64,000 bases of DNA from Candidatus Avelusimicrobium pullarium. GTDB lineage: Bacteria; Elusimicrobiota; Elusimicrobia; Elusimicrobiales; Elusimicrobiaceae. A program made the translations under genes and the position numbers. The stretch lies in assembly GCA_944323745.1 (NCBI GenBank), contig CALUTQ010000001.1, positions 124,001 through 188,000 of the forward strand, in the 5' to 3' direction. Numbering within the stretch: the first letter of the stretch is position 1; each line of letters starts with the position of its first letter. The notes below the pieces were generated by a model. It ran no database searches, was not told the origin of the DNA, and saw only the letters and a program-made list of their open reading frames with translations. Shown here in pieces: positions 1 to 64,000 of this stretch.

Positions 1-1
1 G

Positions 2-262
2 CAGCGCTATGATAACGGCGGCACCGTGCCGCGCACCCCTTCCAAAGCCTACGATTTGACCGACCCCGCCCAGGCCGAACAATTTTATCAGGGCGGCACG
101 ACGCTGGTCAAAATTCCACACAGCAACAAACAAGCCGTTTACAATAAAGAAAAGAAAGTGGGCATTACGCTTTCCAAACTGGGCACCAGCCGTGCCGTAG
201 CCATCGGCGCATATTCTTTTGCGCTTAATGAAATTGACAAGAAAAAAAGAGAGCTAAAATGA
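2..262 (+). CDS. 3' end of an unidentified gene (5' truncated)
   Basis: This is the C-terminal 86 codons of a gene that starts before the window; the reading frame is open from base 2, and an internal GTG at 26 is not needed as a start. I do not recognise the protein. The visible part is polar, rich in lysine and glutamine, and ends in a lysine-rich tail, with no membrane segment and no cysteines. Its stop codon overlaps the start of manA by 4 nt (ATGA), so the two are probably co-transcribed and translationally coupled. No function is claimed. Confidence 0.6.
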   Translation, partial: QRYDNGGTVPRTPSKAYDLTDPAQAEQFYQGGTTLVKIPHSNKQAVYNKEKKVGITLSKLGTSRAVAIGAYSFALNEIDKKKRELK

Positions 263-1227
263 ATTTATATCCGCTGAAATTTCGTCCTATTTTCAAACAA
301 ACCATTTGGGGCGGGCACAAACTGCGCGACCAACTGCGCAAAACGTTAGCGCCCGAAGGCACCGGCGAAAGCTGGGAACTTTCCGCCGTAAAAGGCAATG
401 TGTCGGTGGCCAAAAACGGCCCCTTGGCCGGCAAAGATTTGGATGCTTTGTGCAAATATTTCGGCCCGGAACTGCTGGGCGAAAAAGTATGCGCCCAAAC
501 CGGAAACGACTTTCCGCTTCTGTTCAAATTTATTGACGCCGCCAAAGACTTGTCCGTTCAAGTCCACCCCGGCGACGAACTGGCCCGCGCGCGCCACGGC
601 AGTTTTGGCAAGACGGAAATGTGGTACGTGCTGCAGGCCGACCCCGGCGCCAAACTCTTAAGCGGTTTTAAAGAGCCGACAACCAAAGAAGAATATCCTT
701 CCTTGGTGGAAAGCGGCGAAATTATTAACCGTTTAGGCTCTTATGAAGTAACCGCGGGGGACAGCTTTTTTATCCCGGCCGGACGGGTGCACGCCATCGG
801 GGCAGGCATTGTGCTGGCCGAAGTGCAGCAAACGTCCGACATTACCTACCGTATTTACGATTACCACCGCAAAGGGCCCGACGGAAAAGAGCGTCAACTG
901 CACACCGAACAGGCGCTGGATGCCATCAATTTTGAGGTGCTGACCGACGCCCGCACGCATTACATTGCCAAGCTGAACCAGCCGGTTGCGGCGGCCCAAT
1001 GCCCGTTCTTTACGGTAAACGTAATAGAATTGCAAGGCAAAATACAGCGCAATTTAAAAGAACAAAAAAGTTTTGTGGTGTATATGTGCGCCCGCGGCCA
1101 AGCCCAGCTGGACTGCAACGGTTACACCCTGCCGCTTCCCGCCGGAGAAACCGTTTTGGTGCCGGCCCAGTGTGCAGACTGCACCCTCTCTGCCGAGCAG
1201 GCCAAACTGCTGGAAGTATACATTTAA
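259..1227 (+). CDS. manA: class I mannose-6-phosphate isomerase
   Basis: Interconverts mannose-6-phosphate and fructose-6-phosphate in the cytoplasm, linking mannose use with mannosylated glycan synthesis. The 322 residues match the short Bacillus-type enzyme rather than the longer E. coli ManA. The N-terminus (FKQTIWGG) is typical, and the cupin zinc site is visible: Gln101 and His103 in SVQVHP, Glu120 in KTEMW, His178 in AGRVHAIG. The conserved arginine lies in TYRIYDY near residue 198. The start ATG overlaps the previous stop, and a strong terminator follows immediately. It may serve the mannose-type PTS encoded about 13 kb away, but that is inference. Confidence 0.93.
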   Translation: MNLYPLKFRPIFKQTIWGGHKLRDQLRKTLAPEGTGESWELSAVKGNVSVAKNGPLAGKDLDALCKYFGPELLGEKVCAQTGNDFPLLFKFIDAAKDLSVQVHPGDELARARHGSFGKTEMWYVLQADPGAKLLSGFKEPTTKEEYPSLVESGEIINRLGSYEVTAGDSFFIPAGRVHAIGAGIVLAEVQQTSDITYRIYDYHRKGPDGKERQLHTEQALDAINFEVLTDARTHYIAKLNQPVAAAQCPFFTVNVIELQGKIQRNLKEQKSFVVYMCARGQAQLDCNGYTLPLPAGETVLVPAQCADCTLSAEQAKLLEVYI

Positions 1228-1240
1228 AACAACCGTTGTA

Positions 1241-1270
1241 AAAAGCCCCGGCCCGTCTGGGGCTTTTTTA
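1241..1270 (+). terminator. intrinsic terminator of manA
   Basis: A 9-bp stem, AAAAGCCCC pairing with GGGGCTTTT, with a 9-nt loop and a run of six T, 13 nt after the manA stop codon. Confidence 0.85.
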
Positions 1271-1302
1271 TGTGCAAACCCCGTATCCGCTTAAACAAAA
1301 AA

Positions 1303-1414
1303 CGGAGACCCCCCCAATCCTCCTCTTGCCGATTTGCTCTACCGCGCCGCCCAAAGACCCTGGGCCGCCATTTACAAAAACAAGACCGGCAAAAACACCG
1401 GCCCAAGGTCTCCG
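1303..1414 (-). ncRNA. possible small structured RNA between manA and galE
   Basis: On the minus strand this 112-nt stretch is closed by a perfect 8-bp terminal stem, CGGAGACC with GGTCTCCG, and is followed directly by six T (bases 1302-1297), as expected for a factor-independent end. Inside, GACC-n-TGGGCCG (1356-1367) can pair with CGGCCCA-n-GGTC (1399-1410), which competes with the terminal stem for the same GGTC. A TATAAT hexamer (1456-1461, minus) would start a transcript near 1449, inside the galE terminator and so past its left arm. I looked for SRP RNA, 6S RNA, tmRNA and RNase P hallmarks and did not see them. No coding frame looks real. Confidence 0.3.
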
Positions 1415-1423
1415 CTTCCCGAT

Positions 1424-1452
1424 AAAAAACCCTCCGTGTAAACAGAGGGTTT
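1424..1452 (-). terminator. intrinsic terminator of galE
   Basis: An 8-bp stem AAACCCTC/GAGGGTTT (1427-1434 with 1445-1452) with six A at 1424-1429, which is a T run on the minus strand, 28 nt after the galE stop. Confidence 0.75.
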
Positions 1453-1479
1453 AAAATTATACCGGTCAGCCGTTGCCCA

Positions 1480-2457
1480 TTAATACCGTTTATGTTCTTC
1501 CCATTTCCAGGCAGTGGCTATAATGTCTTCTATATGCATATAACGCGGATGCCAGCCAAGCACCGTTTCGGCCGGGCCGTGGGCGGCGGCGTACAATTCG
1601 GCCGGATCGCCGGCGCGGCGCGGGGCGTCCTGCACGGGGCATTTTTTGCCGGTCACTTTTTCGGCCGCGGCAATAATGTCTTTAACAGAGGTTTTCACCC
1701 CTGTGCCCAAGTTGACGTACCCGCTGAACGTGTCCAGCTTTTCCAAGGCCAGACGGTGCGCTTCGGCCAAGTCTTCCACGTGGATGTAATCGCGCAGGCA
1801 GGTGCCGTCCGGCGTGGGATAATCGTTGCCGAAAATTTTAATGCACGGCCGTTTGCCCTGTATGGCCTGCAGCACCAACGGTATTAAATGCGTTTCCGGC
1901 GTGTGTGATTCCCCGATAGATCCGTCCGCCGCCGCACCGGCGGCATTAAAATAACGCAAAGCGGCGTATTTCAGCCCGTAGGCGCGGGCATAATCGCCAA
2001 ACACCTGCTCTATCATCAGTTTGGTGCGGCCGTAAGGGTTAATGGGGTTTTGCGGGTGTTTTTCGTCAATGGGCGTATATTGGGGTTCCCCATACGTGGC
2101 ACACGTGCTGGAAAACACAATTTTGCCTACATCGTGGTTTTTCATCGCAGCCAACAGGTTCAACGTACCGGCCACATTATTTTGATAATATTTCTGCGGG
2201 TCGGTAACGCTTTCCCCCACATAAGCATAGGCGGCAAAATGCAAAACGGCCTCAAAATCATATTTATTAAACAGCGCCTCCAAAGTAGCCGGCTGCGCCA
2301 GATCCGCTTTTTCAAAAGGTACGTGTGCGGGCACGGCTTCGCGGTGGCCATACACCAAATTATCCGCCACCACACAGTCATGGCCCTTTTCCGCCAAATG
2401 TTTAACGGCGTGCGAACCGATATAACCTGCGCCGCCCATTACCAATATTTTTTTCAT
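1480..2457 (-). CDS. galE: UDP-glucose 4-epimerase
   Basis: Interconverts UDP-glucose and UDP-galactose using tightly bound NAD, supplying galactose units for surface polysaccharide or the Leloir pathway. The 325-residue protein is a full-length short-chain epimerase: Rossmann glycine motif GGAGYIGSH at 8-16, catalytic Tyr142-x3-Lys146 in NPYGRTK, and the Ser/Thr cluster SSTCATYG from residue 116. A good ribosome site (GGAAGGGGA) lies just upstream of the ATG. It is transcribed alone from a strong promoter about 145 nt upstream and ends at its own terminator. Neighbouring GT8 and GT9 genes suggest a role in glycan building. Confidence 0.93.
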   Translation of the reverse strand: MKKILVMGGAGYIGSHAVKHLAEKGHDCVVADNLVYGHREAVPAHVPFEKADLAQPATLEALFNKYDFEAVLHFAAYAYVGESVTDPQKYYQNNVAGTLNLLAAMKNHDVGKIVFSSTCATYGEPQYTPIDEKHPQNPINPYGRTKLMIEQVFGDYARAYGLKYAALRYFNAAGAAADGSIGESHTPETHLIPLVLQAIQGKRPCIKIFGNDYPTPDGTCLRDYIHVEDLAEAHRLALEKLDTFSGYVNLGTGVKTSVKDIIAAAEKVTGKKCPVQDAPRRAGDPAELYAAAHGPAETVLGWHPRYMHIEDIIATAWKWEEHKRY

Positions 2458-2599
2458 ATATTCCCCTTCCGGCCCGCTACCCCTTTACGCCAAAAGGCCG
2501 GCTTGCCCTTAATTTGCCATCCCGACCGGGCGGATGCGGCCCGGCCGTGCCGACGTTTTTCAGTTTACGTCGGGCGATACGACAAGATTCTTCCTACAA

Positions 2600-2628
2600 A
2601 GTATAGAAAAATCACCCTTATGCGTCAA
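2600..2628 (-). promoter_or_regulatory. promoter of galE with a long structured leader
   Basis: Minus-strand TTGACG (2623-2628), a 17-nt spacer and TATACT (2600-2605). Predicted start near 2593 gives a leader of about 135 nt. The leader begins with a hairpin (CCGACG with CGTCGG, about 2551-2576), then a second GC-rich stem (CCGGGC with GCCCGG, about 2525-2545), so attenuation or another RNA control is possible but unproven. Confidence 0.7.
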
Positions 2629-2701
2629 CTGAACCTCGTGTGCCACCGGCAGGCGGGTTATTTTAGCAGCGCTTGGCAGCCCCTTTTTGTCCGCCAGACG
2701 C

Positions 2702-2727
2702 AAAAACCCCGGACTAAGCCGGGGTTT
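2702..2727 (-). terminator. intrinsic terminator of the GT8 gene at 2741
   Basis: A 9-bp stem AAACCCCGG/CCGGGGTTT with a 6-nt loop and a minus-strand T run, 14 nt after the stop codon. Confidence 0.8.
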
Positions 2728-2740
2728 GAAACGGACAGAA

Positions 2741-3709
2741 TCAGCCGCGCAGTTTGCGCCGTATGTATTTATAAGGCCACGCCAAGGCGTATTTCAGAAA
2801 GCGGGCCGGATGCATTTGCGGATCCGGTGAACGTTCAAAAAAATCAAACCGCTGTAAATTATACTTTTTAATAAATTTTAACCACGGATGCTCTTTATCC
2901 GTATGCGGCTTGCCGCCCATTGCCAAATATTGCTGATAATATTTTTGCCAGGGGGCATTGTAGGTATACGTCCAAAAACGCACGCCGCCGCCGGCACAGT
3001 GGTAAATCAGCACGTCTTTGCGGTCTTTATCCAAATATTTCGGGTTGGAAGGCAAACAGTTGCAAATATCCGGCAGTACTTCTATGGGGACATTAAACTC
3101 CTGCAGCATTACATTGACCACCCCTTGATCGGGACAGACCAGGTTTTCCAGCCATTCGGCGGTTTTGTTATAGCACCACATACGCAGTTCTTTGCGATGC
3201 GGAATGCCGTCGGTATACAAAGTGACGCCGGCATTATAACAGGGCACCGTCATATCATACTGCGCCAGCGGTTTGACAAAGTTTTTGGTAATCAGGGTAA
3301 GCCCTTTCTGCGTGTCTTTGCACATTGCCACCCCGCCTTTGGAACCGAAATTGTCAAAAATATAAGAAAGATCCCCGTTAATCATTACGTCCACGTCTAT
3401 ATAAAGCACTTTGGCATAAACATCCAGCAAGTCAAAAATTTCATAACGGGCAAAGGTTAACTGCGTAAAATGTTTAAAATTAATGTTATTAAAATCTGTT
3501 TCAACGGCAAATTTATATTCCGTAAAGCGGCAAGGCAAAATACGGTTAATAAAAGCTTTATCCTGTTCGGTAAACCCTTGCTGATAAATCAACACGTCCG
3601 TATTTTCCAACAATTTGGCGTTATGATCCTTTAAACTCAGCAAAGCCACGGCCAACGTAAACAAAAACCGTTCATTGCAGGAAAAGAAAATGGCATTTTT
3701 CTTCGTCAT
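2741..3709 (-). CDS. glycosyltransferase family 8-like protein
   Basis: Probably transfers a sugar from a nucleotide-sugar donor to a surface glycan or LPS acceptor. The 322-residue protein has a GT-A type fold signature: the metal-binding DxD in the context LYIDVDVMINGDL and a later YNAGV block typical of GT8 enzymes. The C-terminus is basic (KYIRRKLRG), as in membrane-associated LPS transferases. I chose the ATG at 3709 because AGAGGA lies 5 nt upstream; a longer reading frame to 3775 adds residues that do not look conserved. It is divergent from the GT9 gene, with 68 bp between them. Confidence 0.75.
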   Translation of the reverse strand: MTKKNAIFFSCNERFLFTLAVALLSLKDHNAKLLENTDVLIYQQGFTEQDKAFINRILPCRFTEYKFAVETDFNNINFKHFTQLTFARYEIFDLLDVYAKVLYIDVDVMINGDLSYIFDNFGSKGGVAMCKDTQKGLTLITKNFVKPLAQYDMTVPCYNAGVTLYTDGIPHRKELRMWCYNKTAEWLENLVCPDQGVVNVMLQEFNVPIEVLPDICNCLPSNPKYLDKDRKDVLIYHCAGGGVRFWTYTYNAPWQKYYQQYLAMGGKPHTDKEHPWLKFIKKYNLQRFDFFERSPDPQMHPARFLKYALAWPYKYIRRKLRG

Positions 3710-3777
3710 ATGCGTCCTCTGGTACAGGCGTAATATGATACAATTGTAGCATAAATTTATTATTCGCCCGTGCAAAT

Positions 3778-5001
3778 ATGAGTTTAAAAGAAACCCAATT
3801 AGATTTGGCTTTATTGCAAATAAACGAACTGGCCGGCCTCTACGGCAAGGACAGTCCTTCCGTACGTCTGGTGCAAACCTTCCGCCAAAAGCGCCGCGCG
3901 CTGAAAAAACAAACCCATTTGTTTTTCCGCCGTTTATTTAAAAAACCAGCCGCCAAGCCCAAAGACAAACTGAAAGTACTGGTGCACGTGCGCGGCGGCA
4001 TCGGGGACGTATGTATGGCCCGTTTGTTTGTTTGCCGCCTGCGGGAAAAATTCCCCACCGCATTGATTTATTTTTGTTTTGACAATCAGTCCACGGTGGA
4101 AATGGTTTTTTCGGACGGAATTATTGACGGGTTTGTATCGCGCAAATATGACCCGCTGGAATATGATTTGGTCATAGCCGGCTGCCACGCGTTCAATTTT
4201 GACTATTACGATTTGCCCCGCCTGCAGCAGTTGGCCCCCGGATGGATGAACGACTTTAAAGCCGCGCTGGCTTTGCAGCAAAAAATAAAAGTGATTTTAA
4301 ACAACACCCCGCATTTGGACGGGCTGTGGGCGCAAATTTCCGTACAGTACGGCTCTTCCCGCGTGGCCAATATGGGCTGGACGGCCGGCATAGCCGTGGG
4401 GCAAAACGACCGCGCGCCTATTGCCTTGCCGACTGACAAAATGCAGGCCATTTTACAGCGCCATCACCTGTGCGACGGGCCCTATATTACCATCCACGAC
4501 GGCACCAACACAAACACCGATTTACACGGCCGCCACGCTACCCGCTGCTGGCCGCGCGCCCATTGGGAAAAATTTGCCCTGCTGTTTAAAAAACGCTTCC
4601 CGCATATACGTATTGTGCAGCTTGGGGCAGGCAACAGCGTGCCTTTTGATTTTGCCGATATCTGTCTGGTAGGAAAAACAACCGTGGCGGAGCTGCCTTA
4701 TATTTTGCAAAGTGCCCGCCTGCATATAGACGGGGAAAGCGGTATGGCGCACTTGGCAAATTTAACTGACGTACAAAGCATCGTTTTGTTTGGCCCGTCC
4801 CCTATGCCTTATTTGGCTTACGCGCGCAACGTAAACCTGCGTGCAGGGGACTGCCGCGACTGTATGTGTATTTTTGAAGATTGGATGAGCCGCTGCCCGT
4901 TGTTTGCCAACAACAATTGTCTGATTGCCATCCGCCCCGAACGCGTAATGGCCGAAGCGGAAAGGATACTGACGGAAGAAAAAACGTCTACAGAAAAATA
5001 A
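3778..5001 (+). CDS. glycosyltransferase family 9 (heptosyltransferase-like)
   Basis: A 407-residue protein resembling the ADP-heptose:LPS heptosyltransferase family, cytoplasmic or peripheral. Family signs are the N-terminal VHVRGGIGDVCMA block near residue 65 and the C-terminal donor-site block DGESGMAHLA near 320 followed by VLFGPS. The first 60 residues are basic and helical, an extension beyond the usual start. The C-terminal part holds five cysteines in a short stretch (CRDCMC, then two more), where many GT9 enzymes have a similar cluster. No ribosome site is obvious. The acceptor and donor cannot be told from sequence. Confidence 0.78.
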   Translation: MSLKETQLDLALLQINELAGLYGKDSPSVRLVQTFRQKRRALKKQTHLFFRRLFKKPAAKPKDKLKVLVHVRGGIGDVCMARLFVCRLREKFPTALIYFCFDNQSTVEMVFSDGIIDGFVSRKYDPLEYDLVIAGCHAFNFDYYDLPRLQQLAPGWMNDFKAALALQQKIKVILNNTPHLDGLWAQISVQYGSSRVANMGWTAGIAVGQNDRAPIALPTDKMQAILQRHHLCDGPYITIHDGTNTNTDLHGRHATRCWPRAHWEKFALLFKKRFPHIRIVQLGAGNSVPFDFADICLVGKTTVAELPYILQSARLHIDGESGMAHLANLTDVQSIVLFGPSPMPYLAYARNVNLRAGDCRDCMCIFEDWMSRCPLFANNNCLIAIRPERVMAEAERILTEEKTSTEK

Positions 5002-5006
5002 AACGC

Positions 5007-5035
5007 TTCACAAAAAAATAAAAAATTGCTATACT
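5007..5035 (+). promoter_or_regulatory. promoter of tRNA-Ala
   Basis: TTCACA (5007-5012), a 17-nt spacer and TATACT (5030-5035), preceded by TG in TTGCTATACT, an extended -10. Predicted start lies about 5 nt before the tRNA. Confidence 0.75.
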
Positions 5036-5047
5036 ATATGTACAGAA

Positions 5048-5123
5048 GGGCCCGTAGCTCAGCTGGGAGAGCGCCTGCATGGCATGCAGGAGGTCGCAAG
5101 TTCGATCCTTGTCGGGTCCACCA
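5048..5123 (+). tRNA. tRNA-Ala (anticodon GGC)
   Basis: A complete 76-nt cloverleaf: acceptor GGGCCCG/CGGGTCC, D arm GCTC-GAGC, anticodon stem CCTGC/GCAGG with loop ATGGCAT, T arm GCAAG-TTCGATC-CTTGT and an encoded CCA end. The third acceptor pair is G3:U70, the main alanine identity element, which confirms the amino acid independently of the anticodon. Confidence 0.97.
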
Positions 5124-5132
5124 TTTTAACTT

Positions 5133-5480
5133 GTACCCACTCGTAAGAGTGGGTTTTTTTATGAGTTGCTTTCCTGCAGGCGCGCTGCCGTGCCGTTGCG
5201 GTTGGGGAGGTCGCCTGCATTGTGGGGGCTTATATTTAAACCACTCGTAAGAGTGGGTTTTTTTATGCGCTGCTTTCCTGCAGGCGCGCTGTCGTGCCGT
5301 TGCGGCTGGGGAGGTCGCCTGCATTGTGGAGGCTTATATTTAAACCACTCGTAAGAGTGGGTTTTTTTATGCGCTGCTTTCCTGCAGGCGCGCTGCCGTG
5401 CCGTTGCGGCTGGGGAGTTCGCCTGCGTGGCAGAGGCTTATATTGTACCCACTCACAGGAGTGTTTTTTATGGTCTGCGT
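5133..5480 (+). repeat. tandem array of 104-bp units, three full copies plus a diverged fourth
   Basis: CCACTC of successive units begins at 5137, 5241, 5345 and 5449, an exact 104-bp period. Each unit starts with a terminator-like hairpin (CCACTCgtaaGAGTGG then T7), followed by ATG and a 29-codon open frame, then a larger stem made by TGCAGGCG and CGCCTGCA. Units 1 and 2 differ at only a handful of positions, while unit 3 diverges in its last third and unit 4 only keeps the start. Because 104 is not a multiple of three, long ORFs across the array are artefacts. Two 9-mers of the unit, GGAGGTCGC and CGCCTGCAT, also occur in the adjacent tRNA-Ala, which may hint at its origin. Confidence 0.93.
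5136..5160 (+). terminator. tRNA-Ala terminator, first hairpin of the repeat array
   Basis: CCCACTC/GAGTGGG stem with a GTAA loop and seven T, 12 nt after the tRNA CCA. The same hairpin recurs at 5241 and 5345, and a weaker form at 5449. Confidence 0.85.
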
Positions 5481-5520
5481 TCCCGCAGAGGCGTTGCCAG
5501 ACCGCAAGAAATTTTCTTAT

Positions 5521-5549
5521 AAAAAAGGCCCCTTGGCGGAGCCTTTTTT
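5521..5549. terminator. bidirectional terminator after the metallophosphoesterase gene
   Basis: AAAAAAGGC pairs with GCCTTTTTT around an 11-nt loop; it has A/T runs on both sides, closes the smc operon on the minus strand and backs up the repeat array on the plus strand. Confidence 0.75.
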
Positions 5550-5558
5550 ATTTCGTAT

Positions 5559-6302
5559 TTACATTCCTAAAGACAAACTGTCTATCAGAAACCCGGGCAG
5601 ACCTGCTTTGCGCATTTTCTGCTGTGTTTTGGCGAAGTCATACGGTTCGCGCATAAAATGGAAAATCTGCTGCCCGCTGTCCCACAAGCCAAAAGCCGCG
5701 CGCGTATCGTTATCCCGCGGTTTGCCTACGGAGCCGGGGTTGATTACATAGCGCAAAAACGGATGCAACACGATTTGCTGGTCCTGGTGCACCACAGCCA
5801 CGTGGCAGACGTTTTCGTCCCCCTCCATATAAAAAGCCAAATGCGTATGCCCCACAAAAAGCACCTGTCCTTTCCACAACGGATACGCCGCGCGATACTG
5901 CTGACAGCTGGCAAAATATTCTTTTATCGGGTCCATAGGCGTGCCGTGCACGACAGTAAACTGATCCCCGTGTACGATTTCCGGCAGGAAAGAAACCTGC
6001 CCCACCGTTTTTTTGTTCATTTGCTCGGCGCTCCAGTCCAACGAATGAAGCGCGTCAAAATTAAAATATTCACGCAATTCCGGATGGGAAAACACCGCAT
6101 CGTGGTTGCCCAGCACGCCCACGGCCAAGCCTTTGTCCTGCAGGGCCATATACTTTTGTACGCATTTTTCCGGATCGGGGCCGTAACCAATCAGATCCCC
6201 GCAGAAAATGTATTTTTCGGCGCCTTCTTTTTTCAGCCGCGCCAAAACGGCATCAAAGGCTTCCAAATTGCCGTGAATGTCAGACAAGACCCCGTATTTC
6301 AT
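5559..6302 (-). CDS. calcineurin-like metallophosphoesterase
   Basis: A 247-residue single-domain phosphoesterase, likely cytoplasmic, acting on a phosphodiester or phosphomonoester of unknown identity. All dinuclear metal motifs are present: Asp8 and His10 in SDIHGN, Asp36 in CGDLIGYGP, Asn66-His67 in GNHD, His119 in VVHGTP, and His152/His154 in GHTH. The GDLIGYGPDP block is typical of the YfcE/MJ0936-type group. Its ATG shares one base with the smc stop (TAATG), indicating coupled translation. Confidence 0.85.
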   Translation of the reverse strand: MKYGVLSDIHGNLEAFDAVLARLKKEGAEKYIFCGDLIGYGPDPEKCVQKYMALQDKGLAVGVLGNHDAVFSHPELREYFNFDALHSLDWSAEQMNKKTVGQVSFLPEIVHGDQFTVVHGTPMDPIKEYFASCQQYRAAYPLWKGQVLFVGHTHLAFYMEGDENVCHVAVVHQDQQIVLHPFLRYVINPGSVGKPRDNDTRAAFGLWDSGQQIFHFMREPYDFAKTQQKMRKAGLPGFLIDSLSLGM

Positions 6303-9300
6303 TACGATACCGCCAGCGCTTCTATCTTTTCTTTTTGGCTGTCGCTGGCGCGGTCGGCCAAGTTGACCGACATCACCTTAGACACCCCGCTTTCTTCCAT
6401 CGTAATGCCATAAAGGCGGCGGGCCGATTCCATCGTGCGTTTGTTGTGGGTAACCACAATAAACTGGGTGGTGGCGGAAAACTCTTTAATCAGGTTTACA
6501 AAGCGTTCCACATTGGCCTCGTCCAAAGCGGCGTCGGCTTCGTCCATAATGCAGAACGGGGCCGGGTTATGGGTAAAGAAAGCAAACAGCAAAGACAGTG
6601 CCGTAAGCGTTTTTTCTCCGCCGGACATAGAGGATATGTTGAGCAGTTTTTTGCCGGGGGGCTGCGCATAAATTTCTATGCCCGTTTCCAGCAGATTTTC
6701 CGGGTCGGTAAGCACCAAATTACATTCCCCGCCGCGGAAAAGCGTTTGATAAATGTTTTTAAAGTGCATTTTGACTTGTTCAAACGTATAGCGGAAATTG
6801 TCGCGCGTGGTAATGTTAATTTTGTGTATGGCGGAACGCAAATCTTTTTTGGCTTCGTCCAAGTCGTTAATCTGGCTTTTAAGGAAATTATGCCGCTCCG
6901 TCAGCGCGTCATATTCTTCCGGCGCGGTCATATTGACCGCCCCCATATTTTCAATACGTTTGCGCATCATTTTTACGCGTTCGTAGTCCACCTGTTTGTC
7001 GCCAAAGTTCATCTGTGCTTCTTCGGGCGTAATGTTCCAGCTTTCAAACAGATTGTTGACCACCGTTGTACGCTGGCGGCGGGCATTGGCCAAGGCGTTT
7101 TCCAAATCGTTTTGTTTTATATTCAGTTCGGAAAGCTGTTTTTTGTTGGCATTAAGCGCATTCATTTTGTCGCTGTATTCTTTTTTAAGCGCTTCTACGG
7201 ACTGGCGCAGTTTATATTCGTCCGTTTCCAGCTGGGCCAAGGTGTCACGCTCGGTGGACAGTTTGGCCTGCGTGGAGAGTTTTTCTTCCGCCAAAGCCTG
7301 CAAACGCGCATTGGCCGACTTGGCCGCCTCGGCACGTTTGCCTTCGTTCTGCACCAGGGTATTATATTCAAACTCCGTAGATTTCAAATCTACTTCTACG
7401 TTGTTTTTGCGTATTTTAAATTCATACAAAGCCCCGTTCAAACTATTGATTCTTCCTTTGGTCTGTTCGGCTTGCTTCTGCAAATCGGCCTTTTGCGTTT
7501 TCCAATTTTCGGTTTGGGCTTTGATGGTTTCCTGCTGTTTTAAAATATTTTGCAAATCGGCCTGCAGCTTTTGCACGTTTTCTTTGCGGCGCTGCACGCG
7601 CAGCATTAACTCCTGCTTTTGGGCGGCCTCTTTTGCCAGGGCTTCTTCGGCGGCTTTCAATTCGCGTTCTTTAGAAGCCAGTTCCCCTTGCACGGCGCCG
7701 GCTGCCACGGCCGCTTCCTGCGCGCTTATGCGCAGGGTGCGCAGGGTTTCTTCTGCTTTTTGCAAAGCTTCATAGTTGGAAATAATTTCTTTGGAAATTT
7801 CTTCTTCCCGCGTATTCTTTTCCGCCAACGCATTTTTGACGCTTTCTTCTTCGCCCCAGTAGGCTTCCGGCGCTGATACGCCTGCCGCACCGGCACTTAA
7901 GAAAAACCCGCCGCGCAGCGCACCGTCTTCCGCCGCTTCATAGGAACCTATCAGCACCGACACCAGATTTTCCAGCTCGGCATCGTACTTTAACTGCCCT
8001 TTCAGCGTGCCGGAAACACCGGAAGATGCCGGCACTTTATCCAGCAAAATGAATTTGCAGCGCGCCTTGCCGTGTGCTTTCAGTTTTTCTACGGCGGCCA
8101 AAGCAGCCGCTTCATTTTCACACAAAACCGCGTCCAAATATTTGCCGAAGGCTTCTTCCACCGCCGTGGCCAGCTGTTTGGGGTATTTAAGCGCTTTGCG
8201 CAAGGTGCCTTTTACGCCGCCGATGCCGGCCTCGCAGGCCAGCTTGACGCCGACCCAATAGGGGTCGTTTTCCCCTTGGGTACGAATCATTTCCAGCTTG
8301 GCGTTTAAAGCGGCTTTTTCCGATTTCAAAGCGGAAAGCTGTTCATTAAGCGCACTGCGTTTTTGTTGCAATTCTTTCTGTTTGGCTTCCCCCTGCGCAA
8401 TTTGTTCGCGCGCCGCAGCCGCGGCATTCTGTTTGGCCTGCAGGCGGGTGCGGATCTCGTCCAACGCGGCCCGCACGGCCGTTACGCCGCTGTCCTGCTG
8501 GCTGCGTTTTTCCAGGGTAATCAAATCTTCGTTTTCGCGTTGTTCATTGGCCTGCTCCAGCGAAATTTTATTTTGGCATTCCATTTGGTTTTGCACCAAA
8601 CGCATCAAATCGGTGCTGGCACGCTGAATTTGTACGTCCGTTTCACGCAGCTGCCGTTCCTGATTTTGGGACAGGGCAAATTCTTCGTTATATTGTTTTT
8701 GCAGGGGGGCCAGCTGGCCTTCCAAATCGGCCAGTTGCGCTTTGAGTTTGGCAATGGCGGGTTCTATTTCTTTAATGCGGTTTTGCCCGCGTTCGGCTTC
8801 GCTGCCGGAAGCGGCCAACTGGGCCGTAAACTCCGCGGTCAGGTTATCGCAGTTTTTGATGGCGCCTTCCAATAAGCCGACCTGATATTTGCTGGCGGCA
8901 ATTTTTTCGTTAAACTCGGCCACTTCTTTCTGCTTATGGGTTAAATTTAAGTCCATCGCGGCCGTTTGGCCTTCCTGGGCGGAAATTTGCGTTTCCAAAT
9001 CTTTGCTGCGCGCAAGCACCGGCGCCAGCTCGGCGCTGTGTTTGGCGATCAGGCCGTCGGCCTCTTTAATGGAACAAAGCGAAATGGCAATTTCGCTTTC
9101 TTTGAGTTCTTCGCGGTATTTTTGGTACAGGCGGGCTTTGCGCGCTTCGCCGTCCAATTTTTTAATTTGTTCGGCAATCAGCGCCACCGTGTCGGACAGG
9201 CGGGCCAAGTCCATATCCACGCGTTCCAAACGGCGGATGCATTCCTCCCGCTTGGCTTTGTATTTGGACACCCCTGCCACTTCTTCAAACATTTCGCGGC

Positions 9301-9769
9301 GTTGTTCCGGCGTGGCGGAAAGCACGCTTTCCACGCCGCCTTGGTCAATAATGGCGTACCCTTCCCCGCCGATGCCGGTATCCAAAAACAAATCGCGTAT
9401 ATCGCGCAGGCGGCATTGTACTTTGTTTAAATAATATTCGCTTTCACCGGAGCGGAAAATTTTGCGGCTGACGGTTATTTCATTAAAATCTAACGGCAGG
9501 TTGCGCGTGGAGTTATCAAAAATCATACTGACCTGCGCCATATTCAGCGGGGCGCGTTTGGCCGTACCGTTAAAAATAATGTCCACCATAGAAGCAGAAC
9601 GCAGCGCCTTCCAGCTCATTTCCCCAATGGTCCAGCGCACGGAATCTATTACGTTGGACTTGCCGCATCCGTTAGGCCCTACCACGCAGGTAATGCCGGG
9701 TTCAAAGTCTAAACGCACCTTATCGGCAAAAGATTTAAAACCAACGATTTCTATGGCTTTCAAGTACAT
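6302..9769 (-). CDS. smc: chromosome segregation protein SMC
   Basis: The ATPase of the bacterial condensin, which compacts and helps separate chromosomes with ScpA and ScpB (not in this window). The 1,155-residue protein has the full SMC plan: N-terminal Walker A GPNGCGKS at 31-38, a long coiled coil, a globular hinge around the middle (block near GVKGTLRKAL), the second coil, the ABC signature SSMSGGEK and Walker B CIMDEADAALD near the C-terminus. I start at ATG 9769, which gives the canonical MYLKAIEIVGFKSFADK N-terminus and has AGAGGA upstream; the frame extends 29 codons further but those do not belong to the family. Confidence 0.95.
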   Translation of the reverse strand: MYLKAIEIVGFKSFADKVRLDFEPGITCVVGPNGCGKSNVIDSVRWTIGEMSWKALRSASMVDIIFNGTAKRAPLNMAQVSMIFDNSTRNLPLDFNEITVSRKIFRSGESEYYLNKVQCRLRDIRDLFLDTGIGGEGYAIIDQGGVESVLSATPEQRREMFEEVAGVSKYKAKREECIRRLERVDMDLARLSDTVALIAEQIKKLDGEARKARLYQKYREELKESEIAISLCSIKEADGLIAKHSAELAPVLARSKDLETQISAQEGQTAAMDLNLTHKQKEVAEFNEKIAASKYQVGLLEGAIKNCDNLTAEFTAQLAASGSEAERGQNRIKEIEPAIAKLKAQLADLEGQLAPLQKQYNEEFALSQNQERQLRETDVQIQRASTDLMRLVQNQMECQNKISLEQANEQRENEDLITLEKRSQQDSGVTAVRAALDEIRTRLQAKQNAAAAAREQIAQGEAKQKELQQKRSALNEQLSALKSEKAALNAKLEMIRTQGENDPYWVGVKLACEAGIGGVKGTLRKALKYPKQLATAVEEAFGKYLDAVLCENEAAALAAVEKLKAHGKARCKFILLDKVPASSGVSGTLKGQLKYDAELENLVSVLIGSYEAAEDGALRGGFFLSAGAAGVSAPEAYWGEEESVKNALAEKNTREEEISKEIISNYEALQKAEETLRTLRISAQEAAVAAGAVQGELASKERELKAAEEALAKEAAQKQELMLRVQRRKENVQKLQADLQNILKQQETIKAQTENWKTQKADLQKQAEQTKGRINSLNGALYEFKIRKNNVEVDLKSTEFEYNTLVQNEGKRAEAAKSANARLQALAEEKLSTQAKLSTERDTLAQLETDEYKLRQSVEALKKEYSDKMNALNANKKQLSELNIKQNDLENALANARRQRTTVVNNLFESWNITPEEAQMNFGDKQVDYERVKMMRKRIENMGAVNMTAPEEYDALTERHNFLKSQINDLDEAKKDLRSAIHKINITTRDNFRYTFEQVKMHFKNIYQTLFRGGECNLVLTDPENLLETGIEIYAQPPGKKLLNISSMSGGEKTLTALSLLFAFFTHNPAPFCIMDEADAALDEANVERFVNLIKEFSATTQFIVVTHNKRTMESARRLYGITMEESGVSKVMSVNLADRASDSQKEKIEALAVS

Positions 9770-9805
9770 AATGAACCGTCCTCTATTATGGGGAATATAT
9801 ATATT

Positions 9806-9833
9806 ATTATAACATTTGGCGCGCGTACGTAAA
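9806..9833 (-). promoter_or_regulatory. promoter of smc
   Basis: Minus-strand TTTACG (9828-9833), 16-nt spacer and a consensus TATAAT (9806-9811), leaving a leader of about 30 nt before the smc ATG. Confidence 0.5.
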
Positions 9834-10096
9834 CCGCGCGTAGTCCGGCGGCCCAAAATGCAGCCAGGCAGCCCGATTGTGCCCCCTTACGCGTAGGAGG
9901 AAACCGGACAAAAAAATGCGCCGACGGAGCAAAAAACCTTTTTACGAGGAAAAAAGGACTTGCAAAAGCAAAGAATATTTATTAGACTTTTTCGGTAAGG
10001 GTGCCGGACACTCCTCCGCGGGTGCATAAAACCTTTTTGCGGACGGCATACATTTTAGAATTTTTAAAAAATCCGAACCCTGAACAATGTTTCCTT
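9834..10096. other. non-coding gap between smc and the small duplicated protein
   Basis: I see no gene here. It holds a GGAGGA (about 9896) that can pair with TCCTCC (about 10012), both near copies of CCGGACA, and a CCTTTTT/AAAAAGG hairpin near 9938-9957. A weak promoter for the next gene (TTGCAA 9960-9965, 17 nt, TAGACT 9983-9988) is possible and would give a leader of about 120 nt. Confidence 0.4.
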
Positions 10097-10113
10097 AAAG
10101 GAGGAACAATCAC

Positions 10114-10338
10114 ATGGCAGAAAAAGTACTCAAAATCGGTGTAGAACGCGAAGATGGTTTTCTGTACTACATTGACAAAGACGGCGACGTGGCGCGCGTG
10201 CAAATGGCCCGCGGCGGCAAAAAAGGCGGCAAGCCTAAAAAAGTAGAAAAAACCGGCATCAAAAAGGAAAAAGGATATCTGTATTTCTTGGATAAGAAAG
10301 GCGATATCTCCAGAGCCAAAATGGTGAACGCGAAATAA
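10114..10338 (+). CDS. small basic protein with an internal duplication
   Basis: A 74-residue lysine-rich protein of unknown function. Its two halves are copies of one motif: roughly K-V-x-K-x-G-V/I-x-x-E-x-G-F/Y-L-Y-Y/F-I/L-D-K-x-G-D-V/I-A/S-R-x-x-M at residues 5-32 and 43-71, joined by a glycine/lysine linker (ARGGKKGGKPKK). A very strong ribosome site, AAAGGAGGA, sits 8 nt before the ATG and a perfect terminator follows, so it is probably made in quantity as a single gene. I recall similar short repeats from uncharacterised proteins of several phyla but no function. The basic linker would suit nucleic acid binding; that is speculation. Confidence 0.8.
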   Translation: MAEKVLKIGVEREDGFLYYIDKDGDVARVQMARGGKKGGKPKKVEKTGIKKEKGYLYFLDKKGDISRAKMVNAK

Positions 10339-10342
10339 TTTA

Positions 10343-10370
10343 ACGCCCCGCATATGCGGGGCGTTTTTTT
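10343..10370. terminator. terminator shared by the small protein and the GT8 gene
   Basis: A perfect 10-bp palindromic stem ACGCCCCGCA/TGCGGGGCGT followed by seven T on the plus strand; the minus-strand GT8 gene stops inside the T run. Confidence 0.85.
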
Positions 10371-11349
10371 ATTCCAAAAATAGTCCTTCCCATTGACTTG
10401 CTGTGGCATTATGCCAAAAAGACGGTTTGAACAAACACGCCGGGTGAATAAACCAGTACCGAAAAATTCTTTTTGCGCGCTGCCAAGCCGTCCAGCGCGA
10501 CCAGGGACGCGGCCACGGAGTATGTGCCATATAAGCAAGATACTCTTCCTTCCTCCCCCAATTATACCCGTACAGCCAAGGCTTATACTTGCTTAAATAA
10601 TGCACAATAACACACTGCCCTTTCGTTTGGCGGAACTCTTGCTGGAGGGCCGCAGGGACTTCTTGCTCATTTAGAAAAGGCGGCATATTAAACCGAAGCG
10701 GAAGAATTTTTCTTTTATCCGCGCACACAAAATTAATGGCGTCTTGGTCAAAAAATCTAAGCTCGTTTTGATGCTGCGCAATAAAGTGCAGGCATTTTTC
10801 CGTCAGGTTTTCTTTGCGGGCCAAGTCCAAATTCATCAGCAAAACGCCTGCATTAAAATAGTCTACCCGCGCAAACATTTTGACGAAATCTTCGTTTACG
10901 TAAAAAGAGTCTAATTGCCGGGGTTGGGATTTATAAAGTGCCCACAAAGCCCAATCTTTTACGCCGGCAATCAACGCATCCCGCATATCCAATTCAAACA
11001 ATTCAGACAAACTCCCCCGCACCAAGACATCCGAGTCCAAATATAATACGCGCTGTGTATGGGGCAGCAAATGCGGCAAGAATAATCGGGCAAAAATAGC
11101 GATGGACCAATGGTCCCGCATCGGAACGGTTTTTAACGAGGTTAAATCACAAGTTAAAAAAGTTACTTGATGACGCGTTCCCGCAAAAAGAGAACGTATT
11201 TTTTGGCGGTTTTCTTCCGTAATGCCGCAGTCTAATACAAAAATATCCAGCACGTCCTGCGCGGAAGCATTTTTAATAATAGAATAAATCGTAATACCCA
11301 ACGGAGCGGCAAATTGATCGTCCGCCGCTAAAGCCACCGTTAATTTCAT
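10369..11349 (-). CDS. glycosyltransferase family 8 protein
   Basis: A 326-residue GT8 enzyme of the LPS glucosyl/galactosyltransferase type, retaining, metal dependent. The N-terminal VALAADDQFAAPLGITIYSI block, the DxD in RVLYLDSDVLVRG near residue 100, and the FNAGVLLMNL and HYLSKYKPW blocks are all family signatures. The C-terminal tail is basic and aromatic, as in membrane-associated members. It is a single gene with AAGAGGT before the ATG and a TATAAT-like box (11381-11386, minus) upstream. It is visibly more A+T-rich than the smc region. The acceptor is unknown. Confidence 0.85.
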   Translation of the reverse strand: MKLTVALAADDQFAAPLGITIYSIIKNASAQDVLDIFVLDCGITEENRQKIRSLFAGTRHQVTFLTCDLTSLKTVPMRDHWSIAIFARLFLPHLLPHTQRVLYLDSDVLVRGSLSELFELDMRDALIAGVKDWALWALYKSQPRQLDSFYVNEDFVKMFARVDYFNAGVLLMNLDLARKENLTEKCLHFIAQHQNELRFFDQDAINFVCADKRKILPLRFNMPPFLNEQEVPAALQQEFRQTKGQCVIVHYLSKYKPWLYGYNWGRKEEYLAYMAHTPWPRPWSRWTAWQRAKRIFRYWFIHPACLFKPSFWHNATASQWEGLFLE

Positions 11350-11527
11350 TGCAGACCTCTTATTTTTTATTTCTTATATTATTATATTTTATCCCTTGTT
11401 TTCACGTACATAAAGCATTATACTTATGTATCGGTTCCGCACTGGCCGATTCTGTCCGTGTCCGCGACGCGCCGCCACCGGCCCGCGGCTTGCCTTTTAC
11501 AAAGCCCGCCGCCCTCCGCGTACGCCG

Positions 11528-11557
11528 TTGACACCAAAGAAAGATTAATGATTAAAT
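11528..11557 (+). promoter_or_regulatory. candidate promoter of hpf and the PTS operon
   Basis: Consensus TTGACA (11528-11533), an 18-nt spacer and TTAAAT (11552-11557). A start near 11564 leaves a 35-nt leader containing the hpf ribosome site. A second, weaker TATACT lies at about 11419-11424. Confidence 0.45.
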
Positions 11558-11598
11558 GTCTGTACGGGTTATCCGTCTCAAGACAACACGGAGGAAAT

Positions 11599-12150
11599 AT
11601 GGAAATTAAAGTTACCGCTAAAAACATTAAACTGACGCCCGCCATCAAACAATTTGTACAGACCCGCGTCAGCAAAATTGAAAACTATGTAGACCACATC
11701 GTGTGGGCGCAGGTGCTGCTGTCGGTTGAAAAGAAAATCAACCAGCGCGCCGAAATCATCATCCATACCGGGGGTAAGAATCCGGTCAGCGCCACCGCCG
11801 TGGAAACCGATTTGTATAAAGCCATTGACGCCGCAGCCGTAAAAGCAGAAGCGCAGCTGAAAAAAGCCAAAGAAAAAATCAAATCTAAACGCACGGCCAA
11901 AAAAGCAGCCGTCGTGGAAGAAATCGCCACTTTCAGCGATCACATCCTGCTGCCGCCCAACGACGTTAAATTTTCCGTTATCAAACAGGTGGAAGTCACC
12001 CCGATGAACCCGGAAGACGCCGCCTACGAAATGGAACGCCTGGGATACTCGTTCTGGATGTTCTTGGACGAAGATTCCAAACAAATCAACCTCATCTTCA
12101 AACGCCTTGACGGCACGTACGGGTTGATTAAACCGATTAAGAAAAAATAA
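11599..12150 (+). CDS. hpf: ribosome hibernation promoting factor, long form
   Basis: Binds the 30S subunit and pairs ribosomes into inactive 100S dimers when growth slows. At 183 residues it is the long form: an N-terminal S30AE domain (about 1-100, MEIKVTAKNIKLTPAIKQF) and a C-terminal dimerisation domain (about 125-180, ending FMF/WMFLDEDSKQINLIFKR-type block). The ATG at 11599 is preceded by GGAGGA; the frame is open 47 codons further upstream but that part is GC-rich non-coding sequence. It heads a gene run with hprK 11 nt downstream, an order also common in proteobacterial PTS-Ntr clusters. Confidence 0.92.
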   Translation: MEIKVTAKNIKLTPAIKQFVQTRVSKIENYVDHIVWAQVLLSVEKKINQRAEIIIHTGGKNPVSATAVETDLYKAIDAAAVKAEAQLKKAKEKIKSKRTAKKAAVVEEIATFSDHILLPPNDVKFSVIKQVEVTPMNPEDAAYEMERLGYSFWMFLDEDSKQINLIFKRLDGTYGLIKPIKKK

Positions 12151-12161
12151 GAAGGCCAGCG

Positions 12162-13121
12162 GTGCAGGAATTTACCAAATCCGTGACTGTCAGCGAACTG
12201 CTCCAGGTGAAAAGACTTCACCTGGAGCTGGTTTGCGGCAAGCGCTATGTGCACCGCGAAATTACCACCCCGAGCATTAACCGCCCGGGGCTGGCCCTGT
12301 GCGGACATTTGGACCATTTCCGCGCCAATGCCATACAAGTCTTTGGCAAAGGGGAACACGCCTTTTGCGCCAAAGAAAAACCCTCCACCCTGCGGGCTAA
12401 CATTGCCAAAATGCTCAGCAAAGGACGGGTGCCCTGTGTGATTATGGCCGCCGGCTTAGAGCCCTTTGCCGGCATTAAAAAAGCCTGTCTGGCCGCCGAT
12501 GTGCCGGTGCTGAAAACCAGTATGGAATCGGCCGCGTTCGTAGCGGAATTTTCCCGCTTTTTGGACGAACAGCTTTCGCCGGTAACGCATTTGCACGGGG
12601 TGCTGCTCAACGTCAGCGGCATCGGGGTATTAATCTGCGGGGAAGCGGGCATCGGCAAAAGCGAATGCGCGCTGGAGCTGATTAAACGCGGGCATATTTT
12701 GGTGGCCGACGACGTGGTGGAAGTGCAAAAACGCTGGGGACGTTTTTTGGTGGGCTCCTGCCCTGAAATGCTCAAACACTACATGGAAGTGCGGGGTTTG
12801 GGGATTTTAGACGTGGAGTTGCTGTTTGGCGTAGGCTCTACGCTAGATGAAATGACCATTGATTTGGAAGTGGTGCTCACCCCGCCCGTCAAAAACATTG
12901 ACCGGCTGGGCGTGGAGCAAAAAACTTCCGAAATTCTGGGCGTTGAAGTTCCTTCGCTGCGTCTGCCGGTTACCCCGGGGCGCAACCTGGCGGTGCTGAT
13001 TGAAGTGGCCGCCTTAAATCAACAACTCAAAGCGCAAGGCATTTTTTCGGCCAAAGAATTCAGCCGCAAAATGCTGGACCGTATGAAACGGACGACAAAA
13101 AACAATGCAAGCCAAGCGTAA
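12162..13121 (+). CDS. hprK: HPr kinase/phosphorylase
   Basis: Phosphorylates and dephosphorylates Ser46 of HPr, the switch that couples PTS flux to carbon control. The 319-residue protein has the N-terminal domain and the C-terminal catalytic domain with Walker A GEAGIGKS at 160-167, catalytic His145 in THLHGV, the acidic VADDVV at 181-186, and the HprK signature [15 protein letters not shown]. The start is GTG, with GAAGG upstream. It overlaps rapZ by 17 nt. The target, HPr with a Ser46, is encoded four kilobases downstream in the same run. Confidence 0.95.
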
Positions 13122-13959
13122 ACTTTTTATCATTACCGGTATGAGCGGGGCAGGTAAATCGCAGGCGCTCAAGATTTTTGGCGACTTCGGTTTTTATTGC
13201 GTAGACAACCTGCCGCTGGCGCTGTTTAAACAGTTTGCCCGCTATGTAACCGCCAGGCCCGAATTGCAAAACGTGGCCTTGGGTATGGACGTACGCGAAG
13301 GCGAACGCCTGCGGGAACTGCCTGCACTGCTTAAAAAAATAACAAAGGACGATTTTTCGCCCAAGGTCATTTTTTTGGATGCGTCGGACGAATGTTTAAT
13401 ACGGCGCTTCTCCGAAACCAAACACAAACACCCCATTCACAAAAAACTCGCCGCGGCTATCGCCCACGAACACAAACTGCTGGAACCGATTAAAGCCACG
13501 GCCGATAAAGTAATTGACACGACCGATTTAAAATTAGGCGAACTGAAAGAAAAAATTTCCGCCTTGTTAGAACTTAAAAAAGAAGGCGAAATGCAAATCT
13601 CCGTTGTGTCTTTCGGCTTTAAAAACGGTATTATGAAAGAAGCGGACATTGTAATGGATGTACGCTTTCTGCCCAACCCGTATTACGTAAAAGGGCTGAA
13701 AAACAAAACCGGTCTGGACAAACCCGTGCAGGACTATATTTTGTCGTTTAAAGAGTCCAGCGAATTTGCAGACAAATTTGCCGATTTAATCAAATACCTT
13801 ATTCCCAAATACATTAAGGAAGGGAAAAGCTATTTGACCATTGCCATCGGCTGTACGGGCGGCAGACACCGCAGCGTGTTTATGGCACATCAGCTGGCCG
13901 AAACCCTGCGGGGGCTGGGGCTGAGCGCGTCCGAATTTCACAGGGATATAGGATTATAA
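13105..13959 (+). CDS. rapZ: RapZ/YvcJ family P-loop nucleotide-binding protein
   Basis: In E. coli RapZ is an RNase adaptor that tunes glucosamine-6-phosphate synthase; in Bacillus YvcJ is a GTPase. Family members bind nucleotides and sit next to hprK or ptsN genes. The 284-residue protein has Walker A GMSGAGKS at 12-19, the FYCVDNLP block after it, and the C-terminal [11 protein letters not shown] signature. Three residues separate it from the next gene. Whether it controls GlmS here is unknown; the E. coli partner small RNAs cannot be assumed. Confidence 0.9.
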
Positions 13960-13961
13960 TT

Positions 13962-14366
13962 ATGGTAAAACTCATTTTGGTCACTCACGGCGATTTAGCC
14001 GCGCAAATGCTGCAAACGGCGGCCCAGATTTTGGGCAAGCCCGCCGAAGGCGTACAGACGCTGTCGGTTACCACGTCCAGCTCGGTAGAGCAGGGCGCGC
14101 AAGAACTTAAAAAACTGCTCGCAGAGACGGAAGAAGGCGCTATTATTTTGACCGATATCTTTGGCGGCAGCGCCACTAACATCGCCTTAACCGCCACCAA
14201 AGACGCACCCAAATGCCACGTCATTACCGGGATGAACCTGAGTATGCTGCTGACCGCTTTGAACAGCCGCAAAAAATTGTCGGCCAAAGAACTGGCGGAA
14301 AAAATTGAAGCAGACGGCAAACGTGCTGTCATCAACGCGACGGAACTTTTAATTAAGGGGCTGTAA
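13962..14366 (+). CDS. PTS mannose/fructose family EIIA domain protein
   Basis: Takes phosphate from HPr and passes it to EIIB. The 134-residue stand-alone domain carries the phosphorylation site His9 in LVTHGDLA and the LTDIFGGSATNIA block of mannose-type EIIA. It lies between rapZ and EIIB with 2-nt spacings, so expression is coupled with the rest of the cluster. Confidence 0.92.
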   Translation: MVKLILVTHGDLAAQMLQTAAQILGKPAEGVQTLSVTTSSSVEQGAQELKKLLAETEEGAIILTDIFGGSATNIALTATKDAPKCHVITGMNLSMLLTALNSRKKLSAKELAEKIEADGKRAVINATELLIKGL

Positions 14367-14367
14367 T

Positions 14368-14838
14368 ATGCCTATTGTTTTTGCCCGGGTGGACGACCGG
14401 CTGATACACGGCCAAATCGTGCAAGCCTGGCTGCCCGAACTGAATATTGACGAGGTGGTTATCCCGTGCCCGCGCGAGAAAGAAAACCGCGTCAATAAAA
14501 ATTTGCTGCGCCTGTCGCTGCCGTTTGAATATGAACTGACGGTGCTGGATCCGGCGCGGTGCGTCGGCTATATGAGTGCGTCCAAAAAACGAATCTTTCT
14601 GCTGCTGGGCTCTTTGCAAGATTTAAACCCGCTGCTGGAAGACGGCCTACAGATTAAATCGCTTAACATAGGCGGTATGCACTTTAAGGAAGGCGCCCAA
14701 AAACTGGCCGAAAATGTATTTTTGGACGCAACAGACAAAAGAACCTTGCGCATATTAACCGATTTGGGAATAGATATTGAAACTCGGGCCGTGCCCAGTT
14801 CCAAGTCCATTTCCATAAAAGAAACACTGAACAAATGA
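14368..14838 (+). CDS. PTS mannose/fructose/sorbose family EIIB
   Basis: Passes phosphate from EIIA to the incoming sugar. The 156-residue protein starts with the diagnostic ARVDDRLIHGQ, giving phospho-acceptor His14, a histidine as in this PTS family rather than the cysteine of others. It overlaps EIIC by 4 nt (ATGA). Confidence 0.93.
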   Translation: MPIVFARVDDRLIHGQIVQAWLPELNIDEVVIPCPREKENRVNKNLLRLSLPFEYELTVLDPARCVGYMSASKKRIFLLLGSLQDLNPLLEDGLQIKSLNIGGMHFKEGAQKLAENVFLDATDKRTLRILTDLGIDIETRAVPSSKSISIKETLNK

Positions 14839-15440
14839 CATTATCTTTACTGCTTATTTGTATGCTGGCCGCACTGATAGAGCTGGATACCACCTATGCT
14901 TTCCAGTTTCTTATTTCGCGCCCCATTATTGCAGGCCCCATTTTCGGGGCGTTGCTGGGGGATGTGGCTGCCGGCGTACAAATAGGCGTGTTTGCCGAGC
15001 TTTTGTTTACCGATATTTCCCCGTTAGGCGGCATTATTCCGCCCAGCGGCGTGGTGGCCTGTGTGATTCCGCTGGTGCTTTATTCGCTGGGGATAGAGCT
15101 CTATTTCGGCTTTTTCTTGGGTGTTGTGGGGGCGGTGCTCTATTCCTTTTTTGACGCCCTGCTGCGCAAAACCCGCTTCCGCTGGCTGATTTTTTTGGAA
15201 AAGCGCATCGGCAAAAAACCTACCGACATTAAACGCGTTATTTTTGCCGCGTTGCTGCTTTCTTTTTTAATGACGTTTGTTTTTATTTCTATTGTAACTT
15301 GGTGCTGTGCCCAGCTGATGTTTGTGGTGTACCCGTATATTCCGGCAAAAATGCATTTTGCCTTCCGCCTGGCTTATACGGCCGTGCCCTGGATAGGCTT
15401 GGCGGCACTGATACCGGCTTTACGGCTTAAAACGAGGTAA
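14835..15440 (+). CDS. PTS mannose/sorbose family EIIC, short
   Basis: The membrane subunit that, with EIID, forms the sugar channel. It has about six hydrophobic segments and the conserved SRPIIAGPIFGALLGD and FTDISPLGGIIPPSG blocks. At 201 residues it is clearly shorter than the usual 250-270, lacking part of the C-terminal region, yet the reading frame is intact and flanked by coupled genes. It may be a reduced transporter or one with a mainly regulatory role. Confidence 0.88.
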   Translation: MTLSLLLICMLAALIELDTTYAFQFLISRPIIAGPIFGALLGDVAAGVQIGVFAELLFTDISPLGGIIPPSGVVACVIPLVLYSLGIELYFGFFLGVVGAVLYSFFDALLRKTRFRWLIFLEKRIGKKPTDIKRVIFAALLLSFLMTFVFISIVTWCCAQLMFVVYPYIPAKMHFAFRLAYTAVPWIGLAALIPALRLKTR

Positions 15441-15442
15441 TT

Positions 15443-16261
15443 ATGCCCTTTTGGTTAAAAATGAATATGTTTTTCCGCTCGTTTTTTCTGCAGGCGGGCT
15501 GGAACTACGTCAAATACCAAAATTTAGGCTTTGCGCTGGTGATGATGCCTTTTCTGCGCAGGCTCTACCGCCACGACCCGGAAGTAATGCCCGACGTGCT
15601 GCACCGCTATTTGGAAGCGTTTAACACCCATCCGGTAATGGCGTCTTTCTGTTTTGGGGCTATGGCCAAAAAAGAAGAAACTATTGCCCGCACCAAAGCC
15701 TTGACCGAATATAAAGAACAAGTTGCCGAATGGACCGGTGCCCGCAGAGGTCTTTCCATTACGGCGGCCTCTATAGGCGACAGGCTTTTTTGGGGCACGC
15801 TTAAACCGCTGACGTTGCTTTTGGCCATCAGCATTTGGATCTTGCTGGGCGTGAACTTTTTTGAAACGGAACCTTTGCAGCCCGTTACTGCCTGGAGCGC
15901 TTTTGCCGCCGGCGCGGCGGCGTTTTTGGTATACAATACCATTGCGTTGTTTGTGCGTTGGCAGGGGTTACAAATCGGCTATGAGTCCGATGAATCATCC
16001 TGCTTCGGGCTTACCCGTTTTGACTGGAACAGAACCATTTACAATGCCAAACGCATCGGCATTTGCTTTGCCGTGGTGCTCATTTTGTTGGGGGTGCACC
16101 GCTACTTTACGGACGTGCGCGTGGATATAGAGTTTATTGCCCGTGCCGTGCTGGTGTTGTTTTTTATTATCATCTCGTTTGTCACGCGTCGTTTGCGCAT
16201 TCCCAACGTGTATTTATATTTAACGGCTGTAATAATTTTTAATTTGGTGTGTTTCTTTTAA
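15443..16261 (+). CDS. PTS mannose/fructose/sorbose family EIID
   Basis: Partner of EIIC in sugar translocation and unique to the mannose family of PTS. The 272-residue protein shows the N-terminal RSFFLQAGWNYVKYQNLGFA block, the HPVMASFCFGAM(A)KKEE segment, and C-terminal hydrophobic segments. Length is normal. It follows EIIC by 2 nt and precedes ptsH by 13 nt. Confidence 0.92.
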   Translation: MPFWLKMNMFFRSFFLQAGWNYVKYQNLGFALVMMPFLRRLYRHDPEVMPDVLHRYLEAFNTHPVMASFCFGAMAKKEETIARTKALTEYKEQVAEWTGARRGLSITAASIGDRLFWGTLKPLTLLLAISIWILLGVNFFETEPLQPVTAWSAFAAGAAAFLVYNTIALFVRWQGLQIGYESDESSCFGLTRFDWNRTIYNAKRIGICFAVVLILLGVHRYFTDVRVDIEFIARAVLVLFFIIISFVTRRLRIPNVYLYLTAVIIFNLVCFF

Positions 16262-16274
16262 TAAGGGGTTTGCC

Positions 16275-16544
16275 GTGATTACACAAGACATTAAAATTAC
16301 CAACCGCTTAGGTTTGCACGCACGACCGGCTGCAATGGTCGCGCAAACGGCTGCGAATTTTGAATGTGACATTAAAATCGCCAAAGACAAAGTGGAAGTA
16401 AACGCCAAAAGCATTATGGGGGTTATGATGCTGGCGGCGGAGTTCGGCTCCACCTTGCATTTGACCTTTGACGGAAAAGACGAAAAAGAAGCCGCCCGCG
16501 CCATCACGCAGCTTTTTACGAACAATTTTAACGAGGACTATTAA
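16275..16544 (+). CDS. ptsH: phosphocarrier protein HPr
   Basis: The phosphocarrier between EI and EIIA. The 89-residue protein carries both sites: His15 in RLGLHARPA, phosphorylated by EI, and Ser46 in NAKSIMGVMML, the HprK target. Presence of Ser46 together with hprK in the same operon means the regulatory circuit is complete. The start is GTG with AAGGGG upstream. It abuts ptsI with no spacer (TAA then ATG). Confidence 0.96.
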   Translation: MITQDIKITNRLGLHARPAAMVAQTAANFECDIKIAKDKVEVNAKSIMGVMMLAAEFGSTLHLTFDGKDEKEAARAITQLFTNNFNEDY

Positions 16545-18287
16545 ATGTTTGTCATTAAAGGTTTGCCAGCCAGCCCCGGTGTTGCCATAGGCCCAGCCGT
16601 TTTATTGCCTACGGCCGATTTTGCCGTGGCCAACCAGCACGTGGAAGCAACGGAAGTAAAGGCGGAAATTGCCAAATTTAACGCCGCCGTGCAAAAAACA
16701 CTGGCCGACTTAGACGAAAACGAAAAAAAATTGCGCCAAACCTTAGGCGGAGAATATGCCAATTTGATGTCTATGCACAAAATGATTTTGCAGGACCCGA
16801 TGCTTAAAGATTCAGTCATCGGCAAAATCAAAAAAGAGCATATGTCTGCCCAGGCGGCCATTTTCCACACATTGCAAGAGCTGGCGGCCTCGTTTGAAAA
16901 GCTGGAAGACAAATTTTTTAAAGAACGCCGCAACGATATTTTTGACGTGGGCAAGCGGCTGGTTAACCACCTGCAGGGCGACAAAGGACAGTTTTGGGCG
17001 TCCATCCGCCGCCCTTCCGTACTGATTGCGCGCGATTTATTCCCCTCGGATACCATCAGCCTGCAGGAAAACCAGATTATCGGTTTCTGCACCGATTTGG
17101 GCGGCAAAACCAGTCATACAGCGCTGCTGGCCCAAAGTTTAAAACTGCCCGCCGTGGTGGCGCTTTCCAACGCCGTACGCCAGGTAAAAGAGGGAGACAC
17201 GGTTATCGTGGACGGCGAAAACGGCCTGCTGATTATCAGCCCCGACCGCTACACGCTGGCCCGTTATAAAAAAACCCAGCGCGAAATAAAAAAAGCGGAA
17301 TCGCTGTTGCAAACCATCAATCATTTGCCTACCGTTACTTCGGACGGACGCAATTTCAAACTGATGGTAAACTTTGACCCGCGTACCGACACCAAAGAAA
17401 ACAAAAAACTCATTACCGACGGTCTGGGCCTGCTGCGTACGGAATTTTTGTATATGAACATTCCCCAACCGCCGACGGAAGAAGAACAGCATTTAATTTA
17501 TTTGTCCACGGCCAAAAAGTTTGATATGCGTCCCGTTACCATCCGCTTGGCCGATTTGGGCGCCGATAAAATGCCGGATTTCCCCTTGGATGAGTTTGAC
17601 AAAGACAACAACCCCTTTATGGGTTGCCGCGGCATACGGCTGTTTTTAAAAAACCCCGATTTAATGCACACGCAGCTGCGCGCCATCGTGCGCACCGCGT
17701 GTGAAGTGCCCGCCCAAATTAAGATTATGATTCCTATGGTGTCTGCCGTGGAAGAAGTGCGCCACGTGCGCGCCGCTTTGGACCAAGTGCTGGCCGAGTT
17801 TGAGAAAGAAGGCAAAAAGCCCGTTAACAAAATTGCGCTGGGCGCTATGATTGAGGTGCCCGCCGCCGCCATTGCGCTGGACGGGATGATTGGGGAAATA
17901 GATTTCCTTTCCATAGGCACCAATGACTTGATACAATATTTAATTGCGGTGGACCGCGTAAATCCGGAAGTGGCCCATATGTACGACCCCTGCCATCCGG
18001 CTGTGCTTCGCACCATACACCAAATTATTCAAACCGCGCATCAGCGCGGCAAACAGGTAAGCATCTGCGGGGAAATAGCCTCCGACGCCAAAATGGTGCC
18101 TATGCTGCTGGGGCTGGAGGTGGACACCCTTTCCGTTCCGCCGCGTATGTTTCTGCGTATTAAAAACCGCATACGCAATTTAAATTTTGAAGCCTGCTCG
18201 GACAATGCCCAAGCGGCACTGCTTGCTTCTTCGTCAGAGGAAATACGCAGTTTAGTAGAGCAAATGAACCAAGATGAAGATTCGTAA
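16545..18287 (+). CDS. ptsI: PTS enzyme I (phosphoenolpyruvate-protein phosphotransferase)
   Basis: Starts the cascade by moving phosphate from PEP to HPr. The 580-residue protein has normal length: the N-terminal HPr-binding helical region, active His191 in GGKTSHTALLA, and the C-terminal PEP-binding barrel with GLGLLRTEFLYM and the catalytic cysteine in QVSICGE near residue 502. It overlaps lepA by 14 nt. It is the only EI in the window, encoded together with HPr and a full EII complex. Confidence 0.96.
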   Translation: MFVIKGLPASPGVAIGPAVLLPTADFAVANQHVEATEVKAEIAKFNAAVQKTLADLDENEKKLRQTLGGEYANLMSMHKMILQDPMLKDSVIGKIKKEHMSAQAAIFHTLQELAASFEKLEDKFFKERRNDIFDVGKRLVNHLQGDKGQFWASIRRPSVLIARDLFPSDTISLQENQIIGFCTDLGGKTSHTALLAQSLKLPAVVALSNAVRQVKEGDTVIVDGENGLLIISPDRYTLARYKKTQREIKKAESLLQTINHLPTVTSDGRNFKLMVNFDPRTDTKENKKLITDGLGLLRTEFLYMNIPQPPTEEEQHLIYLSTAKKFDMRPVTIRLADLGADKMPDFPLDEFDKDNNPFMGCRGIRLFLKNPDLMHTQLRAIVRTACEVPAQIKIMIPMVSAVEEVRHVRAALDQVLAEFEKEGKKPVNKIALGAMIEVPAAAIALDGMIGEIDFLSIGTNDLIQYLIAVDRVNPEVAHMYDPCHPAVLRTIHQIIQTAHQRGKQVSICGEIASDAKMVPMLLGLEVDTLSVPPRMFLRIKNRIRNLNFEACSDNAQAALLASSSEEIRSLVEQMNQDEDS

Positions 18288-20103
18288 TTTTTCTATCGTA
18301 GCACACATTGACCACGGCAAGACAACGCTCTCCGACCGAATTTTGGAAGACACGGGCACCGTGCCCAAGCGCAAAATGCAAGCCCAACTGCTTGACGGTA
18401 TGGACTTGGAGCGCGAACGCGGCATTACCATTAAAGCCAAAGCCGTACGTATTCAATACAAAGATTATATTTTAAATTTGATTGACACCCCGGGACACGT
18501 AGATTTTTCTTACGAGGTGGCCCGCTCGCTGCGCGCCTGCGAAGGCGTGCTTTTGCTGGTGGACGCTTCCCAAGGGGTGGAAGCCCAAACCGTAGCCCAC
18601 GCGCATTTGGCGCAAAGCCTGGGTTTAAAGATCATTCCGGTAATGAACAAAGTGGACTTATCCCAAGCCGATGCTGACGCTTCGGAAGAACAACTGTGGG
18701 ATATCCTGCGCGAACCCGTAGAAGCCGAACGCGTCAGCGCCAAAACAGGGATGGGCATAGAACACCTTTTGGACCGTATTATTACCGATATTCCCGCCCC
18801 GCAGGGCGACCCCAACGGCCCCTTGCGCGCACTGATTTTTGACTCGTTTTACGACCCGTTCCGCGGCGTCATTATGTACGTGCGCATTGTAGACGGAAGC
18901 GTAAAAGCGGGGCAGACCATTCATTTTATGGCCACAGGCGCCACGTATAAAGTGGAAGAAGTGGGCTATATGACGCCCAAACAACTGCATAAAGCCCCTT
19001 CGTTAAGTATGGGGGAAGTAGGTTATTTGGTGGCCGGTATAAAAGACATCCATCAGGTAAAAGTGGGCGACACCGTTACCTTGGCCGACCGTCCCGCCAA
19101 AACACCGCTGCCCGGTTATGCCGAAGCCAAACCCGTGGTGTTTGCCAGCATCTTTCCGGTAGAGACGACGGACTTTCCGCTCTTGCGCACCGCGCTGGAA
19201 AAACTGAATTTGTCCGATTCTTCTTTCCATTATCAAAGCGAAACGTCCAAAGCGTTGGGCTTTGGTTTCCGTTTGGGGTTTATGGGTATTTTGCACATAG
19301 AAATCGTCAAAGAACGCTTGGAAAGAGAGTTCAACCTTTCGCTGATTGCCACAGCCCCCAACGTGGTGTATCACGTTAAATTTACGCCGCGCAAAAACCA
19401 CCCGCAGGAGCTGGCCGCCCTGCCCGATGCACCCGACGATCCCGGATATAAAATTATTGATAACCCGGCCAACTTCCCGCCGCACGGCGACATTATAGAC
19501 ATTAAAGAACCCGTCATCCATATTACGGTCGTCACGCCGGTGGAGTTTATGGACGGGGTAATGACGCTTTTGAAGGAAAAACGCGGCACGTTTATGAATA
19601 TGGAGCACCTTTCCAATCAGCGCGTCATCATTAAGTACGAAATGCCTATGGGCGAAATGGTGATTGATTTTTACAACAAGCTCAAATCTGTTTCCAAAGG
19701 GTATGCTTCGTTTGACTACGAGGTGGCGGGCTTCCGCAGTGCAGACGTGGTGCTGATGGAAATTTTACTGCACGGCACGCCGGTGGACGCGCTGTCTGTG
19801 GTGGTGCACAAAGACAAGGCCCAAAGCCAAGGCCGTGCCCTGTGCGCCAAATTAAAAGAGCTTATCGGCCGCCAGCAGTTTGAGGTGGCTGTACAGGCCG
19901 CCGTCAACGGCAAGATTGTCGCCAGAGAAACTATTCCCGCCTACCGCAAAGACGTAATAGCCAAATGTTACGGCGGCGATATCACGCGCAAACGCAAATT
20001 GCTGGAAAAACAGAAAGAAGGCAAAAAAAGGATGAAGGCCATTGGCAGTTTAAACATCCCGCAGGAAGCGTTTGTAGCTATGTTAAAGATTGACGAAGAA
20101 TAA
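18274..20103 (+). CDS. lepA: translation elongation factor 4 (LepA)
   Basis: A ribosome-associated GTPase that acts in 30S assembly and back-translocation under stress. The 609 residues carry the G1 motif AHIDHGKTT at 10-18, the switch region RGITIKAKAV, DTPGH, and NKVDL, followed by the LepA-specific C-terminal domain. It ends the hpf-PTS gene run, overlapping ptsI, and is closed by a strong terminator. Pairing with PTS genes is unusual and looks like operon convenience, though hpf at the other end also acts on ribosomes. Confidence 0.96.
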   Translation: MKIRNFSIVAHIDHGKTTLSDRILEDTGTVPKRKMQAQLLDGMDLERERGITIKAKAVRIQYKDYILNLIDTPGHVDFSYEVARSLRACEGVLLLVDASQGVEAQTVAHAHLAQSLGLKIIPVMNKVDLSQADADASEEQLWDILREPVEAERVSAKTGMGIEHLLDRIITDIPAPQGDPNGPLRALIFDSFYDPFRGVIMYVRIVDGSVKAGQTIHFMATGATYKVEEVGYMTPKQLHKAPSLSMGEVGYLVAGIKDIHQVKVGDTVTLADRPAKTPLPGYAEAKPVVFASIFPVETTDFPLLRTALEKLNLSDSSFHYQSETSKALGFGFRLGFMGILHIEIVKERLEREFNLSLIATAPNVVYHVKFTPRKNHPQELAALPDAPDDPGYKIIDNPANFPPHGDIIDIKEPVIHITVVTPVEFMDGVMTLLKEKRGTFMNMEHLSNQRVIIKYEMPMGEMVIDFYNKLKSVSKGYASFDYEVAGFRSADVVLMEILLHGTPVDALSVVVHKDKAQSQGRALCAKLKELIGRQQFEVAVQAAVNGKIVARETIPAYRKDVIAKCYGGDITRKRKLLEKQKEGKKRMKAIGSLNIPQEAFVAMLKIDEE

Positions 20104-20104
20104 C

Positions 20105-20133
20105 AAAACCCCCGCTTTAAAGCGGGGGTTTTG
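20105..20133. terminator. terminator between lepA and the first pilin gene
   Basis: AAAACCCCCGCTTT pairs with AAAGCGGGGGTTTT with almost no loop; A/T runs lie on both sides so it can serve both converging genes. Confidence 0.85.
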
Positions 20134-20141
20134 TTTAGCAA

Positions 20142-20657
20142 TTAATAGGCAAGAGCCCAATCGTCATCGTCTTCTAAATAGCGTAATAATTTATAATCAC
20201 TTTCGTTGTATGCAAGGGCAAGCCGGGGGGCCCAATTTTGCGCGGTGCCGGCTGAGGCCGACATATCATATCTCTTTCCTCTGGGCAATCGTTCTACCCA
20301 CCAGGAACACGCTTGGGACGAACACTCAGCCCTGTATAAAAAATATTTAGAGCTGCAATACCCTGTTGCATCACAACTTAACCCGCTGCGTACATCTATT
20401 CCGGAAACAACATCCGGATTTGTTTTGGTAAAAGAAACTGTTCCCGTAGTAGGGAGCCCCCCGTTTTCCATCATATAAATATTCATTGCCTTTTCCATAG
20501 CATTGATTTGCAAAAAAGCCTCGGCCAAATGGGCCTTTTCTACAGACTTCTCATACTGCGGCAAGGCAATAGCAGATAAGATGCCAATAATCAGTACTAC
20601 TACTAAAAGTTCAATAAGCGTAAAACCCCTTACGTTACGCTTTTTTAATTTTTTCAT
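20142..20657 (-). CDS. type IV pilin-like prepilin
   Basis: A 171-residue prepilin-like protein: short basic leader (MKKLKKRNVRG), cleavage after Gly before FTLIELLVVV with Glu5 in place, then a hydrophobic helix and a polar domain. The C-terminal domain has two close cysteine pairs (SCDATGYC and ECSSQAC) that could form disulfides. No pilus assembly genes lie nearby; it stands alone between two terminators. It may be a minor pilin or a pseudopilin of a secretion or adhesion apparatus. GGGGATT before the ATG is the ribosome site. The gene is more A+T-rich than its neighbours. Confidence 0.85.
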   Translation of the reverse strand: MKKLKKRNVRGFTLIELLVVVLIIGILSAIALPQYEKSVEKAHLAEAFLQINAMEKAMNIYMMENGGLPTTGTVSFTKTNPDVVSGIDVRSGLSCDATGYCSSKYFLYRAECSSQACSWWVERLPRGKRYDMSASAGTAQNWAPRLALAYNESDYKLLRYLEDDDDWALAY

Positions 20658-20745
20658 ATTTTAATCCCCTTTGGCAGATTTCTTTTATAGTTAAATTGTA
20701 TCAAAAAAGATTTTACTCAACATTTGCGAGACAATAGAAAGGGGT

Positions 20746-20784
20746 AAATAAAAAGCGGAACGTAAATCGTTCCGCTTTTTATTT
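20746..20784. terminator. terminator of the ispDF-cysS-add operon
   Basis: A perfect 17-bp stem, AAATAAAAAGCGGAACG with its complement, around a TAAAT loop, 11 nt after the adenosine deaminase stop. Confidence 0.9.
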
Positions 20785-20795
20785 CATTGTATCTG

Positions 20796-22010
20796 TTAGT
20801 CTAAATATTTCTTAACCAGAGCGTCATACCGGTTGATAACCTGACGGACAAACACGCGCCGGTCCATATACGTACCCGGGAAAAACGCCCCTTTAAAACC
20901 GGCAATGATGATGTTTTTAAACTCTTTGCGCGTAAGCGGGATATTTTTAACCAGCAGTTCCAGCTCTTTGCTGACCGTGGTATTGGACACCAGCCGATTG
21001 TCGGTAGCGATACTGACCGAGAGGCCGCGTTTAATCATTTCCCGCACGGGGTGGCGCGCCACAGACTTAATGTTGGGCAGCGTCTGCAAATTGCTGGTAA
21101 GGCACACCTCCACGCCGATACGTTCGCTGGCGATATAATTGGCCAACGCTTCCACATAGGCTTTTTTGTCTTTTACTTTGCGGTCTTTAATCATATCCGC
21201 ATCAAATAAATGCGTGCCGTGGCCGATGCGGTTGGCATAACAGTCCGTAATAGCCTGAAAAATAGATTCGGGACCGTAAGCTTCGCCGGAATGTACGGTT
21301 TTGCGCATAAAATTTTTGTGTACATAGCGGTAAGCTTCAATATGGTCCGAAGCCGGATATCCGGCCTCCTCGCCGGCGAGGTCAAACCCGACCACGGGCA
21401 ATTTTTCTTCCCGCACCAGTTTTACCACCAAGCGGGCTAGTTCCAACGAAGCCACACCAAAAATTTCGGACTTGGAATATTGCGAAAGCGCCCCAATCAA
21501 ATTTTTATAATACGGGGACATAAACGCGTTAAAACTGCGCATTGCACAGGCAATAACACCAAAATGGAAAGGCAAATCTTTTTCGTTTTTGACCGCCGGC
21601 AAGGCATTATGCTCTTTTTGGGCACGGCGCATACCGGCCACCACGGCGCGCACACTGTCCGCCACGGTCAGCTTGTCGCTGGCGTGCAGCTGCGGGGCAA
21701 AACGCACCTCCATATAGCGCACGCCTTCAGCCAACGCATCCTGCGCCAATTCATAGGCAATGCGTTCTATATTCTCGGCCGAGCGCATAACAGCCGTTGT
21801 ATAATCAAACCCTTTCAGATATTCCGGCAAAGACGCATACTGCTTTTTAAACACCTTTTCCCGCAGGCCTTTTTCGGTATAAGCGGGCAAGGCCACTCCT
21901 TCTTTTTGGGCCAGTTCAATAAGCGTGGAAAGACGCAGGGAACCGTCCAAATGCACGTGCAAATCAGCCTTGGGAATAAGGCGTATAAATTCGGCATTTA
22001 TGCTTTTCAT
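20796..22010 (-). CDS. add: adenosine deaminase family protein
   Basis: Deaminates adenosine or a related purine in salvage. The 404-residue TIM-barrel protein shows the zinc site: His18 and His20 in ADLHVHLDGS, the catalytic glutamate in TVHSGE, SNLQT, and the aspartate in ATDNRLVS. TDNR replaces the TDDP of E. coli Add, a variant I also know from actinobacterial Add proteins, so activity is likely kept. It has an insertion around residues 120-160 relative to the shorter family members. Its ATG overlaps the cysS stop by 4 nt; a terminator follows. Confidence 0.85.
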   Translation of the reverse strand: MKSINAEFIRLIPKADLHVHLDGSLRLSTLIELAQKEGVALPAYTEKGLREKVFKKQYASLPEYLKGFDYTTAVMRSAENIERIAYELAQDALAEGVRYMEVRFAPQLHASDKLTVADSVRAVVAGMRRAQKEHNALPAVKNEKDLPFHFGVIACAMRSFNAFMSPYYKNLIGALSQYSKSEIFGVASLELARLVVKLVREEKLPVVGFDLAGEEAGYPASDHIEAYRYVHKNFMRKTVHSGEAYGPESIFQAITDCYANRIGHGTHLFDADMIKDRKVKDKKAYVEALANYIASERIGVEVCLTSNLQTLPNIKSVARHPVREMIKRGLSVSIATDNRLVSNTTVSKELELLVKNIPLTRKEFKNIIIAGFKGAFFPGTYMDRRVFVRQVINRYDALVKKYLD

Positions 22011-23413
22011 TTTATCTTCTCCGTTTTCTGGCCTTGCGGCGTGTCTTTAACGGCGTATCCGGCCGCGGCGATAGCGGCGCGCAACTCATCCGATTTTTTG
22101 TAATCTTTGGCTGCGCGGGCTGCGGCGCGCTGAGCAAGCAGTTCCTGCACTTCCTGCGGCAGGGGTTCTTCTTTTTCCGGTACGGGCGCACGGAATAAAT
22201 CAAGCGCTAAAATACTGTCGGCAAATTTTAAAAATTCCACTTTTTCGGCTGCGTTCAAATCGGCTCCGCGCACTTGCTCCCACACAACGGCCAAGGCTTT
22301 GGGGGCGTTTAAATCGTCTTCCATTGCGGCGCGGAATTTGGCTTTTGCCTCATCCAGCCGCGGGCTTAGCACCGCCTGCTGGCGCTGGGCCGTTTGCACG
22401 GCTTTGGCCGCTTCCTGACGGAGCGTCTGCAAGCTCTTGCGGGCCGCGTCCAAAGATTCGTACGTAAATTCCAACTGCGTACGGTAATGCGCCGTTAAGC
22501 ACAAATAGCGGTAGTCCAGCGGGTCGTAGCCTTTGTCGCGCAGAGTTTGCAGCGTAACGAATGTGCCGCCGGACTTGGACATTTTGCCCGCGCGCAGCAC
22601 CAAAAACTCGCCGTGCACCCAATAGTCCACATATTTTTGACCGGTGGCGGCTTCGCTTTGGGCAATTTCGTTGGTATGGTGTACCGATACGTGGTCTATG
22701 CCGCCGCAATGGATGTCAATAGTCGGGCCCAAATATTTCATTGCCATTGCAGAGCATTCCACGTGCCACCCCGGGAAACCGACCCCCCACGGACTGTTCC
22801 ACTCCATTTGACGTTTTTTGTCTTTGGGAGAAAATTTCCACAGGGCAAAATCGGTCGGGTTTCTTTTTTCGTCGCTCATTTCCACACGGGCACCGCCTTT
22901 GAGCCCTTCCAAACGGCTGCGGCCCACCAAGGCGTCATAACGCGGGAATTTGGACGTATCATAATAAATGCCGTCGCTGGTGCGATAGGTATAGCCTTTT
23001 TCTTCCAGCGTTTTGACCAGCGCAATCATTTCCGGAATATGTGCCGTTGCGCGGGCAATAACCGTAGGACGGGTACAATGCAAGGCGTCAAAATCTTCAA
23101 AAAATTTCTGCTCGTAGAATTTAGCAATATCCCACGCGCTTTTGCCTTCGCGCGCGGTAGCCACTTCCATTTTGTCTTCGCCTTCGTCGGCGTCGGACAC
23201 CAAATGCCCCACGTCGGTCACGTTCATCACGTGTTTAAGCGGCATACTCAGGCGCAGCGTGCGGCAAAGCAAATCTTCAAAAATATACGTGCGCATATTG
23301 CCGATGTGGGCATAGTTATAAACGGTCGGCCCGCAGCAATACATCGTGGCCTGTTTGGGGTTTAACGGTTTAAATTCTTCTTTACGGCGGGTTTCTGTGT
23401 TATAAAGCAGCAT
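22007..23413 (-). CDS. cysS: cysteinyl-tRNA synthetase
   Basis: Charges tRNA-Cys. The 468 residues are normal for the bacterial enzyme: zinc ligand cysteine in MYCCGPTVY (24-32), class I signature HIGN at 36-39, the GWHVECSAM and IHCGGIDHV zinc/active-site blocks, and KMSKSGGT. The extreme C-terminus is short and lysine-rich. It lies in a minus-strand operon, overlapping the upstream lipoprotein gene by 14 nt and add by 4 nt. Confidence 0.96.
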   Translation of the reverse strand: MLLYNTETRRKEEFKPLNPKQATMYCCGPTVYNYAHIGNMRTYIFEDLLCRTLRLSMPLKHVMNVTDVGHLVSDADEGEDKMEVATAREGKSAWDIAKFYEQKFFEDFDALHCTRPTVIARATAHIPEMIALVKTLEEKGYTYRTSDGIYYDTSKFPRYDALVGRSRLEGLKGGARVEMSDEKRNPTDFALWKFSPKDKKRQMEWNSPWGVGFPGWHVECSAMAMKYLGPTIDIHCGGIDHVSVHHTNEIAQSEAATGQKYVDYWVHGEFLVLRAGKMSKSGGTFVTLQTLRDKGYDPLDYRYLCLTAHYRTQLEFTYESLDAARKSLQTLRQEAAKAVQTAQRQQAVLSPRLDEAKAKFRAAMEDDLNAPKALAVVWEQVRGADLNAAEKVEFLKFADSILALDLFRAPVPEKEEPLPQEVQELLAQRAAARAAKDYKKSDELRAAIAAAGYAVKDTPQGQKTEKIK

Positions 23414-23981
23414 TGGTTTGCGCCTCTTTGAGCAAAGTATTATATTGATTGACCAACGTATTAAAGAACAAGTTGCAGGTATCCTGCCCCACTTCGTTAG
23501 CGGCTTGTTCGCCTAAAATGCAGCTTACTTCAATGTCGGAAAGCGGGTTAACCGCCCCCACGCTGGCGATGGAATAGGTAAAGCCGGCCGGACGATACGT
23601 GCGCAGCGCCTGTTTGTAGGCCTCGTCCAGCGCCTTTTGGAAAATAGCCATATTTTTGGAATTGGCCGAAGCGCCCAATTTAACGCGTTTGGCCGCCGCC
23701 ACCACCGTTACATCGGTATAGCGCCCGTAGGAAGCGGCAATTTCTTCAGACGTAAAATCTTCGCTGCTGTCCGCCGGCTGCTGGGGCTGGTCAAAACCGC
23801 CTTCGCCCAAAATAGACGGGGCCGGCAGTTCGCCGTAATAGTTATCGGTCATAAAAGCGGAAGGGTTTTCGTAGGCGGAATAATCAATGCCTTTCAGCTT
23901 GCGTTTAGACGTATAGTCCACCGTACTGCACGCCGCCAATGCAAAAGAGCATAAAGTACAAAGCAGAATTGTTTTTTTCAT
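23400..23981 (-). CDS. predicted lipoprotein of unknown function
   Basis: A 193-residue exported lipoprotein: the signal ends in the lipobox LAAC (Cys about residue 17), the mature part is acidic and polar, with a helical C-terminal half and two late cysteines (SCILG and DTCNLF). I do not recognise a family. I begin at ATG 23981, which has GGAGAA upstream and overlaps the ispDF stop by 4 nt (ATGA); the frame is open 13 codons further. Its place between ispDF and cysS gives no functional clue. Confidence 0.78.
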   Translation of the reverse strand: MKKTILLCTLCSFALAACSTVDYTSKRKLKGIDYSAYENPSAFMTDNYYGELPAPSILGEGGFDQPQQPADSSEDFTSEEIAASYGRYTDVTVVAAAKRVKLGASANSKNMAIFQKALDEAYKQALRTYRPAGFTYSIASVGAVNPLSDIEVSCILGEQAANEVGQDTCNLFFNTLVNQYNTLLKEAQTNAAL

Positions 23982-25132
23982 TTGTTTTCTCCGATAAGTA
24001 ACGTAACCACCGCGTGGCACATAGCCGCTTCCCCGCGGCCGATTTCACCCACGTGTTCGTGGCTTTTCGATTTAAAACTGACGTTTTGAACGTCCATTTC
24101 AAAAATTTTAGCCAAAGACTGGCGCACTGCTTCATAGTGCGGGCTGATTTTGGGTTCCTGCGTAATCAGCGTAACATCCATATGCACGATTTGCGCCTGA
24201 TGTTCCCGCGCTATGGCCAAGACGCGGGCGGCAATTTTTTTGCTGTCTATGCCTTTGATTGTCGGGTCCGTCGGCGGGAAAAGCAGGCCGATTTCCCCCA
24301 AACACAAAGCGCCCAAAACCGCGTCGCACACGGCGTGAAGCACCACATCTCCGTCACTATGGCCCACAAACCCTTTGCTGTGCGGTATTTCCACCCCGCC
24401 CACAATAAATTTCCGCCCTGCGGCCATACGATGCAAATCAAAACCAAGCCCCGTGCGCTGACGGGCGCCGGCTTGCAAAAATGCTTCCGCCATAACCAAA
24501 TCCTCCGGCGTGGTAATCTTTAAATTTTTATAATCGGACGGCTCTATCTTTACATTTACGCCCAGCCGTTCCAACAGCTGCGACTCGTCCGTCGCGTCCT
24601 GCAAATGACCGAATTTTTCCAAGGCGCGGCGCAAAATGTCCGCCTTATAACATTGCGGCGTCTGTGCCGCCCACAGGCTGCTGCGCTCCAGCGTGCGTTC
24701 CACCGTGCCGCCGCGCACCTGTTTGACGGTGTCTTTCATCGGTACGGCCAATACGGCAGCGCCGTCGGTAAAACCGCGTTTAAGGCAGCGTTGGGCCGCT
24801 TGCGGGTTGACCAACGGGCGGGCTCCGTCGTGCACGGCGACCGCCTGCACGCGGTGATCCAGTTTCTTTACGCCGCTGATGACCGAAGCCAAACGCGTAG
24901 GCCCCGGCAAAGCAAACGTTAAATCGGAAAAATATTTTTTTAGGACTTCCTGATTTTCAGGCGAGGTAACAACCACAATCTGTTTTACGCACGCAATTTG
25001 CTTAAAAGCATCCACCGCACGCACCAGCACCGGCCTGCCCGCCAAAGGCAGCATTTGTTTGGGGCGGCCCATCCGTTTGCCCAGGCCGCCGGCCACAATA
25101 ACCGCGCCGGCAAAGGAAAGTTGTTCTTGCAT
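23978..25132 (-). CDS. ispDF: bifunctional IspD-IspF of the MEP isoprenoid pathway
   Basis: One 384-residue protein does two non-consecutive steps: the N-terminal IspD domain (1-220) makes CDP-methylerythritol, and the C-terminal IspF domain (226-384) makes the cyclic diphosphate. IspD is shown by AGGLGKRMGRPKQML with Lys25, and HDGARPLV. IspF is shown by Asp232 and His234 in GFDLHR, His258 in GHSDGD, and the final EIGRGEAAMCHA. Fusions of this kind are known in several proteobacteria. One base separates its ATG from the upstream PIN-TRAM stop. Confidence 0.94.
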   Translation of the reverse strand: MQEQLSFAGAVIVAGGLGKRMGRPKQMLPLAGRPVLVRAVDAFKQIACVKQIVVVTSPENQEVLKKYFSDLTFALPGPTRLASVISGVKKLDHRVQAVAVHDGARPLVNPQAAQRCLKRGFTDGAAVLAVPMKDTVKQVRGGTVERTLERSSLWAAQTPQCYKADILRRALEKFGHLQDATDESQLLERLGVNVKIEPSDYKNLKITTPEDLVMAEAFLQAGARQRTGLGFDLHRMAAGRKFIVGGVEIPHSKGFVGHSDGDVVLHAVCDAVLGALCLGEIGLLFPPTDPTIKGIDSKKIAARVLAIAREHQAQIVHMDVTLITQEPKISPHYEAVRQSLAKIFEMDVQNVSFKSKSHEHVGEIGRGEAAMCHAVVTLLIGENK

Positions 25133-25133
25133 T

Positions 25134-26081
25134 TTATTTTACTTTGGCAAAAATCATACGTCCCGAAGACGTTTGTAAAATGGAATAGACCGCCACTTCC
25201 GTCCGTTTGCCGATAAATTTGCGGCCGTCTTCCACCACCACCATTGTGCCGTCGTCCAAGTAGCCGATGCCTTGCTCTTTTTCTTTGCCGTCTTTCATAA
25301 TGAACAAAGACATCGTTTCCCCGGGCAGCACCACCGGTTTAAGGGCGGTGGCCAAATCGGCAATATTCAGCACGACTACGTCGTACAGCGCGCCGATTTT
25401 ATTTACGTTAAAGTCCAGCGTAACCACTTCCGCGTCAAAGCTTTTGGCCAGCTTTACGATGCGTTCCGTGTCGTTTTCCGCTTTAGGCGTTTTAGAGGTA
25501 ATGCGCACGGCAATTTCCTTCAACTCCTGCAAGCGGGTGGCCACATCCAGCCCGCGGCGGCCTTTGGCCCGTTCCAGCGGATCTTTGGAAGCGGCCATTT
25601 TATTTAACGCTTCCAGCACGAACACCGGAATAACAATAATGCCGGACAGAAAATTGATTTCGCACAAATCTACAATGCGTCCGTCCATCAATGCGCTGAC
25701 GTCGGCCACTTTAAGGTGGCGGCCCTTATAGGAAAGACCCTCCAAATCGCGCGATTTAAACAAGCAGGCCAACACGCCAAATACGATAAGCACAATTTCC
25801 ACCGTACGCCCGTATTGCGTCCACCAGGCCAAAGAAGCCGTGCCGGAAAGGTTGAGCATTGCATAGTCGGTAAACACATAAAGCAAAAAACCCAATAAAA
25901 AGCCCGAGCAGGCAATCATAATTTTAATCAGCCGCAGGCGCTTAAAAACGGCTTCGGCGATAATGACAATCAGCGCGCACAGCAGCCCCGCCGCCAGGGA
26001 TAAAGGCTCTTTATCAATAAAATCATACGTCAGAAAAGGAAACGCAATAAGCGTGGAAAAACGAAAAATCCAAATAGGCAT
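25134..26081 (-). CDS. membrane PIN-TRAM domain protein (YacL-like)
   Basis: A 315-residue protein with four hydrophobic segments in the first 110 residues, then a PIN domain (start VADVSALMDGRIVDL, with acidic residues in NDTERI and TLDFNVNK) and a C-terminal TRAM domain. This is the layout of Bacillus YacL and relatives, putative membrane-tethered RNases. The neighbourhood with ispD/ispF and cysS is the conserved one known from many bacteria, which supports the call. It heads the five-gene operon; GGAGGG precedes the ATG. Confidence 0.88.
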   Translation of the reverse strand: MPIWIFRFSTLIAFPFLTYDFIDKEPLSLAAGLLCALIVIIAEAVFKRLRLIKIMIACSGFLLGFLLYVFTDYAMLNLSGTASLAWWTQYGRTVEIVLIVFGVLACLFKSRDLEGLSYKGRHLKVADVSALMDGRIVDLCEINFLSGIIVIPVFVLEALNKMAASKDPLERAKGRRGLDVATRLQELKEIAVRITSKTPKAENDTERIVKLAKSFDAEVVTLDFNVNKIGALYDVVVLNIADLATALKPVVLPGETMSLFIMKDGKEKEQGIGYLDDGTMVVVEDGRKFIGKRTEVAVYSILQTSSGRMIFAKVK

Positions 26082-26138
26082 AAGCCCTCCGAAATGCCGC
26101 CCGGGTGCACCGGCCGGTATAAATTAAAGTATATGTAT

Positions 26139-26168
26139 ATTTTATCATTCCAAGGACATCTTTGTCAG
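26139..26168 (-). promoter_or_regulatory. candidate promoter of the PIN-TRAM/ispDF/cysS/add operon
   Basis: Minus-strand CTGACA (26163-26168), 18-nt spacer and TAAAAT (26139-26144), about 50 nt before the ATG. Confidence 0.45.
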
Positions 26169-26181
26169 AAAACAAATCACT

Positions 26182-26213
26182 AAAAAAAGAAGGCCTTTTA
26201 GCGAGGCCTTCTT
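26182..26213 (-). terminator. terminator of the cysteine-rich pilin gene
   Basis: AAGAAGGCC pairs with GGCCTTCTT; the minus-strand product ends in a T run, 20 nt after the stop. Confidence 0.8.
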
Positions 26214-26233
26214 CTATTTAGGGATAATTAAAA

Positions 26234-27514
26234 CTAAATACAGCAAGATACCTCATAGACGTCCACGTGGTATTGTGTTTTAATTCCAGGGGTCGTCTTC
26301 TTTTCTGCGGTACAATGCAACGTAGCACTGGTATATTGATACACACGGCCTAACTCTGTTCCATCCCAATAATAAGGCGTACAAGAATTTACCGTCTGGC
26401 TAGCATAAACGCTACAGCTAGCGCTGGTCCCATCCGTGGAACCGCACCGCCCTGATACACACAGTTTTTTACACGCGTCATTTGCAGACGGCAATGAAAC
26501 AATTTGAACATTGTTCCCTGTAGTATAACTAATAGACGAAGGACAGGTTTTAGTAGGAGGACACGAACCGTTGCGTTTGGAACAGCATCCGCTTCCTTGT
26601 GTCCAATAACCGGTAATATCCGTTGTGGTAATAGTGGTTGAAGAAGTGCGCGTAGACATCACATATTCATTGCAAGTTTTTCCTTTATCTTTCGAAGAAC
26701 AAGTAAAACGATTTTTCTCTGAAAAATAACTACCACCACACGAATTTTCCATCTTTCCGGCACCGGGATAAGGGATGTCATAACTATCCACTAAAGTGCG
26801 GTTTGATCGGCAGCAGCTGTCCCCAAATATGACCCACTGACAAGATTCATCACAGCGCTTAACAACCTGACCGAAATCGCATCCTTCCGAATCGTATATA
26901 GGAGCCCCAGGAGTACAGACTCCTTCTCCTCCGCAAGAAGTCCAATCTCCTGTCTTCCATTTTCCAGTTGTTGTGTCACACGTAACCTCACGACTTTGAG
27001 ACCCGCAATTTCCACAAGCCTGCTGTGCAATAGGACGGGAACTCTCGCTGCAAGTCAAGACAGGAGGCTCTGGGTCAACAACACTGTCCGAAGCGCACTC
27101 ATCCTCCGGAATGATCAAAGATGCACAAGGACGATAGCTTTTATTTAATCGGTCACAATATTCTCCTTCACAACAGATCAAGCCATTTTTATAGGACAAC
27201 ATTTTTAATTGATAGCCCTTGCTTGAAGAAGCTGTTATTCCGGTTCCCGTCAGCCCATATACATAATTTTGACTTGGAGCAGTTTGAGCCAGCATTTCCA
27301 ATTGTGTGCTATCCGTCTGATATTTCTTTCCCAGCACACATCTTTTTTCTTGTTCTGTTCTAACTGCAGAAAAAACTTCTTCCGCTTCGGTTGTTTTTCT
27401 TGTTTCTAGTACCCGTGTAAATTTAGGAACTGCTACCGACGCTAAAGTCCCCAATACAATAACAACTACTAAAAGTTCCGTCAATGTAAAAGCCTTTTTC
27501 TTGTTCCTTTGCAT
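26234..27514 (-). CDS. giant cysteine-rich pilin-like protein
   Basis: A 426-residue protein with a prepilin N-terminus: basic leader MQRNKKK, cleavage expected after Ala8 (Ala instead of the usual Gly) before FTLTELLVVV, Glu5 of the mature form present, then a hydrophobic helix. The rest, far longer than normal pilins, has 32 cysteines, including five CC pairs or CxxC-like clusters, so up to 16 disulfides. Around residues 160-195 the spacing CGNC...VTC...WTSCGGEGVC resembles thrombospondin type 1 modules, a likeness I judged by eye. It is A+T-rich compared with neighbours and stands alone. An adhesive tip pilin is a plausible guess. Confidence 0.8.
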   Translation of the reverse strand: MQRNKKKAFTLTELLVVVIVLGTLASVAVPKFTRVLETRKTTEAEEVFSAVRTEQEKRCVLGKKYQTDSTQLEMLAQTAPSQNYVYGLTGTGITASSSKGYQLKMLSYKNGLICCEGEYCDRLNKSYRPCASLIIPEDECASDSVVDPEPPVLTCSESSRPIAQQACGNCGSQSREVTCDTTTGKWKTGDWTSCGGEGVCTPGAPIYDSEGCDFGQVVKRCDESCQWVIFGDSCCRSNRTLVDSYDIPYPGAGKMENSCGGSYFSEKNRFTCSSKDKGKTCNEYVMSTRTSSTTITTTDITGYWTQGSGCCSKRNGSCPPTKTCPSSISYTTGNNVQIVSLPSANDACKKLCVSGRCGSTDGTSASCSVYASQTVNSCTPYYWDGTELGRVYQYTSATLHCTAEKKTTPGIKTQYHVDVYEVSCCI

Positions 27515-27666
27515 TGGATTATCCTTTACTCATAAATAATAATTCCTTCCCGTTGGCAAAACGCAATATAAATGGAATTACGATTATTAATATAGCAAAA
27601 AAAACAATTTTACGAACGAATTTTTTTTATTGAACAAACAAATACGGAAACTAAAACGTAATTTGA

Positions 27667-27672
27667 TATCAT
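27667..27672 (+). promoter_or_regulatory. -10 box placed for a leaderless folD transcript
   Basis: TGA-TATCAT (extended -10) ends exactly 6 nt before the folD ATG, with no Shine-Dalgarno between; transcription would begin at or next to the start codon. No clear -35 box. Confidence 0.45.
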
Positions 27673-27678
27673 ATATGT

Positions 27679-28557
27679 ATGATTTTAGAGGGAAAAACAT
27701 TGGCCGCCCGTTTGCGCGCCCCTTTACAGCAGAGGGCGCAGCAGGTGTATTCCGCCTTGGGCCGCCCCATTTGCCTGACGGCTATCGGTTCTTCCGACGA
27801 TTACGGCGCCTATGTGTATATGAAAAAAGAAGTGCAGGCCGCCGAAAAATTAGGCGTGCAGGCACACATACACGAAGTAAATGCCGCAACGCCGGTTGAG
27901 CAGTTCCTTTCCCTTCTGCAGCAAGCCTCTGCCGACCCGCAAGTAGACGCCATTTTAATTCCGCGTCCGTTGCCGCCGGCGTTGGCCGAAAGCGGCTTTA
28001 CCCGTTTTATTGCGCCGGAAAAGGATATAGACGGTATGTCCAATATCTCGGCCGGCAACCTGTTTTTATGCAAAACCTGGCAAGACGTTGCGCACTTGCC
28101 CACCTTTGTGCCTTGCACCGCTATGGCGGTCATCCGCCTGTTGGACGAATACGGCATTGACCCGCAGGGAATGGAAGCCGCCGTTATAGGGCGTTCCCCC
28201 ACGGTCGGCCGCCCGCTGGCCCACTTGCTGACCTGCCGCAATGCCACGGTAAAAATTTGCCATACGTTTACCCGCAGTTTGGCAGACTCGCTGAAAAATG
28301 CCGATTTAATTTGCGCCGCAGCCGGCCATTCCGGCCTGCTGACGGGAGCGGAAGTAAAAGAAGGCGCCGTAGTAATAGACATCGCCACCAATTTGGACAG
28401 CCAGGGCCGCCTTTGCGGCGACGCCTGCACCCAGCAGCTGCTGGACAAAAACTGCCGCGTTTCCCCCGTTCCCGGCGGAGTGGGGCCGGTAACGCTTGCG
28501 TGTTTGCTTGAAAACATTATATTATCAGGTGAAAGAAAGATTAAGGAGACCATATGA
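27679..28557 (+). CDS. folD: FolD-like methylenetetrahydrofolate dehydrogenase/cyclohydrolase
   Basis: FolD converts 5,10-methylene-THF to 10-formyl-THF in one-carbon metabolism. The 292-residue protein has the expected Lys50 in YVYMKKE, KDIDGMS near 117-123, the GRSPTVGRPL nucleotide loop and the C-terminal PVPGGVGPVT. Two normally strong motifs differ: the usual G-x-x-P-A-S before the tyrosine is SSDDYG, and the Q-L-P-L-P motif is P-R-P-L-P at 97-101, so the conserved catalytic glutamine is a proline. It may have only one of the two activities. It overlaps the following lipoprotein gene by 4 nt. Confidence 0.88.
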   Translation: MILEGKTLAARLRAPLQQRAQQVYSALGRPICLTAIGSSDDYGAYVYMKKEVQAAEKLGVQAHIHEVNAATPVEQFLSLLQQASADPQVDAILIPRPLPPALAESGFTRFIAPEKDIDGMSNISAGNLFLCKTWQDVAHLPTFVPCTAMAVIRLLDEYGIDPQGMEAAVIGRSPTVGRPLAHLLTCRNATVKICHTFTRSLADSLKNADLICAAAGHSGLLTGAEVKEGAVVIDIATNLDSQGRLCGDACTQQLLDKNCRVSPVPGGVGPVTLACLLENIILSGERKIKETI

Positions 28558-28973
28558 AAAATCTGTCCCATCTGTTGCTTTTGTCTGTTTTTTGTTTTGG
28601 TTTAGCGGCTTGTTCTTCCAGCCAAACCAAAGAAGAACAACCGCCCTATCAGCGCAAAATCTATTTGACTGAAGAAGATTACTTGGAAGATTTGGACCGC
28701 CAAGCCTATACCGAACGCCGCGAAGCCAAACCCAATGTGGAATCGGAATACATTTTTGACGTACAGCCCGATACGCAGAAAAACGTTTATTTCTTTGACG
28801 ACCGCACCCAGCCTATGGTGCCCGGCGTACCCAGCGAACGCGATTACCGCAAAACCAAACGCCTGTGGGAAAAACCGCGCCGCTACTCGCCGGATCAATA
28901 TTACGGCGGTCAGCCGGCTGCCGCGGCGGACACGTCCACCTCAACAGATACTTATTCCGGTTACGATTATTAA
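28554..28973 (+). CDS. small predicted lipoprotein
   Basis: 139 residues with a lipoprotein signal ending in LAAC (Cys about residue 20), then a polar, tyrosine- and arginine-rich mature region with many charged residues and a Thr/Ser-rich tail ending GYDY. No family recognised. It is coupled to folD by an ATGA overlap with AAGGAG upstream, and a terminator follows. Confidence 0.75.
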   Translation: MKNLSHLLLLSVFCFGLAACSSSQTKEEQPPYQRKIYLTEEDYLEDLDRQAYTERREAKPNVESEYIFDVQPDTQKNVYFFDDRTQPMVPGVPSERDYRKTKRLWEKPRRYSPDQYYGGQPAAAADTSTSTDTYSGYDY

Positions 28974-28976
28974 AAT

Positions 28977-29006
28977 AAAACCCCGCGCTTTAAAACGCGG
29001 GGTTTT
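28977..29006. terminator. terminator between the lipoprotein and glycerophosphodiesterase genes
   Basis: AAAACCCCGCG pairs with CGCGGGGTTTT; T runs on both strands serve the two converging genes. Confidence 0.85.
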
Positions 29007-29014
29007 TTGTGTGC

Positions 29015-29797
29015 TCAAAGACGCGGAATACGTGTTTTTTTGGAAAGTTTCAGCGGCGTATATTTTTCGCACAGCTGCGGGGGCAGCTCGTGCTTGCCGG
29101 GCAAAAACAGGCCCGGGTTGTCGGTAAAAATACCGTCCACGCCTATACGTTCCAGCGAATGGGCCGTATATTTATCGTTTACTGTATAAACAAACACCTT
29201 GCGCCCTTCCGCGTGGCAGATGTCCACAATTTCTTTGGTAATGCGTGTTTTGTTCATATGCACACTGTAGGCATTAATATTGCGCGCGGTTTGCGGTTCA
29301 AACATACGGGTTAACAGCCCGATTTGTGCCGTAGGCGCTATTTTGCGCAGACGCTGCAGGGTAGGATAGTCAAAGCTGGAAAAAAGCATTTTTTTCATTG
29401 CTTCGGGCCCATACACGCTGGCCCGCTGCCAAATGATTTTTTCAATATCCGGATACACATTGTCATCGTTTTTTATTTCAATGTTTAACAATTCCAAATC
29501 TTCCACAATAACAGGCAGCACTTCCAGCAGCACCGGCGGGCGGACCACCAAGTCTTTGTCAAACGAATGCAAAATGCGGCAATGTTCCAAATCGTCAAAC
29601 GTTACGTCTTTAATTTGTTTGTTGCAGGAGGTATCCGTCCCCAAAAAATAATCGTGATGCACCACCAGACATCCGTCTTTGCTTAAATGAACGTCCAGTT
29701 CGTAATGGGTGCAGCCCTGCTGGCGTGCCAAGGCGAAAGCCGGCAGGGAATTGGCAGGAGCAAGGGCACTGGCGCCGCGGTGTGCAAAATAAATCAT
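29015..29797 (-). CDS. glycerophosphodiester phosphodiesterase
   Basis: Hydrolyses glycerophosphodiesters from lipid turnover to glycerol-3-phosphate and an alcohol. No signal peptide, so the UgpQ-like cytoplasmic type. The 260 residues show His6-Arg7 in FAHRGAS, Glu33 and Asp35 in YELDVHLSKDG, His48 in VVHHDYF, and the LNIEIKND block; the usual PENT is PANS. Expressed alone; its promoter -10 box ends 6 nt before ATG. Confidence 0.88.
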   Translation of the reverse strand: MIYFAHRGASALAPANSLPAFALARQQGCTHYELDVHLSKDGCLVVHHDYFLGTDTSCNKQIKDVTFDDLEHCRILHSFDKDLVVRPPVLLEVLPVIVEDLELLNIEIKNDDNVYPDIEKIIWQRASVYGPEAMKKMLFSSFDYPTLQRLRKIAPTAQIGLLTRMFEPQTARNINAYSVHMNKTRITKEIVDICHAEGRKVFVYTVNDKYTAHSLERIGVDGIFTDNPGLFLPGKHELPPQLCEKYTPLKLSKKTRIPRL

Positions 29798-29803
29798 ACT
29801 CCC

Positions 29804-29831
29804 ATTGTAACAAAAAGCTGTTTTAAGGCAA
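29804..29831 (-). promoter_or_regulatory. promoter for a leaderless glycerophosphodiesterase transcript
   Basis: Minus-strand TTGCCT (29826-29831), 16-nt spacer, TACAAT (29804-29809) with TGT just before it, and a 6-nt gap to ATG. A stem-loop (CCCCGGC/GCCGGGG, 29856-29874) lies further upstream. Confidence 0.55.
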
Positions 29832-29884
29832 ATAACCGTTATGGATAAGAAAATACCCCGGCCAGTTGCCGGGGCATAAGGTGT

Positions 29885-29917
29885 TATAAAAAACGCTTCC
29901 GGTTAAGGAAGCGTTTT
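29885..29917 (-). terminator. terminator of the secA-mscL operon
   Basis: AAAACGCTTCC pairs with GGAAGCGTTTT and is followed on the minus strand by a T run, 8 nt after the mscL stop. Confidence 0.85.
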
Positions 29918-29924
29918 CAAACGA

Positions 29925-30395
29925 TTATTTGTTTTCCAACTCGGCCGTGCATTGCGGGCAACGCAACGCACGGGCGTCTATTTCGCTAAAGCAATAAGGG
30001 CAGGTTTTGGTGGCAGGGGCCTCAGGGGCGGCTTCTTTCTTTTTGCGGTTAAAACGGTTAATGGCTTTAATAAGCAAAAAGATACAAAAAGCCACAATAA
30101 TAAAACTGATAACGGAATTTAAAAAATTACCGATATTCAGCGTGGTGGCACCGGCCGCCTGCGCGGCCCCCAGCGATTCATACGGCCCCGCCGTGGTGGC
30201 GCCTTCTTTAATGACGATAAACCAGTTGGAAAAGTTTACCTTTCCCATCAGCAGGCCCAAGGGCGGCATCATTACGTCAGCCACCATAGAATTGACGATT
30301 TTGGTAAACGCACCGCCAATAATGATACCCACGGCCATATCCAGCACATTGCCGCGCATAATAAACTGTTTAAACTCATTGATGATGTTTTTCAT
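29925..30395 (-). CDS. mscL: large-conductance mechanosensitive channel with zinc-ribbon tail
   Basis: Opens under membrane tension to release osmolytes on hypo-osmotic shock. The 156-residue protein has the MscL N-terminus (KQFIMRGNVLDMAVGIIIGGAFTKIV), two membrane helices around 15-45 and 85-110, and a C-terminal extension with two CxxC knuckles (CPYC and CPQC) that should bind zinc. Such tails occur in other MscL proteins. I start at ATG 30395, with GGAGG upstream and a 4-nt overlap with the preceding stop; a longer frame upstream is not supported. Confidence 0.93.
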   Translation of the reverse strand: MKNIINEFKQFIMRGNVLDMAVGIIIGGAFTKIVNSMVADVMMPPLGLLMGKVNFSNWFIVIKEGATTAGPYESLGAAQAAGATTLNIGNFLNSVISFIIVAFCIFLLIKAINRFNRKKKEAAPEAPATKTCPYCFSEIDARALRCPQCTAELENK

Positions 30396-31114
30396 TTTTT
30401 CTTTTTGCCTCCTATAAGCCCCGCTGCGGCAAACAACGGGGCATACAAATCGTGTTCCAACGGATACCTGATTTCCGAAGGGTTCACGCCAACCACAAAC
30501 CGAACCGGCGCCCCCTCTATGCGGCACAGCGGTTTTTGTTCGTTGCGTTCGCCCATATTTACGGCGGCGGCCGCCGCCAGGGCATCGGCCAAATTAACAA
30601 AGGTTACTTCCAGCTTTTTGCCGAAAATATCTTTTTTGCCGCGCTCGTCGCGCACGCCTTTAAAGCCGGCATACGCGGCCGCCGCGCCGATCACGCCGGC
30701 GCGCAGCGGCAGAATCATACTGTCGGTAATAATAACGCCCAATTTTTTAATGTGATAATGCGCCCGAAGCGCTTTATGCAAATGGGCGGCACAGGCGTAC
30801 AGATCCGTTGGCAAAAGCAGCAGCTTGCCGTCCGCGTTGGACTCGTCAATACCGGCATTGGTCATTATCATACCGTTTTTAACGGTCAGCCAGGCCAGCT
30901 TTGTTTTTAAGGCGGCGTCGCTTTCCTGCCGGATAAGTGCTTCTTTTTGTTTTTTGCTTTTATACGGCACGCTAAGGCCAAGCCACAAACAAATTAATTT
31001 GGAAGACACCACCAAAATATCTCCCTCATTTAGTCGGGCGACGTATTTGCCGATGAAAGCAGGCAAATCGTCATTTTCTTTAAAGACAGCGGTGCGATAG
31101 GCGGTCAGTTTCAT
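30392..31114 (-). CDS. CofE-like (F420 gamma-glutamyl ligase family) protein
   Basis: A 240-residue protein of the F420-0:glutamate ligase-like family. CofE adds glutamate to coenzyme F420-0; relatives in organisms without F420 have no known substrate. Family signs are ILVVSSKLICLWLG near residue 35, the TNAGIDESNADG block near 90, the IITDSM segment and the GVRDERGKKDIFG segment. No other F420 genes are in the window. It is coupled on both sides by ATGA overlaps (hemW before, mscL after). Confidence 0.78.
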   Translation of the reverse strand: MKLTAYRTAVFKENDDLPAFIGKYVARLNEGDILVVSSKLICLWLGLSVPYKSKKQKEALIRQESDAALKTKLAWLTVKNGMIMTNAGIDESNADGKLLLLPTDLYACAAHLHKALRAHYHIKKLGVIITDSMILPLRAGVIGAAAAYAGFKGVRDERGKKDIFGKKLEVTFVNLADALAAAAAVNMGERNEQKPLCRIEGAPVRFVVGVNPSEIRYPLEHDLYAPLFAAAGLIGGKKKK

Positions 31115-32214
31115 TTTTCTTCCTCAAAAGGGCCCACAAAAGCCATAAACGCCTGATTGGCCAAAAACATTCCTTCAAACGTCAATTTTATGAAATCTCC
31201 TTTCTGTGCCACAAGCCCGCGCCGCACCAGTTCTTCTATTTCCCGGGCAAACATTTTTTGCTGTTGCGGGGTTAGCCGTACGCCGTCCAGCATACGCAGG
31301 CCGAGCATAATTTGCTCGCCTTCTTTTTCCTTGCCTTGCAAACATTCAGCAAATTCCTGCAGCGGTTTATTTCCCTCTATGCAATGCAAATAGCCGCGCA
31401 GCGAAGAAATATTGCTGCGCCGCACCCCGTTATGATACGAAGCCGCCGCACTGCCCAGCCCCAAATACTCCCCGTTTTGCCAATAATTCAAGTTATGTTT
31501 GCTTTCCCGTCCGGGACGGGCAAAGTTGGAAATTTCGTAATGTTTATAGCCGGCCGCCTGCAGCACAAAATGGGTTTGTTCCAGCTCTTCGCGCAGCAGG
31601 TCGTCGTCGCTTTGCACCCCCTCTTTATAAAAAGGAGTGCCTTCTTCCACCTGCAAGCCGTAAACGGAAATATGCTCGGGCCCCAGGGAAATCAATCTTT
31701 TCAGCCCGTCCAAAAAAAGTGCTTTGCTTTGCCCGGGCAGGCCGGCAATTAAATCTACGCTGATGTTTTCAAAACCGGCGCGGCGGGCCGCATTATACGC
31801 CTTTAGAAAGGAGGCCGCATCGTGTATGCGCCCGATGCGTTTGAGCACGGCATCGTCAAAGCTCTGTAACCCTAAACTGAGGCGGTTAAAGCCGGCCTGT
31901 TTTAACACGGCCAGTTTGTCCTCAGAGCAGCTTTCGGGGTTGGCTTCCAAAGTACTTTCGGCAAAAGAGGATACCGCCATAAAGTGTTTGGCAATCAATT
32001 GGCACAAGCGTTCCAATTGTGTTGCCGAAAGCAAACTGGGCGTGCCGCCGCCGACATAAAGCGTGTCAAAACGTGCAGGCGCGTAAAAAGAAGCCTCTTT
32101 GTCTAAGGCGGCCAAATAATCATCTATTAAATCTTCGGCGCCGGCAAAAGAGGCAAAATCGCAATAGCGGCATTTTTGCCGGCAAAACGGGAGGTGTATA
32201 TAAAGCCCGCTCAT
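31111..32214 (-). CDS. hemW: HemW-like radical SAM protein
   Basis: A radical SAM protein formerly called oxygen-independent coproporphyrinogen oxidase; HemW acts as a haem chaperone. The 367 residues carry the Fe-S motif C-x3-C-x2-C at Cys11, Cys15 and Cys18 followed by DFASF, then [10 protein letters not shown], and the HemW C-terminal domain. HemW lacks the extra N-terminal region of true HemN, as here. I start at ATG 32214, which overlaps the prfB stop by 4 nt; the frame is open upstream within prfB. Confidence 0.9.
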
Positions 32215-33326
32215 ACTTTGCGTTCGGCTTCGTGGCGCAAAAAGGCAAAGATAAACGGATCCAAATCGCCGTCCATTACGCCGGTAATATTGGAAGTTTC
32301 GTAATCGGTGCGCAAATCTTTTACCAACTGATAGGGCATAAACACATACGAGCGGATTTGATGTCCCCAAGCAATTTCGCCTTTCTGTCCGTAACGCTTT
32401 TCGGCTTCGGCGCGTTTTTTGTCCATCTCCATTTCATACAGACGGGCTTTGAGCATTTTCATAGCCGTCTGCCGGTTTTGCAGCTGGCTGCGTTCAATAC
32501 GGCAGGACACGACAATACCCGTCGGTTTATGCAGCAGGCGCACGGCCGTTTCCACCTTATTGACGTTTTGGCCGCCGTGGCCGCCGGCGCGGGAGGTTTC
32601 CAGTTCAATGTCGCTTTCGGGTATTTCAATGTTAATGTCTTCTTCAATATCGGGCAGCACATCCACCGAAGCAAAAGACGTATGCCGCCGCGCATTGGCA
32701 TCAAAAGGGGACACGCGCACCAGCCGGTGCACGCCGTTTTCCCCTTTTAAATAGCCGTAAGCGTAGGGGCCCTCTATAATCATAGACGCGTTTTTAATGC
32801 CGGCTTCTTCCCCGGGAAGTACGTCGGTAACCGACACTTTCATCCCGTGCTGTTCGGCCCAACGCGTGTACATACGAAACAGCATTTGCGCCCAATCGCA
32901 CGATTCCGTACCGCCCGCGCCGGCGTGTACCGTCAAGATGGCGGCCAGATTGTCGTGCGGGTCGGAAAGGGTAATTTCAAACTCTTTTTTTTCGGTTTGT
33001 TTTTCCAAATCTTTTAAAGCGGCGTCCAAAGAAGGCAGTTCGTTTTCATCCTGCATTTCCCGTGCCAATTCATACAGCGTTTGCGCATCTTCCAACTGTT
33101 TGCGCAGGCTGTTATAGGTTTCTATGGCGGTTTTAAGACCGTCTATTTTTTTGGTAACGGTTTTGGCTTTTTGCGTGTCATTCCAAAAAGCGGGGTCCGA
33201 GGCCAGCGCCTCCTGTTCGGTCAATTCTTTTTGTTTTTGCGGAATATTTTCCATACGGCCGATTTTTTCTATGCGGCCGCCCAAAGATTCCAGTGCATTT
33301 TCAATGTCTTTAAACTCAATATTCAT
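32211..33326 (-). CDS. prfB: peptide chain release factor 2
   Basis: Recognises UGA and UAA stop codons and releases the peptide. The 371-residue protein has the RF2 tripeptide SPF in [15 protein letters not shown] and the GGQ catalytic loop ([12 protein letters not shown]). The reading frame is continuous through the region where most bacteria have an in-frame UGA and a +1 frameshift, so autoregulation by frameshifting is absent. I use ATG 33326; a TTG two codons earlier is possible. It overlaps lnt by 11 nt. Confidence 0.95.
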
Positions 33327-34941
33327 AAGCAAACACCATTGCAGAAATTAAAATCGTGAAATAAATGGCCGCGCATACCCACGCAAACCAATCGCCCCAG
33401 CGCACGTAAAAACTTTCATACGCACCCAGCGGCAGCGGGATATCCGCCTGCAAAACCGCGCGGGTGTTAAGTTCGGCGCGGGCTAGAATTTCCCCGTTGG
33501 GGGAAATAATGGCCGATATGCCCGTATTGGCGGCACGCAAAACCGGCCTTTGCGTTTCCGCCGCGCGCAAAACGGCCACGGCCAAATGTTGGTAAGGTGC
33601 GTCCGTATCAAAAAACCACGCATCGTTGGTAATATTTACAAAAAAGCGCGCACCGGCTTTGGCCTGCTCTTTCCATAAACGGGAAAAGACAGACTCATAA
33701 CAAATCGTTGAACCGAAAGAAATCTGGTCCATTTGCAGCAGGGGCTGATTCCAGTCCCCCGGCGAAAAAGCACCCAGCTCGCCCAAAACGCTCACCTGCG
33801 GAAGCAACTTGCGTACGGCTTGTTCAAAAGGAATATATTCCCCAAACGGAACCAAATGCGTTTTGTCATAAAAAGACAAAGGCACCCCGTTGGGCGAAAA
33901 AAGAAAAGCGCTGACGTATTGTTTGCCGTCCGCTTGGCGGGTGGAGCCCGCAAATTGCCAAGCCCCACTGGCTTGGGCTACGCCTTCCATCAACGCGCGG
34001 TACGGCTCTTGCTGCACCGGCCCCGGAGTAACGCTTTCGGGCCAAACGGCCAGCATTATGTTTTTGCCGACCAAATCGGCACCCATTTGCGTAATCGTGT
34101 TTAAAATTTCTTCTTCAAAAGCAGAGGACCATTTTTTGTATTGGTCAATATTGGGCTGCAAAACCGCCGCCCGCAGAGAAAGCAAGCTGTGCTGCGGCTT
34201 ATGTGCCAGCACGGCGGAGCCATACCCGTATACGCCTAAAAAAACTGCCGCCGCCAAGACCAGCTGCACCAAACCGCGTTTTAAGTAAGGGGTGGCAAAA
34301 GCATACCCTACGCTTATACCCGTAAAAGCCACCAAAAAACTAATACCGGTATTGCCGGCAAAAGAAGCAATCTGCAGCACCTGCGGCATATTCCATTGGG
34401 AATAACCCAGCGTAAACCACGGGAAACCCAACGCATAACCGGCCAGCATTTCGTGCGCCCATTCCAACGCCGCCCACCCTAATGCGGCCAGCACCGGAAA
34501 GGCCCATTGGAGCCGTTTTAAATAAAAGCAGCTGCCGCCGAATATGGCAAACTGCAAAGCCATTAAAGCAGAAAGCCCCAGCCACGCCGCCGCAGCAAGC
34601 GCCGTGCTTAACCCGCCGCCGTTGCGGCAGGTGACAAACACCCAAAAATAAAGTCCGGCAAAAACGGCCACACCGGTCAGCCAAGAATAAAAGAAACTAC
34701 CCCAAAAACTGCGCAGCCGAACCACCGCCAACGCAAACGGCGCCAGCGCCAGCCACATCAGCAGGCTGTAGGAAGGTTTGGGATAGCTGACTTTAAACAA
34801 AAAGGCCGTTGCGGCCAGGCACAACACCAAAAAAACAAGACGAACGGCATCGGTGCACAGGCGCGCAAAAAAAGCCCGCAAGCGGGAAGGGGGAGGTGCA
34901 GCTTTTTCCTCTAGATAAGGTCTTCGGCGCAGCGGGCTCAT
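33316..34941 (-). CDS. lnt: apolipoprotein N-acyltransferase
   Basis: Adds the third acyl chain to lipoproteins in the inner membrane, the step that commits them to a Gram-negative envelope. The 541-residue protein starts with about six membrane helices (35-235) and ends with a periplasmic nitrilase-like domain whose triad is visible: Glu in VWPESVTPG, Lys in [12 protein letters not shown], Cys in STICYESVF, plus a last helix. It matches the lipoproteins seen elsewhere in the window. ATG preceded by AGGA. Confidence 0.94.
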
Positions 34942-34949
34942 TGTTTATC

Positions 34950-35405
34950 CTAATACACAATCTTGCAGCGGTTTTGCTGGCAAACCGCACGGGCGGAAGC
35001 GGAGCATTCCTTTTCCGCAGAAGCAACGGACGGGCACACCGTAGAGCCGCCGCTCTGCTGCTGCATCAAACGGGAAAATTCTAACGTCATTGCAGAGTTA
35101 ATGGCCGTAACGCCTTCGGGCCCTTTTAAGCACCCGCACGGATCCTTATCCACAATAATGCACTCGTCATCCTGCGTGCATTGATAGAGTTTTGCTTCCA
35201 ACTCGGCCCGTTTGCGCGCGGCGGCGGCGTCTTCTTTGGCTTCTTTGGCCTTTTGAATTTTATCTTGGTTTTCTTTAACCATATCCACCGTCACCAAAGG
35301 CATTTGCACTTCTATCGGGCTGCCCTTGGACAAAAAAGACAAAGCCAGCACCGCCACAAAACAGGCGCATACCAATAAAAACAATCCTTTTATTTTAGGG
35401 TTCAT
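34950..35405 (-). CDS. membrane-anchored protein with an eight-cysteine domain
   Basis: 151 residues: one N-terminal membrane helix (about 8-25) and an outside-facing domain. A charged helical stretch (40-72) is followed by eight cysteines at 76, 82, 90, 92, 124, 134, 142 and 147, enough for four disulfides. It includes the motifs DPCGCLKG and AINSAM. I recall uncharacterised 'eight-cysteine cluster' proteins with a similar look but cannot confirm membership. Its position between secA and lnt, coupled to secA by an ATGA overlap, suggests an envelope role. Confidence 0.75.
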   Translation of the reverse strand: MNPKIKGLFLLVCACFVAVLALSFLSKGSPIEVQMPLVTVDMVKENQDKIQKAKEAKEDAAAARKRAELEAKLYQCTQDDECIIVDKDPCGCLKGPEGVTAINSAMTLEFSRLMQQQSGGSTVCPSVASAEKECSASARAVCQQNRCKIVY

Positions 35406-38002
35406 AATTTAGCTCCGCAACATTTTTTATATTTTTTGCCGCTGCCGCACGGGCAAGGGTCATTGCGCCCGATTTTATGGTCGGCAGGAACGGCGTTTTT
35501 CTGTTTGCCGCCCGCATTTTGCACCGCCTGCTTTTTGGGTGAAACGGCCTGCCGCACCGGCGGCAGCTGCAGGCGGAAGATATAGCCCACCATCAAGTCG
35601 CGCACTTTATTCATCATCGCGCTGTACAGTTTATACGCTTCTTTTTGATATTCTATCAGCGGGTCTTTTTGGGCATATCCGCGCAGGCTGACACTATTTT
35701 GCAACTGGTCCAGCTCATACAAATTTTGTTTCCAGGCGCTGTCTATAATTTGCAGCAGCAGCATACGTTCCAACTCCGGAAAGCTGATCCCCTGACTGGC
35801 AAAGAAATCGGCTCTTTCGTGATAGAGTTTTTCCACCAGGCTGACGATTTCTTCCGTCAGCTGTTCCCGGGTTTTGCCTTCCGTATTTTCGGCCGTATAG
35901 TCAAAAGCATACGGAAATAAAGAGCGCAGCGTTACGTTAAGGGTTTCAAAATTGCTCTTGCCCGGGTCGCGCGGGAAATAATAGGTTTGCACGATTTCTT
36001 CCACCACTTCGTCTATCATTTTCAGCACGGTATTGGTCATATCTTCGCCGTCCAAAATGGCGTTGCGCAGGCCATAGACGGCCGTACGCTGCTGGTTCAT
36101 TACTTTGTCGTAGTCCAACAAATGTTTGCGGATGTCAAAGTTATGGCCTTCCACCATACGCTGGGCCCCTTCAATTTGGCGGCTCATCAGACGCGATTCT
36201 ATGGCTTCCCCGGGTTTCATACCCAAGGTGCTCAAAATGGAGCTGATTTTGGCTGTATTGGCAAACAGGCGCATCAGTTCGTCTTCCAGCGAAATGTAAA
36301 AGCGGGAGCAGCCCGGGTCCCCTTGGCGCGCGCAGCGGCCGCGCAGCTGGTTATCAATGCGGCGGCTTTCGTGGCGTTCGGTGCCGATAACGTGCAGCCC
36401 TCCTTGGGAAAGCACATAGTCCTGCTCGGCTTTATCGGCCGGATTGCCGCCCAAAACGATGTCGGTACCGCGGCCGGCCATATTGGTGGCGATGGTTACC
36501 GCCCCTTTGCGGCCCGCCTGACTGATGATTTGGGCTTCCATTTCGTGGTATTTGGCATTGAGCACTTTATGGGGAATGCCGCGGGCGCGCAGCATATTGC
36601 CCAACTTTTCTGACTTTTCAATAGAGCGCGTACCCACCAGCACGGGGGCGCCTTTTTTCCACAAAGCTTCAATTTCTTCCACGATGGCGTTAAATTTGTC
36701 TTTCTCCGTAAGGAACACCAAGTCCGGATAGTCAATACGTTTGGAGGGACGGTTGGGGCGAATTTCCACCACGTCCAATTTGTAAATTTGCCAGAATTCG
36801 TTGGCCTCCGTCATAGCCGTACCGGTCATACCGGAAAGTTTTTTATAGAGTTTAAAGAAATTCTGGAACGTAATGGTAGCCAGCGTCTGGTTTTCTTCTT
36901 TAATTTGCAAGCCTTCTTTGGCTTCTACGGCTTGGTGCAGCCCGTCGCTCCAGCGGCGGCCGGGCATTAAGCGGCCGGTGAATTCGTCCACAATAATCAC
37001 TTCGCCGTTTTTGACCACGTAATCTACATCCTTTTCATACAGGTGGTGGGCACGCAGCGCCTGATTAATATGGTGTACCCATTCCGATTCCACGTCATTA
37101 TAGAGGTTGGGAACATTTAAAAATTTTTCGGCTTTGGCAATGCCGCTTTCGGTCAGCGTGGCGGTATGATTTTTCTCGTCCACAATGGCATCGTATCCCG
37201 CGCCCAAATCTACGTGTTCATATTTTGCCTTTACTTCGTCATTTTCGGTAATCATACGCACTTTTAAAGAGGGAATAAGCCGGTTGACGATGTAATATTT
37301 GTCCGTGCTTTGTTCGGAAGGGCCGGAAATAATAAGCGGCGTGCGGGCCTCGTCAATTAAAATAGAGTCCACCTCGTCCACAATACAATAGTTCAGCGGG
37401 CGCAGCACGCGGTCCTGACGGGTGATGACCATATTGTCGCGCAGATAGTCAAAGCCCAGTTCGTTATTGGTTACGTAGGTAATGTCTTTGGCGTACATTT
37501 CGCGGCGTTCGGCATTGGGCATATCGTGGTTGATGTATCCTACCGTCAGCCCCAAAAATTCGTGAATAGGGCCCATCCATTGGCGGTCGCGGCGGGCCAA
37601 ATAGTCGTTGACGGTTACCACGTGCACGCCTTTGCCGGTTAAGGCATTTAAATAGGAAGGAAGCACGGCCACCAGCGTTTTCCCTTCACCGGTGCCCATT
37701 TCGGCAATTTTGCCTTGGTGCAGCACGATGCCGCCCAGCAGCTGCACGTCGTAAGGACGCAGCCCGATAACGCGTTTGGCGGCTTCACGCACGACGGCAA
37801 ACGCTTCGGAAAGCAAATCGTCCAGCGTTTCGCCTTTGGCTAAGCGGTCTTTAAATTCCTGCGTTTTGGCTTTTAATTGTTCATCAGACAGTGCTTCCAT
37901 CTGGGCGGAGAGGCTGTTGGCTTTATCTACATAATGTTGAATCTTTTTTAAATCGCGTTCGCTTTTGGTTCCAAAAATTTTGTCAATCATCATTCTGATC
38001 AT
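35402..38002 (-). CDS. secA: preprotein translocase ATPase SecA
   Basis: The motor that drives secretory proteins through SecYEG. The 866-residue protein has all parts: Walker A MGTGEGKT, the DEVDSILIDEARTPLI block, the preprotein cross-linking and scaffold regions, TNMAGRGTDIVLGGN, and the C-terminal zinc SecB-binding motif CPCGSGKKYKKCC. I start at ATG 38002, with GGGA upstream; a TTG two codons earlier or a downstream ATG are possible. It is the first gene of a seven-gene operon. Confidence 0.96.
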   Translation of the reverse strand: MIRMMIDKIFGTKSERDLKKIQHYVDKANSLSAQMEALSDEQLKAKTQEFKDRLAKGETLDDLLSEAFAVVREAAKRVIGLRPYDVQLLGGIVLHQGKIAEMGTGEGKTLVAVLPSYLNALTGKGVHVVTVNDYLARRDRQWMGPIHEFLGLTVGYINHDMPNAERREMYAKDITYVTNNELGFDYLRDNMVITRQDRVLRPLNYCIVDEVDSILIDEARTPLIISGPSEQSTDKYYIVNRLIPSLKVRMITENDEVKAKYEHVDLGAGYDAIVDEKNHTATLTESGIAKAEKFLNVPNLYNDVESEWVHHINQALRAHHLYEKDVDYVVKNGEVIIVDEFTGRLMPGRRWSDGLHQAVEAKEGLQIKEENQTLATITFQNFFKLYKKLSGMTGTAMTEANEFWQIYKLDVVEIRPNRPSKRIDYPDLVFLTEKDKFNAIVEEIEALWKKGAPVLVGTRSIEKSEKLGNMLRARGIPHKVLNAKYHEMEAQIISQAGRKGAVTIATNMAGRGTDIVLGGNPADKAEQDYVLSQGGLHVIGTERHESRRIDNQLRGRCARQGDPGCSRFYISLEDELMRLFANTAKISSILSTLGMKPGEAIESRLMSRQIEGAQRMVEGHNFDIRKHLLDYDKVMNQQRTAVYGLRNAILDGEDMTNTVLKMIDEVVEEIVQTYYFPRDPGKSNFETLNVTLRSLFPYAFDYTAENTEGKTREQLTEEIVSLVEKLYHERADFFASQGISFPELERMLLLQIIDSAWKQNLYELDQLQNSVSLRGYAQKDPLIEYQKEAYKLYSAMMNKVRDLMVGYIFRLQLPPVRQAVSPKKQAVQNAGGKQKNAVPADHKIGRNDPCPCGSGKKYKKCCGAKL

Positions 38003-38100
38003 ATGCAATTCCCGGTAAGAAAAAATTAGCGGCTCTATACGGGCCTTTGTTTACATTAAAACAATTTATGCGTGTGTACTGCAACTTTCAGGCACAAAGA

Positions 38101-38136
38101 AGCCGCGCCTCTCCGCTACGGCGGAAAGGCGCGGCT
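38101..38136 (-). terminator. hairpin between the coiled-coil protein gene and secA
   Basis: AGCCGCGCCT pairs perfectly with AGGCGCGGCT, with an inner TCCG/CGGA stem. The T run on the minus strand is weak (TTCTTTG), so termination may be partial. Confidence 0.55.
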
Positions 38137-38148
38137 GCAAACAAAGGT

Positions 38149-38868
38149 TTATTTGGCAACCGGTTTTTTATTGTCGGCTTTTACTTCCTTGGACGGCGCT
38201 TGCACGGCGGCCGCTTCTTTTTGTTGGGCGCTTTGCAGCTGGGCCGCCTGACGTTGTGTATATTCGGCGCGGATCTCGGCCAAATAGACGGAAGCGGTGT
38301 CTTTAATTTTTTGTTTGGAGTTTTTCTTTAATGTTTTTACTTCTGCTTTGACCGCTTTAATTTGTCCGTTTAACCGGTCCAGAGCGGCTTCTTTTTGTTC
38401 TTTGGTTAAAGCGTCGTCTTTTTTGACGGCTTTTATTTGGTCTTTATAGCGGTCAATTTGCAGATCTTTGATTTTCAGCGTATTTTTATATACATTTTTG
38501 ACGACGTCCTGCAGCTCGGCCGAGACATTGTCTTCCAAAGCGTTAAGTTCTTCTCCGGCCACCATTTGCAGCGTGCGTCCGTTAAAATAATCTTCGCGCG
38601 CCACCTGTAAACGGACGGAATTGTCAAAGTTCAGCACCAGGGCAATCATTTCATTTTGGCTGGCGTCCGTGCGGGGTGCGGAATAGGCATCGGCCACTTT
38701 ATTAAGCAAATTATTATATGCCGGATTTTGGGCCGCTTTTTCCAAAGCGGCGGGGTTATATTCTTTAAACGCGGCCAAGACGTCTTCCCGGCCTAAGTTT
38801 TGGGTCTCCTGCGCGCACAACGCAGAAGAAACAGCCAAGGCGGCCAAAAGCAATAAACTTTTCTTCAT
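38149..38868 (-). CDS. exported coiled-coil protein of unknown function
   Basis: 239 residues with a signal peptide (MKKSLLLLAALAVSSALCAQ), an N-terminal helical half, and a long lysine/glutamine-rich coiled coil (about 125-235). No family recognised; the charged, heptad-like C-terminal part resembles structural or tethering proteins of the periplasm. ATG 38868 has AGGAGGG just upstream; a longer frame to 38925 is not supported. Expressed alone. Confidence 0.75.
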   Translation of the reverse strand: MKKSLLLLAALAVSSALCAQETQNLGREDVLAAFKEYNPAALEKAAQNPAYNNLLNKVADAYSAPRTDASQNEMIALVLNFDNSVRLQVAREDYFNGRTLQMVAGEELNALEDNVSAELQDVVKNVYKNTLKIKDLQIDRYKDQIKAVKKDDALTKEQKEAALDRLNGQIKAVKAEVKTLKKNSKQKIKDTASVYLAEIRAEYTQRQAAQLQSAQQKEAAAVQAPSKEVKADNKKPVAK

Positions 38869-38896
38869 CAAACCCTCCTCTCTGCCAGATATTTTC

Positions 38897-38925
38897 ATTG
38901 TGCTATTTATTTTTATTTTCGTCAA
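38897..38925 (-). promoter_or_regulatory. promoter of the exported coiled-coil protein
   Basis: Minus-strand TTGACG (38920-38925), 17-nt spacer, CACAAT (38897-38902), about 30 nt before the ATG. Confidence 0.5.
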
Positions 38926-38976
38926 GCACCTTTCGTATACTTTTTAGCGGCACCTTTCGGGTATTTCGGAGCAAAC

Positions 38977-39005
38977 AAAAAACCCGCCTTGCAAAAGGCG
39001 GGTTT
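38977..39005 (-). terminator. terminator of the gene at 39026
   Basis: AAACCCGCCTT pairs with AAGGCGGGTTT around a 4-nt loop and ends in six T on the minus strand. Confidence 0.85.
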
Positions 39006-39025
39006 GAAAAATTTCGCTTACCGGT

Positions 39026-39496
39026 TTAACGGGCGGCCGTACGGAAGAAATTGCCGCGCACGTTACGGGCCAGTTTAGGCATTCCGGTCATTTTGTCGGC
39101 CTGTACCAAAACGTTCTTGGCATTGGGCTTAATGGTTTCGGAAGCCGCGCCAAAAATATCGCCTTCTTTAATGACGCCTAACTTGCCGTGATTGTTGATT
39201 TGCACTTCCAACTTTAAATCGCCGCCAACGTCCGTGGCCAGCAAATCTTCCTCTCCCATCTGAAACTGAAGCGGGAATTTGGGGTTGACCACCCGTTTAA
39301 TGGCCACCGGCACATCCGCCGCGTTTTTGACGATGATAGCGCAGGAGTTATTATCGGCTTCGGCCACTTTTGCCAAACGTTCGGGCACCGTAACGGTTCC
39401 GGTTACGTTAAAACGCCCTTCGTTTACTTTGCGCGCGGCACAAAACACGCACACAAGCACGCTGGCTATGGCTGCTGCAGTTAAAATCTTTTTCAT
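39026..39496 (-). CDS. exported or anchored protein of unknown function
   Basis: 156 residues with an N-terminal hydrophobic segment (about 5-20, ending VFCAARK; a single-pass anchor or signal), then a beta-rich domain. No family recognised. The ATG at 39496 has no ribosome site, but a consensus TATAAT ends 6 nt before it, so a leaderless mRNA is likely. It lies just after the SH3 gene on the same strand. Confidence 0.68.
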   Translation of the reverse strand: MKKILTAAAIASVLVCVFCAARKVNEGRFNVTGTVTVPERLAKVAEADNNSCAIIVKNAADVPVAIKRVVNPKFPLQFQMGEEDLLATDVGGDLKLEVQINNHGKLGVIKEGDIFGAASETIKPNAKNVLVQADKMTGMPKLARNVRGNFFRTAAR

Positions 39497-39502
39497 AATA
39501 AC

Positions 39503-39508
39503 ATTATA
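39503..39508 (-). promoter_or_regulatory. -10 box placed for a leaderless transcript
   Basis: Minus-strand TATAAT ends exactly 6 nt before the ATG at 39496, and no Shine-Dalgarno is present. The -35 region (TTGCGC, 18 nt away) is weak. Confidence 0.5.
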
Positions 39509-39538
39509 TCTTTTTGCACGCAGGCTGCGCAAACCGGC

Positions 39539-40006
39539 TTATTGTTTAAAGAAGCCCCACAAGTTCTGGTTGTACACCCAGCCGTGGCACACGCCCTGTT
39601 TGGGGTCGGCGGGGTCGTCTTCCACTTCTATCCAAGAACCTTTTTTGGAGATATATTTAAACGGATAGCCTTTTTCTACGGTGCAGACAATTTCGTTGCT
39701 GGTGCCGGGGCCTTTGCGCACATTCAAGTCCACTTTGGCAGACATACCGCCATTGGGGCTGAGCAAAGAAGCGGAAATCCAGCCGGTAAACCCTTCAAAA
39801 TCTTTTACTTGCACCCATTCTTTGTCCGGGCTGGTTTTGAGCATCAAAAGCGGCGTGTATTTCCAAGCATACCATTTGACGGCGCATTTCGTGCCGGCGC
39901 AGGTGCGGATGTTGGCTTTTGTCGTGTTGACGCTGGCGTATTTTTGGGCAAACACCGGCGCGGAAACAAAGCAAAGCAGCAAGGCAAATGCGGCAATTTT
40001 TTTCAT
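39539..40006 (-). CDS. exported protein with two bacterial SH3 domains
   Basis: 155 residues: signal peptide (cut after PVFA-Q), then two SH3b modules at about 23-85 and 90-150. Each has the module features, for example KANIRTCAGTKC and GWISASLL in the first, VDLNVRKGPGTSNEIV in the second. SH3b domains in exported proteins often bind peptidoglycan or other wall parts. Cysteines at two sites in each half may form disulfides. AAGGAGAA precedes the ATG; a longer frame upstream is not supported. Confidence 0.85.
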   Translation of the reverse strand: MKKIAAFALLLCFVSAPVFAQKYASVNTTKANIRTCAGTKCAVKWYAWKYTPLLMLKTSPDKEWVQVKDFEGFTGWISASLLSPNGGMSAKVDLNVRKGPGTSNEIVCTVEKGYPFKYISKKGSWIEVEDDPADPKQGVCHGWVYNQNLWGFFKQ

Positions 40007-40051
40007 AGCGAAATTTCTCCTTAAAAATAAATACATTCTTCTGCACCCAAA

Positions 40052-40057
40052 AGTATA
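40052..40057 (-). promoter_or_regulatory. extended -10 promoter of the SH3 protein gene
   Basis: Minus-strand TTTGCTATACT, a TG-extended -10, about 45 nt before ATG. A TTGCAA lies 19 nt upstream. Confidence 0.45.
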
Positions 40058-40115
40058 GCAAATATTAAGGGGTTTTTTGCAAGCCTTCTTGCAAAACGCA
40101 TTTTGCCAAAAAAGA

Positions 40116-40121
40116 TATAAT
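40116..40121 (+). promoter_or_regulatory. -10 box of the NifU-domain gene
   Basis: Consensus TATAAT 29 nt before the ATG, followed by a GGAG ribosome site; the -35 box is not obvious. Confidence 0.4.
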
Positions 40122-40150
40122 AAGAAAAATACCTCTTTGGAGAACACAAA

Positions 40151-40375
40151 ATGAAAGAACAAGTACAAGCCGTTATTGACCAAATCCGCCCGATTTTGCA
40201 AGCCGACGGCGGCGACATTCAATTAATTGAAGTAGACGAAAAAACCGGCATCGTTACCGTAGGCCTGCGCGGCCGCTGCGGCGGCTGCCCGGCGGCACAA
40301 ATGACGCTTAAAGCCGTAGTGGAACGCAAAATCAAAGAAGCCGTCCCCGGCGTAACGGCGGTGGAACGCGTCTGA
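40151..40375 (+). CDS. NifU C-terminal domain iron-sulfur protein
   Basis: A 74-residue stand-alone NifU-like domain that carries and passes on Fe-S clusters. The Cys43-x2-Cys46 motif in RCGGCPAAQMTL and the QADGGDIQLIEV start are diagnostic. Size matches single-domain Nfu proteins. It shares one base with the next gene (TGATG), so it is coupled to the PHP phosphoesterase. Confidence 0.93.
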   Translation: MKEQVQAVIDQIRPILQADGGDIQLIEVDEKTGIVTVGLRGRCGGCPAAQMTLKAVVERKIKEAVPGVTAVERV

Positions 40376-41190
40376 TGCTAAAGGCCGATTTGCATACCCA
40401 TTCCCGCTTTTCCGACGGAACCTCCACCCCGCAGGAGGTGGCGTACGAAGCCTGGAAAGCCGGCGTAAAATTGTTTGCACTTGCCGATCACGACACCACG
40501 GACGGCGTACTGCAGGCCAAAGCCGAATGTGAAAAACGCGGGATAGACTGGGTATGCGCGGTGGAAATCAGCACGCGCGAACACGACCATCTGCATTTTT
40601 TGGGTTATAACGTTGACGTAAACAATGTTTCTTTTCAGCAGTTTTTAAAACAAAACCGCGAAAACCGCATACAACGCATTAAAAAAATCATCAAACAAAT
40701 TGCAGACAGCGGCGTGAACCTGACGGAAGAAGACGTCTTTTCGCTGGCGGGCAACACCGTGTCGCGCGCGCACGTGGCAGACGCCTTGAAAAAAAAGAAA
40801 ATTGTTTCCAGCCGTCAGGAGGGCTTCCGGCAGTTTTTGGTTCCCGGCCAGGTCGGTTATGTTCCCTCAGCCGGCGTAACGGTGGTGGAAGCTATTGCCC
40901 AAATTAAAAAAGCCGGCGGTTTGGCCGTTATGGCGCACCCCGGTCTGGTGCAGGATGTATGGAATTTCCCCGTATGGGTAGAAGCCGGTTTGGACGGGCT
41001 GGAAGTGTTTTATCCGTCCCACAGTTATACCCTGAAACAGGAATTGCTGAAGATTGCACGCAAATATGATTTATTTGCCACGGGCGGCTCCGATTACCAC
41101 GGCCCCAATGCCGGACGTATTACCTCTTTGGGGATGAACATCCCCCAGCCTTACAGCGACCGCCTGCTGCGCAAACTGTTAAATAAATAA
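40375..41190 (+). CDS. PHP domain phosphoesterase (RnaAM/TrpH-like)
   Basis: 271 residues. Related enzymes hydrolyse 3',5'-nucleoside bisphosphates or trim short 5' RNA ends. All PHP metal motifs are visible: His7 and His9 in DLHTHSRFSDG, ADHDTTDG, the glutamate in VEIST, AHPG, and GSDYHG near the C-terminus. The RnaAM group has the same length and insertion between the second and third motifs. It follows the NifU gene and ends at a strong terminator. Confidence 0.88.
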   Translation: MLKADLHTHSRFSDGTSTPQEVAYEAWKAGVKLFALADHDTTDGVLQAKAECEKRGIDWVCAVEISTREHDHLHFLGYNVDVNNVSFQQFLKQNRENRIQRIKKIIKQIADSGVNLTEEDVFSLAGNTVSRAHVADALKKKKIVSSRQEGFRQFLVPGQVGYVPSAGVTVVEAIAQIKKAGGLAVMAHPGLVQDVWNFPVWVEAGLDGLEVFYPSHSYTLKQELLKIARKYDLFATGGSDYHGPNAGRITSLGMNIPQPYSDRLLRKLLNK

Positions 41191-41201
41191 TCTGCCGTCA
41201 T

Positions 41202-41233
41202 AAAAACCCCCGCTTTTAAAAGCGGGGGTTTTT
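41202..41233. terminator. terminator between the PHP gene and the giant MFS fusion
   Basis: A perfect 32-bp palindrome, AAAAACCCCCGCTTTT with its complement, serving both converging genes. Confidence 0.9.
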
Positions 41234-41242
41234 ATGTTTTGT

Positions 41243-44200
41243 TTAATTGTTGGCTAAGGGTTCGGCTCCGTCAACGGGCGGCTGTTGATTGGCGTCCGAG
41301 CCGTCGTTTTTGTCTTTATTCTTGTTGAACGTATTTTTAAGGCCGGCCAAGGAGCTCTTTACAAACTTAACCAGCGTAGAGTTTTTCATCATACCGGTCG
41401 TACAAGCCAAACTGGCTACCAAGGCGCCCATTGCATACCAGATATCCAGGTTGGTCGTGCCGAACCATTCGTTTAAGTGGGACGCAGGCACCGTCAAGCC
41501 GCCGGCCAAAGCCATTGTTACGGCTAAGACGACGGAAATTTCGCGCTGCAGTTTGGGGTTTTTCTTCGTAATGTAGTTATACATTTGAGAGAAATAGTTC
41601 CCCACGCCCAAGCTGGTAACCACGGCGCCCACAATAGCCGGGGTAATGGCCCCGCCGCCGGCCAGCATAATCACCGTACCCAAGGCGGACAAACCGCTGC
41701 AGAACAAGTACATTGTAGACAAGCTGATGCGCGTAGCCAGCAGGTTGCCCAGCAAGCGTCCCAAAATCAACGGCACATACAAGCACACCGCCACCAGCAG
41801 GTTGGCCGCGTCTTTATCCTGAATGACCAGGTTCAAGTTCATCGCAAACGCGCTGGAGATGGTAAACTCGTGCACGCTGGCTAACGTCATTGCCAGCGTA
41901 ATCATTGCCACGCTGGGCGCGTGCAGGAACACCTGCCAGGGCGAAATGGAGTTATTTTCCAAATGATGCAGCGTAGAAGAAAACTCTTTGGCCCATTTAG
42001 CACCTTCTTCGGCCGGCAGTTCTTTCATTAAGCCTTCTAAAAATTTCTGTTCCAAATCGGCCAGCACTTTGCTGCGCATAGCCGCCAGTTCTTTTTTATG
42101 CAGCCCTTCTTTGCGGTAGGCTTCCGTAATGGTGCCGGCGCGGGACTGTATTTTTTTGGCAATACCTTCCAGCAAATCGGCTTCTTCCTGCTGGGAAAGC
42201 GCACCATTCTGTACCGCTTGGTGCAAGGCGGCAATACTTTCGTCCACCACCGCATAGCCTTTGCGGGTGGCGTCGGCCACGGTAGGCACGGTATAGGCGT
42301 CACGCAAATTGGCACGCAAGGTGCGTATGGTTACCCACAAGGCGTAGGCCCCAAATACCGGAAAGCTGATGGAATACACAAAATGCGCGTCCACGCCCGT
42401 GGTCCATAAAATAGCTTTGTTGATAGCCCAGGGCAAAGCCAAGAACAGCAGGGTGCCCAGGTTTTTATACACAAAGCTCAAGTTATACATCAGCAGGTTG
42501 CGCATAGATTCGGGCGAGTTCTTTTTCGTCCAAACCTGTTTCAAGCGGGCGGTTAAGTCTTTAAAAGAAATCTTTTCCTGTTTGGTGCCCACTTCTTCTT
42601 CTTTTTCTTTTTCTTCCGGCACTTTGCCGCTGTTGGCCGCCACCAACATATTGGAAGTTACCTGCTGCAGCACGCTGGCCGCCGAGCGCAGGATAAAAGC
42701 CGACACGATAACCGCCACGGCAATGCGGCTGGCCGAATGTTCCTGGGCAATACCGTAAAAACCCACAGACAACGGTATCAGGTTGGCAAAGCTGGTCATA
42801 AAGCCGGCCAGTACGCTGAGGCGTTTTTCGCCCATACGGCGCAGCACCGGGTTAAGGAAGGACGCCAAACCGGGGATGACGTAGTTAATGACCATCATCA
42901 AGCTGGTGGCGGAAGCGGAGCTGATGCCCAAGTCCGAATGGATAATGGGGCCCATCGTTTTGCCTAACGAGTTGTTGTAAATTTGCTGGTCCCTGTACAA
43001 AATAGGGGCTTTGTTTTTGGTGGGCAGCACCGCAATCGGGAAGGTGCTCTTGCTGTTTTTAAGCACTTCCACCATATTGGCAATTTGGTTTTTAGGCAGG
43101 CGGATATAATGATCCGTCACCGCCACAGACTGCGTGCTGAAAGGCTTTAAAATGCCGATCTGTCCGTCTTCCCGCAGCACCAAACGCGCCTGGTCGCGCA
43201 GCAGTTTTTTGCGCACTTCCACCTCAATAGGCAAGGCGGTCATACCGTCGGCGCTGTAAAGCGGGGTGCGCAGCGTTTTTTCGGCCACATTGGGGCGGCG
43301 CTGCAGTTTGATACGGAAAGGCGAAGGCAAGTTGGCTTTAACGACCAGATTTACAAATTCGTTCCACTGCTGCGGGGTGCCCATAAATTTAAAGAAGAAA
43401 TGCGACATTGTTTTGGGTTCTTTTATTCCGTCCCGCAGTTGGGCGTGGAACTTTTCATTAAACGTAATGCGGTTATAGCCGCTGGCTTTAATGCGGGGGT
43501 CCAGCAGCAGGTTTACCGGCAGGACGGTTTCTTCGCCGCCTTCCTGTTTTACATAGGTCAGGCGGAAGCCGCTTTGCGGGTCAAAGTCGTCCCCTTCCTG
43601 CACATCAAATACTTCTTGCGTAGACAGCGGGTTGGAAATGTCCGTCTTGCCAAAACCCAGCACCGGCAAAGCAAACAAGGATAACACGGCGTCTTTAATG
43701 TCGGCCGACGAGGAGGAAGAAAACTCCACCTGCAAGCCAGAGGACAAATGTTTGGCAAACGTGTGGCGTATAGAGGAACCCGTGCGGGTGGTTTCCAAAA
43801 CGGCATTTTGATAGGCGCGGTTGACCAGAGCCGAGGCTTTTTTAACGGCGCGGCTGTTTCTGATTTTTTCCATCAGCCCGCCCAGCCCGTTCATACTCAA
43901 TACTAACCCGCCGGAAAGGCGCTGCGCCAAGGCCGTTTCAAATGCAGAAGCGGCAAACGCACCATTGGGGAAGAAGCGTTCCCACGCGGCACGCTGGACG
44001 TCTACCTCAGGAGCGGCCTGTTGGGCGGCCTGCGCCGCTTCTACGGCGGCAACTTCCTGTTCGTATTTGGCGTTTTGTTTTAAATAATCCGTTACAAACT
44101 GCGGTTGGGCAAACCCTTTGCCGATTAAGAAACGCGGGGAACCCATCTGCCGCCACATATCCGGCGTGGCAACGGCCGGCACAAAGGCAAACAACGGAGC

Positions 44201-46696
44201 CGTTTGAGAAACCGGCAGTGCAGCGCGCGAAGCCGTGCCCAACTTAAGCACGTTATTGACGGGCAGCAGGGCGGAAGCATTAGCCCCGGAAGCGGCACGC
44301 AGCGGGGAAAGGGCCCACGTGGGGGCCGCACTCATTTTTAAGAGGGAAGATCCTTGCGCGACTACCTGTTCCGTGCGGGCCAAGCCGCTCAAGCCGCTTT
44401 CGGCACGCAGGAAAGCCTGCAAACCGGCAGACGGCAGCGGCGTCATATTTAACGACAAGGCCAACGCGGCGGCCGCGGTTTTGCGTCTGAAAGCCTGCCC
44501 TATGCCCTGAAAAAGTTCTTTTGTATCATACCAGGCGTTAGAGCCGGTGGCCGATACGCTTTCCCACCAATTTTTAAACAGAGAAGGCTTTTGGGAAGAA
44601 ATCGTCGGGTTTACGGGGCGCCAGCCCATCACTTTCTGGCCAAGCGCATTGGTTACTTCCGTCTGTACCCAAGCCGGTTTAGCCGCTGCCGTATTGGAAA
44701 CGGCCGGGCCGGAGAGTTTCATCTCGGCCGCGGCAGCCACGCGGGCGGCCTCTTTTTCGGCCTGAGCTGCCTGCCAGGCGGCGCTTTGAGCCGCTTTAGC
44801 CGCTTCGGCCTGTTGGGCGGCGGCCAGCCATTCTTTGCCTATAGCCTGCGCTTCAGCCGTGCTGGTCGCGGCGGCACGGGGCGCAACGGGAGCCGCTTTT
44901 GCGGCAACGGGGCGGGCGGCCGCGCTGCGTACGGCTGCGGCGGGGGCCGTTGCTTTTGCGCCCGCTTTGCCAAAACCGCGCAGTTTAGCCACCAGTTTGG
45001 CAGAACCGTTCACGGCCGACTTTACCAAAAGCGGAAGCGTAATGATAATGGTTAAAATGTCTAAGGCGCCTAAACCGAAATTGATTTTTTCCTGTCTGCT
45101 GTATTGGGCAAATTTTTCGCCGTCGCGGGTTTTATAGGCCGCGGCCTGCGTTTGGCTCAGCGCCCCCGTGCGGACCAGTGCATCCGCGGCGCGGGTTTTC
45201 ATCCGGCGCTGGGTTCCTTCGTTCATATCTGCATAATTGGCCCCCAGCAGTTCCTGCCACAGGGAAACGGCCTTTTGCCCCAGCACGCCGGAAGCAAAAC
45301 GCCCGTTATCAGCCAGCAGCACCCCTTCTGCCAGCGGCCGGTTATAGCCTTGGGCGGTCAAAATGTCTTTTGCCAACGCGGCGCTCTTGCCGTTTTTGGC
45401 CGCATCGGCCGCCAGCAGGGCGCCGAGGTCTTCGTAGACGTTACCTACGGGCAGCTGATATACGCCGTCGCTGGTAAGCGGTTGGGCGGTAACAATATTT
45501 AAATCTAAATTCGGATAGTAGGCGCGGGCGGCATCTTCATCCAGATAAGAAAAGCGGGCCGTGTAGTTGTCCAAATACCGGCCGGAGGAAGTATTTTCCT
45601 GTGCCAGACGCGAGAGCCCTTCAAAAGAGACGTACCCCAACCCCGTCAAAAAACGGCCGCCGGCCGTAGGGCGGGCTTCTTCTTTAAGAAAGCGTTTCAG
45701 CATTTCGTAAGAATAAATGCTGTTAATGCCCATCAGCAGCACACTGCCCTGATAGACCACCAAAGAACCTAAGCCTTCGCGGTGTTTGGCCAACATAAAG
45801 TTATAAATGCCGTCCACCGCTTTTTTGTCGTTATGCTGTACCGCCAACACGGCCAGCGCTTCCAGCACATCGGTGCTGTATTGGCACATAGGCACCGTGC
45901 GTAAATTGTATTCATAGGCACCGCGGACATTTTTGCTGTCTGCATTGCCTAACTTTACCGCTTTGCGGTTGTCTTGGCACAACCCTTCACGCTGCAGCAT
46001 TTGCAGCAAAAACGCGCGGGCGGCGGCCTCATCTTCCGCCGCTACGCCATAGGCAGAAATGGCTTTGACGATTTCCGTGCTGGTGCCGATTATGCGCCCC
46101 CCGGCCACATATTCGGAACGGCCCAACTGACGGTTCCAGGCCGTTTGCACGTCCCAGTCCCCGGCCTGATTGCGCATCCCCTGCAGATCCAGCCGCAAGC
46201 CGGCCCAAGCCCAGTCTTGTTTGCTCAGTTCTTTGCCGCGGTAGACGGCCGTTTCCTGCGGGGTCCCCTGATAGATAAAATCCAACCGCGGTAAAACGGG
46301 CACATAATGATTGGCCGTGCTTTGGGCGGGGCCGATGCTGGCGCCGCCGCGGCGCCGATATTCTTCGGCCGCCGCCTGTTCTTGGGCTAAAATACGGTTT
46401 AAGTGGTCCACCCCTTGGTTTACGCTGTCCTGTGCTTTGGCCTGCAGTACCGCCACTTTTAACGCGTCTTCTATTTTTTGGGCGTTTTGCGCCACTTCGC
46501 TTTGCGCCAGCAGCGGCGGACGGGCTACGCGGGTATTGTCAGGCGCGGCCACGTACCCTTTATTCCATTCTTCCACGGAAGAAAAGACAATTCTTCTTTT
46601 TTGGGCACGGGCTGCATCCAGCGCTTGGGCGTACGACGGGGCAACGCTGGTGAACAGAACAGCAAAAGACAAGAACAGCGATAATAGTTTTATCAT
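41243..46696 (-). CDS. giant exported protein fused to an MFS-like transporter
   Basis: An intact 1,817-residue frame. A Sec signal peptide (1-24, ending PSYAQA) is followed by about 520 soluble residues, a hydrophobic segment near 545-562, an Ala-rich stretch (about 578-660), more low-complexity and soluble sequence, and from about 1250 to 1770 a block of roughly a dozen membrane helices that looks like an MFS transporter, with a charged loop (about 1360-1380) and a 120-residue helical central loop (about 1475-1590). The tail is polar (KNKDKNDGSDANQQPP). I know of no described protein with this order. It is a single gene with its own promoter and terminator. Substrate and role are unknown; the MFS call itself is by helix pattern and the glycine-rich segments. 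Confidence 0.85.
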   Translation of the reverse strand: MIKLLSLFLSFAVLFTSVAPSYAQALDAARAQKRRIVFSSVEEWNKGYVAAPDNTRVARPPLLAQSEVAQNAQKIEDALKVAVLQAKAQDSVNQGVDHLNRILAQEQAAAEEYRRRGGASIGPAQSTANHYVPVLPRLDFIYQGTPQETAVYRGKELSKQDWAWAGLRLDLQGMRNQAGDWDVQTAWNRQLGRSEYVAGGRIIGTSTEIVKAISAYGVAAEDEAAARAFLLQMLQREGLCQDNRKAVKLGNADSKNVRGAYEYNLRTVPMCQYSTDVLEALAVLAVQHNDKKAVDGIYNFMLAKHREGLGSLVVYQGSVLLMGINSIYSYEMLKRFLKEEARPTAGGRFLTGLGYVSFEGLSRLAQENTSSGRYLDNYTARFSYLDEDAARAYYPNLDLNIVTAQPLTSDGVYQLPVGNVYEDLGALLAADAAKNGKSAALAKDILTAQGYNRPLAEGVLLADNGRFASGVLGQKAVSLWQELLGANYADMNEGTQRRMKTRAADALVRTGALSQTQAAAYKTRDGEKFAQYSRQEKINFGLGALDILTIIITLPLLVKSAVNGSAKLVAKLRGFGKAGAKATAPAAAVRSAAARPVAAKAAPVAPRAAATSTAEAQAIGKEWLAAAQQAEAAKAAQSAAWQAAQAEKEAARVAAAAEMKLSGPAVSNTAAAKPAWVQTEVTNALGQKVMGWRPVNPTISSQKPSLFKNWWESVSATGSNAWYDTKELFQGIGQAFRRKTAAAALALSLNMTPLPSAGLQAFLRAESGLSGLARTEQVVAQGSSLLKMSAAPTWALSPLRAASGANASALLPVNNVLKLGTASRAALPVSQTAPLFAFVPAVATPDMWRQMGSPRFLIGKGFAQPQFVTDYLKQNAKYEQEVAAVEAAQAAQQAAPEVDVQRAAWERFFPNGAFAASAFETALAQRLSGGLVLSMNGLGGLMEKIRNSRAVKKASALVNRAYQNAVLETTRTGSSIRHTFAKHLSSGLQVEFSSSSSADIKDAVLSLFALPVLGFGKTDISNPLSTQEVFDVQEGDDFDPQSGFRLTYVKQEGGEETVLPVNLLLDPRIKASGYNRITFNEKFHAQLRDGIKEPKTMSHFFFKFMGTPQQWNEFVNLVVKANLPSPFRIKLQRRPNVAEKTLRTPLYSADGMTALPIEVEVRKKLLRDQARLVLREDGQIGILKPFSTQSVAVTDHYIRLPKNQIANMVEVLKNSKSTFPIAVLPTKNKAPILYRDQQIYNNSLGKTMGPIIHSDLGISSASATSLMMVINYVIPGLASFLNPVLRRMGEKRLSVLAGFMTSFANLIPLSVGFYGIAQEHSASRIAVAVIVSAFILRSAASVLQQVTSNMLVAANSGKVPEEKEKEEEVGTKQEKISFKDLTARLKQVWTKKNSPESMRNLLMYNLSFVYKNLGTLLFLALPWAINKAILWTTGVDAHFVYSISFPVFGAYALWVTIRTLRANLRDAYTVPTVADATRKGYAVVDESIAALHQAVQNGALSQQEEADLLEGIAKKIQSRAGTITEAYRKEGLHKKELAAMRSKVLADLEQKFLEGLMKELPAEEGAKWAKEFSSTLHHLENNSISPWQVFLHAPSVAMITLAMTLASVHEFTISSAFAMNLNLVIQDKDAANLLVAVCLYVPLILGRLLGNLLATRISLSTMYLFCSGLSALGTVIMLAGGGAITPAIVGAVVTSLGVGNYFSQMYNYITKKNPKLQREISVVLAVTMALAGGLTVPASHLNEWFGTTNLDIWYAMGALVASLACTTGMMKNSTLVKFVKSSLAGLKNTFNKNKDKNDGSDANQQPPVDGAEPLANN

Positions 46697-46710
46697 TGGG
46701 GGACCTCTTG

Positions 46711-46738
46711 TTTATATTCTGCTAGATTACAAGGGCAA
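46711..46738 (-). promoter_or_regulatory. promoter of the giant MFS fusion gene
   Basis: Minus-strand TTGCCC (46733-46738), 16-nt spacer and TATAAA (46711-46716); AAGAGG lies before the ATG. Confidence 0.45.
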
Positions 46739-46740
46739 AT

Positions 46741-46785
46741 AAAAGGGCCTAAAGTCCTATTATTGTATAGGTATTTGGCCCTAGA
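46741..46785 (-). terminator. terminator-like hairpin upstream of the giant gene
   Basis: AGGGCC (46744-46749) pairs with GGCCCT (46777-46782), with inner CCTAT/ATAGG, and is followed on the minus strand by TTTTATTT. It contains the 15-mer GGCCTAAAGTCCTAT that recurs at 47072. It could end a short transcript that starts near 47009. Confidence 0.5.
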
Positions 46786-47021
46786 GATAATTTGCCTATA
46801 AAACTGGCGTAACGACTTGTGTTTGTTGAATTGGATGAAACGGCTGGGAAATATATTTACGAATGAATGGAAGTATAACAGAGAAACAGGAGCTGCTTTT
46901 GGGGAAACGACTTTCCGCTTGTCTGTCGGCCTTAAAGACCGCGTCAGCAAGCCGGAACGCACCACAAGATTTGTTGTGCAAAGCATACAATCTCCTTTTG
47001 TCCTTCTCCGCTTATATTATA
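46786..47021 (-). other. gap with a possible short transcription unit
   Basis: On the minus strand, TATAAT (47016-47021) is followed by AAAGGAGA and, 5 nt on, an ATG at 46986. The frame that follows (97 codons to 46693) runs through the hairpin and promoter of the giant gene and its residues look unlike a real protein; two other frames of similar size overlap. I regard this as either a small RNA, a decayed gene or chance, and make no coding call. Confidence 0.3.
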
Positions 47022-47048
47022 TGAAAAACAAAAGGGGCTTTGCCAAAC

Positions 47049-47076
47049 AAAAAAGGCCTACCTGTAAAGTAGGCCT
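47049..47076 (-). terminator. terminator of coaD
   Basis: AGGCCTAC pairs with GTAGGCCT and six T follow on the minus strand. Confidence 0.85.
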
Positions 47077-47101
47077 AAAGTCCTATGTGTCATCGGAAAA
47101 A

Positions 47102-47605
47102 TTAAAAAATTTGCAAGGCGGGGTATTTCTTTTTTAATGCTTCGGCCACATTGGCGGGCACCCAGGCTGCCGGCAAACGTCCCGCCGCACAGGCGGCTTT
47201 GACGGCCGAAGAACTGACGTCGGCCCACGTCGGTTCGCAAGGCAGCAGCACCGTTTGCAGGGAAGGGAAAAAGGCCCTGCTCAGGCGGTGGTTTTCCAGC
47301 TCAAACTCACAGTCGCGGCCGTTTCTTACGCCGCGCACACACACCGTAAGGCCTTTTTTTTGCATATAGTCGGCCAGCAGGCCGCCGTCGTAATCAACCG
47401 TTACGTTTTGGATATTTGCCCGTTTTAGCGCTTCTTCTATCAGCGCCTTGCGTTCTTCCACGCAAAAAAGCGGTTTTTTGGCCGGATTGACCAACAGCAG
47501 CACAACGACGCGCTCAAATAAACGCCGTGCATTTTTTACTATCGCCAAATGCCCGTTGGTAAACGGGTCAAACGTGCCCTGACAGACGACTGTTTGCTGA
47601 TTCAT
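47102..47605 (-). CDS. coaD: phosphopantetheine adenylyltransferase
   Basis: Makes dephospho-CoA in coenzyme A synthesis. The 167-residue protein has the nucleotidyltransferase motif GTFDPFTNGH (10-19), the VRGVRNGRDCEFE substrate block, and a DVSSSAVK segment near 130 in place of the usual ISSSLVRE. Normal length. AGGGAG precedes the ATG. It is divergent from dgt with 48 bp between. Confidence 0.92.
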   Translation of the reverse strand: MNQQTVVCQGTFDPFTNGHLAIVKNARRLFERVVVLLLVNPAKKPLFCVEERKALIEEALKRANIQNVTVDYDGGLLADYMQKKGLTVCVRGVRNGRDCEFELENHRLSRAFFPSLQTVLLPCEPTWADVSSSAVKAACAAGRLPAAWVPANVAEALKKKYPALQIF

Positions 47606-47641
47606 TGTTTTCTCCCTTTGGGGAAGTCCTTTATATTATGG

Positions 47642-47647
47642 TATCAT
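47642..47647 (+). promoter_or_regulatory. -10 box placed for a leaderless dgt transcript
   Basis: TGG-TATCAT (extended -10) ends 6 nt before the dgt ATG at 47654; no Shine-Dalgarno is present. Confidence 0.5.
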
Positions 47648-47653
47648 AAATTT

Positions 47654-48775
47654 ATGAACAGAAACCCGTTGGGTAACGAAATTTATTACAAACGCACGCG
47701 TCCGCAAACGCCGGACGTGCGCGGCGAATATTTCCGCGATCAGACCAAAATCATCCACTCGCTGCCGTTTCGCCGTTTAAAACACAAAACGCAGGTGTTT
47801 TTTGCGCCGGACAACGACCACATCTGCACCCGTATTGAACACGTGCTGCACGTGGCCACCATTGCCGCGGCCATTTGCCGCGGGTTGAACCAAAGCGGCA
47901 ACTGGGCGCTGGATCAGGACCTGGCCTACGCCGTCGGTCTGGGGCACGACATCGGGCACGCGCCCTTCGGGCACGAAGGGGAACGCGCTTTGGCCGCCTG
48001 TATTGCCCCCAAACCTTTTTTGCACGAAGTAAACAGCTACCGCGTGGTGGAATATTTGGCTAACTATGGCGAGGGGCTTAACTTAACCTATGCCGTAAAA
48101 GACGGCATTTTGTGCCACTGCGGGGAAGATTTTGCCACCACGGAACTGCGCCCCGCCCAAACCCCCAACGATTTGGACGCCATTCAAAGCCGCCGCTGCC
48201 TGCCCACTACCTACGAAGGCTGCATCGTGCGCGTGGCCGACAAAATAGCCTATTTGGGCCGCGACATTGAGGATGCCGTCAAAGCCGGTTTGATTACGCC
48301 CGAAGACATACCCCAAATCGTTCAGCGCGAAATAGGCACCTCCAACGGCGAAATCATCAATACGCTGACCTTGGACTTAATTGACCATTCCAAGGACAAA
48401 GATTTTATCGGCTTTTCGCCGGAAAAGACGGCCATTATTTCGGAACTGAAAAAATTTAATTATGAGCGCATTTACCATAACGAACAAATGCGCCAGCGCA
48501 AAGAAACCATTGATAAATGTATTGCCGATTTGTTTGACTACTTCCGCACTATTTTTGCCCGCTACGGCTTTGACTATACCGCCTATGAACAGGAAGGCAA
48601 ACAAACCGCCACCAGCTTTGCCAATTATATGGCTTCTATGCAAAAGACGTACCGCCAGGATCCTTCCTTGTGCGACACCATTATTACCGATTATATTGCC
48701 GGTATGACAGACTCGTACGCCTTAAGCGTAATGGAAGACGTGATACTGCCAAACTCCATTAAGTTTTTTAATTAA
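47654..48775 (+). CDS. dgt: dNTP triphosphohydrolase (dGTPase family)
   Basis: Cleaves dNTPs to nucleoside and triphosphate, controlling pool size. The 373-residue HD-domain protein shows His63 and His66 in RIEHVLHV, His98-Asp99 in GLGHDIGHAPFGHEGE, and the later VRVADKIAYLGRDIEDA block, all typical. The N-terminal QTKIIHSLPFRRLKHKTQVF is the family signature. I start at ATG 47654; the frame is open upstream but only through the coaD control region. Confidence 0.92.
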   Translation: MNRNPLGNEIYYKRTRPQTPDVRGEYFRDQTKIIHSLPFRRLKHKTQVFFAPDNDHICTRIEHVLHVATIAAAICRGLNQSGNWALDQDLAYAVGLGHDIGHAPFGHEGERALAACIAPKPFLHEVNSYRVVEYLANYGEGLNLTYAVKDGILCHCGEDFATTELRPAQTPNDLDAIQSRRCLPTTYEGCIVRVADKIAYLGRDIEDAVKAGLITPEDIPQIVQREIGTSNGEIINTLTLDLIDHSKDKDFIGFSPEKTAIISELKKFNYERIYHNEQMRQRKETIDKCIADLFDYFRTIFARYGFDYTAYEQEGKQTATSFANYMASMQKTYRQDPSLCDTIITDYIAGMTDSYALSVMEDVILPNSIKFFN

Positions 48776-48781
48776 CCCGTA

Positions 48782-48810
48782 AAAAACCCCGTTTGCTAAA
48801 CGGGGTTTTT
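48782..48810. terminator. terminator between dgt and the ankyrin-like gene
   Basis: AAAAACCCCGTTT pairs with AAACGGGGTTTTT around a 3-nt loop. Confidence 0.88.
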
Positions 48811-48812
48811 AA

Positions 48813-49484
48813 TTACCGGATAAGAAAAGGGGCCGCCTTGCCTATCATTGTGCGTACCTGATACATATGGCCCTTTTGCAGGCTGCCTTCCGGCGCCATA
48901 CGCCACAAGGCGTCGGCACGCTGCCAAATGTTTTGCCCGCCGGCACTGCACTCCCGTATCAACGCGTCGCGTTTAATTTCCGCCACCATCAAATTGACAC
49001 CGGAAGACTGTAATTCTTTGGCAACCTCTTTCATTTTTTGACGTAAGGAAGAAGCTACAAACATTTTTACAAAAACAGCCGCGCGGTCATACGAAACAAG
49101 GCTCATCCACGGGGTTTCGCCCGCTTTGTTTTTTTGGGCCAGCAGTTCGTCTCTTTTGCTGCCGGCCGCTGTGTATAACAGGGAAAATACTTCCGCATTG
49201 GCCGCCACGTGCAGCGCATTGTTGCCGTGAGCATCCGTCTGCATTAAAACCGGATAATATACACCGCCTGCGTAAGAAAAATGATGAGAGGCACTTTCCT
49301 GCCCCAGCAGCCGGCGCAACCCTTTTACGTCCCCTTCGCGGGAAAGGCGCACCACTTCCGGCTCTTGGGCCGTTTGCTGCTTGGCAGAAGCCAAAGAACG
49401 GTAACCTTCCGTGCGGGCGTATTGGGCAAACGCACCGGAACAAATACCGAACATAAAAACAATTAAAACGATGTATTTTTTCAT
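48813..49484 (-). CDS. exported ankyrin-like protein
   Basis: 223 residues with a signal peptide (cut after GAFA). Residues about 45-140 contain ankyrin-type repeats: SREGDVKGLRRLL, then DAHGNNALHVAAN...LL and NKAGETPWMSL. The C-terminal third is helical with cysteine in IRECSAGG. Ankyrin repeats bind proteins; in the periplasm their partner is unknown. AGAGGG precedes the ATG. Confidence 0.75.
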   Translation of the reverse strand: MKKYIVLIVFMFGICSGAFAQYARTEGYRSLASAKQQTAQEPEVVRLSREGDVKGLRRLLGQESASHHFSYAGGVYYPVLMQTDAHGNNALHVAANAEVFSLLYTAAGSKRDELLAQKNKAGETPWMSLVSYDRAAVFVKMFVASSLRQKMKEVAKELQSSGVNLMVAEIKRDALIRECSAGGQNIWQRADALWRMAPEGSLQKGHMYQVRTMIGKAAPFLIR

Positions 49485-49517
49485 ATAACCCTCTTATATA
49501 CAGGATAGCTTTCCGGC

Positions 49518-49590
49518 GGGAATGGGAAAAGGGCCCTTGGGCCTATGCCGCATAAAATAAGGGCCCACAAAAAACTAGGCCCAAAAAGCA
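49518..49590. repeat. nested inverted repeats downstream of tRNA-Gly
   Basis: TTGGGCCTA (about 49537) pairs with TAGGCCCAA (about 49575), and TGGGCC with GGCCCA inside it; a palindromic AAGGGCCCTT lies just to the left. No T run is obvious, so these may be leftover or attenuating structures between tRNA-Gly and the ankyrin-like gene. Confidence 0.5.
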
Positions 49591-49592
49591 AT

Positions 49593-49616
49593 AAAAAACC
49601 CCGGAAACCCCGGGGT
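49593..49616 (-). terminator. terminator of tRNA-Gly
   Basis: ACCCCGG pairs with CCGGGGT and a T run follows on the minus strand, 6 nt after the tRNA. Confidence 0.8.
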
Positions 49617-49621
49617 CTAAA

Positions 49622-49695
49622 TGGAGCGGGCGAAGGGAATCGAACCCTCGTCTCAACCTTGGCAAGGTCGTGTTCTACCATTGAACCACGCCCGC
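49622..49695 (-). tRNA. tRNA-Gly (anticodon GCC)
   Basis: A 74-nt cloverleaf: acceptor GCGGGCG/CGCCCGC, anticodon stem CGACC/GGTTG with loop TTGCCAA, T arm GAGGG-TTCGATT-CCCTT and an encoded CCA. The sequence is close to the usual bacterial tRNA-Gly(GCC). Confidence 0.97.
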
Positions 49696-49715
49696 ATAAA
49701 TCTTTGCCTAAAGAA

Positions 49716-49721
49716 ATTATA
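49716..49721 (-). promoter_or_regulatory. extended -10 promoter of tRNA-Gly
   Basis: Minus-strand TTTGCTATAAT, a TG-extended consensus -10, about 20 nt before the tRNA; no convincing -35. Confidence 0.55.
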
Positions 49722-49728
49722 GCAAATT

Positions 49729-50568
49729 TTATTTTAAAAGTGTAGCCGCAATATTTTTAAGATAGGTGTTTTCCGTCACGGCTTTGCGCACATTCGGGTT
49801 TTGCTTCAGCGCCGCCAAAGACGGGTTGGAATTAATCAGCCGTACCGCTTCGGCCGGACGGTCCCTGTAATATTTAACGGCTTTGCTGATAATCATATAC
49901 GAAAACAAACGGCTGCCGGCCAACGCGTTGACCAACTCGGGCGATTGTAAAACCTGCTGCACGGTTTCATTGGACAAAAATGCATTGACGCGGGCCGTAT
50001 CGGCAGCGGCTTTAGCCAAGGCGGCAGGATCTTGCAGCAAAGGAGCCACGTCCGCACGGGCAATAAAAGCTTTTGCCGTGTTATCGTTATTAAACAGATA
50101 GCGCAGCAAGTCCGGGTCGTCTATGTTGGAAGACACATTGATGGTAAGCGCATAAGGGGCTTCCCCGATAATTTTATAATTGTTGGGCGTCAGTGCTCTG
50201 TAATTGTAACGGCTGATAACCGGCAGCGTGGAGCCCAGCTCCTGCACGCTTACGTTGCGGTCCTGTCCTTCTCTTATTTGAATATAACGCGTGCCGCTGT
50301 TGGGGTTAAAATCGGCGTCCACCGCCAAACCTTTTAAAACGGAAGGATCTAAAAAAGCGGTAATATTGTCGGCACGGTTGCGCGCATTAGACACAAACCA
50401 TACCGTCATCAGCAAGAGCGCCGCCACGACGGCGCAAGCTATCAGCAAGGCACGGCTGGCCGGCGCCTTTTGCGTGGCTTGCGTTTGGGACTGGGCGGAA
50501 GGCTGCTCTGCTTGTTTGCGGAATTTTTTAGGGTTGCGCAGCAGAGCCATTAATTTTTCTTTATCCAT
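49729..50568 (-). CDS. single-pass membrane protein of unknown function
   Basis: 279 residues: a short cytoplasmic N-terminus rich in Gln/Lys, one membrane helix at about 41-60, and an outside helical domain with several Asn/Ala-rich repeats (for example PELVNAL, PSLAAL, PNVRKAV, each following a short loop). No family recognised. The ATG at 50568 has no ribosome site but sits 6 nt after a TACAAT box. It is divergent from yjbQ, which has the same arrangement. Confidence 0.7.
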
Positions 50569-50574
50569 ACCGAT

Positions 50575-50580
50575 ATTGTA
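50575..50580 (-). promoter_or_regulatory. -10 box placed for a leaderless transcript
   Basis: Minus-strand TGT-TACAAT ends 6 nt before the ATG at 50568; a TTGCCA lies 19 nt upstream. Confidence 0.5.
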
Positions 50581-50649
50581 ACAAATAAAATCTGCTCTCT
50601 GGCAAGTGCTTTTTTGGCGGAAGACGGGCACAAGCACCCGTGCATTTTG

Positions 50650-50655
50650 TATAGT
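50650..50655 (+). promoter_or_regulatory. -10 box placed for a leaderless yjbQ transcript
   Basis: TATAGT ends 6 nt before the ATG at 50662; no Shine-Dalgarno. An ACGGG/CCCGT hairpin sequence lies just upstream. Confidence 0.45.
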
Positions 50656-50661
50656 TTACAT

Positions 50662-51078
50662 ATGAAGTCTTATACAGAATATTTAACCGTTTGCACGGAC
50701 AAACGCTACGAAATCGTCAATATTACGCCGCAGGTGGAAGAAGCCTTGGCCAAAAGCGGCATACAGGAAGGGCTGTGCCTGGTAAACTCTATGCACATTA
50801 CGTCTTCCGTTTTTATCAACGACAACGAACGCGGCCTGCACGCCGATTTTTTGCGCTGGGCGGAAAAACTGGCCCCCTACGGCATAGACAAATACCAACA
50901 TAACCTGACCGGCGAAGACAACGGCGACGCCCACTTAAAACGCACGCTTTTGGGACGCGAAGTGGTGGTGGCGGTAACCAAAGGCCGGCTTGATTTCGGG
51001 CCGTGGGAAACCATTTTCTACGGTGAATTTGACGGGCAAAGAAACAAACGTATTTTAATTAAAATCATTGGGGAATAA
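50662..51078 (+). CDS. yjbQ: YjbQ family (UPF0047) protein
   Basis: 138 residues of a small conserved family reported to have weak thiamine phosphate synthase activity; true role uncertain. The motifs [15 protein letters not shown], the [15 protein letters not shown] block with metal-binding His/Asp, and [13 protein letters not shown] are diagnostic. I start at ATG 50662 to fit the family N-terminus; the frame is open upstream. The YbgC-like gene follows by 2 nt. Confidence 0.88.
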
Positions 51079-51080
51079 CT

Positions 51081-51461
51081 ATGAAAAAAACTATTTTTTA
51101 TCACGATACGGACTGCGGCAACGTGGTCTATTACGCCAACTATTTAAAATTTTTTGAAGAAGCCCGCACCCTCTATATGGCCGAAAAGGGCTTTTCCGTG
51201 CCGGCCCTGATGCAGCGCGGGCTGTATTTTGTGGTGGCGCGGCAGGAAGTGGAATATAAATTTCCGGTGCGGTATGCAGACGTAATAGACGTCAGCACCA
51301 AAGTGCTGGAAATTTCCGACATTAAAATTGTGTTTGAAAACATCATTACCAATCAAAACGGACGGCTGTGCACCAAAGGTAAAACTACCTTGGTCTGCGT
51401 GGACAAAAACGGGGTGCCCACCCCGATGGGGGCAGACGTCAAAAACGCAATGGCCTGCTAA
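51081..51461 (+). CDS. YbgC-like acyl-CoA thioesterase
   Basis: 126-residue hotdog-fold protein that likely hydrolyses acyl-CoA esters. The active-site region reads HDTDCGNVVYYANYLKFFEEAR, with Asp11 in the catalytic place; the histidine of E. coli YbgC is a tyrosine here, as in many relatives. No Tol-Pal genes are nearby. Coupled with yjbQ, and followed by a terminator. Confidence 0.87.
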   Translation: MKKTIFYHDTDCGNVVYYANYLKFFEEARTLYMAEKGFSVPALMQRGLYFVVARQEVEYKFPVRYADVIDVSTKVLEISDIKIVFENIITNQNGRLCTKGKTTLVCVDKNGVPTPMGADVKNAMAC

Positions 51462-51470
51462 CCTCTTGCA

Positions 51471-51495
51471 AAGCCCGCCGAAAGGCGGGTTTTTT
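51471..51495 (+). terminator. terminator of the yjbQ operon
   Basis: CCCGCC-GAAA-GGCGGG followed by six T. Confidence 0.88.
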
Positions 51496-51520
51496 ATGTT
51501 CATTTTCCCGCTTGTTTTTA

Positions 51521-51526
51521 TATAAT
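51521..51526 (+). promoter_or_regulatory. -10 box of glnA
   Basis: TATAAT about 45 nt before the ATG, with a weak TTCATT 16 nt further up and GGAGG before the start codon. Confidence 0.4.
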
Positions 51527-51570
51527 AGTCGTTTATTGCAAATTTTTTATTTTAAGTTACGGAGGCGCTT

Positions 51571-52920
51571 ATGATACCCAGAACAGCAGAACAAAAAGAA
51601 AAAATTAAATATATTTTGGACTTAACCAAAACCAACGGAATTCAAATTATTAAACTGTGGTTTGTAGACATTTTGGGCAATTTAAAATCGCTCTCGCTTT
51701 CCCATCGGGAATTTGAATATGCGATGAACGAAGGAATGGGCTTTGACGGTTCTTCCGTAGAGGGGTTTGCCCGCATTTACGAGTCCGACCTGGTGGCCCT
51801 GCCCGATTTGGACACCTTTCAAATGTTCCCGCCGGAGCTGACCGGCGCTCCCATCGCACGGTTTTTTTGCGACATTAAAAACACCGAAGGCGAACAGTTT
51901 GAAGGGGATCCGCGCTATATTCTTAAAAAAAATCTTGCCGCGATGAAAAAAGCCGGCTTTGACGCCTTTATGGTCGGGCCGGAACTGGAGTATTTTTATT
52001 TTAAAGACAACAAACACCCCGAAACGCTGGACTTCGGCGGCTACTTTGACACCATCCCCTTAGATTCCTGCTACGCCGTGCGCCGCCAGACGATGCTGAT
52101 GCTGGAAAAACTGGGCATTCACGTGGAATATTCCCACCACGAGGTGGCCCCTTCCCAGCACGAAATTGACCTGCGCTACGATGAAGCGATGAAAATGGCC
52201 GACCAGGTTATCACCTACAAAACCGTGGTCAAACAAATCGCCTCTGCCAACGGAATGTACGCCACGTTTATGCCCAAGCCCGTAGCCGGCATAAACGGCA
52301 GCGGGATGCACGTGCACCAGTCGCTGTTTGCCAAAGGGGAAAATAAATTTTTTGACGCCAAAGACCCGCTCTTTTTGTCGGACGTTGCCCGCCACTATAT
52401 CGCCGGCATTTTGGCCCACGTTAAGGAAATCTGCTCCGTTACCAATCAGTGGGTCAACTCCTACAAACGGCTGGTGCCGGGGTATGAGGCGCCTTCCTAT
52501 ATTGCCTGGGGGCGCAAAAACCGCAGTGCGCTGGTGCGCATCCCGCAGGCAAAAGCGGGCAAACCCAATGCCACGCGCATAGAGTGCCGCTTTCCCGATC
52601 CGGCCTGCAACCCCTATTTGGCTTTTGCCGTTATGCTGGGCGCCGGGTTGGACGGCATCGCCAAAAAGCTGCCCGTGCCGGAAATGACGGAAGAAAACAT
52701 CTTTCATATGACCCCGCAGGAAAGATCCCGCCGCGGCATCGGCACGCTGCCGGCTTATTTGTATGAGGCCATCAATGAAACGCGCCATTCCGAACTGGTC
52801 AAAAACATATTGGGCAAACACACGTTTGAAAAGTTTATCGCCAACAAAGACATTGAATGGGACCAGTACCGCACGCACGTTTCCAGCTATGAGCTGGAAA
52901 AATATCTTTCCGTGCTGTAA
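51571..52920 (+). CDS. glnA: glutamine synthetase, type I-alpha
   Basis: Makes glutamine from glutamate, ammonia and ATP. At 449 residues it is the shorter GSI-alpha type. Visible motifs: GFDGSSVEGF, MVGPELEYFYF, the NGSGMHVHQSL ammonia/ATP region, APSYIAWGRKNRSALVRIP, and RIECRFPDPACNPYLA. The adenylylation tyrosine loop (NLYDLP) of GSI-beta is replaced by NIFHMTPQERS, so it is probably regulated by feedback and protein partners rather than by GlnE. A single gene. Confidence 0.95.
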   Translation: MIPRTAEQKEKIKYILDLTKTNGIQIIKLWFVDILGNLKSLSLSHREFEYAMNEGMGFDGSSVEGFARIYESDLVALPDLDTFQMFPPELTGAPIARFFCDIKNTEGEQFEGDPRYILKKNLAAMKKAGFDAFMVGPELEYFYFKDNKHPETLDFGGYFDTIPLDSCYAVRRQTMLMLEKLGIHVEYSHHEVAPSQHEIDLRYDEAMKMADQVITYKTVVKQIASANGMYATFMPKPVAGINGSGMHVHQSLFAKGENKFFDAKDPLFLSDVARHYIAGILAHVKEICSVTNQWVNSYKRLVPGYEAPSYIAWGRKNRSALVRIPQAKAGKPNATRIECRFPDPACNPYLAFAVMLGAGLDGIAKKLPVPEMTEENIFHMTPQERSRRGIGTLPAYLYEAINETRHSELVKNILGKHTFEKFIANKDIEWDQYRTHVSSYELEKYLSVL

Positions 52921-52938
52921 ACCAAAAGCCGTTTCCGC

Positions 52939-52965
52939 GCCCCGCTTTAAAAGCGGGGCTTTTTT
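52939..52965 (+). terminator. terminator of glnA
   Basis: GCCCCGCTTT/AAAGCGGGGC hairpin followed by six T. Confidence 0.88.
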
Positions 52966-53011
52966 GGGCAAAATCTAACAATTGTTCTTAATTTTTTGCC
53001 GCCAAACCCCC

Positions 53012-53032
53012 TATAATAAAGTAAAATATACT
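53012..53032 (+). promoter_or_regulatory. two alternative -10 boxes of the pheST operon
   Basis: A consensus TATAAT (53012-53017) would give a short leader, and TATACT (53027-53032) ends 5 nt before the pheS ATG, near the leaderless spacing seen elsewhere. No Shine-Dalgarno precedes the ATG. Confidence 0.4.
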
Positions 53033-53037
53033 TACCT

Positions 53038-54084
53038 ATGACCTTACAGCAATTTAAAGAACTTTGCGCCCAAATTGAGCGCGAATATACCGAAAAAATC
53101 GCCTCCGCGGCCGACGTAAACGCCGTGGAAGAGCTGCGCGTAGCCTCTTTGGGGCGCAAAGGCGCGCTGACCGAACTTTTGAAAAATCTGAAAGATTTTT
53201 CCATTGAGGATAAAAAAGCGGCCGGCCCTTTGGGCAATGCGCTGAAAGCCTCTTTAACCCAAGCGTTGGAAGAAAAAACCGCGGCCTTAGCCTCCAAAGC
53301 CCTTAACGAAGAACTAAACCGCGTTGACTTAGACTTGACGTTGCCGGCACGCCCTGCCGTCCAAGGCAGACGCCACCCGCTTTCCATCGCGCAAAAACGG
53401 ATGACGGACATTTTGTCCAAACTGGGTTTTACGTGGGCGGAAGGCCCGTGGGTGGAAGACGAAAAGCACAACTTTGATATGCTTAACATTCCCAAACACC
53501 ACCCCGCGCGCGACGCGCAGGACACCTTCTTTGTGCAAACGGGCTCGCCGCTTTCTATGGTGCTGCGCACGCATACATCTAACGTGCAAAGCCGCTTTAT
53601 GGAAAAACATAAACCGCCCATACGCATTATGGCCCCTGGCCGCGTGTTCCGCAACGACAGTTTAGACGCTACGCACAGCCCCGTTTTTCACCAAATTGAA
53701 GGACTGTACGTGGACAAAAACGTCAGTATGGCCGACTTAAAGCGCGATTTAACCGCCTTTATGAAAGGCCTGCTGGGCGACAAGACAGAAATTCGCTTCC
53801 GCCCTTCTTTCTTTCCGTTTACCGAACCCAGCGCGGAAGTGGACGTAAAATGCGTGTTCTGCAGCGGCAAAGGCTGCAATATTTGCAAAGGCACCGGCTG
53901 GATAGAAATGCTGGGCTCGGGCGTAGTCAACCCGCACGTGCTTAAAAACTGCGGCATTGACCCCGAGGTGTACAGCGGTTACGCCTTCGGTATGGGGGTG
54001 GAACGGCTGGCAATGATGATGATGGACATTAACGATATCCGCACGTTTTACGAAAACGACCTGCGCATTTTAAACCAGTTTTAA
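53038..54084 (+). CDS. pheS: phenylalanyl-tRNA synthetase alpha subunit
   Basis: Catalytic subunit of the alpha2-beta2 enzyme. The 348 residues show the N-terminal coiled coil (1-90), class II motif 1 around 113, motif 2 with FRNDSLDATHSPVFHQIEG, and motif 3 with GFGMGVERLAM (here YAFGMGVERLA). A CVFCSGKGCNICKG segment near 275 is a normal feature of some family members. pheT follows after 9 nt. Confidence 0.96.
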   Translation: MTLQQFKELCAQIEREYTEKIASAADVNAVEELRVASLGRKGALTELLKNLKDFSIEDKKAAGPLGNALKASLTQALEEKTAALASKALNEELNRVDLDLTLPARPAVQGRRHPLSIAQKRMTDILSKLGFTWAEGPWVEDEKHNFDMLNIPKHHPARDAQDTFFVQTGSPLSMVLRTHTSNVQSRFMEKHKPPIRIMAPGRVFRNDSLDATHSPVFHQIEGLYVDKNVSMADLKRDLTAFMKGLLGDKTEIRFRPSFFPFTEPSAEVDVKCVFCSGKGCNICKGTGWIEMLGSGVVNPHVLKNCGIDPEVYSGYAFGMGVERLAMMMMDINDIRTFYENDLRILNQF

Positions 54085-54093
54085 GGACCGAAT

Positions 54094-56478
54094 ATGAAGA
54101 TATTGCAAAGTTGGCTAAAAGATTTCATTGACATTGATTTAACGCCGGAAGAACTGGCGCAGAAATTTACGCAGCTGGGCATAGAAGTGGCCTCGGTGGA
54201 AAAGAAAGGCGCCGATTTTGAAGGCGTTACCGTGGCGCAAATTACCCACATTGAAGACCACCCCAATTCCGACCACCTGCACCTGGTGGACTTGGACTTG
54301 GGCAACGGCAAAACCCAGCGCGTCGTATGCGGTGCGCCCAATGTGGCCGTCGGGCAGAAAGTACCGTTGGCCCACGTGGGGGCCCGTTTGGGCAAGGTGG
54401 TGTTGACGCCGGCCAAAATACGCGGCGTCGTCAGCGAAGGGATGATTTGTTCATCCGACGAGCTGGGCCTGACCAATACCCGCGCGCGCGGCATTTTGGT
54501 GCTGGATGAAAACATTCCGCTGGGCACCGATGTACGCACGCTTTACGGGCAGGCCGATGCCTTGTTTGATTTGGAAATTACCTCCAACCGCCCCGATTTG
54601 CTGTCTCATTTGGGGGTAGCGCGCGAACTTTCCGTGCTGCTTAACAAACCCGTTAAACTGCCCCAGCCCAAAGAATTTGCCGGCGAAGGCGAAAGTTTAA
54701 AAGTGGATATCCGCGCCCCGCAGGGCTGCCAGCGCTATACGGGCCGTATGATCTGCGGCGTGAAAAATGCCCAGTCGCCCGAACTGATCAAAGAACGCCT
54801 TGCGGCTATGGGCCTCAACCCCAAAAATGCGCTGGTGGACGTAACCAACTACGTAATGTTTGAATTGGGCCAGCCGCTGCACGCCTTTGACAGAAACGAA
54901 ATTGACGGCGACACCATTGTGGTGCGCTGGGCCCAAAACGGCGAAAAATTTACGCTTTTGGACGGCCGCGAACTGACGCTTGACGAACACGCCCTGATGA
55001 TCGGGGACGACAAAAAGGCCACCGCCCTGGCCGGCATTATGGGCGGCAAAAACTCCGGCATTAAAGACGACACCACCGATATTTTTATTGAGTCTGCCTA
55101 TTTTGACGCACCCGTTACCAACAAAACGTCCAAAAAATACAGTGTATCTTCCGACTCGTCGCAGCGTTTTGAACGCGGGGCCGACATCGGCATTACCGAG
55201 CTGGCGTTAAAACGCGCCACGGAGCTGTTTGTGCAAGCCTGCGGCGGCACGCCCAGCCAAATTCGCGACGTGTATCCGCAGCCCTTTGCCAACCCCGTCA
55301 TTACGTTTACGCCGGCGCAAATTAACGGCATTTTGGGCACGCAGATTGCAGAGGACAAACTTAAAGACATTTTTGCCCGTCTGGCCCTGCACTTTGACGC
55401 CTCCGGCGACAAATGGACCTTTCAGGCCCCCACGCACCGGCGCGACTTAAACAACCGCTGGGATTTGGCCGAAGAAGCCGCCCGTTTTGCCGGTTTTGAC
55501 TGCATTCCGGCCGGAGAGTCGCGCGCGTTTGTCGGCTTTACCGAAAACCCCAAAGGCGTGGACCTGCTGGAAATTTTCAGCCAAAAGCTGGCCGGCCTCG
55601 GCTTCTTTGAATGCAAAAATATTGATTTCTTGGGCGAAAAAGAACTCAAAGAGTTTGGTTTTAACCCCAAAAATGCCGTGCAAATCAAAAATGCAATGGC
55701 CAAAGGCTGGGACTATATGCGCCCCACGCTGCTGCCCTCTTTGCTTAAAAATATCGCTTTTAACCAAAGCCGCGGCAACCGCAATTTGGCCTTGTTTGAA
55801 GCCACCCGCACGTTTAACCTCATCAAAGGTTTTCCGGCCGAGGCGTACACCGTTTCCGGCGTGCAATGCGGGCAAATGACGCACACCCCGTTCTTTAAAG
55901 GCAACGGCGAAAAGCCCGATTTCTATTTCTTAAAGGGCGTAATGGAAGATTTGCTGGGTTCTTTTGAAGGCGTGTCTTTTGTCCCGTCCGAAAAAGCACC
56001 CGTTTATATGCACCCTAAAATTTGCGCAGATATTTTGGTCAACGGCAAAAAAGCCGGCGTTTTTGGCGCGGTGCACCCGCTTACGCTAAAAGCCTGCGAC
56101 GTAAAAGAAAGCGAAGTTTGGGCCTTTGAATTTTCGCTTAAACCCTTGGAAAAGGGCTTCTCCGCCCAGCAGTTTAAACCGGCCAAACCCGCACCGGCTT
56201 TTCCGCCGTCTTTGCGCGATTTGTCGGTAACGGTGGACAAAACCGTGCCGTACGCCAAAATACAGCAAGTGCTGCAAAATACGGCCCTGCCGGTAACGCT
56301 GCACTTTGATTTGATTGACCTGTACGAAGGCGAGCATCTGCCGCAGGGCAAAAAGAGTGTTACGTTCACGCTGGCGTTTTCCGCGCCGGACCGCACGCTT
56401 AAAGACGCCGAAACCGACGCCGCTTTTAACACCTTGCTCAACGCCCTGCACGAAAAAACCGGTGCCGAACTGAGATAA
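54094..56478 (+). CDS. pheT: phenylalanyl-tRNA synthetase beta subunit
   Basis: 794 residues, normal length. Domains in order: N-terminal domain, tRNA-binding OB fold (about 40-150), B3/B4 editing domain, B5 domain near 400-470, the catalytic-like core, and the C-terminal FDX-ACB anticodon domain (about 700-794, PPSLRDLSVTVDKTVPY). AGGA precedes the ATG; coupled to the small coil gene by a 1-nt gap. Confidence 0.95.
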   Translation: MKILQSWLKDFIDIDLTPEELAQKFTQLGIEVASVEKKGADFEGVTVAQITHIEDHPNSDHLHLVDLDLGNGKTQRVVCGAPNVAVGQKVPLAHVGARLGKVVLTPAKIRGVVSEGMICSSDELGLTNTRARGILVLDENIPLGTDVRTLYGQADALFDLEITSNRPDLLSHLGVARELSVLLNKPVKLPQPKEFAGEGESLKVDIRAPQGCQRYTGRMICGVKNAQSPELIKERLAAMGLNPKNALVDVTNYVMFELGQPLHAFDRNEIDGDTIVVRWAQNGEKFTLLDGRELTLDEHALMIGDDKKATALAGIMGGKNSGIKDDTTDIFIESAYFDAPVTNKTSKKYSVSSDSSQRFERGADIGITELALKRATELFVQACGGTPSQIRDVYPQPFANPVITFTPAQINGILGTQIAEDKLKDIFARLALHFDASGDKWTFQAPTHRRDLNNRWDLAEEAARFAGFDCIPAGESRAFVGFTENPKGVDLLEIFSQKLAGLGFFECKNIDFLGEKELKEFGFNPKNAVQIKNAMAKGWDYMRPTLLPSLLKNIAFNQSRGNRNLALFEATRTFNLIKGFPAEAYTVSGVQCGQMTHTPFFKGNGEKPDFYFLKGVMEDLLGSFEGVSFVPSEKAPVYMHPKICADILVNGKKAGVFGAVHPLTLKACDVKESEVWAFEFSLKPLEKGFSAQQFKPAKPAPAFPPSLRDLSVTVDKTVPYAKIQQVLQNTALPVTLHFDLIDLYEGEHLPQGKKSVTFTLAFSAPDRTLKDAETDAAFNTLLNALHEKTGAELR

Positions 56479-56479
56479 T

Positions 56480-56743
56480 ATGCAGGAAAAACTCAAACAG
56501 TTGGAACTTTTGGTAACGCAAGCCGCTTCCCGCCTGCAAACAATGCAAGGCGAGAATGCGGCCCTGCGCCAAAAAATCCGCCTGCAAGAGGAACATTTGG
56601 CAAAGCTCAAAGAAAGCGAAAGCGAACTGAAAGCCTTGCGCGAATGGAAAAAAAGCATCGTCAGCGTGCTTAAAAAACTGGAAACGCGCCTGGACAAAGA
56701 AATCGCGCGCGTTCAGCAACAGCAAAAAGACGATTTTGAGTAA
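56480..56743 (+). CDS. small coiled-coil protein, possible ZapB-like
   Basis: 87 residues, almost entirely heptad-patterned helix with Leu and charged residues (for example LKQLELLVTQAASRLQTMQ). The place between pheT and zapA suggests a partner of the division ring, as ZapB partners ZapA in E. coli, but sequence alone cannot show that. No membrane segment or cysteines. Confidence 0.7.
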   Translation: MQEKLKQLELLVTQAASRLQTMQGENAALRQKIRLQEEHLAKLKESESELKALREWKKSIVSVLKKLETRLDKEIARVQQQQKDDFE

Positions 56744-56748
56744 AAAAT

Positions 56749-57048
56749 ATGGCCAAAAATACCGTCAGCGTAGAAATAAAAGGCATTCCGCTTGAGGTGG
56801 AAATTAAAGACTTGGGCTATGTGGAAATAGCCGACTTAGCCTCCAAAGTGGAACAGGAAATGCGCCGTCTGCAAGATGAAGAAGACATCATAGACACGCT
56901 TAAACAGGCGCTGACGGCCGCCTTGGAATTTGCCGCACAGGCTTATTTAAAAAGCTTGGCCGAAGGCGGACGGCAAAAAGAAGACGAAGCCCGCGTGGAC
57001 CAGCTGATTGCCAAACTGCAAAATACGCTGCGCACGCCCCAAAAATAA
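56749..57048 (+). CDS. zapA: cell division protein ZapA-like
   Basis: 99 residues. ZapA binds FtsZ and promotes bundling of the ring. The protein has the ZapA plan: an N-terminal beta region (VSVEIKGIPLEVEI), the IADLASKVEQEMRR segment and a C-terminal helix (DTLKQALTAALEFAAQAYL). Its place after pheT matches zapA in other bacteria. Confidence 0.78.
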   Translation: MAKNTVSVEIKGIPLEVEIKDLGYVEIADLASKVEQEMRRLQDEEDIIDTLKQALTAALEFAAQAYLKSLAEGGRQKEDEARVDQLIAKLQNTLRTPQK

Positions 57049-57059
57049 ACAAGGACCCT

Positions 57060-58340
57060 ATGCAAGACGATTTTATGCCGCTGGCTGCGCGCCAGGCGCC
57101 CAAAAAAATAGAAGATTTTGCCGGCCAGCCTCATTTGTTGGGGCCGGGCAAAATGCTGCGCCGCCTGCTGGAAACAGACACCTTAAAGTCGGCCGTGTTC
57201 TTCGGCCCTCCGGGCTGCGGCAAAACCGCTACGGCCCGCTATGTGGCCAGCCGCACGCAGGCGCACACGGTGGAGCTTAACGCCGCTTCCGCCGGCGTGG
57301 CAGACCTAAAAAAAGTACTGGCCGAAGCTAAAGAACGCATCCGTACCCCTTCCTTTGAGGAACGGCGCACGCTGGTGATTTTGGACGAAATTCATCACTT
57401 TAACAAAACCCAGCAGGATGTGCTTTTGCCCAGCGTGGAACGCGGCGACATCATTTTGATAGGCATTACGACCGAAAACCCCTATTTTTACATTAACAAC
57501 GCATTGCTTTCGCGCTTTTCCGTATTTGAGTTTAAACCGCTGGAAGACAAAGATTTAAAAAAGATTTTGGACCGTGCCGCCCAAAAAGAAAAAATTGCCC
57601 TGACCGATGACGCAGCGCAGTATTTTATTACGCAGGCTAACGGCGACGGCCGCAAACTGCTAAACGCGCTGGAAATAGCCTCTTTAACCACCGAGCCGGA
57701 CGGCAAAGGGCTCAAACAGGTGGACTTGGCCATCGCACTGGAATGCATCCAAAAACGCCACTTAAATTACGATAAAAAAGGCGACGAGCATTACGACATT
57801 ATTTCCGCTTTTATTAAATCTATGCGCGGCTCCGACCCCGACGCCGCCGTCTATTGGCTGGCCCGTATGCTCGAAAGCGGGGAAGACCCGCGCTTTATCG
57901 CGCGGCGCATTCTTATTTGCGCCAGCGAAGACGTAGGCTTGGCTGAGCCCGCCGCCTTGATGATAGCCCAAGCTGCCTTTAAAGCCGCCGAAGTGTTGGG
58001 TATGCCCGAAGTACGCATTCCGCTGGCCCACGCGGCCATTTACGTGGCGTGCGCGCCAAAAAGCAACTCGGCTTATTTAGCCATAGACGCCGCCTTGAAA
58101 GAAGTGCGCGAAGGCAAATACCGCCGCGTGCCCGATCATCTGCGCTCCGGTATGAAAAATGTGGGATATAAATACGCGCACGACTTTCCCAATCATTATG
58201 TAAAACAGCAATATATGCCCGATCCGGTACAGTTTTTTCACCCCACCAACCAAGGCAAAGAAGGCCCGCTGATTGAACGCTGGCGCCGCCTGCGCGGGGA
58301 ATTGCCGCCGCTCAGTCCCAAACCGAAAACCGACAAATAA
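57060..58340 (+). CDS. rarA: replication-associated recombination protein RarA
   Basis: AAA+ ATPase of the MgsA/WRNIP1 family that acts at stalled replication forks. The 426 residues carry Walker A GPPGCGKT at 49-56, Walker B LVILDEIHHFN, sensor 1 IGITTENPYF, the arginine finger block LLSRFSVFEF, and the C-terminal tetramerisation domain with CAPKSNSAY. Follows zapA by 11 nt. Confidence 0.94.
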   Translation: MQDDFMPLAARQAPKKIEDFAGQPHLLGPGKMLRRLLETDTLKSAVFFGPPGCGKTATARYVASRTQAHTVELNAASAGVADLKKVLAEAKERIRTPSFEERRTLVILDEIHHFNKTQQDVLLPSVERGDIILIGITTENPYFYINNALLSRFSVFEFKPLEDKDLKKILDRAAQKEKIALTDDAAQYFITQANGDGRKLLNALEIASLTTEPDGKGLKQVDLAIALECIQKRHLNYDKKGDEHYDIISAFIKSMRGSDPDAAVYWLARMLESGEDPRFIARRILICASEDVGLAEPAALMIAQAAFKAAEVLGMPEVRIPLAHAAIYVACAPKSNSAYLAIDAALKEVREGKYRRVPDHLRSGMKNVGYKYAHDFPNHYVKQQYMPDPVQFFHPTNQGKEGPLIERWRRLRGELPPLSPKPKTDK

Positions 58341-58352
58341 GGCAGAGAAATT

Positions 58353-59558
58353 ATGGAACCCGAAGCTCCGTTTAGAGGACAAGTTTTTACCGTTACCGCC
58401 ATTACAATGGCCATCAAACAAATGATGGAAGGGGTGTTCCGCGGCGTTTTTGTGGAAGGGGAAGTAGGCCAGCTGCGCGAAGCGGCCAGCGGACACTTGT
58501 ATTTTAATTTAAAAGACCGCGAAGCATTGCTTGCCGCCGTAATGTTTAAATGGGACGCGCGCAAAAGCGGGCTGGACCTGCAGGAAGGCCTGCAGGTGCG
58601 CGTATTTGGCGATTTATCCTGCTATCCAAAACAAGGCAAATACCAAATTATCGTAAAAAGCGTGGAAGCGCTGCATAAAGGCAATTTGTTTTTGGAATTT
58701 GAAAAACTCAAAAAGAAACTGCAAGCCGAAGGGCTTTTTGACGAAAGCCGCAAACGGCCCATCCCCGCTTTTCCCACGCGTATCGGGGTGGTAACGTCCC
58801 CCACCGGCGCGGCTATACGCGATATTCTTTCCGTATTGCGCCGCCGCAGCCCCAATCTGGAAGTGATACTGGCGCCGGCCTTAGTGCAAGGGGAAGAAGC
58901 CGCCGGACAAATCGCCCAAGCCTTGGCCGATTTAAACCGTTTAAACCCCGCGCCGGACGTGCTTTTGGTGGGCCGCGGCGGCGGCAGTATGGAAGATTTG
59001 TGGGCGTTTAACGAAGAACCCGTCGCCCGCGCCATTTATGCAAGCCAAATACCCGTCATTTCCTGCGTGGGGCACGAGGTGGACTTTACCATAGCCGACT
59101 TTGTGGCCGACCTGCGCGCCCCCACCCCTTCCGCTGCGGCGGAATTGGTGGTGCAAAACGCGGAAGGGGTCAAACAGCATATCGCCCAGCTGCAAAAACG
59201 GCTTTTTCAAGCCGTCAGTCTGTTTTACGAGCGGGCCAAAGCCCGCGTGGAACTGGCGGCAAACTGCCGTATTTTTAAACAGCCAGAATTGTTGACGCAA
59301 GATAAAGAACAGCAGGTGGACGAATTGACCCTGCGGCTGGAAGATGCCTTTGAAAAACACCTTACGCAGGCCCAAAACCGGCTAGAGCTGTTAAGCCAAA
59401 AATTAAAGGCATTAAGTCCCTTTGCCGTGTTGGGCCGCGGCTACAGCATAACGCGCAACGCCGAAGGGCAAATTATTTCCCGCGTAGGGCAAACAAAAGA
59501 AAAAGAAATGATTTATGTGCAGGTTAAAGACGGAATGATACACGCGGAGGTCAAATGA
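58353..59558 (+). CDS. xseA: exodeoxyribonuclease VII large subunit
   Basis: Degrades single-stranded DNA in both directions, with XseB. The 401-residue protein has the N-terminal OB fold (about 10-110, FTVTAITMAIKQMMEG...GEVGQLR), the catalytic middle region RIGVVTSPTGAAIRDI, LVGRGGGSMEDLWAFN and SCVGHEVDFTIADFVAD, and a C-terminal coil. Overlaps xseB by 4 nt. Confidence 0.95.
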   Translation: MEPEAPFRGQVFTVTAITMAIKQMMEGVFRGVFVEGEVGQLREAASGHLYFNLKDREALLAAVMFKWDARKSGLDLQEGLQVRVFGDLSCYPKQGKYQIIVKSVEALHKGNLFLEFEKLKKKLQAEGLFDESRKRPIPAFPTRIGVVTSPTGAAIRDILSVLRRRSPNLEVILAPALVQGEEAAGQIAQALADLNRLNPAPDVLLVGRGGGSMEDLWAFNEEPVARAIYASQIPVISCVGHEVDFTIADFVADLRAPTPSAAAELVVQNAEGVKQHIAQLQKRLFQAVSLFYERAKARVELAANCRIFKQPELLTQDKEQQVDELTLRLEDAFEKHLTQAQNRLELLSQKLKALSPFAVLGRGYSITRNAEGQIISRVGQTKEKEMIYVQVKDGMIHAEVK

Positions 59559-59812
59559 AAAAAAGTTTTGAAGCACAACTGAACCGTCTGGAAGAAATTG
59601 TAGCCAAACTGGAAGAAGAACAAACCGATTTGGATGCGTCGGTTAAATTATTTGAAGAAGGCATTGCCCTTTCCAAAGAGATGACGCAAAAACTGCAGGA
59701 AGTAAAATTTAAAGTAACCGCTTTAAAGAAAAAGGGCGCGGCGCTGTTGACGGAACCTTTTGACGTGCCCGAAGGCAATGCCGACGAAACGGATACGGCA
59801 GATGGCAAGTAA
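59555..59812 (+). CDS. xseB: exodeoxyribonuclease VII small subunit
   Basis: 85 residues. Binds XseA to form the complete nuclease. The helical pattern FEAQLNRLEEIVAKLE and LDASVKLFEEGIALSKEM are diagnostic. The C-terminal tail is acidic. It overlaps tlyA by 11 nt. Confidence 0.92.
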   Translation: MKKSFEAQLNRLEEIVAKLEEEQTDLDASVKLFEEGIALSKEMTQKLQEVKFKVTALKKKGAALLTEPFDVPEGNADETDTADGK

Positions 59813-60563
59813 AAAACTTCGTTTGGATATGGCGCTGGTGGAACGGGGGTTTTTTCAAAGCCGCACCCGCGCGCAGGCTTCCATTATGGCGGGGGAAGTG
59901 CTGGTGAACGGTCAGGCGGATACCCGCGCCGACCGCAGCATTTTACCCGAAGATGTTATTTCTCTAAAAGAAAAATCTTGCCCCTATGTGTCCCGCGGCG
60001 GGCTGAAACTGGCCGGCGCACTGAAAGCTTGGCATATATCCGTACAGAACAAAGTGTGCGTAGACATCGGGGTGGCCACCGGCGGATTTAGCGACTGTAT
60101 GCTGCAGGCCGGCGCCCGCGAAGTATACGGCGTGGACGTAGGCAAAGGCCAGCTGGCCAGCGAAATGCTGCGCTATAAAAACTTTCATTTTAAACCCGAA
60201 ACCAATGCCCGTTATATGACGGCCGATTTATTTGAACACGCCCCGCAGTTTGCCGCGGTGGACGTATCTTTTATTTCGCTCAAAATGATTATGGAGCCGC
60301 TCTTTAAAGTAATGGCGCCGCAGTCCGAAATCGTATTTCTGATTAAACCGCAATTTGAGCTGACGCCCAAACAGGTGCCGCACGGCATTGTAAAGACGGA
60401 AGAAAACCGCCAAGAAGCCATTAGACTGGTGCAAACTTTCTTTGAAGAAAACTTAAAAGAAAAGTACGGCGGCCAGTCCTTGGGCCTGATGGAAAGCCCG
60501 ATAAAAGGAACCCACGGCAACACCGAATATTTGTGGCACGTCAGTCTAAACAAAGCGTCATAA
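59802..60563 (+). CDS. tlyA: TlyA family rRNA methyltransferase
   Basis: 253 residues: N-terminal S4 RNA-binding domain (about 5-65, LDMALVERGFFQSRTRAQASI) and a C-terminal FtsJ/RrmJ-type methyltransferase domain with CVDIGVATGGFSDCML as the SAM site, VSFISLKMI and the KPQFELTP block. TlyA enzymes 2'-O-methylate rRNA; the same family is sometimes called haemolysin, probably wrongly. I use ATG 59802, which overlaps xseB, since upstream residues are not conserved. Last gene of the pheST operon; no terminator is visible. Confidence 0.9.
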   Translation: MASKKLRLDMALVERGFFQSRTRAQASIMAGEVLVNGQADTRADRSILPEDVISLKEKSCPYVSRGGLKLAGALKAWHISVQNKVCVDIGVATGGFSDCMLQAGAREVYGVDVGKGQLASEMLRYKNFHFKPETNARYMTADLFEHAPQFAAVDVSFISLKMIMEPLFKVMAPQSEIVFLIKPQFELTPKQVPHGIVKTEENRQEAIRLVQTFFEENLKEKYGGQSLGLMESPIKGTHGNTEYLWHVSLNKAS

Positions 60564-60571
60564 TTTATATC

Positions 60572-61087
60572 CTAAATCTGGTAATATACAGCATCGTCAC
60601 TATTCAAATGTCCGACATCTATACCACCCATAGATTTACAGATATTGCAAGCTTTCTCTCTGCAAATACAATGCGAAATATTGGCACGAACCTGTGCTTC
60701 AAAAGCAGGAGATATGTCTGTGTTTTGATTCATTGGCCTCGCTTGACAGACCCCTCCTGATGTACAGTAAAAGAGATAATTAATTCCAGATATTTTACCA
60801 GAACTTACTGTTCCTGGCAGTTGGATGTCCAATAAAGTCAAATCATCGCTATAATGCCCGTTGGCCATATAATACACATGTTGCGCTGCGCTTATTGCCT
60901 GCAGGCTCATTAAAGCTTCTACAGCGCGGCTTTTGGCAACGGCTGTTTGATATTGCGGCAAAGCAATGGCCGCCAATATGCCGATAATTAAAACAACGAC
61001 CAAAAGTTCAATAAGCGTAAAGCCTTTTAAATAGCGTTTTACGGGGATTTTTCCGTCGAGAATGGTTTTTTGATAAATTTTGCTCAT
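60572..61087 (-). CDS. type IV pilin-like prepilin with a C-terminal Cys cluster
   Basis: 171 residues. A longer leader than usual (about 23 residues, ending YLKG) precedes the cleavage at FTLIELLVVV, then the hydrophobic helix and a polar domain with cysteines at five or more places, including HCICREKACNIC near the C-terminus. Strongly similar at the N-terminus to the pilin at 20142, but the rest differs. It stands alone, convergent with tlyA. I chose the ATG at 61087; a perfect 18-bp inverted repeat crosses this start codon and no ribosome site is seen. Lower G+C than neighbours. Confidence 0.82.
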   Translation of the reverse strand: MSKIYQKTILDGKIPVKRYLKGFTLIELLVVVLIIGILAAIALPQYQTAVAKSRAVEALMSLQAISAAQHVYYMANGHYSDDLTLLDIQLPGTVSSGKISGINYLFYCTSGGVCQARPMNQNTDISPAFEAQVRANISHCICREKACNICKSMGGIDVGHLNSDDAVYYQI

Positions 61088-61107
61088 ATGCAAAATTTAT
61101 CAAAAAA
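61066..61107. repeat. perfect 18-bp inverted repeat across the pilin start codon
   Basis: TTTTTTGATAAATTTTGC (61066-61083) and its exact complement (61090-61107) flank a 6-bp centre TCATAT. The ATG of the pilin lies in the centre. On the minus strand TGA-TAAATT (61094-61099) ends 6 nt before ATG, so the repeat holds a possible leaderless -10 box. Confidence 0.9.
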
Positions 61108-61185
61108 AAAAAACAATGCAAGCCTTTCTGAGAGAAACTAAGCCGCCAAAGGGGCAAACCGCAAAAAGTTATTAAAGCAAAGCAT

Positions 61186-61749
61186 TTAGTTAAAGCGATT
61201 CATGGCTTTTTCAAGGCCGTCTGTTAAAAAGACGTCCAGCGCCGCGGCCGCTTTTTCTACAGCCGTTTGCAGCACGGGCATTTGGTCTTTGCCAAAGCGG
61301 GAAAGCACAAAATCGGCCGCGTCAAAACGTTCCGGCTTGGGGCCGATGCCCACGCGCAGACGGGCAATTTTATCCGTTCCGGAAAGTTCAATAATATGCT
61401 TCATTCCTTTTTGGCCGCCGGCAGACCCGTGGGGGCGCAGGCGAATGTCACCCAAATTTAAAGACATATCATCAAAACAGACCAGCCAATTAGAGGTAGG
61501 AATTTTGTAGAAACGGGCCAGACTGCACACCATCTGGCCCGACAGATTCATATAGGTCATCGGTTTGGCCAAAAAAACGTCTTTTCCGCCCACCGATATT
61601 CTGGCATACTCTCCCAAATTTTGCCAGGACCGGAAATCCGCGCCGTGTTTGGCGACGTATGCGTCCAGCACCATAAACCCGGCATTATGCCGCGTTTGCT
61701 GATACTGCGCACCCGGATTTCCAAGTCCGGCAATGAGAAAGCAGTCCAA
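61186..61749 (-). CDS. pth: peptidyl-tRNA hydrolase
   Basis: Recycles peptidyl-tRNA released from stalled ribosomes. The 187-residue protein has Asn11 in GLGNPG, catalytic His21 in TRHNAGF, AKPMTYMNLSG, the DDMSLNLGDIRLRPHGSAGGQKGMKH region, and the final Asn/Phe. Normal length. Follows rplY by 16 nt. Confidence 0.95.
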   Translation of the reverse strand: MDCFLIAGLGNPGAQYQQTRHNAGFMVLDAYVAKHGADFRSWQNLGEYARISVGGKDVFLAKPMTYMNLSGQMVCSLARFYKIPTSNWLVCFDDMSLNLGDIRLRPHGSAGGQKGMKHIIELSGTDKIARLRVGIGPKPERFDAADFVLSRFGKDQMPVLQTAVEKAAAALDVFLTDGLEKAMNRFN

Positions 61750-61765
61750 TTTACCTTAACCCGCT

Positions 61766-62452
61766 TTATTTTTTGTCGGCTTCTTTGGCGGGGGCGGCAT
61801 TCTTGGTCAAGTTGCCGTCTTCGTCTTTTTTGCCCTTGGTAGAGGAGCTTTCCGGTTCGGTCGGGGCGGCAGCCGCGGCCGGAGCAGGAGCTTCTTCTTC
61901 TTTCGGGATGGCCAAGTGCACCACCGGCGCCTGCGGGTCGGTCAGCAGTTCTACGCCTTCGGGCAGCTTGATGTCGCCGGCCACGATACCGGTGTTGATG
62001 GTCATCGGGGTCATATCCACTTCAATTTCGTGCGGAATCTTGCTGACCAAAGCGCGCACTTCCAATTCACGCAGAATGTGTTCCACAATAGCGCCGTAGG
62101 CTTTTTCGTCCGGAGACTGGCCCACCAGCTTAACAGGCACGACCACGTCCATTTTGTCTTTCAAGGACACACGCTGAAAATCGGCGTGAATGGGCAAGTC
62201 CGTTACTACGTGATACTGAATTTCTTTCACCAGTACCTGTTCTTTGCCTTCGGGCAGGTTGATTTCCACGATGGTGTTTTTACCGGCCTTGATGATTTTT
62301 TCCAAATCTTTTAGGCTGACCGTGATGCTCACGGGGTCTTTATGTCCGCCATAGATAACGGCAGGGACTTTCTTTTCGGCCCGAATTTTGCTCAGGGCCC
62401 CTTTTACACCTTCACCGGTTCTTACGGTTGCGGTGATATTGAGTTCTTCCAT
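61766..62452 (-). CDS. rplY: 50S ribosomal protein L25 (CTC type)
   Basis: Binds 5S rRNA. The 228-residue protein is the long CTC form: N-terminal L25 domain (about 1-95, start with TVRTGEGVKGALSKIR) plus the C-terminal beta domain, with an acidic/proline-alanine tail (AAAAAPTEPESSS) and a charged end. Often adjacent to pth and prs, as here. A good ribosome site (GGAGTG) precedes the ATG. Confidence 0.93.
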   Translation of the reverse strand: MEELNITATVRTGEGVKGALSKIRAEKKVPAVIYGGHKDPVSITVSLKDLEKIIKAGKNTIVEINLPEGKEQVLVKEIQYHVVTDLPIHADFQRVSLKDKMDVVVPVKLVGQSPDEKAYGAIVEHILRELEVRALVSKIPHEIEVDMTPMTINTGIVAGDIKLPEGVELLTDPQAPVVHLAIPKEEEAPAPAAAAAPTEPESSSTKGKKDEDGNLTKNAAPAKEADKK

Positions 62453-62485
62453 ATTACTTTCACTCCTTGATTTATAAAAAACTAA

Positions 62486-63430
62486 TTAATTAAACATATC
62501 GCTGATAGAGCGCCCGTCGTGGTTGCGCCGTATTGCGTCTGCCAGAATATAGGATACCGAGAGCACTTCCGTTTTCGGTCCTAAATCGCGAATGGGCAGC
62601 GAGTCCGTAATGATTAGTTTTTTGATAGCTGATTTGTTAATCTTGTCTACGGCGTTGCGCGAAAGCAACCCGTGCGAGCAGGCGGCATACACCTCTTTGG
62701 CGCCGTGCTCTTTAATTTTTGCGGCTACGGTGGTCAAAGTGCCGGCGGTATCTACGATGTCATCAAAAATAATGGCTACTTTGTCTTTTACGTCACCGAT
62801 AACGTTGTAAACCACGGCCTCATTGGCTTTGGGCCGGCGTTTATCAATAATGACCAGCCCTGCGTCCATACGCGCGGCAAACTTGCGGGCGCGTTCCACG
62901 CCGCCCACATCCGGCGAAATAACCACCAGGTCTTTGCGGTCAAAATCTTTAAAATAGTCCAAAAACACGCTGCGCGCACGCAGGTGATCTACAGGGATGT
63001 CAAAGAAGCCCTGTATTTGGCCGGCGTGCAGGTCCAGCGTCATAATGCGGTCGGCGCCGGCTTTGGTAATCAGGTTGCTGGCCAGCTTGGCCGTAATGGG
63101 CACACGGGCGGCCGCTTTTCGGTCGGCACGCGCATAGCCGAAATACGGGATGACCACCGTAATTTTGCCTGCGCTGGCGCGTTTAAAAGCATCCACCATA
63201 ATCAGCAGTTCCATCAGGTTTTCGTTGACGGGAGGGCAGGTGCTTTGAATTAAATAGCAGTCGTGCGCGCGGACGGATTCCAAAATTTGCACGTCAATTT
63301 CTCCGTCGGCGAAGCGCTCTACGCGTATTTTGCCCAAATCCATATTCAAATGACCCGCTATTTTTTGGGCCAGGGCAGGGTTGGAATTGCCGGAGAAAAT
63401 GCGCAAATCTCCGTTTACGGTTTTAGTCAT
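62486..63430 (-). CDS. prs: ribose-phosphate pyrophosphokinase
   Basis: Makes PRPP from ribose-5-phosphate and ATP for nucleotide and amino acid synthesis. The 314-residue protein carries [14 protein letters not shown], the flexible loop [13 protein letters not shown], the [32 protein letters not shown] and the PRPP motif [13 protein letters not shown]. Overlaps the upstream glmU stop by 8 nt. Confidence 0.96.
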
Positions 63431-64000
63431 TTTTCTTTACACCTTTGTTTTCCAGAACAACCTGGCGCGCACGCGCAACAGCCAAAGAGCCTTCCGGCAC
63501 TTCTTTGGTAATTGTGGAGCCCGCGCCGATTTTACTGTACGGTTTAATTTCTACGGGTGCTACAAAATTGACGTTGGAACCCACAAAGCAGTGGTCCCCA
63601 ATGACGGTGCGGTGTTTTTTCTGCCCGTCATAGTTGCAGGTAATGGTGCCTGCGCCGATATTAACCCCTTGCCCCATATCGGTATCGCCAATGTAGGTCA
63701 AATGATTTACTTTGGAGCCTTCCCCAATGACGGAGTTTTTAATCTCGCAGAAGTTGCCCACCTTGGCTTTGGTTTTCAGCGTGCTGTTCGGGCGCAGGTG
63801 GGCATAGGGGCCCACTTCGCAATCGTTTTCTATCACGCTTTTTTCTATATAGGTGCCCAGTTTAATAAAAACATTGTCGCCGATGACGGAATCGGTAATA
63901 AACACCGTGCCGTCCAAACGGCAATTTTTGCCGATGACGGTTTTGCCCTTTAAATAACAGCCCGGGCAAATGATGGTGTCTTGACCGATCTCCACCCCTT
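63423..64000 (-). CDS. glmU: GlmU C-terminal acetyltransferase domain (5' truncated)
   Basis: The visible 190 or so residues form the left-handed beta-helix of bifunctional GlmU (glucosamine-1-phosphate acetyltransferase/UDP-GlcNAc pyrophosphorylase). The hexapeptide repeats start with [14 protein letters not shown], and the acceptor-site block [19 protein letters not shown] is diagnostic, as is [14 protein letters not shown]. The gene begins outside the window; no start is called. It is first in a glmU-prs-rplY-pth run. Confidence 0.93.

What the first reader, a model, noticed from the sequence alone, without database searches (positions are those of the whole stretch)
41243..46696. 1,817-residue fusion of a signal-peptide-led giant region with an MFS-like transporter
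Seen: one intact frame with a Sec signal, about 1,240 residues of mainly soluble sequence with an Ala-rich linker and a single internal hydrophobic segment, then about a dozen membrane helices in an MFS-like pattern with a 120-residue central loop. MFS transporters are normally about 400-550 residues and lack a cleavable signal; a 1.2-kilobase-scale exported sensor or scavenger domain fused to one would put substrate capture and transport in a single chain. It has its own promoter and perfect terminator, so it acts alone. I do not know any described family with this plan.
Basis: partly seen in the sequence, partly recalled or inferred. Interest (0 to 1): 0.75.

Follow-up and report, generated by a model that had tools for sequence, protein, structure and literature searches.

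The report
Giant modular envelope transporter-like protein family
This is a real 1,817-residue protein that joins an exported helical domain to a transporter-type membrane domain; it belongs to an undescribed family of giant proteins found so far only in gut Elusimicrobiaceae, whose exported half is swapped and copied between genes while the transporter halves differ.

Summary
The gene is real: 1,817 codons on the MINUS strand (46696..41243). It has a conserved Sec signal, a helical (alpha-solenoid-like) domain, a conserved hydrophobic segment at 536-566, an Ala-rich linker, an alpha/beta domain (about 1040-1226) and a C-terminal MFS fold (model pLDDT 77; Z 35.8 to FLVCR2). It is not an assembly fusion. 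The C-half occurs in 55 of 66 genus members searched and in two sister genera; no stand-alone C-half was found. Deep relatives carry the same full plan.

This genome has five such giants. Four have an MFS-type C-half; the fifth ends in a receiver-like domain.

In the reference-size Elusimicrobium minutum genome, three giants share a 100%-identical 3-kb block coding the N-half, with different signal peptides before it and different membrane regions after it. Exact 77- or 141-base contig-end overlaps at the same boundaries in three MAGs show the same thing.

'All 1,240 residues exported' is doubtful, because the 536-566 segment probably returns the chain to the cytoplasm. Transport is inferred from the fold and from K1411, E1610 and R1647, which are conserved across the deep paralogue families. 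Substrate is unknown.

The parts
41243..46696 (-). giant gene, 1,817 codons plus stop (ATG..TAA)
   Evidence: orthologues in 55 of 66 same-genus genomes by C-half profile
46704..46708 (-). Shine-Dalgarno AGAGG, 7 nt before ATG
   Evidence: sequence
46628..46696 (-). Sec signal peptide, residues 1-23, cut expected after SYA
   Evidence: leader conserved in family; AxA-type site read from sequence
45092..46159 (-). N-terminal helical (alpha-solenoid-like) domain, residues about 180-535, the module shared by all giants
   Evidence: A8 profile finds it in 5 own giants and 50 genomes of one family only; model helical, low overall pLDDT 49 but 70-90 in parts; weak solenoid matches
44999..45091 (-). 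internal hydrophobic segment, residues 536-566, probable membrane span, followed by basic residues
   Evidence: KD 1.7-2.3 in all 10 N-half relatives, invariant D546/P555
44717..44974 (-). Ala-rich part of linker (about 575-660)
   Evidence: sequence; no confident structure
43019..43579 (-). alpha/beta domain, residues about 1040-1226, with invariant K1130, R1199, K1202
   Evidence: pLDDT 80-92; also present in paralogue families A6, A7
41384..43018 (-). MFS-fold domain, residues about 1227-1771 (TM1 position polar, TM2-TM12 hydrophobic)
   Evidence: VIA-align Z 35.8 over 373 residues to FLVCR2, TMt 0.76 to MdfA; Pfam MFS_1 in 17/29 relatives
41918..42313 (-). charged helical central loop between MFS halves, residues 1462-1593
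   Evidence: helices; 18 K/R on average
41199..41236 (.). perfect palindromic terminator between convergent genes
47054..47076 (-). terminator-like hairpin after coaD, upstream of the giant gene

Best explanation
It is one member of an Elusimicrobiaceae-specific family of giant inner-membrane proteins. SHOWN by sequence or model: a Sec leader, a shared helical domain (180-535), a hydrophobic segment (536-566), a long Ala-rich linker, an alpha/beta domain (1040-1226) and an MFS fold (1227-1771). INFERRED: the helical domain lies in the periplasm. The 536-566 segment spans the membrane. The linker and alpha/beta domain lie on the cytoplasmic side at the foot of the MFS bundle. The MFS part is a working secondary transporter whose central charges (K1246, K1411, E1610, R1647) bind an ionic, probably anionic, substrate. 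The periplasmic domain then acts as a common docking or recruiting module for the transporter halves of different giants. This would explain why that block is kept identical between genes by recombination in some genomes while signal peptides and membrane halves differ. Confidence: architecture and family about 0.9; MFS as active transporter about 0.6; periplasmic N-domain with cytoplasmic alpha/beta domain about 0.6; common docking module about 0.35.
For: C-half model pLDDT 77, pTM 0.69. The listed Foldseek hits are all MFS carriers, and VIA Z is 32-36 over 330-388 residues. MFS_1 matches 17 of 29 relatives, best 2.2e-9. The loop charge pattern follows positive-inside for TM2-TM12. K1411, E1610 and R1647 are conserved in the sister families A6 and A7 (E1610 is Q in one A7 row). 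The same full plan occurs in deep paralogues: A6 vs A1 E 3e-27, A6 vs A2 E 2e-12. Five giants in this genome carry the N-domain. Three E. minutum-size-genome giants share a 100%-identical 2,994-bp block with different flanks. Exact 77- or 141-base contig-end overlaps occur at the same boundaries in G016, G020 and G033. The 2,164-aa paralogue ends in a receiver-like domain, which suggests that sequence after the hydrophobic segment is cytoplasmic.
Against: The window protein itself has no Pfam hit. The TM1 position is polar (KD 0.39) with an invariant lysine, so the MFS is unusual and the topology before TM2 is not proven. Shorter orthologues (1,150-1,300 aa) keep the signal peptide but have a different N-half and no strong span before TM2. 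That would also fit a wholly periplasmic soluble region. The N-half model is poor (pLDDT 49). No partner gene or substrate clue was found. N-halves in the window's own genome are only 66% identical in DNA, so homogenisation is not visible here.
Confidence: 0.55

Rival explanations
1. One reading: after signal cleavage everything up to TM2 (about 1,235 residues) is periplasmic, TM1 has been lost as a span and replaced in function by the signal peptide, and the 536-566 segment is a buried or peripheral helix. The large domain captures substrate and hands it to an 11-helix MFS-like carrier.
For: TM1 position polar in nearly all relatives; 11 hydrophobic spans; TM2 must start outside by positive-inside. 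Short orthologues have a signal peptide and no strong span before TM2.
Against: In the model the TM1-position segment occupies the TM1 site at pLDDT above 80, and structure alignments start at it. The 536-566 segment is hydrophobic (1.7-2.3) with basic flank in every long relative. A paralogue ends in a receiver-like domain.
Confidence: 0.3
2. The MFS fold is used as a membrane anchor or signal receiver, not as a carrier (a transceptor or scaffold), with the exported solenoid as sensor and the alpha/beta domain as output.
For: Same N-module is joined in a paralogue to a receiver-like C-end instead of an MFS; MFS halves in paralogues are strongly diverged; polar TM1.
Against: Charged residues in TM5, TM7 and TM8 (K1411, E1610, R1647) are kept across deep paralogue families, as expected of a working core.
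Confidence: 0.25
3. A polymorphic-effector-like system: a constant N-part with exchangeable C-ends used against competitors.
For: Constant block with variable ends in E. minutum-size genome and MAGs; several giants per genome.
Against: C-ends are multi-span MFS-type domains, not toxin domains; no small immunity-like neighbour; gene is alone between a terminator and a convergent gene.
Confidence: 0.07
4. Assembly or recent gene-fusion artefact.
For: None found beyond the rarity of the plan.
Against: Full-length orthologue at 75% identity in G010; same plan in three genera; one clade with 100/100 support.
Confidence: 0.01

Closest known systems
Major facilitator superfamily carriers (FLVCR1/2, SPNS2, MdfA, SotB, G6PT)
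   Same: 12-position MFS fold, central charged loop, positive-inside pattern; VIA Z 32-36.
   Different: Known carriers have no 1,230-residue N-terminal part with a Sec leader; TM1 here is polar; window protein has no MFS_1 hit of its own.
HEAT/ARM-type alpha-solenoids (importins, AP2, designed ARM repeats)
   Same: N-domain modelled as stacked helices; best VIA Z 9.5.
   Different: Matches are weak, within the range of common helical arrangements; no sequence relation.
Rhs/Cdi-type polymorphic proteins (from general knowledge)
   Same: Constant part shared between paralogues, different C-ends, recombination between copies.
   Different: C-ends are membrane domains, no toxin or immunity gene, and the signal peptides also differ.
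Fusions of binding proteins to transporters (e.g. SBP-ABC fusions; general knowledge)
   Same: Idea of exported receptor and carrier in one chain.
   Different: No SBP fold or family match in the N-half; carrier is MFS, not ABC or TRAP.

Membership tests
Major facilitator superfamily | MFS fold in two six-helix halves | tested here: met
   (Z 35.8, rmsd 3.1, 373 aligned residues)
Major facilitator superfamily | sequence match to MFS profile | tested here: inconclusive
   no hit for the window protein; 17 of 29 relatives match MFS_1, best 2.2e-9
Major facilitator superfamily | all 12 helices hydrophobic, N-terminus cytoplasmic | tested here: inconclusive
   TM2-TM12 hydrophobic with positive-inside loops; TM1 place polar with invariant Lys
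Major facilitator superfamily | transport of a small solute | not testable with these tools
   no assay; conserved core charges only
Polymorphic toxin / Rhs / Cdi proteins | constant N-part with variable C-end between paralogues | tested here: met
   in relatives; not visible at exact-repeat level in the window's own genome
Polymorphic toxin / Rhs / Cdi proteins | toxin-domain C-end with adjacent immunity gene | tested here: not met
   C-end is MFS-type; neighbours are coaD and a convergent PHP-type gene
Substrate-binding-protein fusion transporter | SBP fold in the exported part | tested here: inconclusive
   model weak (pLDDT 49), matches are helical solenoids
Alpha-solenoid (HEAT/ARM) proteins | stacked helix-pair superhelix | tested here: inconclusive
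   Z up to 9.5 over 276 residues, rmsd 5.4; sequence scan negative

The most novel reading that the evidence does not exclude
Elusimicrobiaceae run a combinatorial set of giant envelope proteins: one exported helical module, kept identical by recombination between genes in some species, is plugged onto different membrane or output domains (several MFS-type carriers, a receiver-like end, a trypsin-like end), so that one docking or recognition surface serves many outputs. This is a previously undescribed design principle for bacterial transport and sensing.
Probability: 0.3. Interest if true: 0.82.

Novelty: new variant of a known kind. Interest (0 to 1): 0.6.

Why it matters
Small gut Elusimicrobiaceae (1.1-1.8 Mb) spend about 2% of their genome on these giants (five genes, about 31 kb, here), yet no Pfam family covers them. 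An MFS carrier with a giant exported module, and a gene family that exchanges and homogenises that module while keeping separate signal peptides and membrane halves, would be new for transporters. It also explains why short-read assemblies of these bacteria break at these genes.

Tried and rejected
Assembly fusion: rejected. Separate-gene orthologues: the 853-aa (L028) and 839-aa (L029) C-half frames turned out to be longer genes with one in-frame stop (the L029 contig starts inside the N-part). Exact repeats among the giants of the window's own genome as cause of MAG breaks: not found; longest exact match was 23 bases, although exact repeats were then found in E. minutum-size G102 and three MAGs. 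Giants at the window genome's own contig ends: none. Strain hypervariability as the cause of the breaks: replaced by the exact-repeat reading. G034 did not show terminal identity (longest exact match 77, internal), so it is weaker support. Pfam, NCBIfam and PDB sequence searches of the window protein: nothing useful. Rfam on the 5' region: one sub-threshold miRNA match, taken as chance. Foldseek on the N-half: no E below 0.001. Papers on signal-peptide MFS fusions or on E. minutum giants: none found in the held library; the E. minutum genome paper is not held.

Full report
OBSERVATION. The frame is on the minus strand, ATG at 46696, TAA ending at 41243, 1,817 residues. AGAGG stands 7 nt before ATG. 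The gene lies between coaD (47102-47605, same strand, followed by a terminator-like hairpin at 47076-47054) and a convergent PHP-type gene ending at 41190. A perfect palindromic terminator (41199-41236) separates the convergent pair. It is therefore probably transcribed alone, but a promoter is not demonstrated.

ANATOMY. Hydropathy gives the signal peptide, one strong internal segment (536-566, KD 2.23) and a C-terminal membrane block. The C-half (1000-1817) modelled with 29 relatives gives pLDDT 77 and pTM 0.69. The model has an alpha/beta domain at about 1040-1226, then an MFS bundle with a helical 130-residue central loop. Foldseek hits are MFS carriers (TMt up to 0.76, MdfA). VIA-align gives Z 35.8, rmsd 3.1, 373 residues, model range 1227-1772, to FLVCR2. 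Pfam misses the window protein but MFS_1 matches 17 of 29 relatives, best 2.2e-9. The N-half model is poor overall (pLDDT 49), with helical parts at 70-90 between residues 210 and 530. Its best structural neighbours are HEAT/ARM solenoids with Z up to 9.5, which may be only a common arrangement.

TOPOLOGY. Family-averaged loop charges follow the positive-inside rule for TM2-TM12 (loops 1350-1403 with 9.8 K/R, 1462-1593 with 18.3, C-tail with 7.8; outer loops near 0). The segment in the TM1 place is polar in most members and holds invariant K1246. The 536-566 segment is strongly hydrophobic with basic residues after it in all N-half relatives. Long forms thus fit: leader, periplasmic helical domain, span, cytoplasmic linker and alpha/beta domain, then a normal MFS. 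Shorter orthologues (1,150-1,300 aa) keep a leader but have a different N-half (only the leader aligns) and no strong span before TM2, so a wholly periplasmic soluble part cannot be excluded. A 2,164-aa paralogue in the same genome ends in a receiver-like domain (Pfam Response_reg E 2.3e-4, below the curated cut-off), which favours a cytoplasmic position after the span.

FAMILY. In the phylum sample (341 genomes) the C-half profile matches 69 genomes: 55 of 66 in the same genus, and two other genera of the same family; none outside the family. The N-domain profile matches 50 genomes, again in three genera of one family. Named records place the genus with Candidatus Avelusimicrobium / UBA1436 gut Elusimicrobiaceae. 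Deep paralogues (1,570-1,770 aa) are homologous over both halves: A6 vs A1 E 3e-27 and A6 vs A2 E 2e-12. The whole plan is therefore old within the family. K1411, R1647 and K1202 are kept in all aligned rows of A1, A6 and A7, K1130 in all but one gapped row, and E1610 in all but one. A maximum-likelihood tree of C-halves puts the seven window-like rows in one clade (100/100); only two of these are complete, the others are labelled long from their contig breaks. No stand-alone C-half gene was found; two apparent cases are single-stop versions of longer frames.

PARALOGUES AND CASSETTES. The window's genome (1.62 Mb) has five giants with the N-domain: 1,817, 2,129, 2,299, 1,769 and 2,164 aa. The first four have MFS-type C-halves; for the 2,129-aa and 2,299-aa proteins this rests on profile matches only. 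G102, whose single contig of 1,643,562 bases fits Elusimicrobium minutum Pei191 (identification from memory of its size), has three giants of 3,965, 2,741 and 2,530 aa. They share a 100%-identical block of 2,994-3,095 bases (residues about 63-1071) while their signal peptides and C-terminal membrane regions differ. In MAGs of the window's genus, contigs often end just after the signal peptide and start again near residue 860. In G016 (both boundaries) and G020, two different contig ends share exactly 77 terminal bases and then diverge; in G033 it is 141. Exact overlaps of assembler k-mer length are what an exact repeat leaves behind. So identical N-half blocks in different giants occur directly in one genome and, by this signature, in at least three more. 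In the window's own genome the 1,817 and 2,129 genes are only 66% identical in DNA, so there the copies have drifted apart.

INTERPRETATION. The architecture and the family are well supported. That the MFS part carries a solute is inferred from the fold and the kept core charges. That the exported module is a shared docking or recognition surface is an inference from its being kept identical between otherwise different giants.

LIMITS.

Noticed in passing
L177:2372-8866 (G000:C2, minus): 2,164-aa signal-peptide giant with the same N-domain, two middle repeats with NGHG...HSC and SC-SG motifs that look caspase/CHAT-like by eye, and a C-terminal receiver-like domain (Response_reg 2.3e-4).
   Followed up: partly
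L135:5266-17163, L184:1296-9521, L185:1880-9472 (G102): Three giants share a 100% identical 3-kb internal block with different signal peptides and C-ends; the 3,965-aa one has two membrane clusters and trypsin-like stretches (Trypsin_2 E 2.5e-15).
   Followed up: partly
G107:C16, G109:C33, G122:C9 (L136): Related frames of 5,570, 5,077 and 4,510 aa in a sister genus.
   Followed up: no
46693-46986 (-): 97-aa frame directly upstream, overlapping the giant's start codon; not tested for conservation, may be chance in a long leader.
   Followed up: no
G000:C1 end and G000:C2 start (L197, L198): The two contigs of the window's genome share exactly 77 terminal bases inside a tandem-repeat tract with a period of about 85 bases.
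   Followed up: no
L028 and L029: C-half relatives with one in-frame stop between the N-part and the C-half.
   Followed up: partly
L144:2-4066 and 4335-9035 (G123): Two giants of the 1,570-1,660 aa kind sit in tandem in a sister genus.
   Followed up: no
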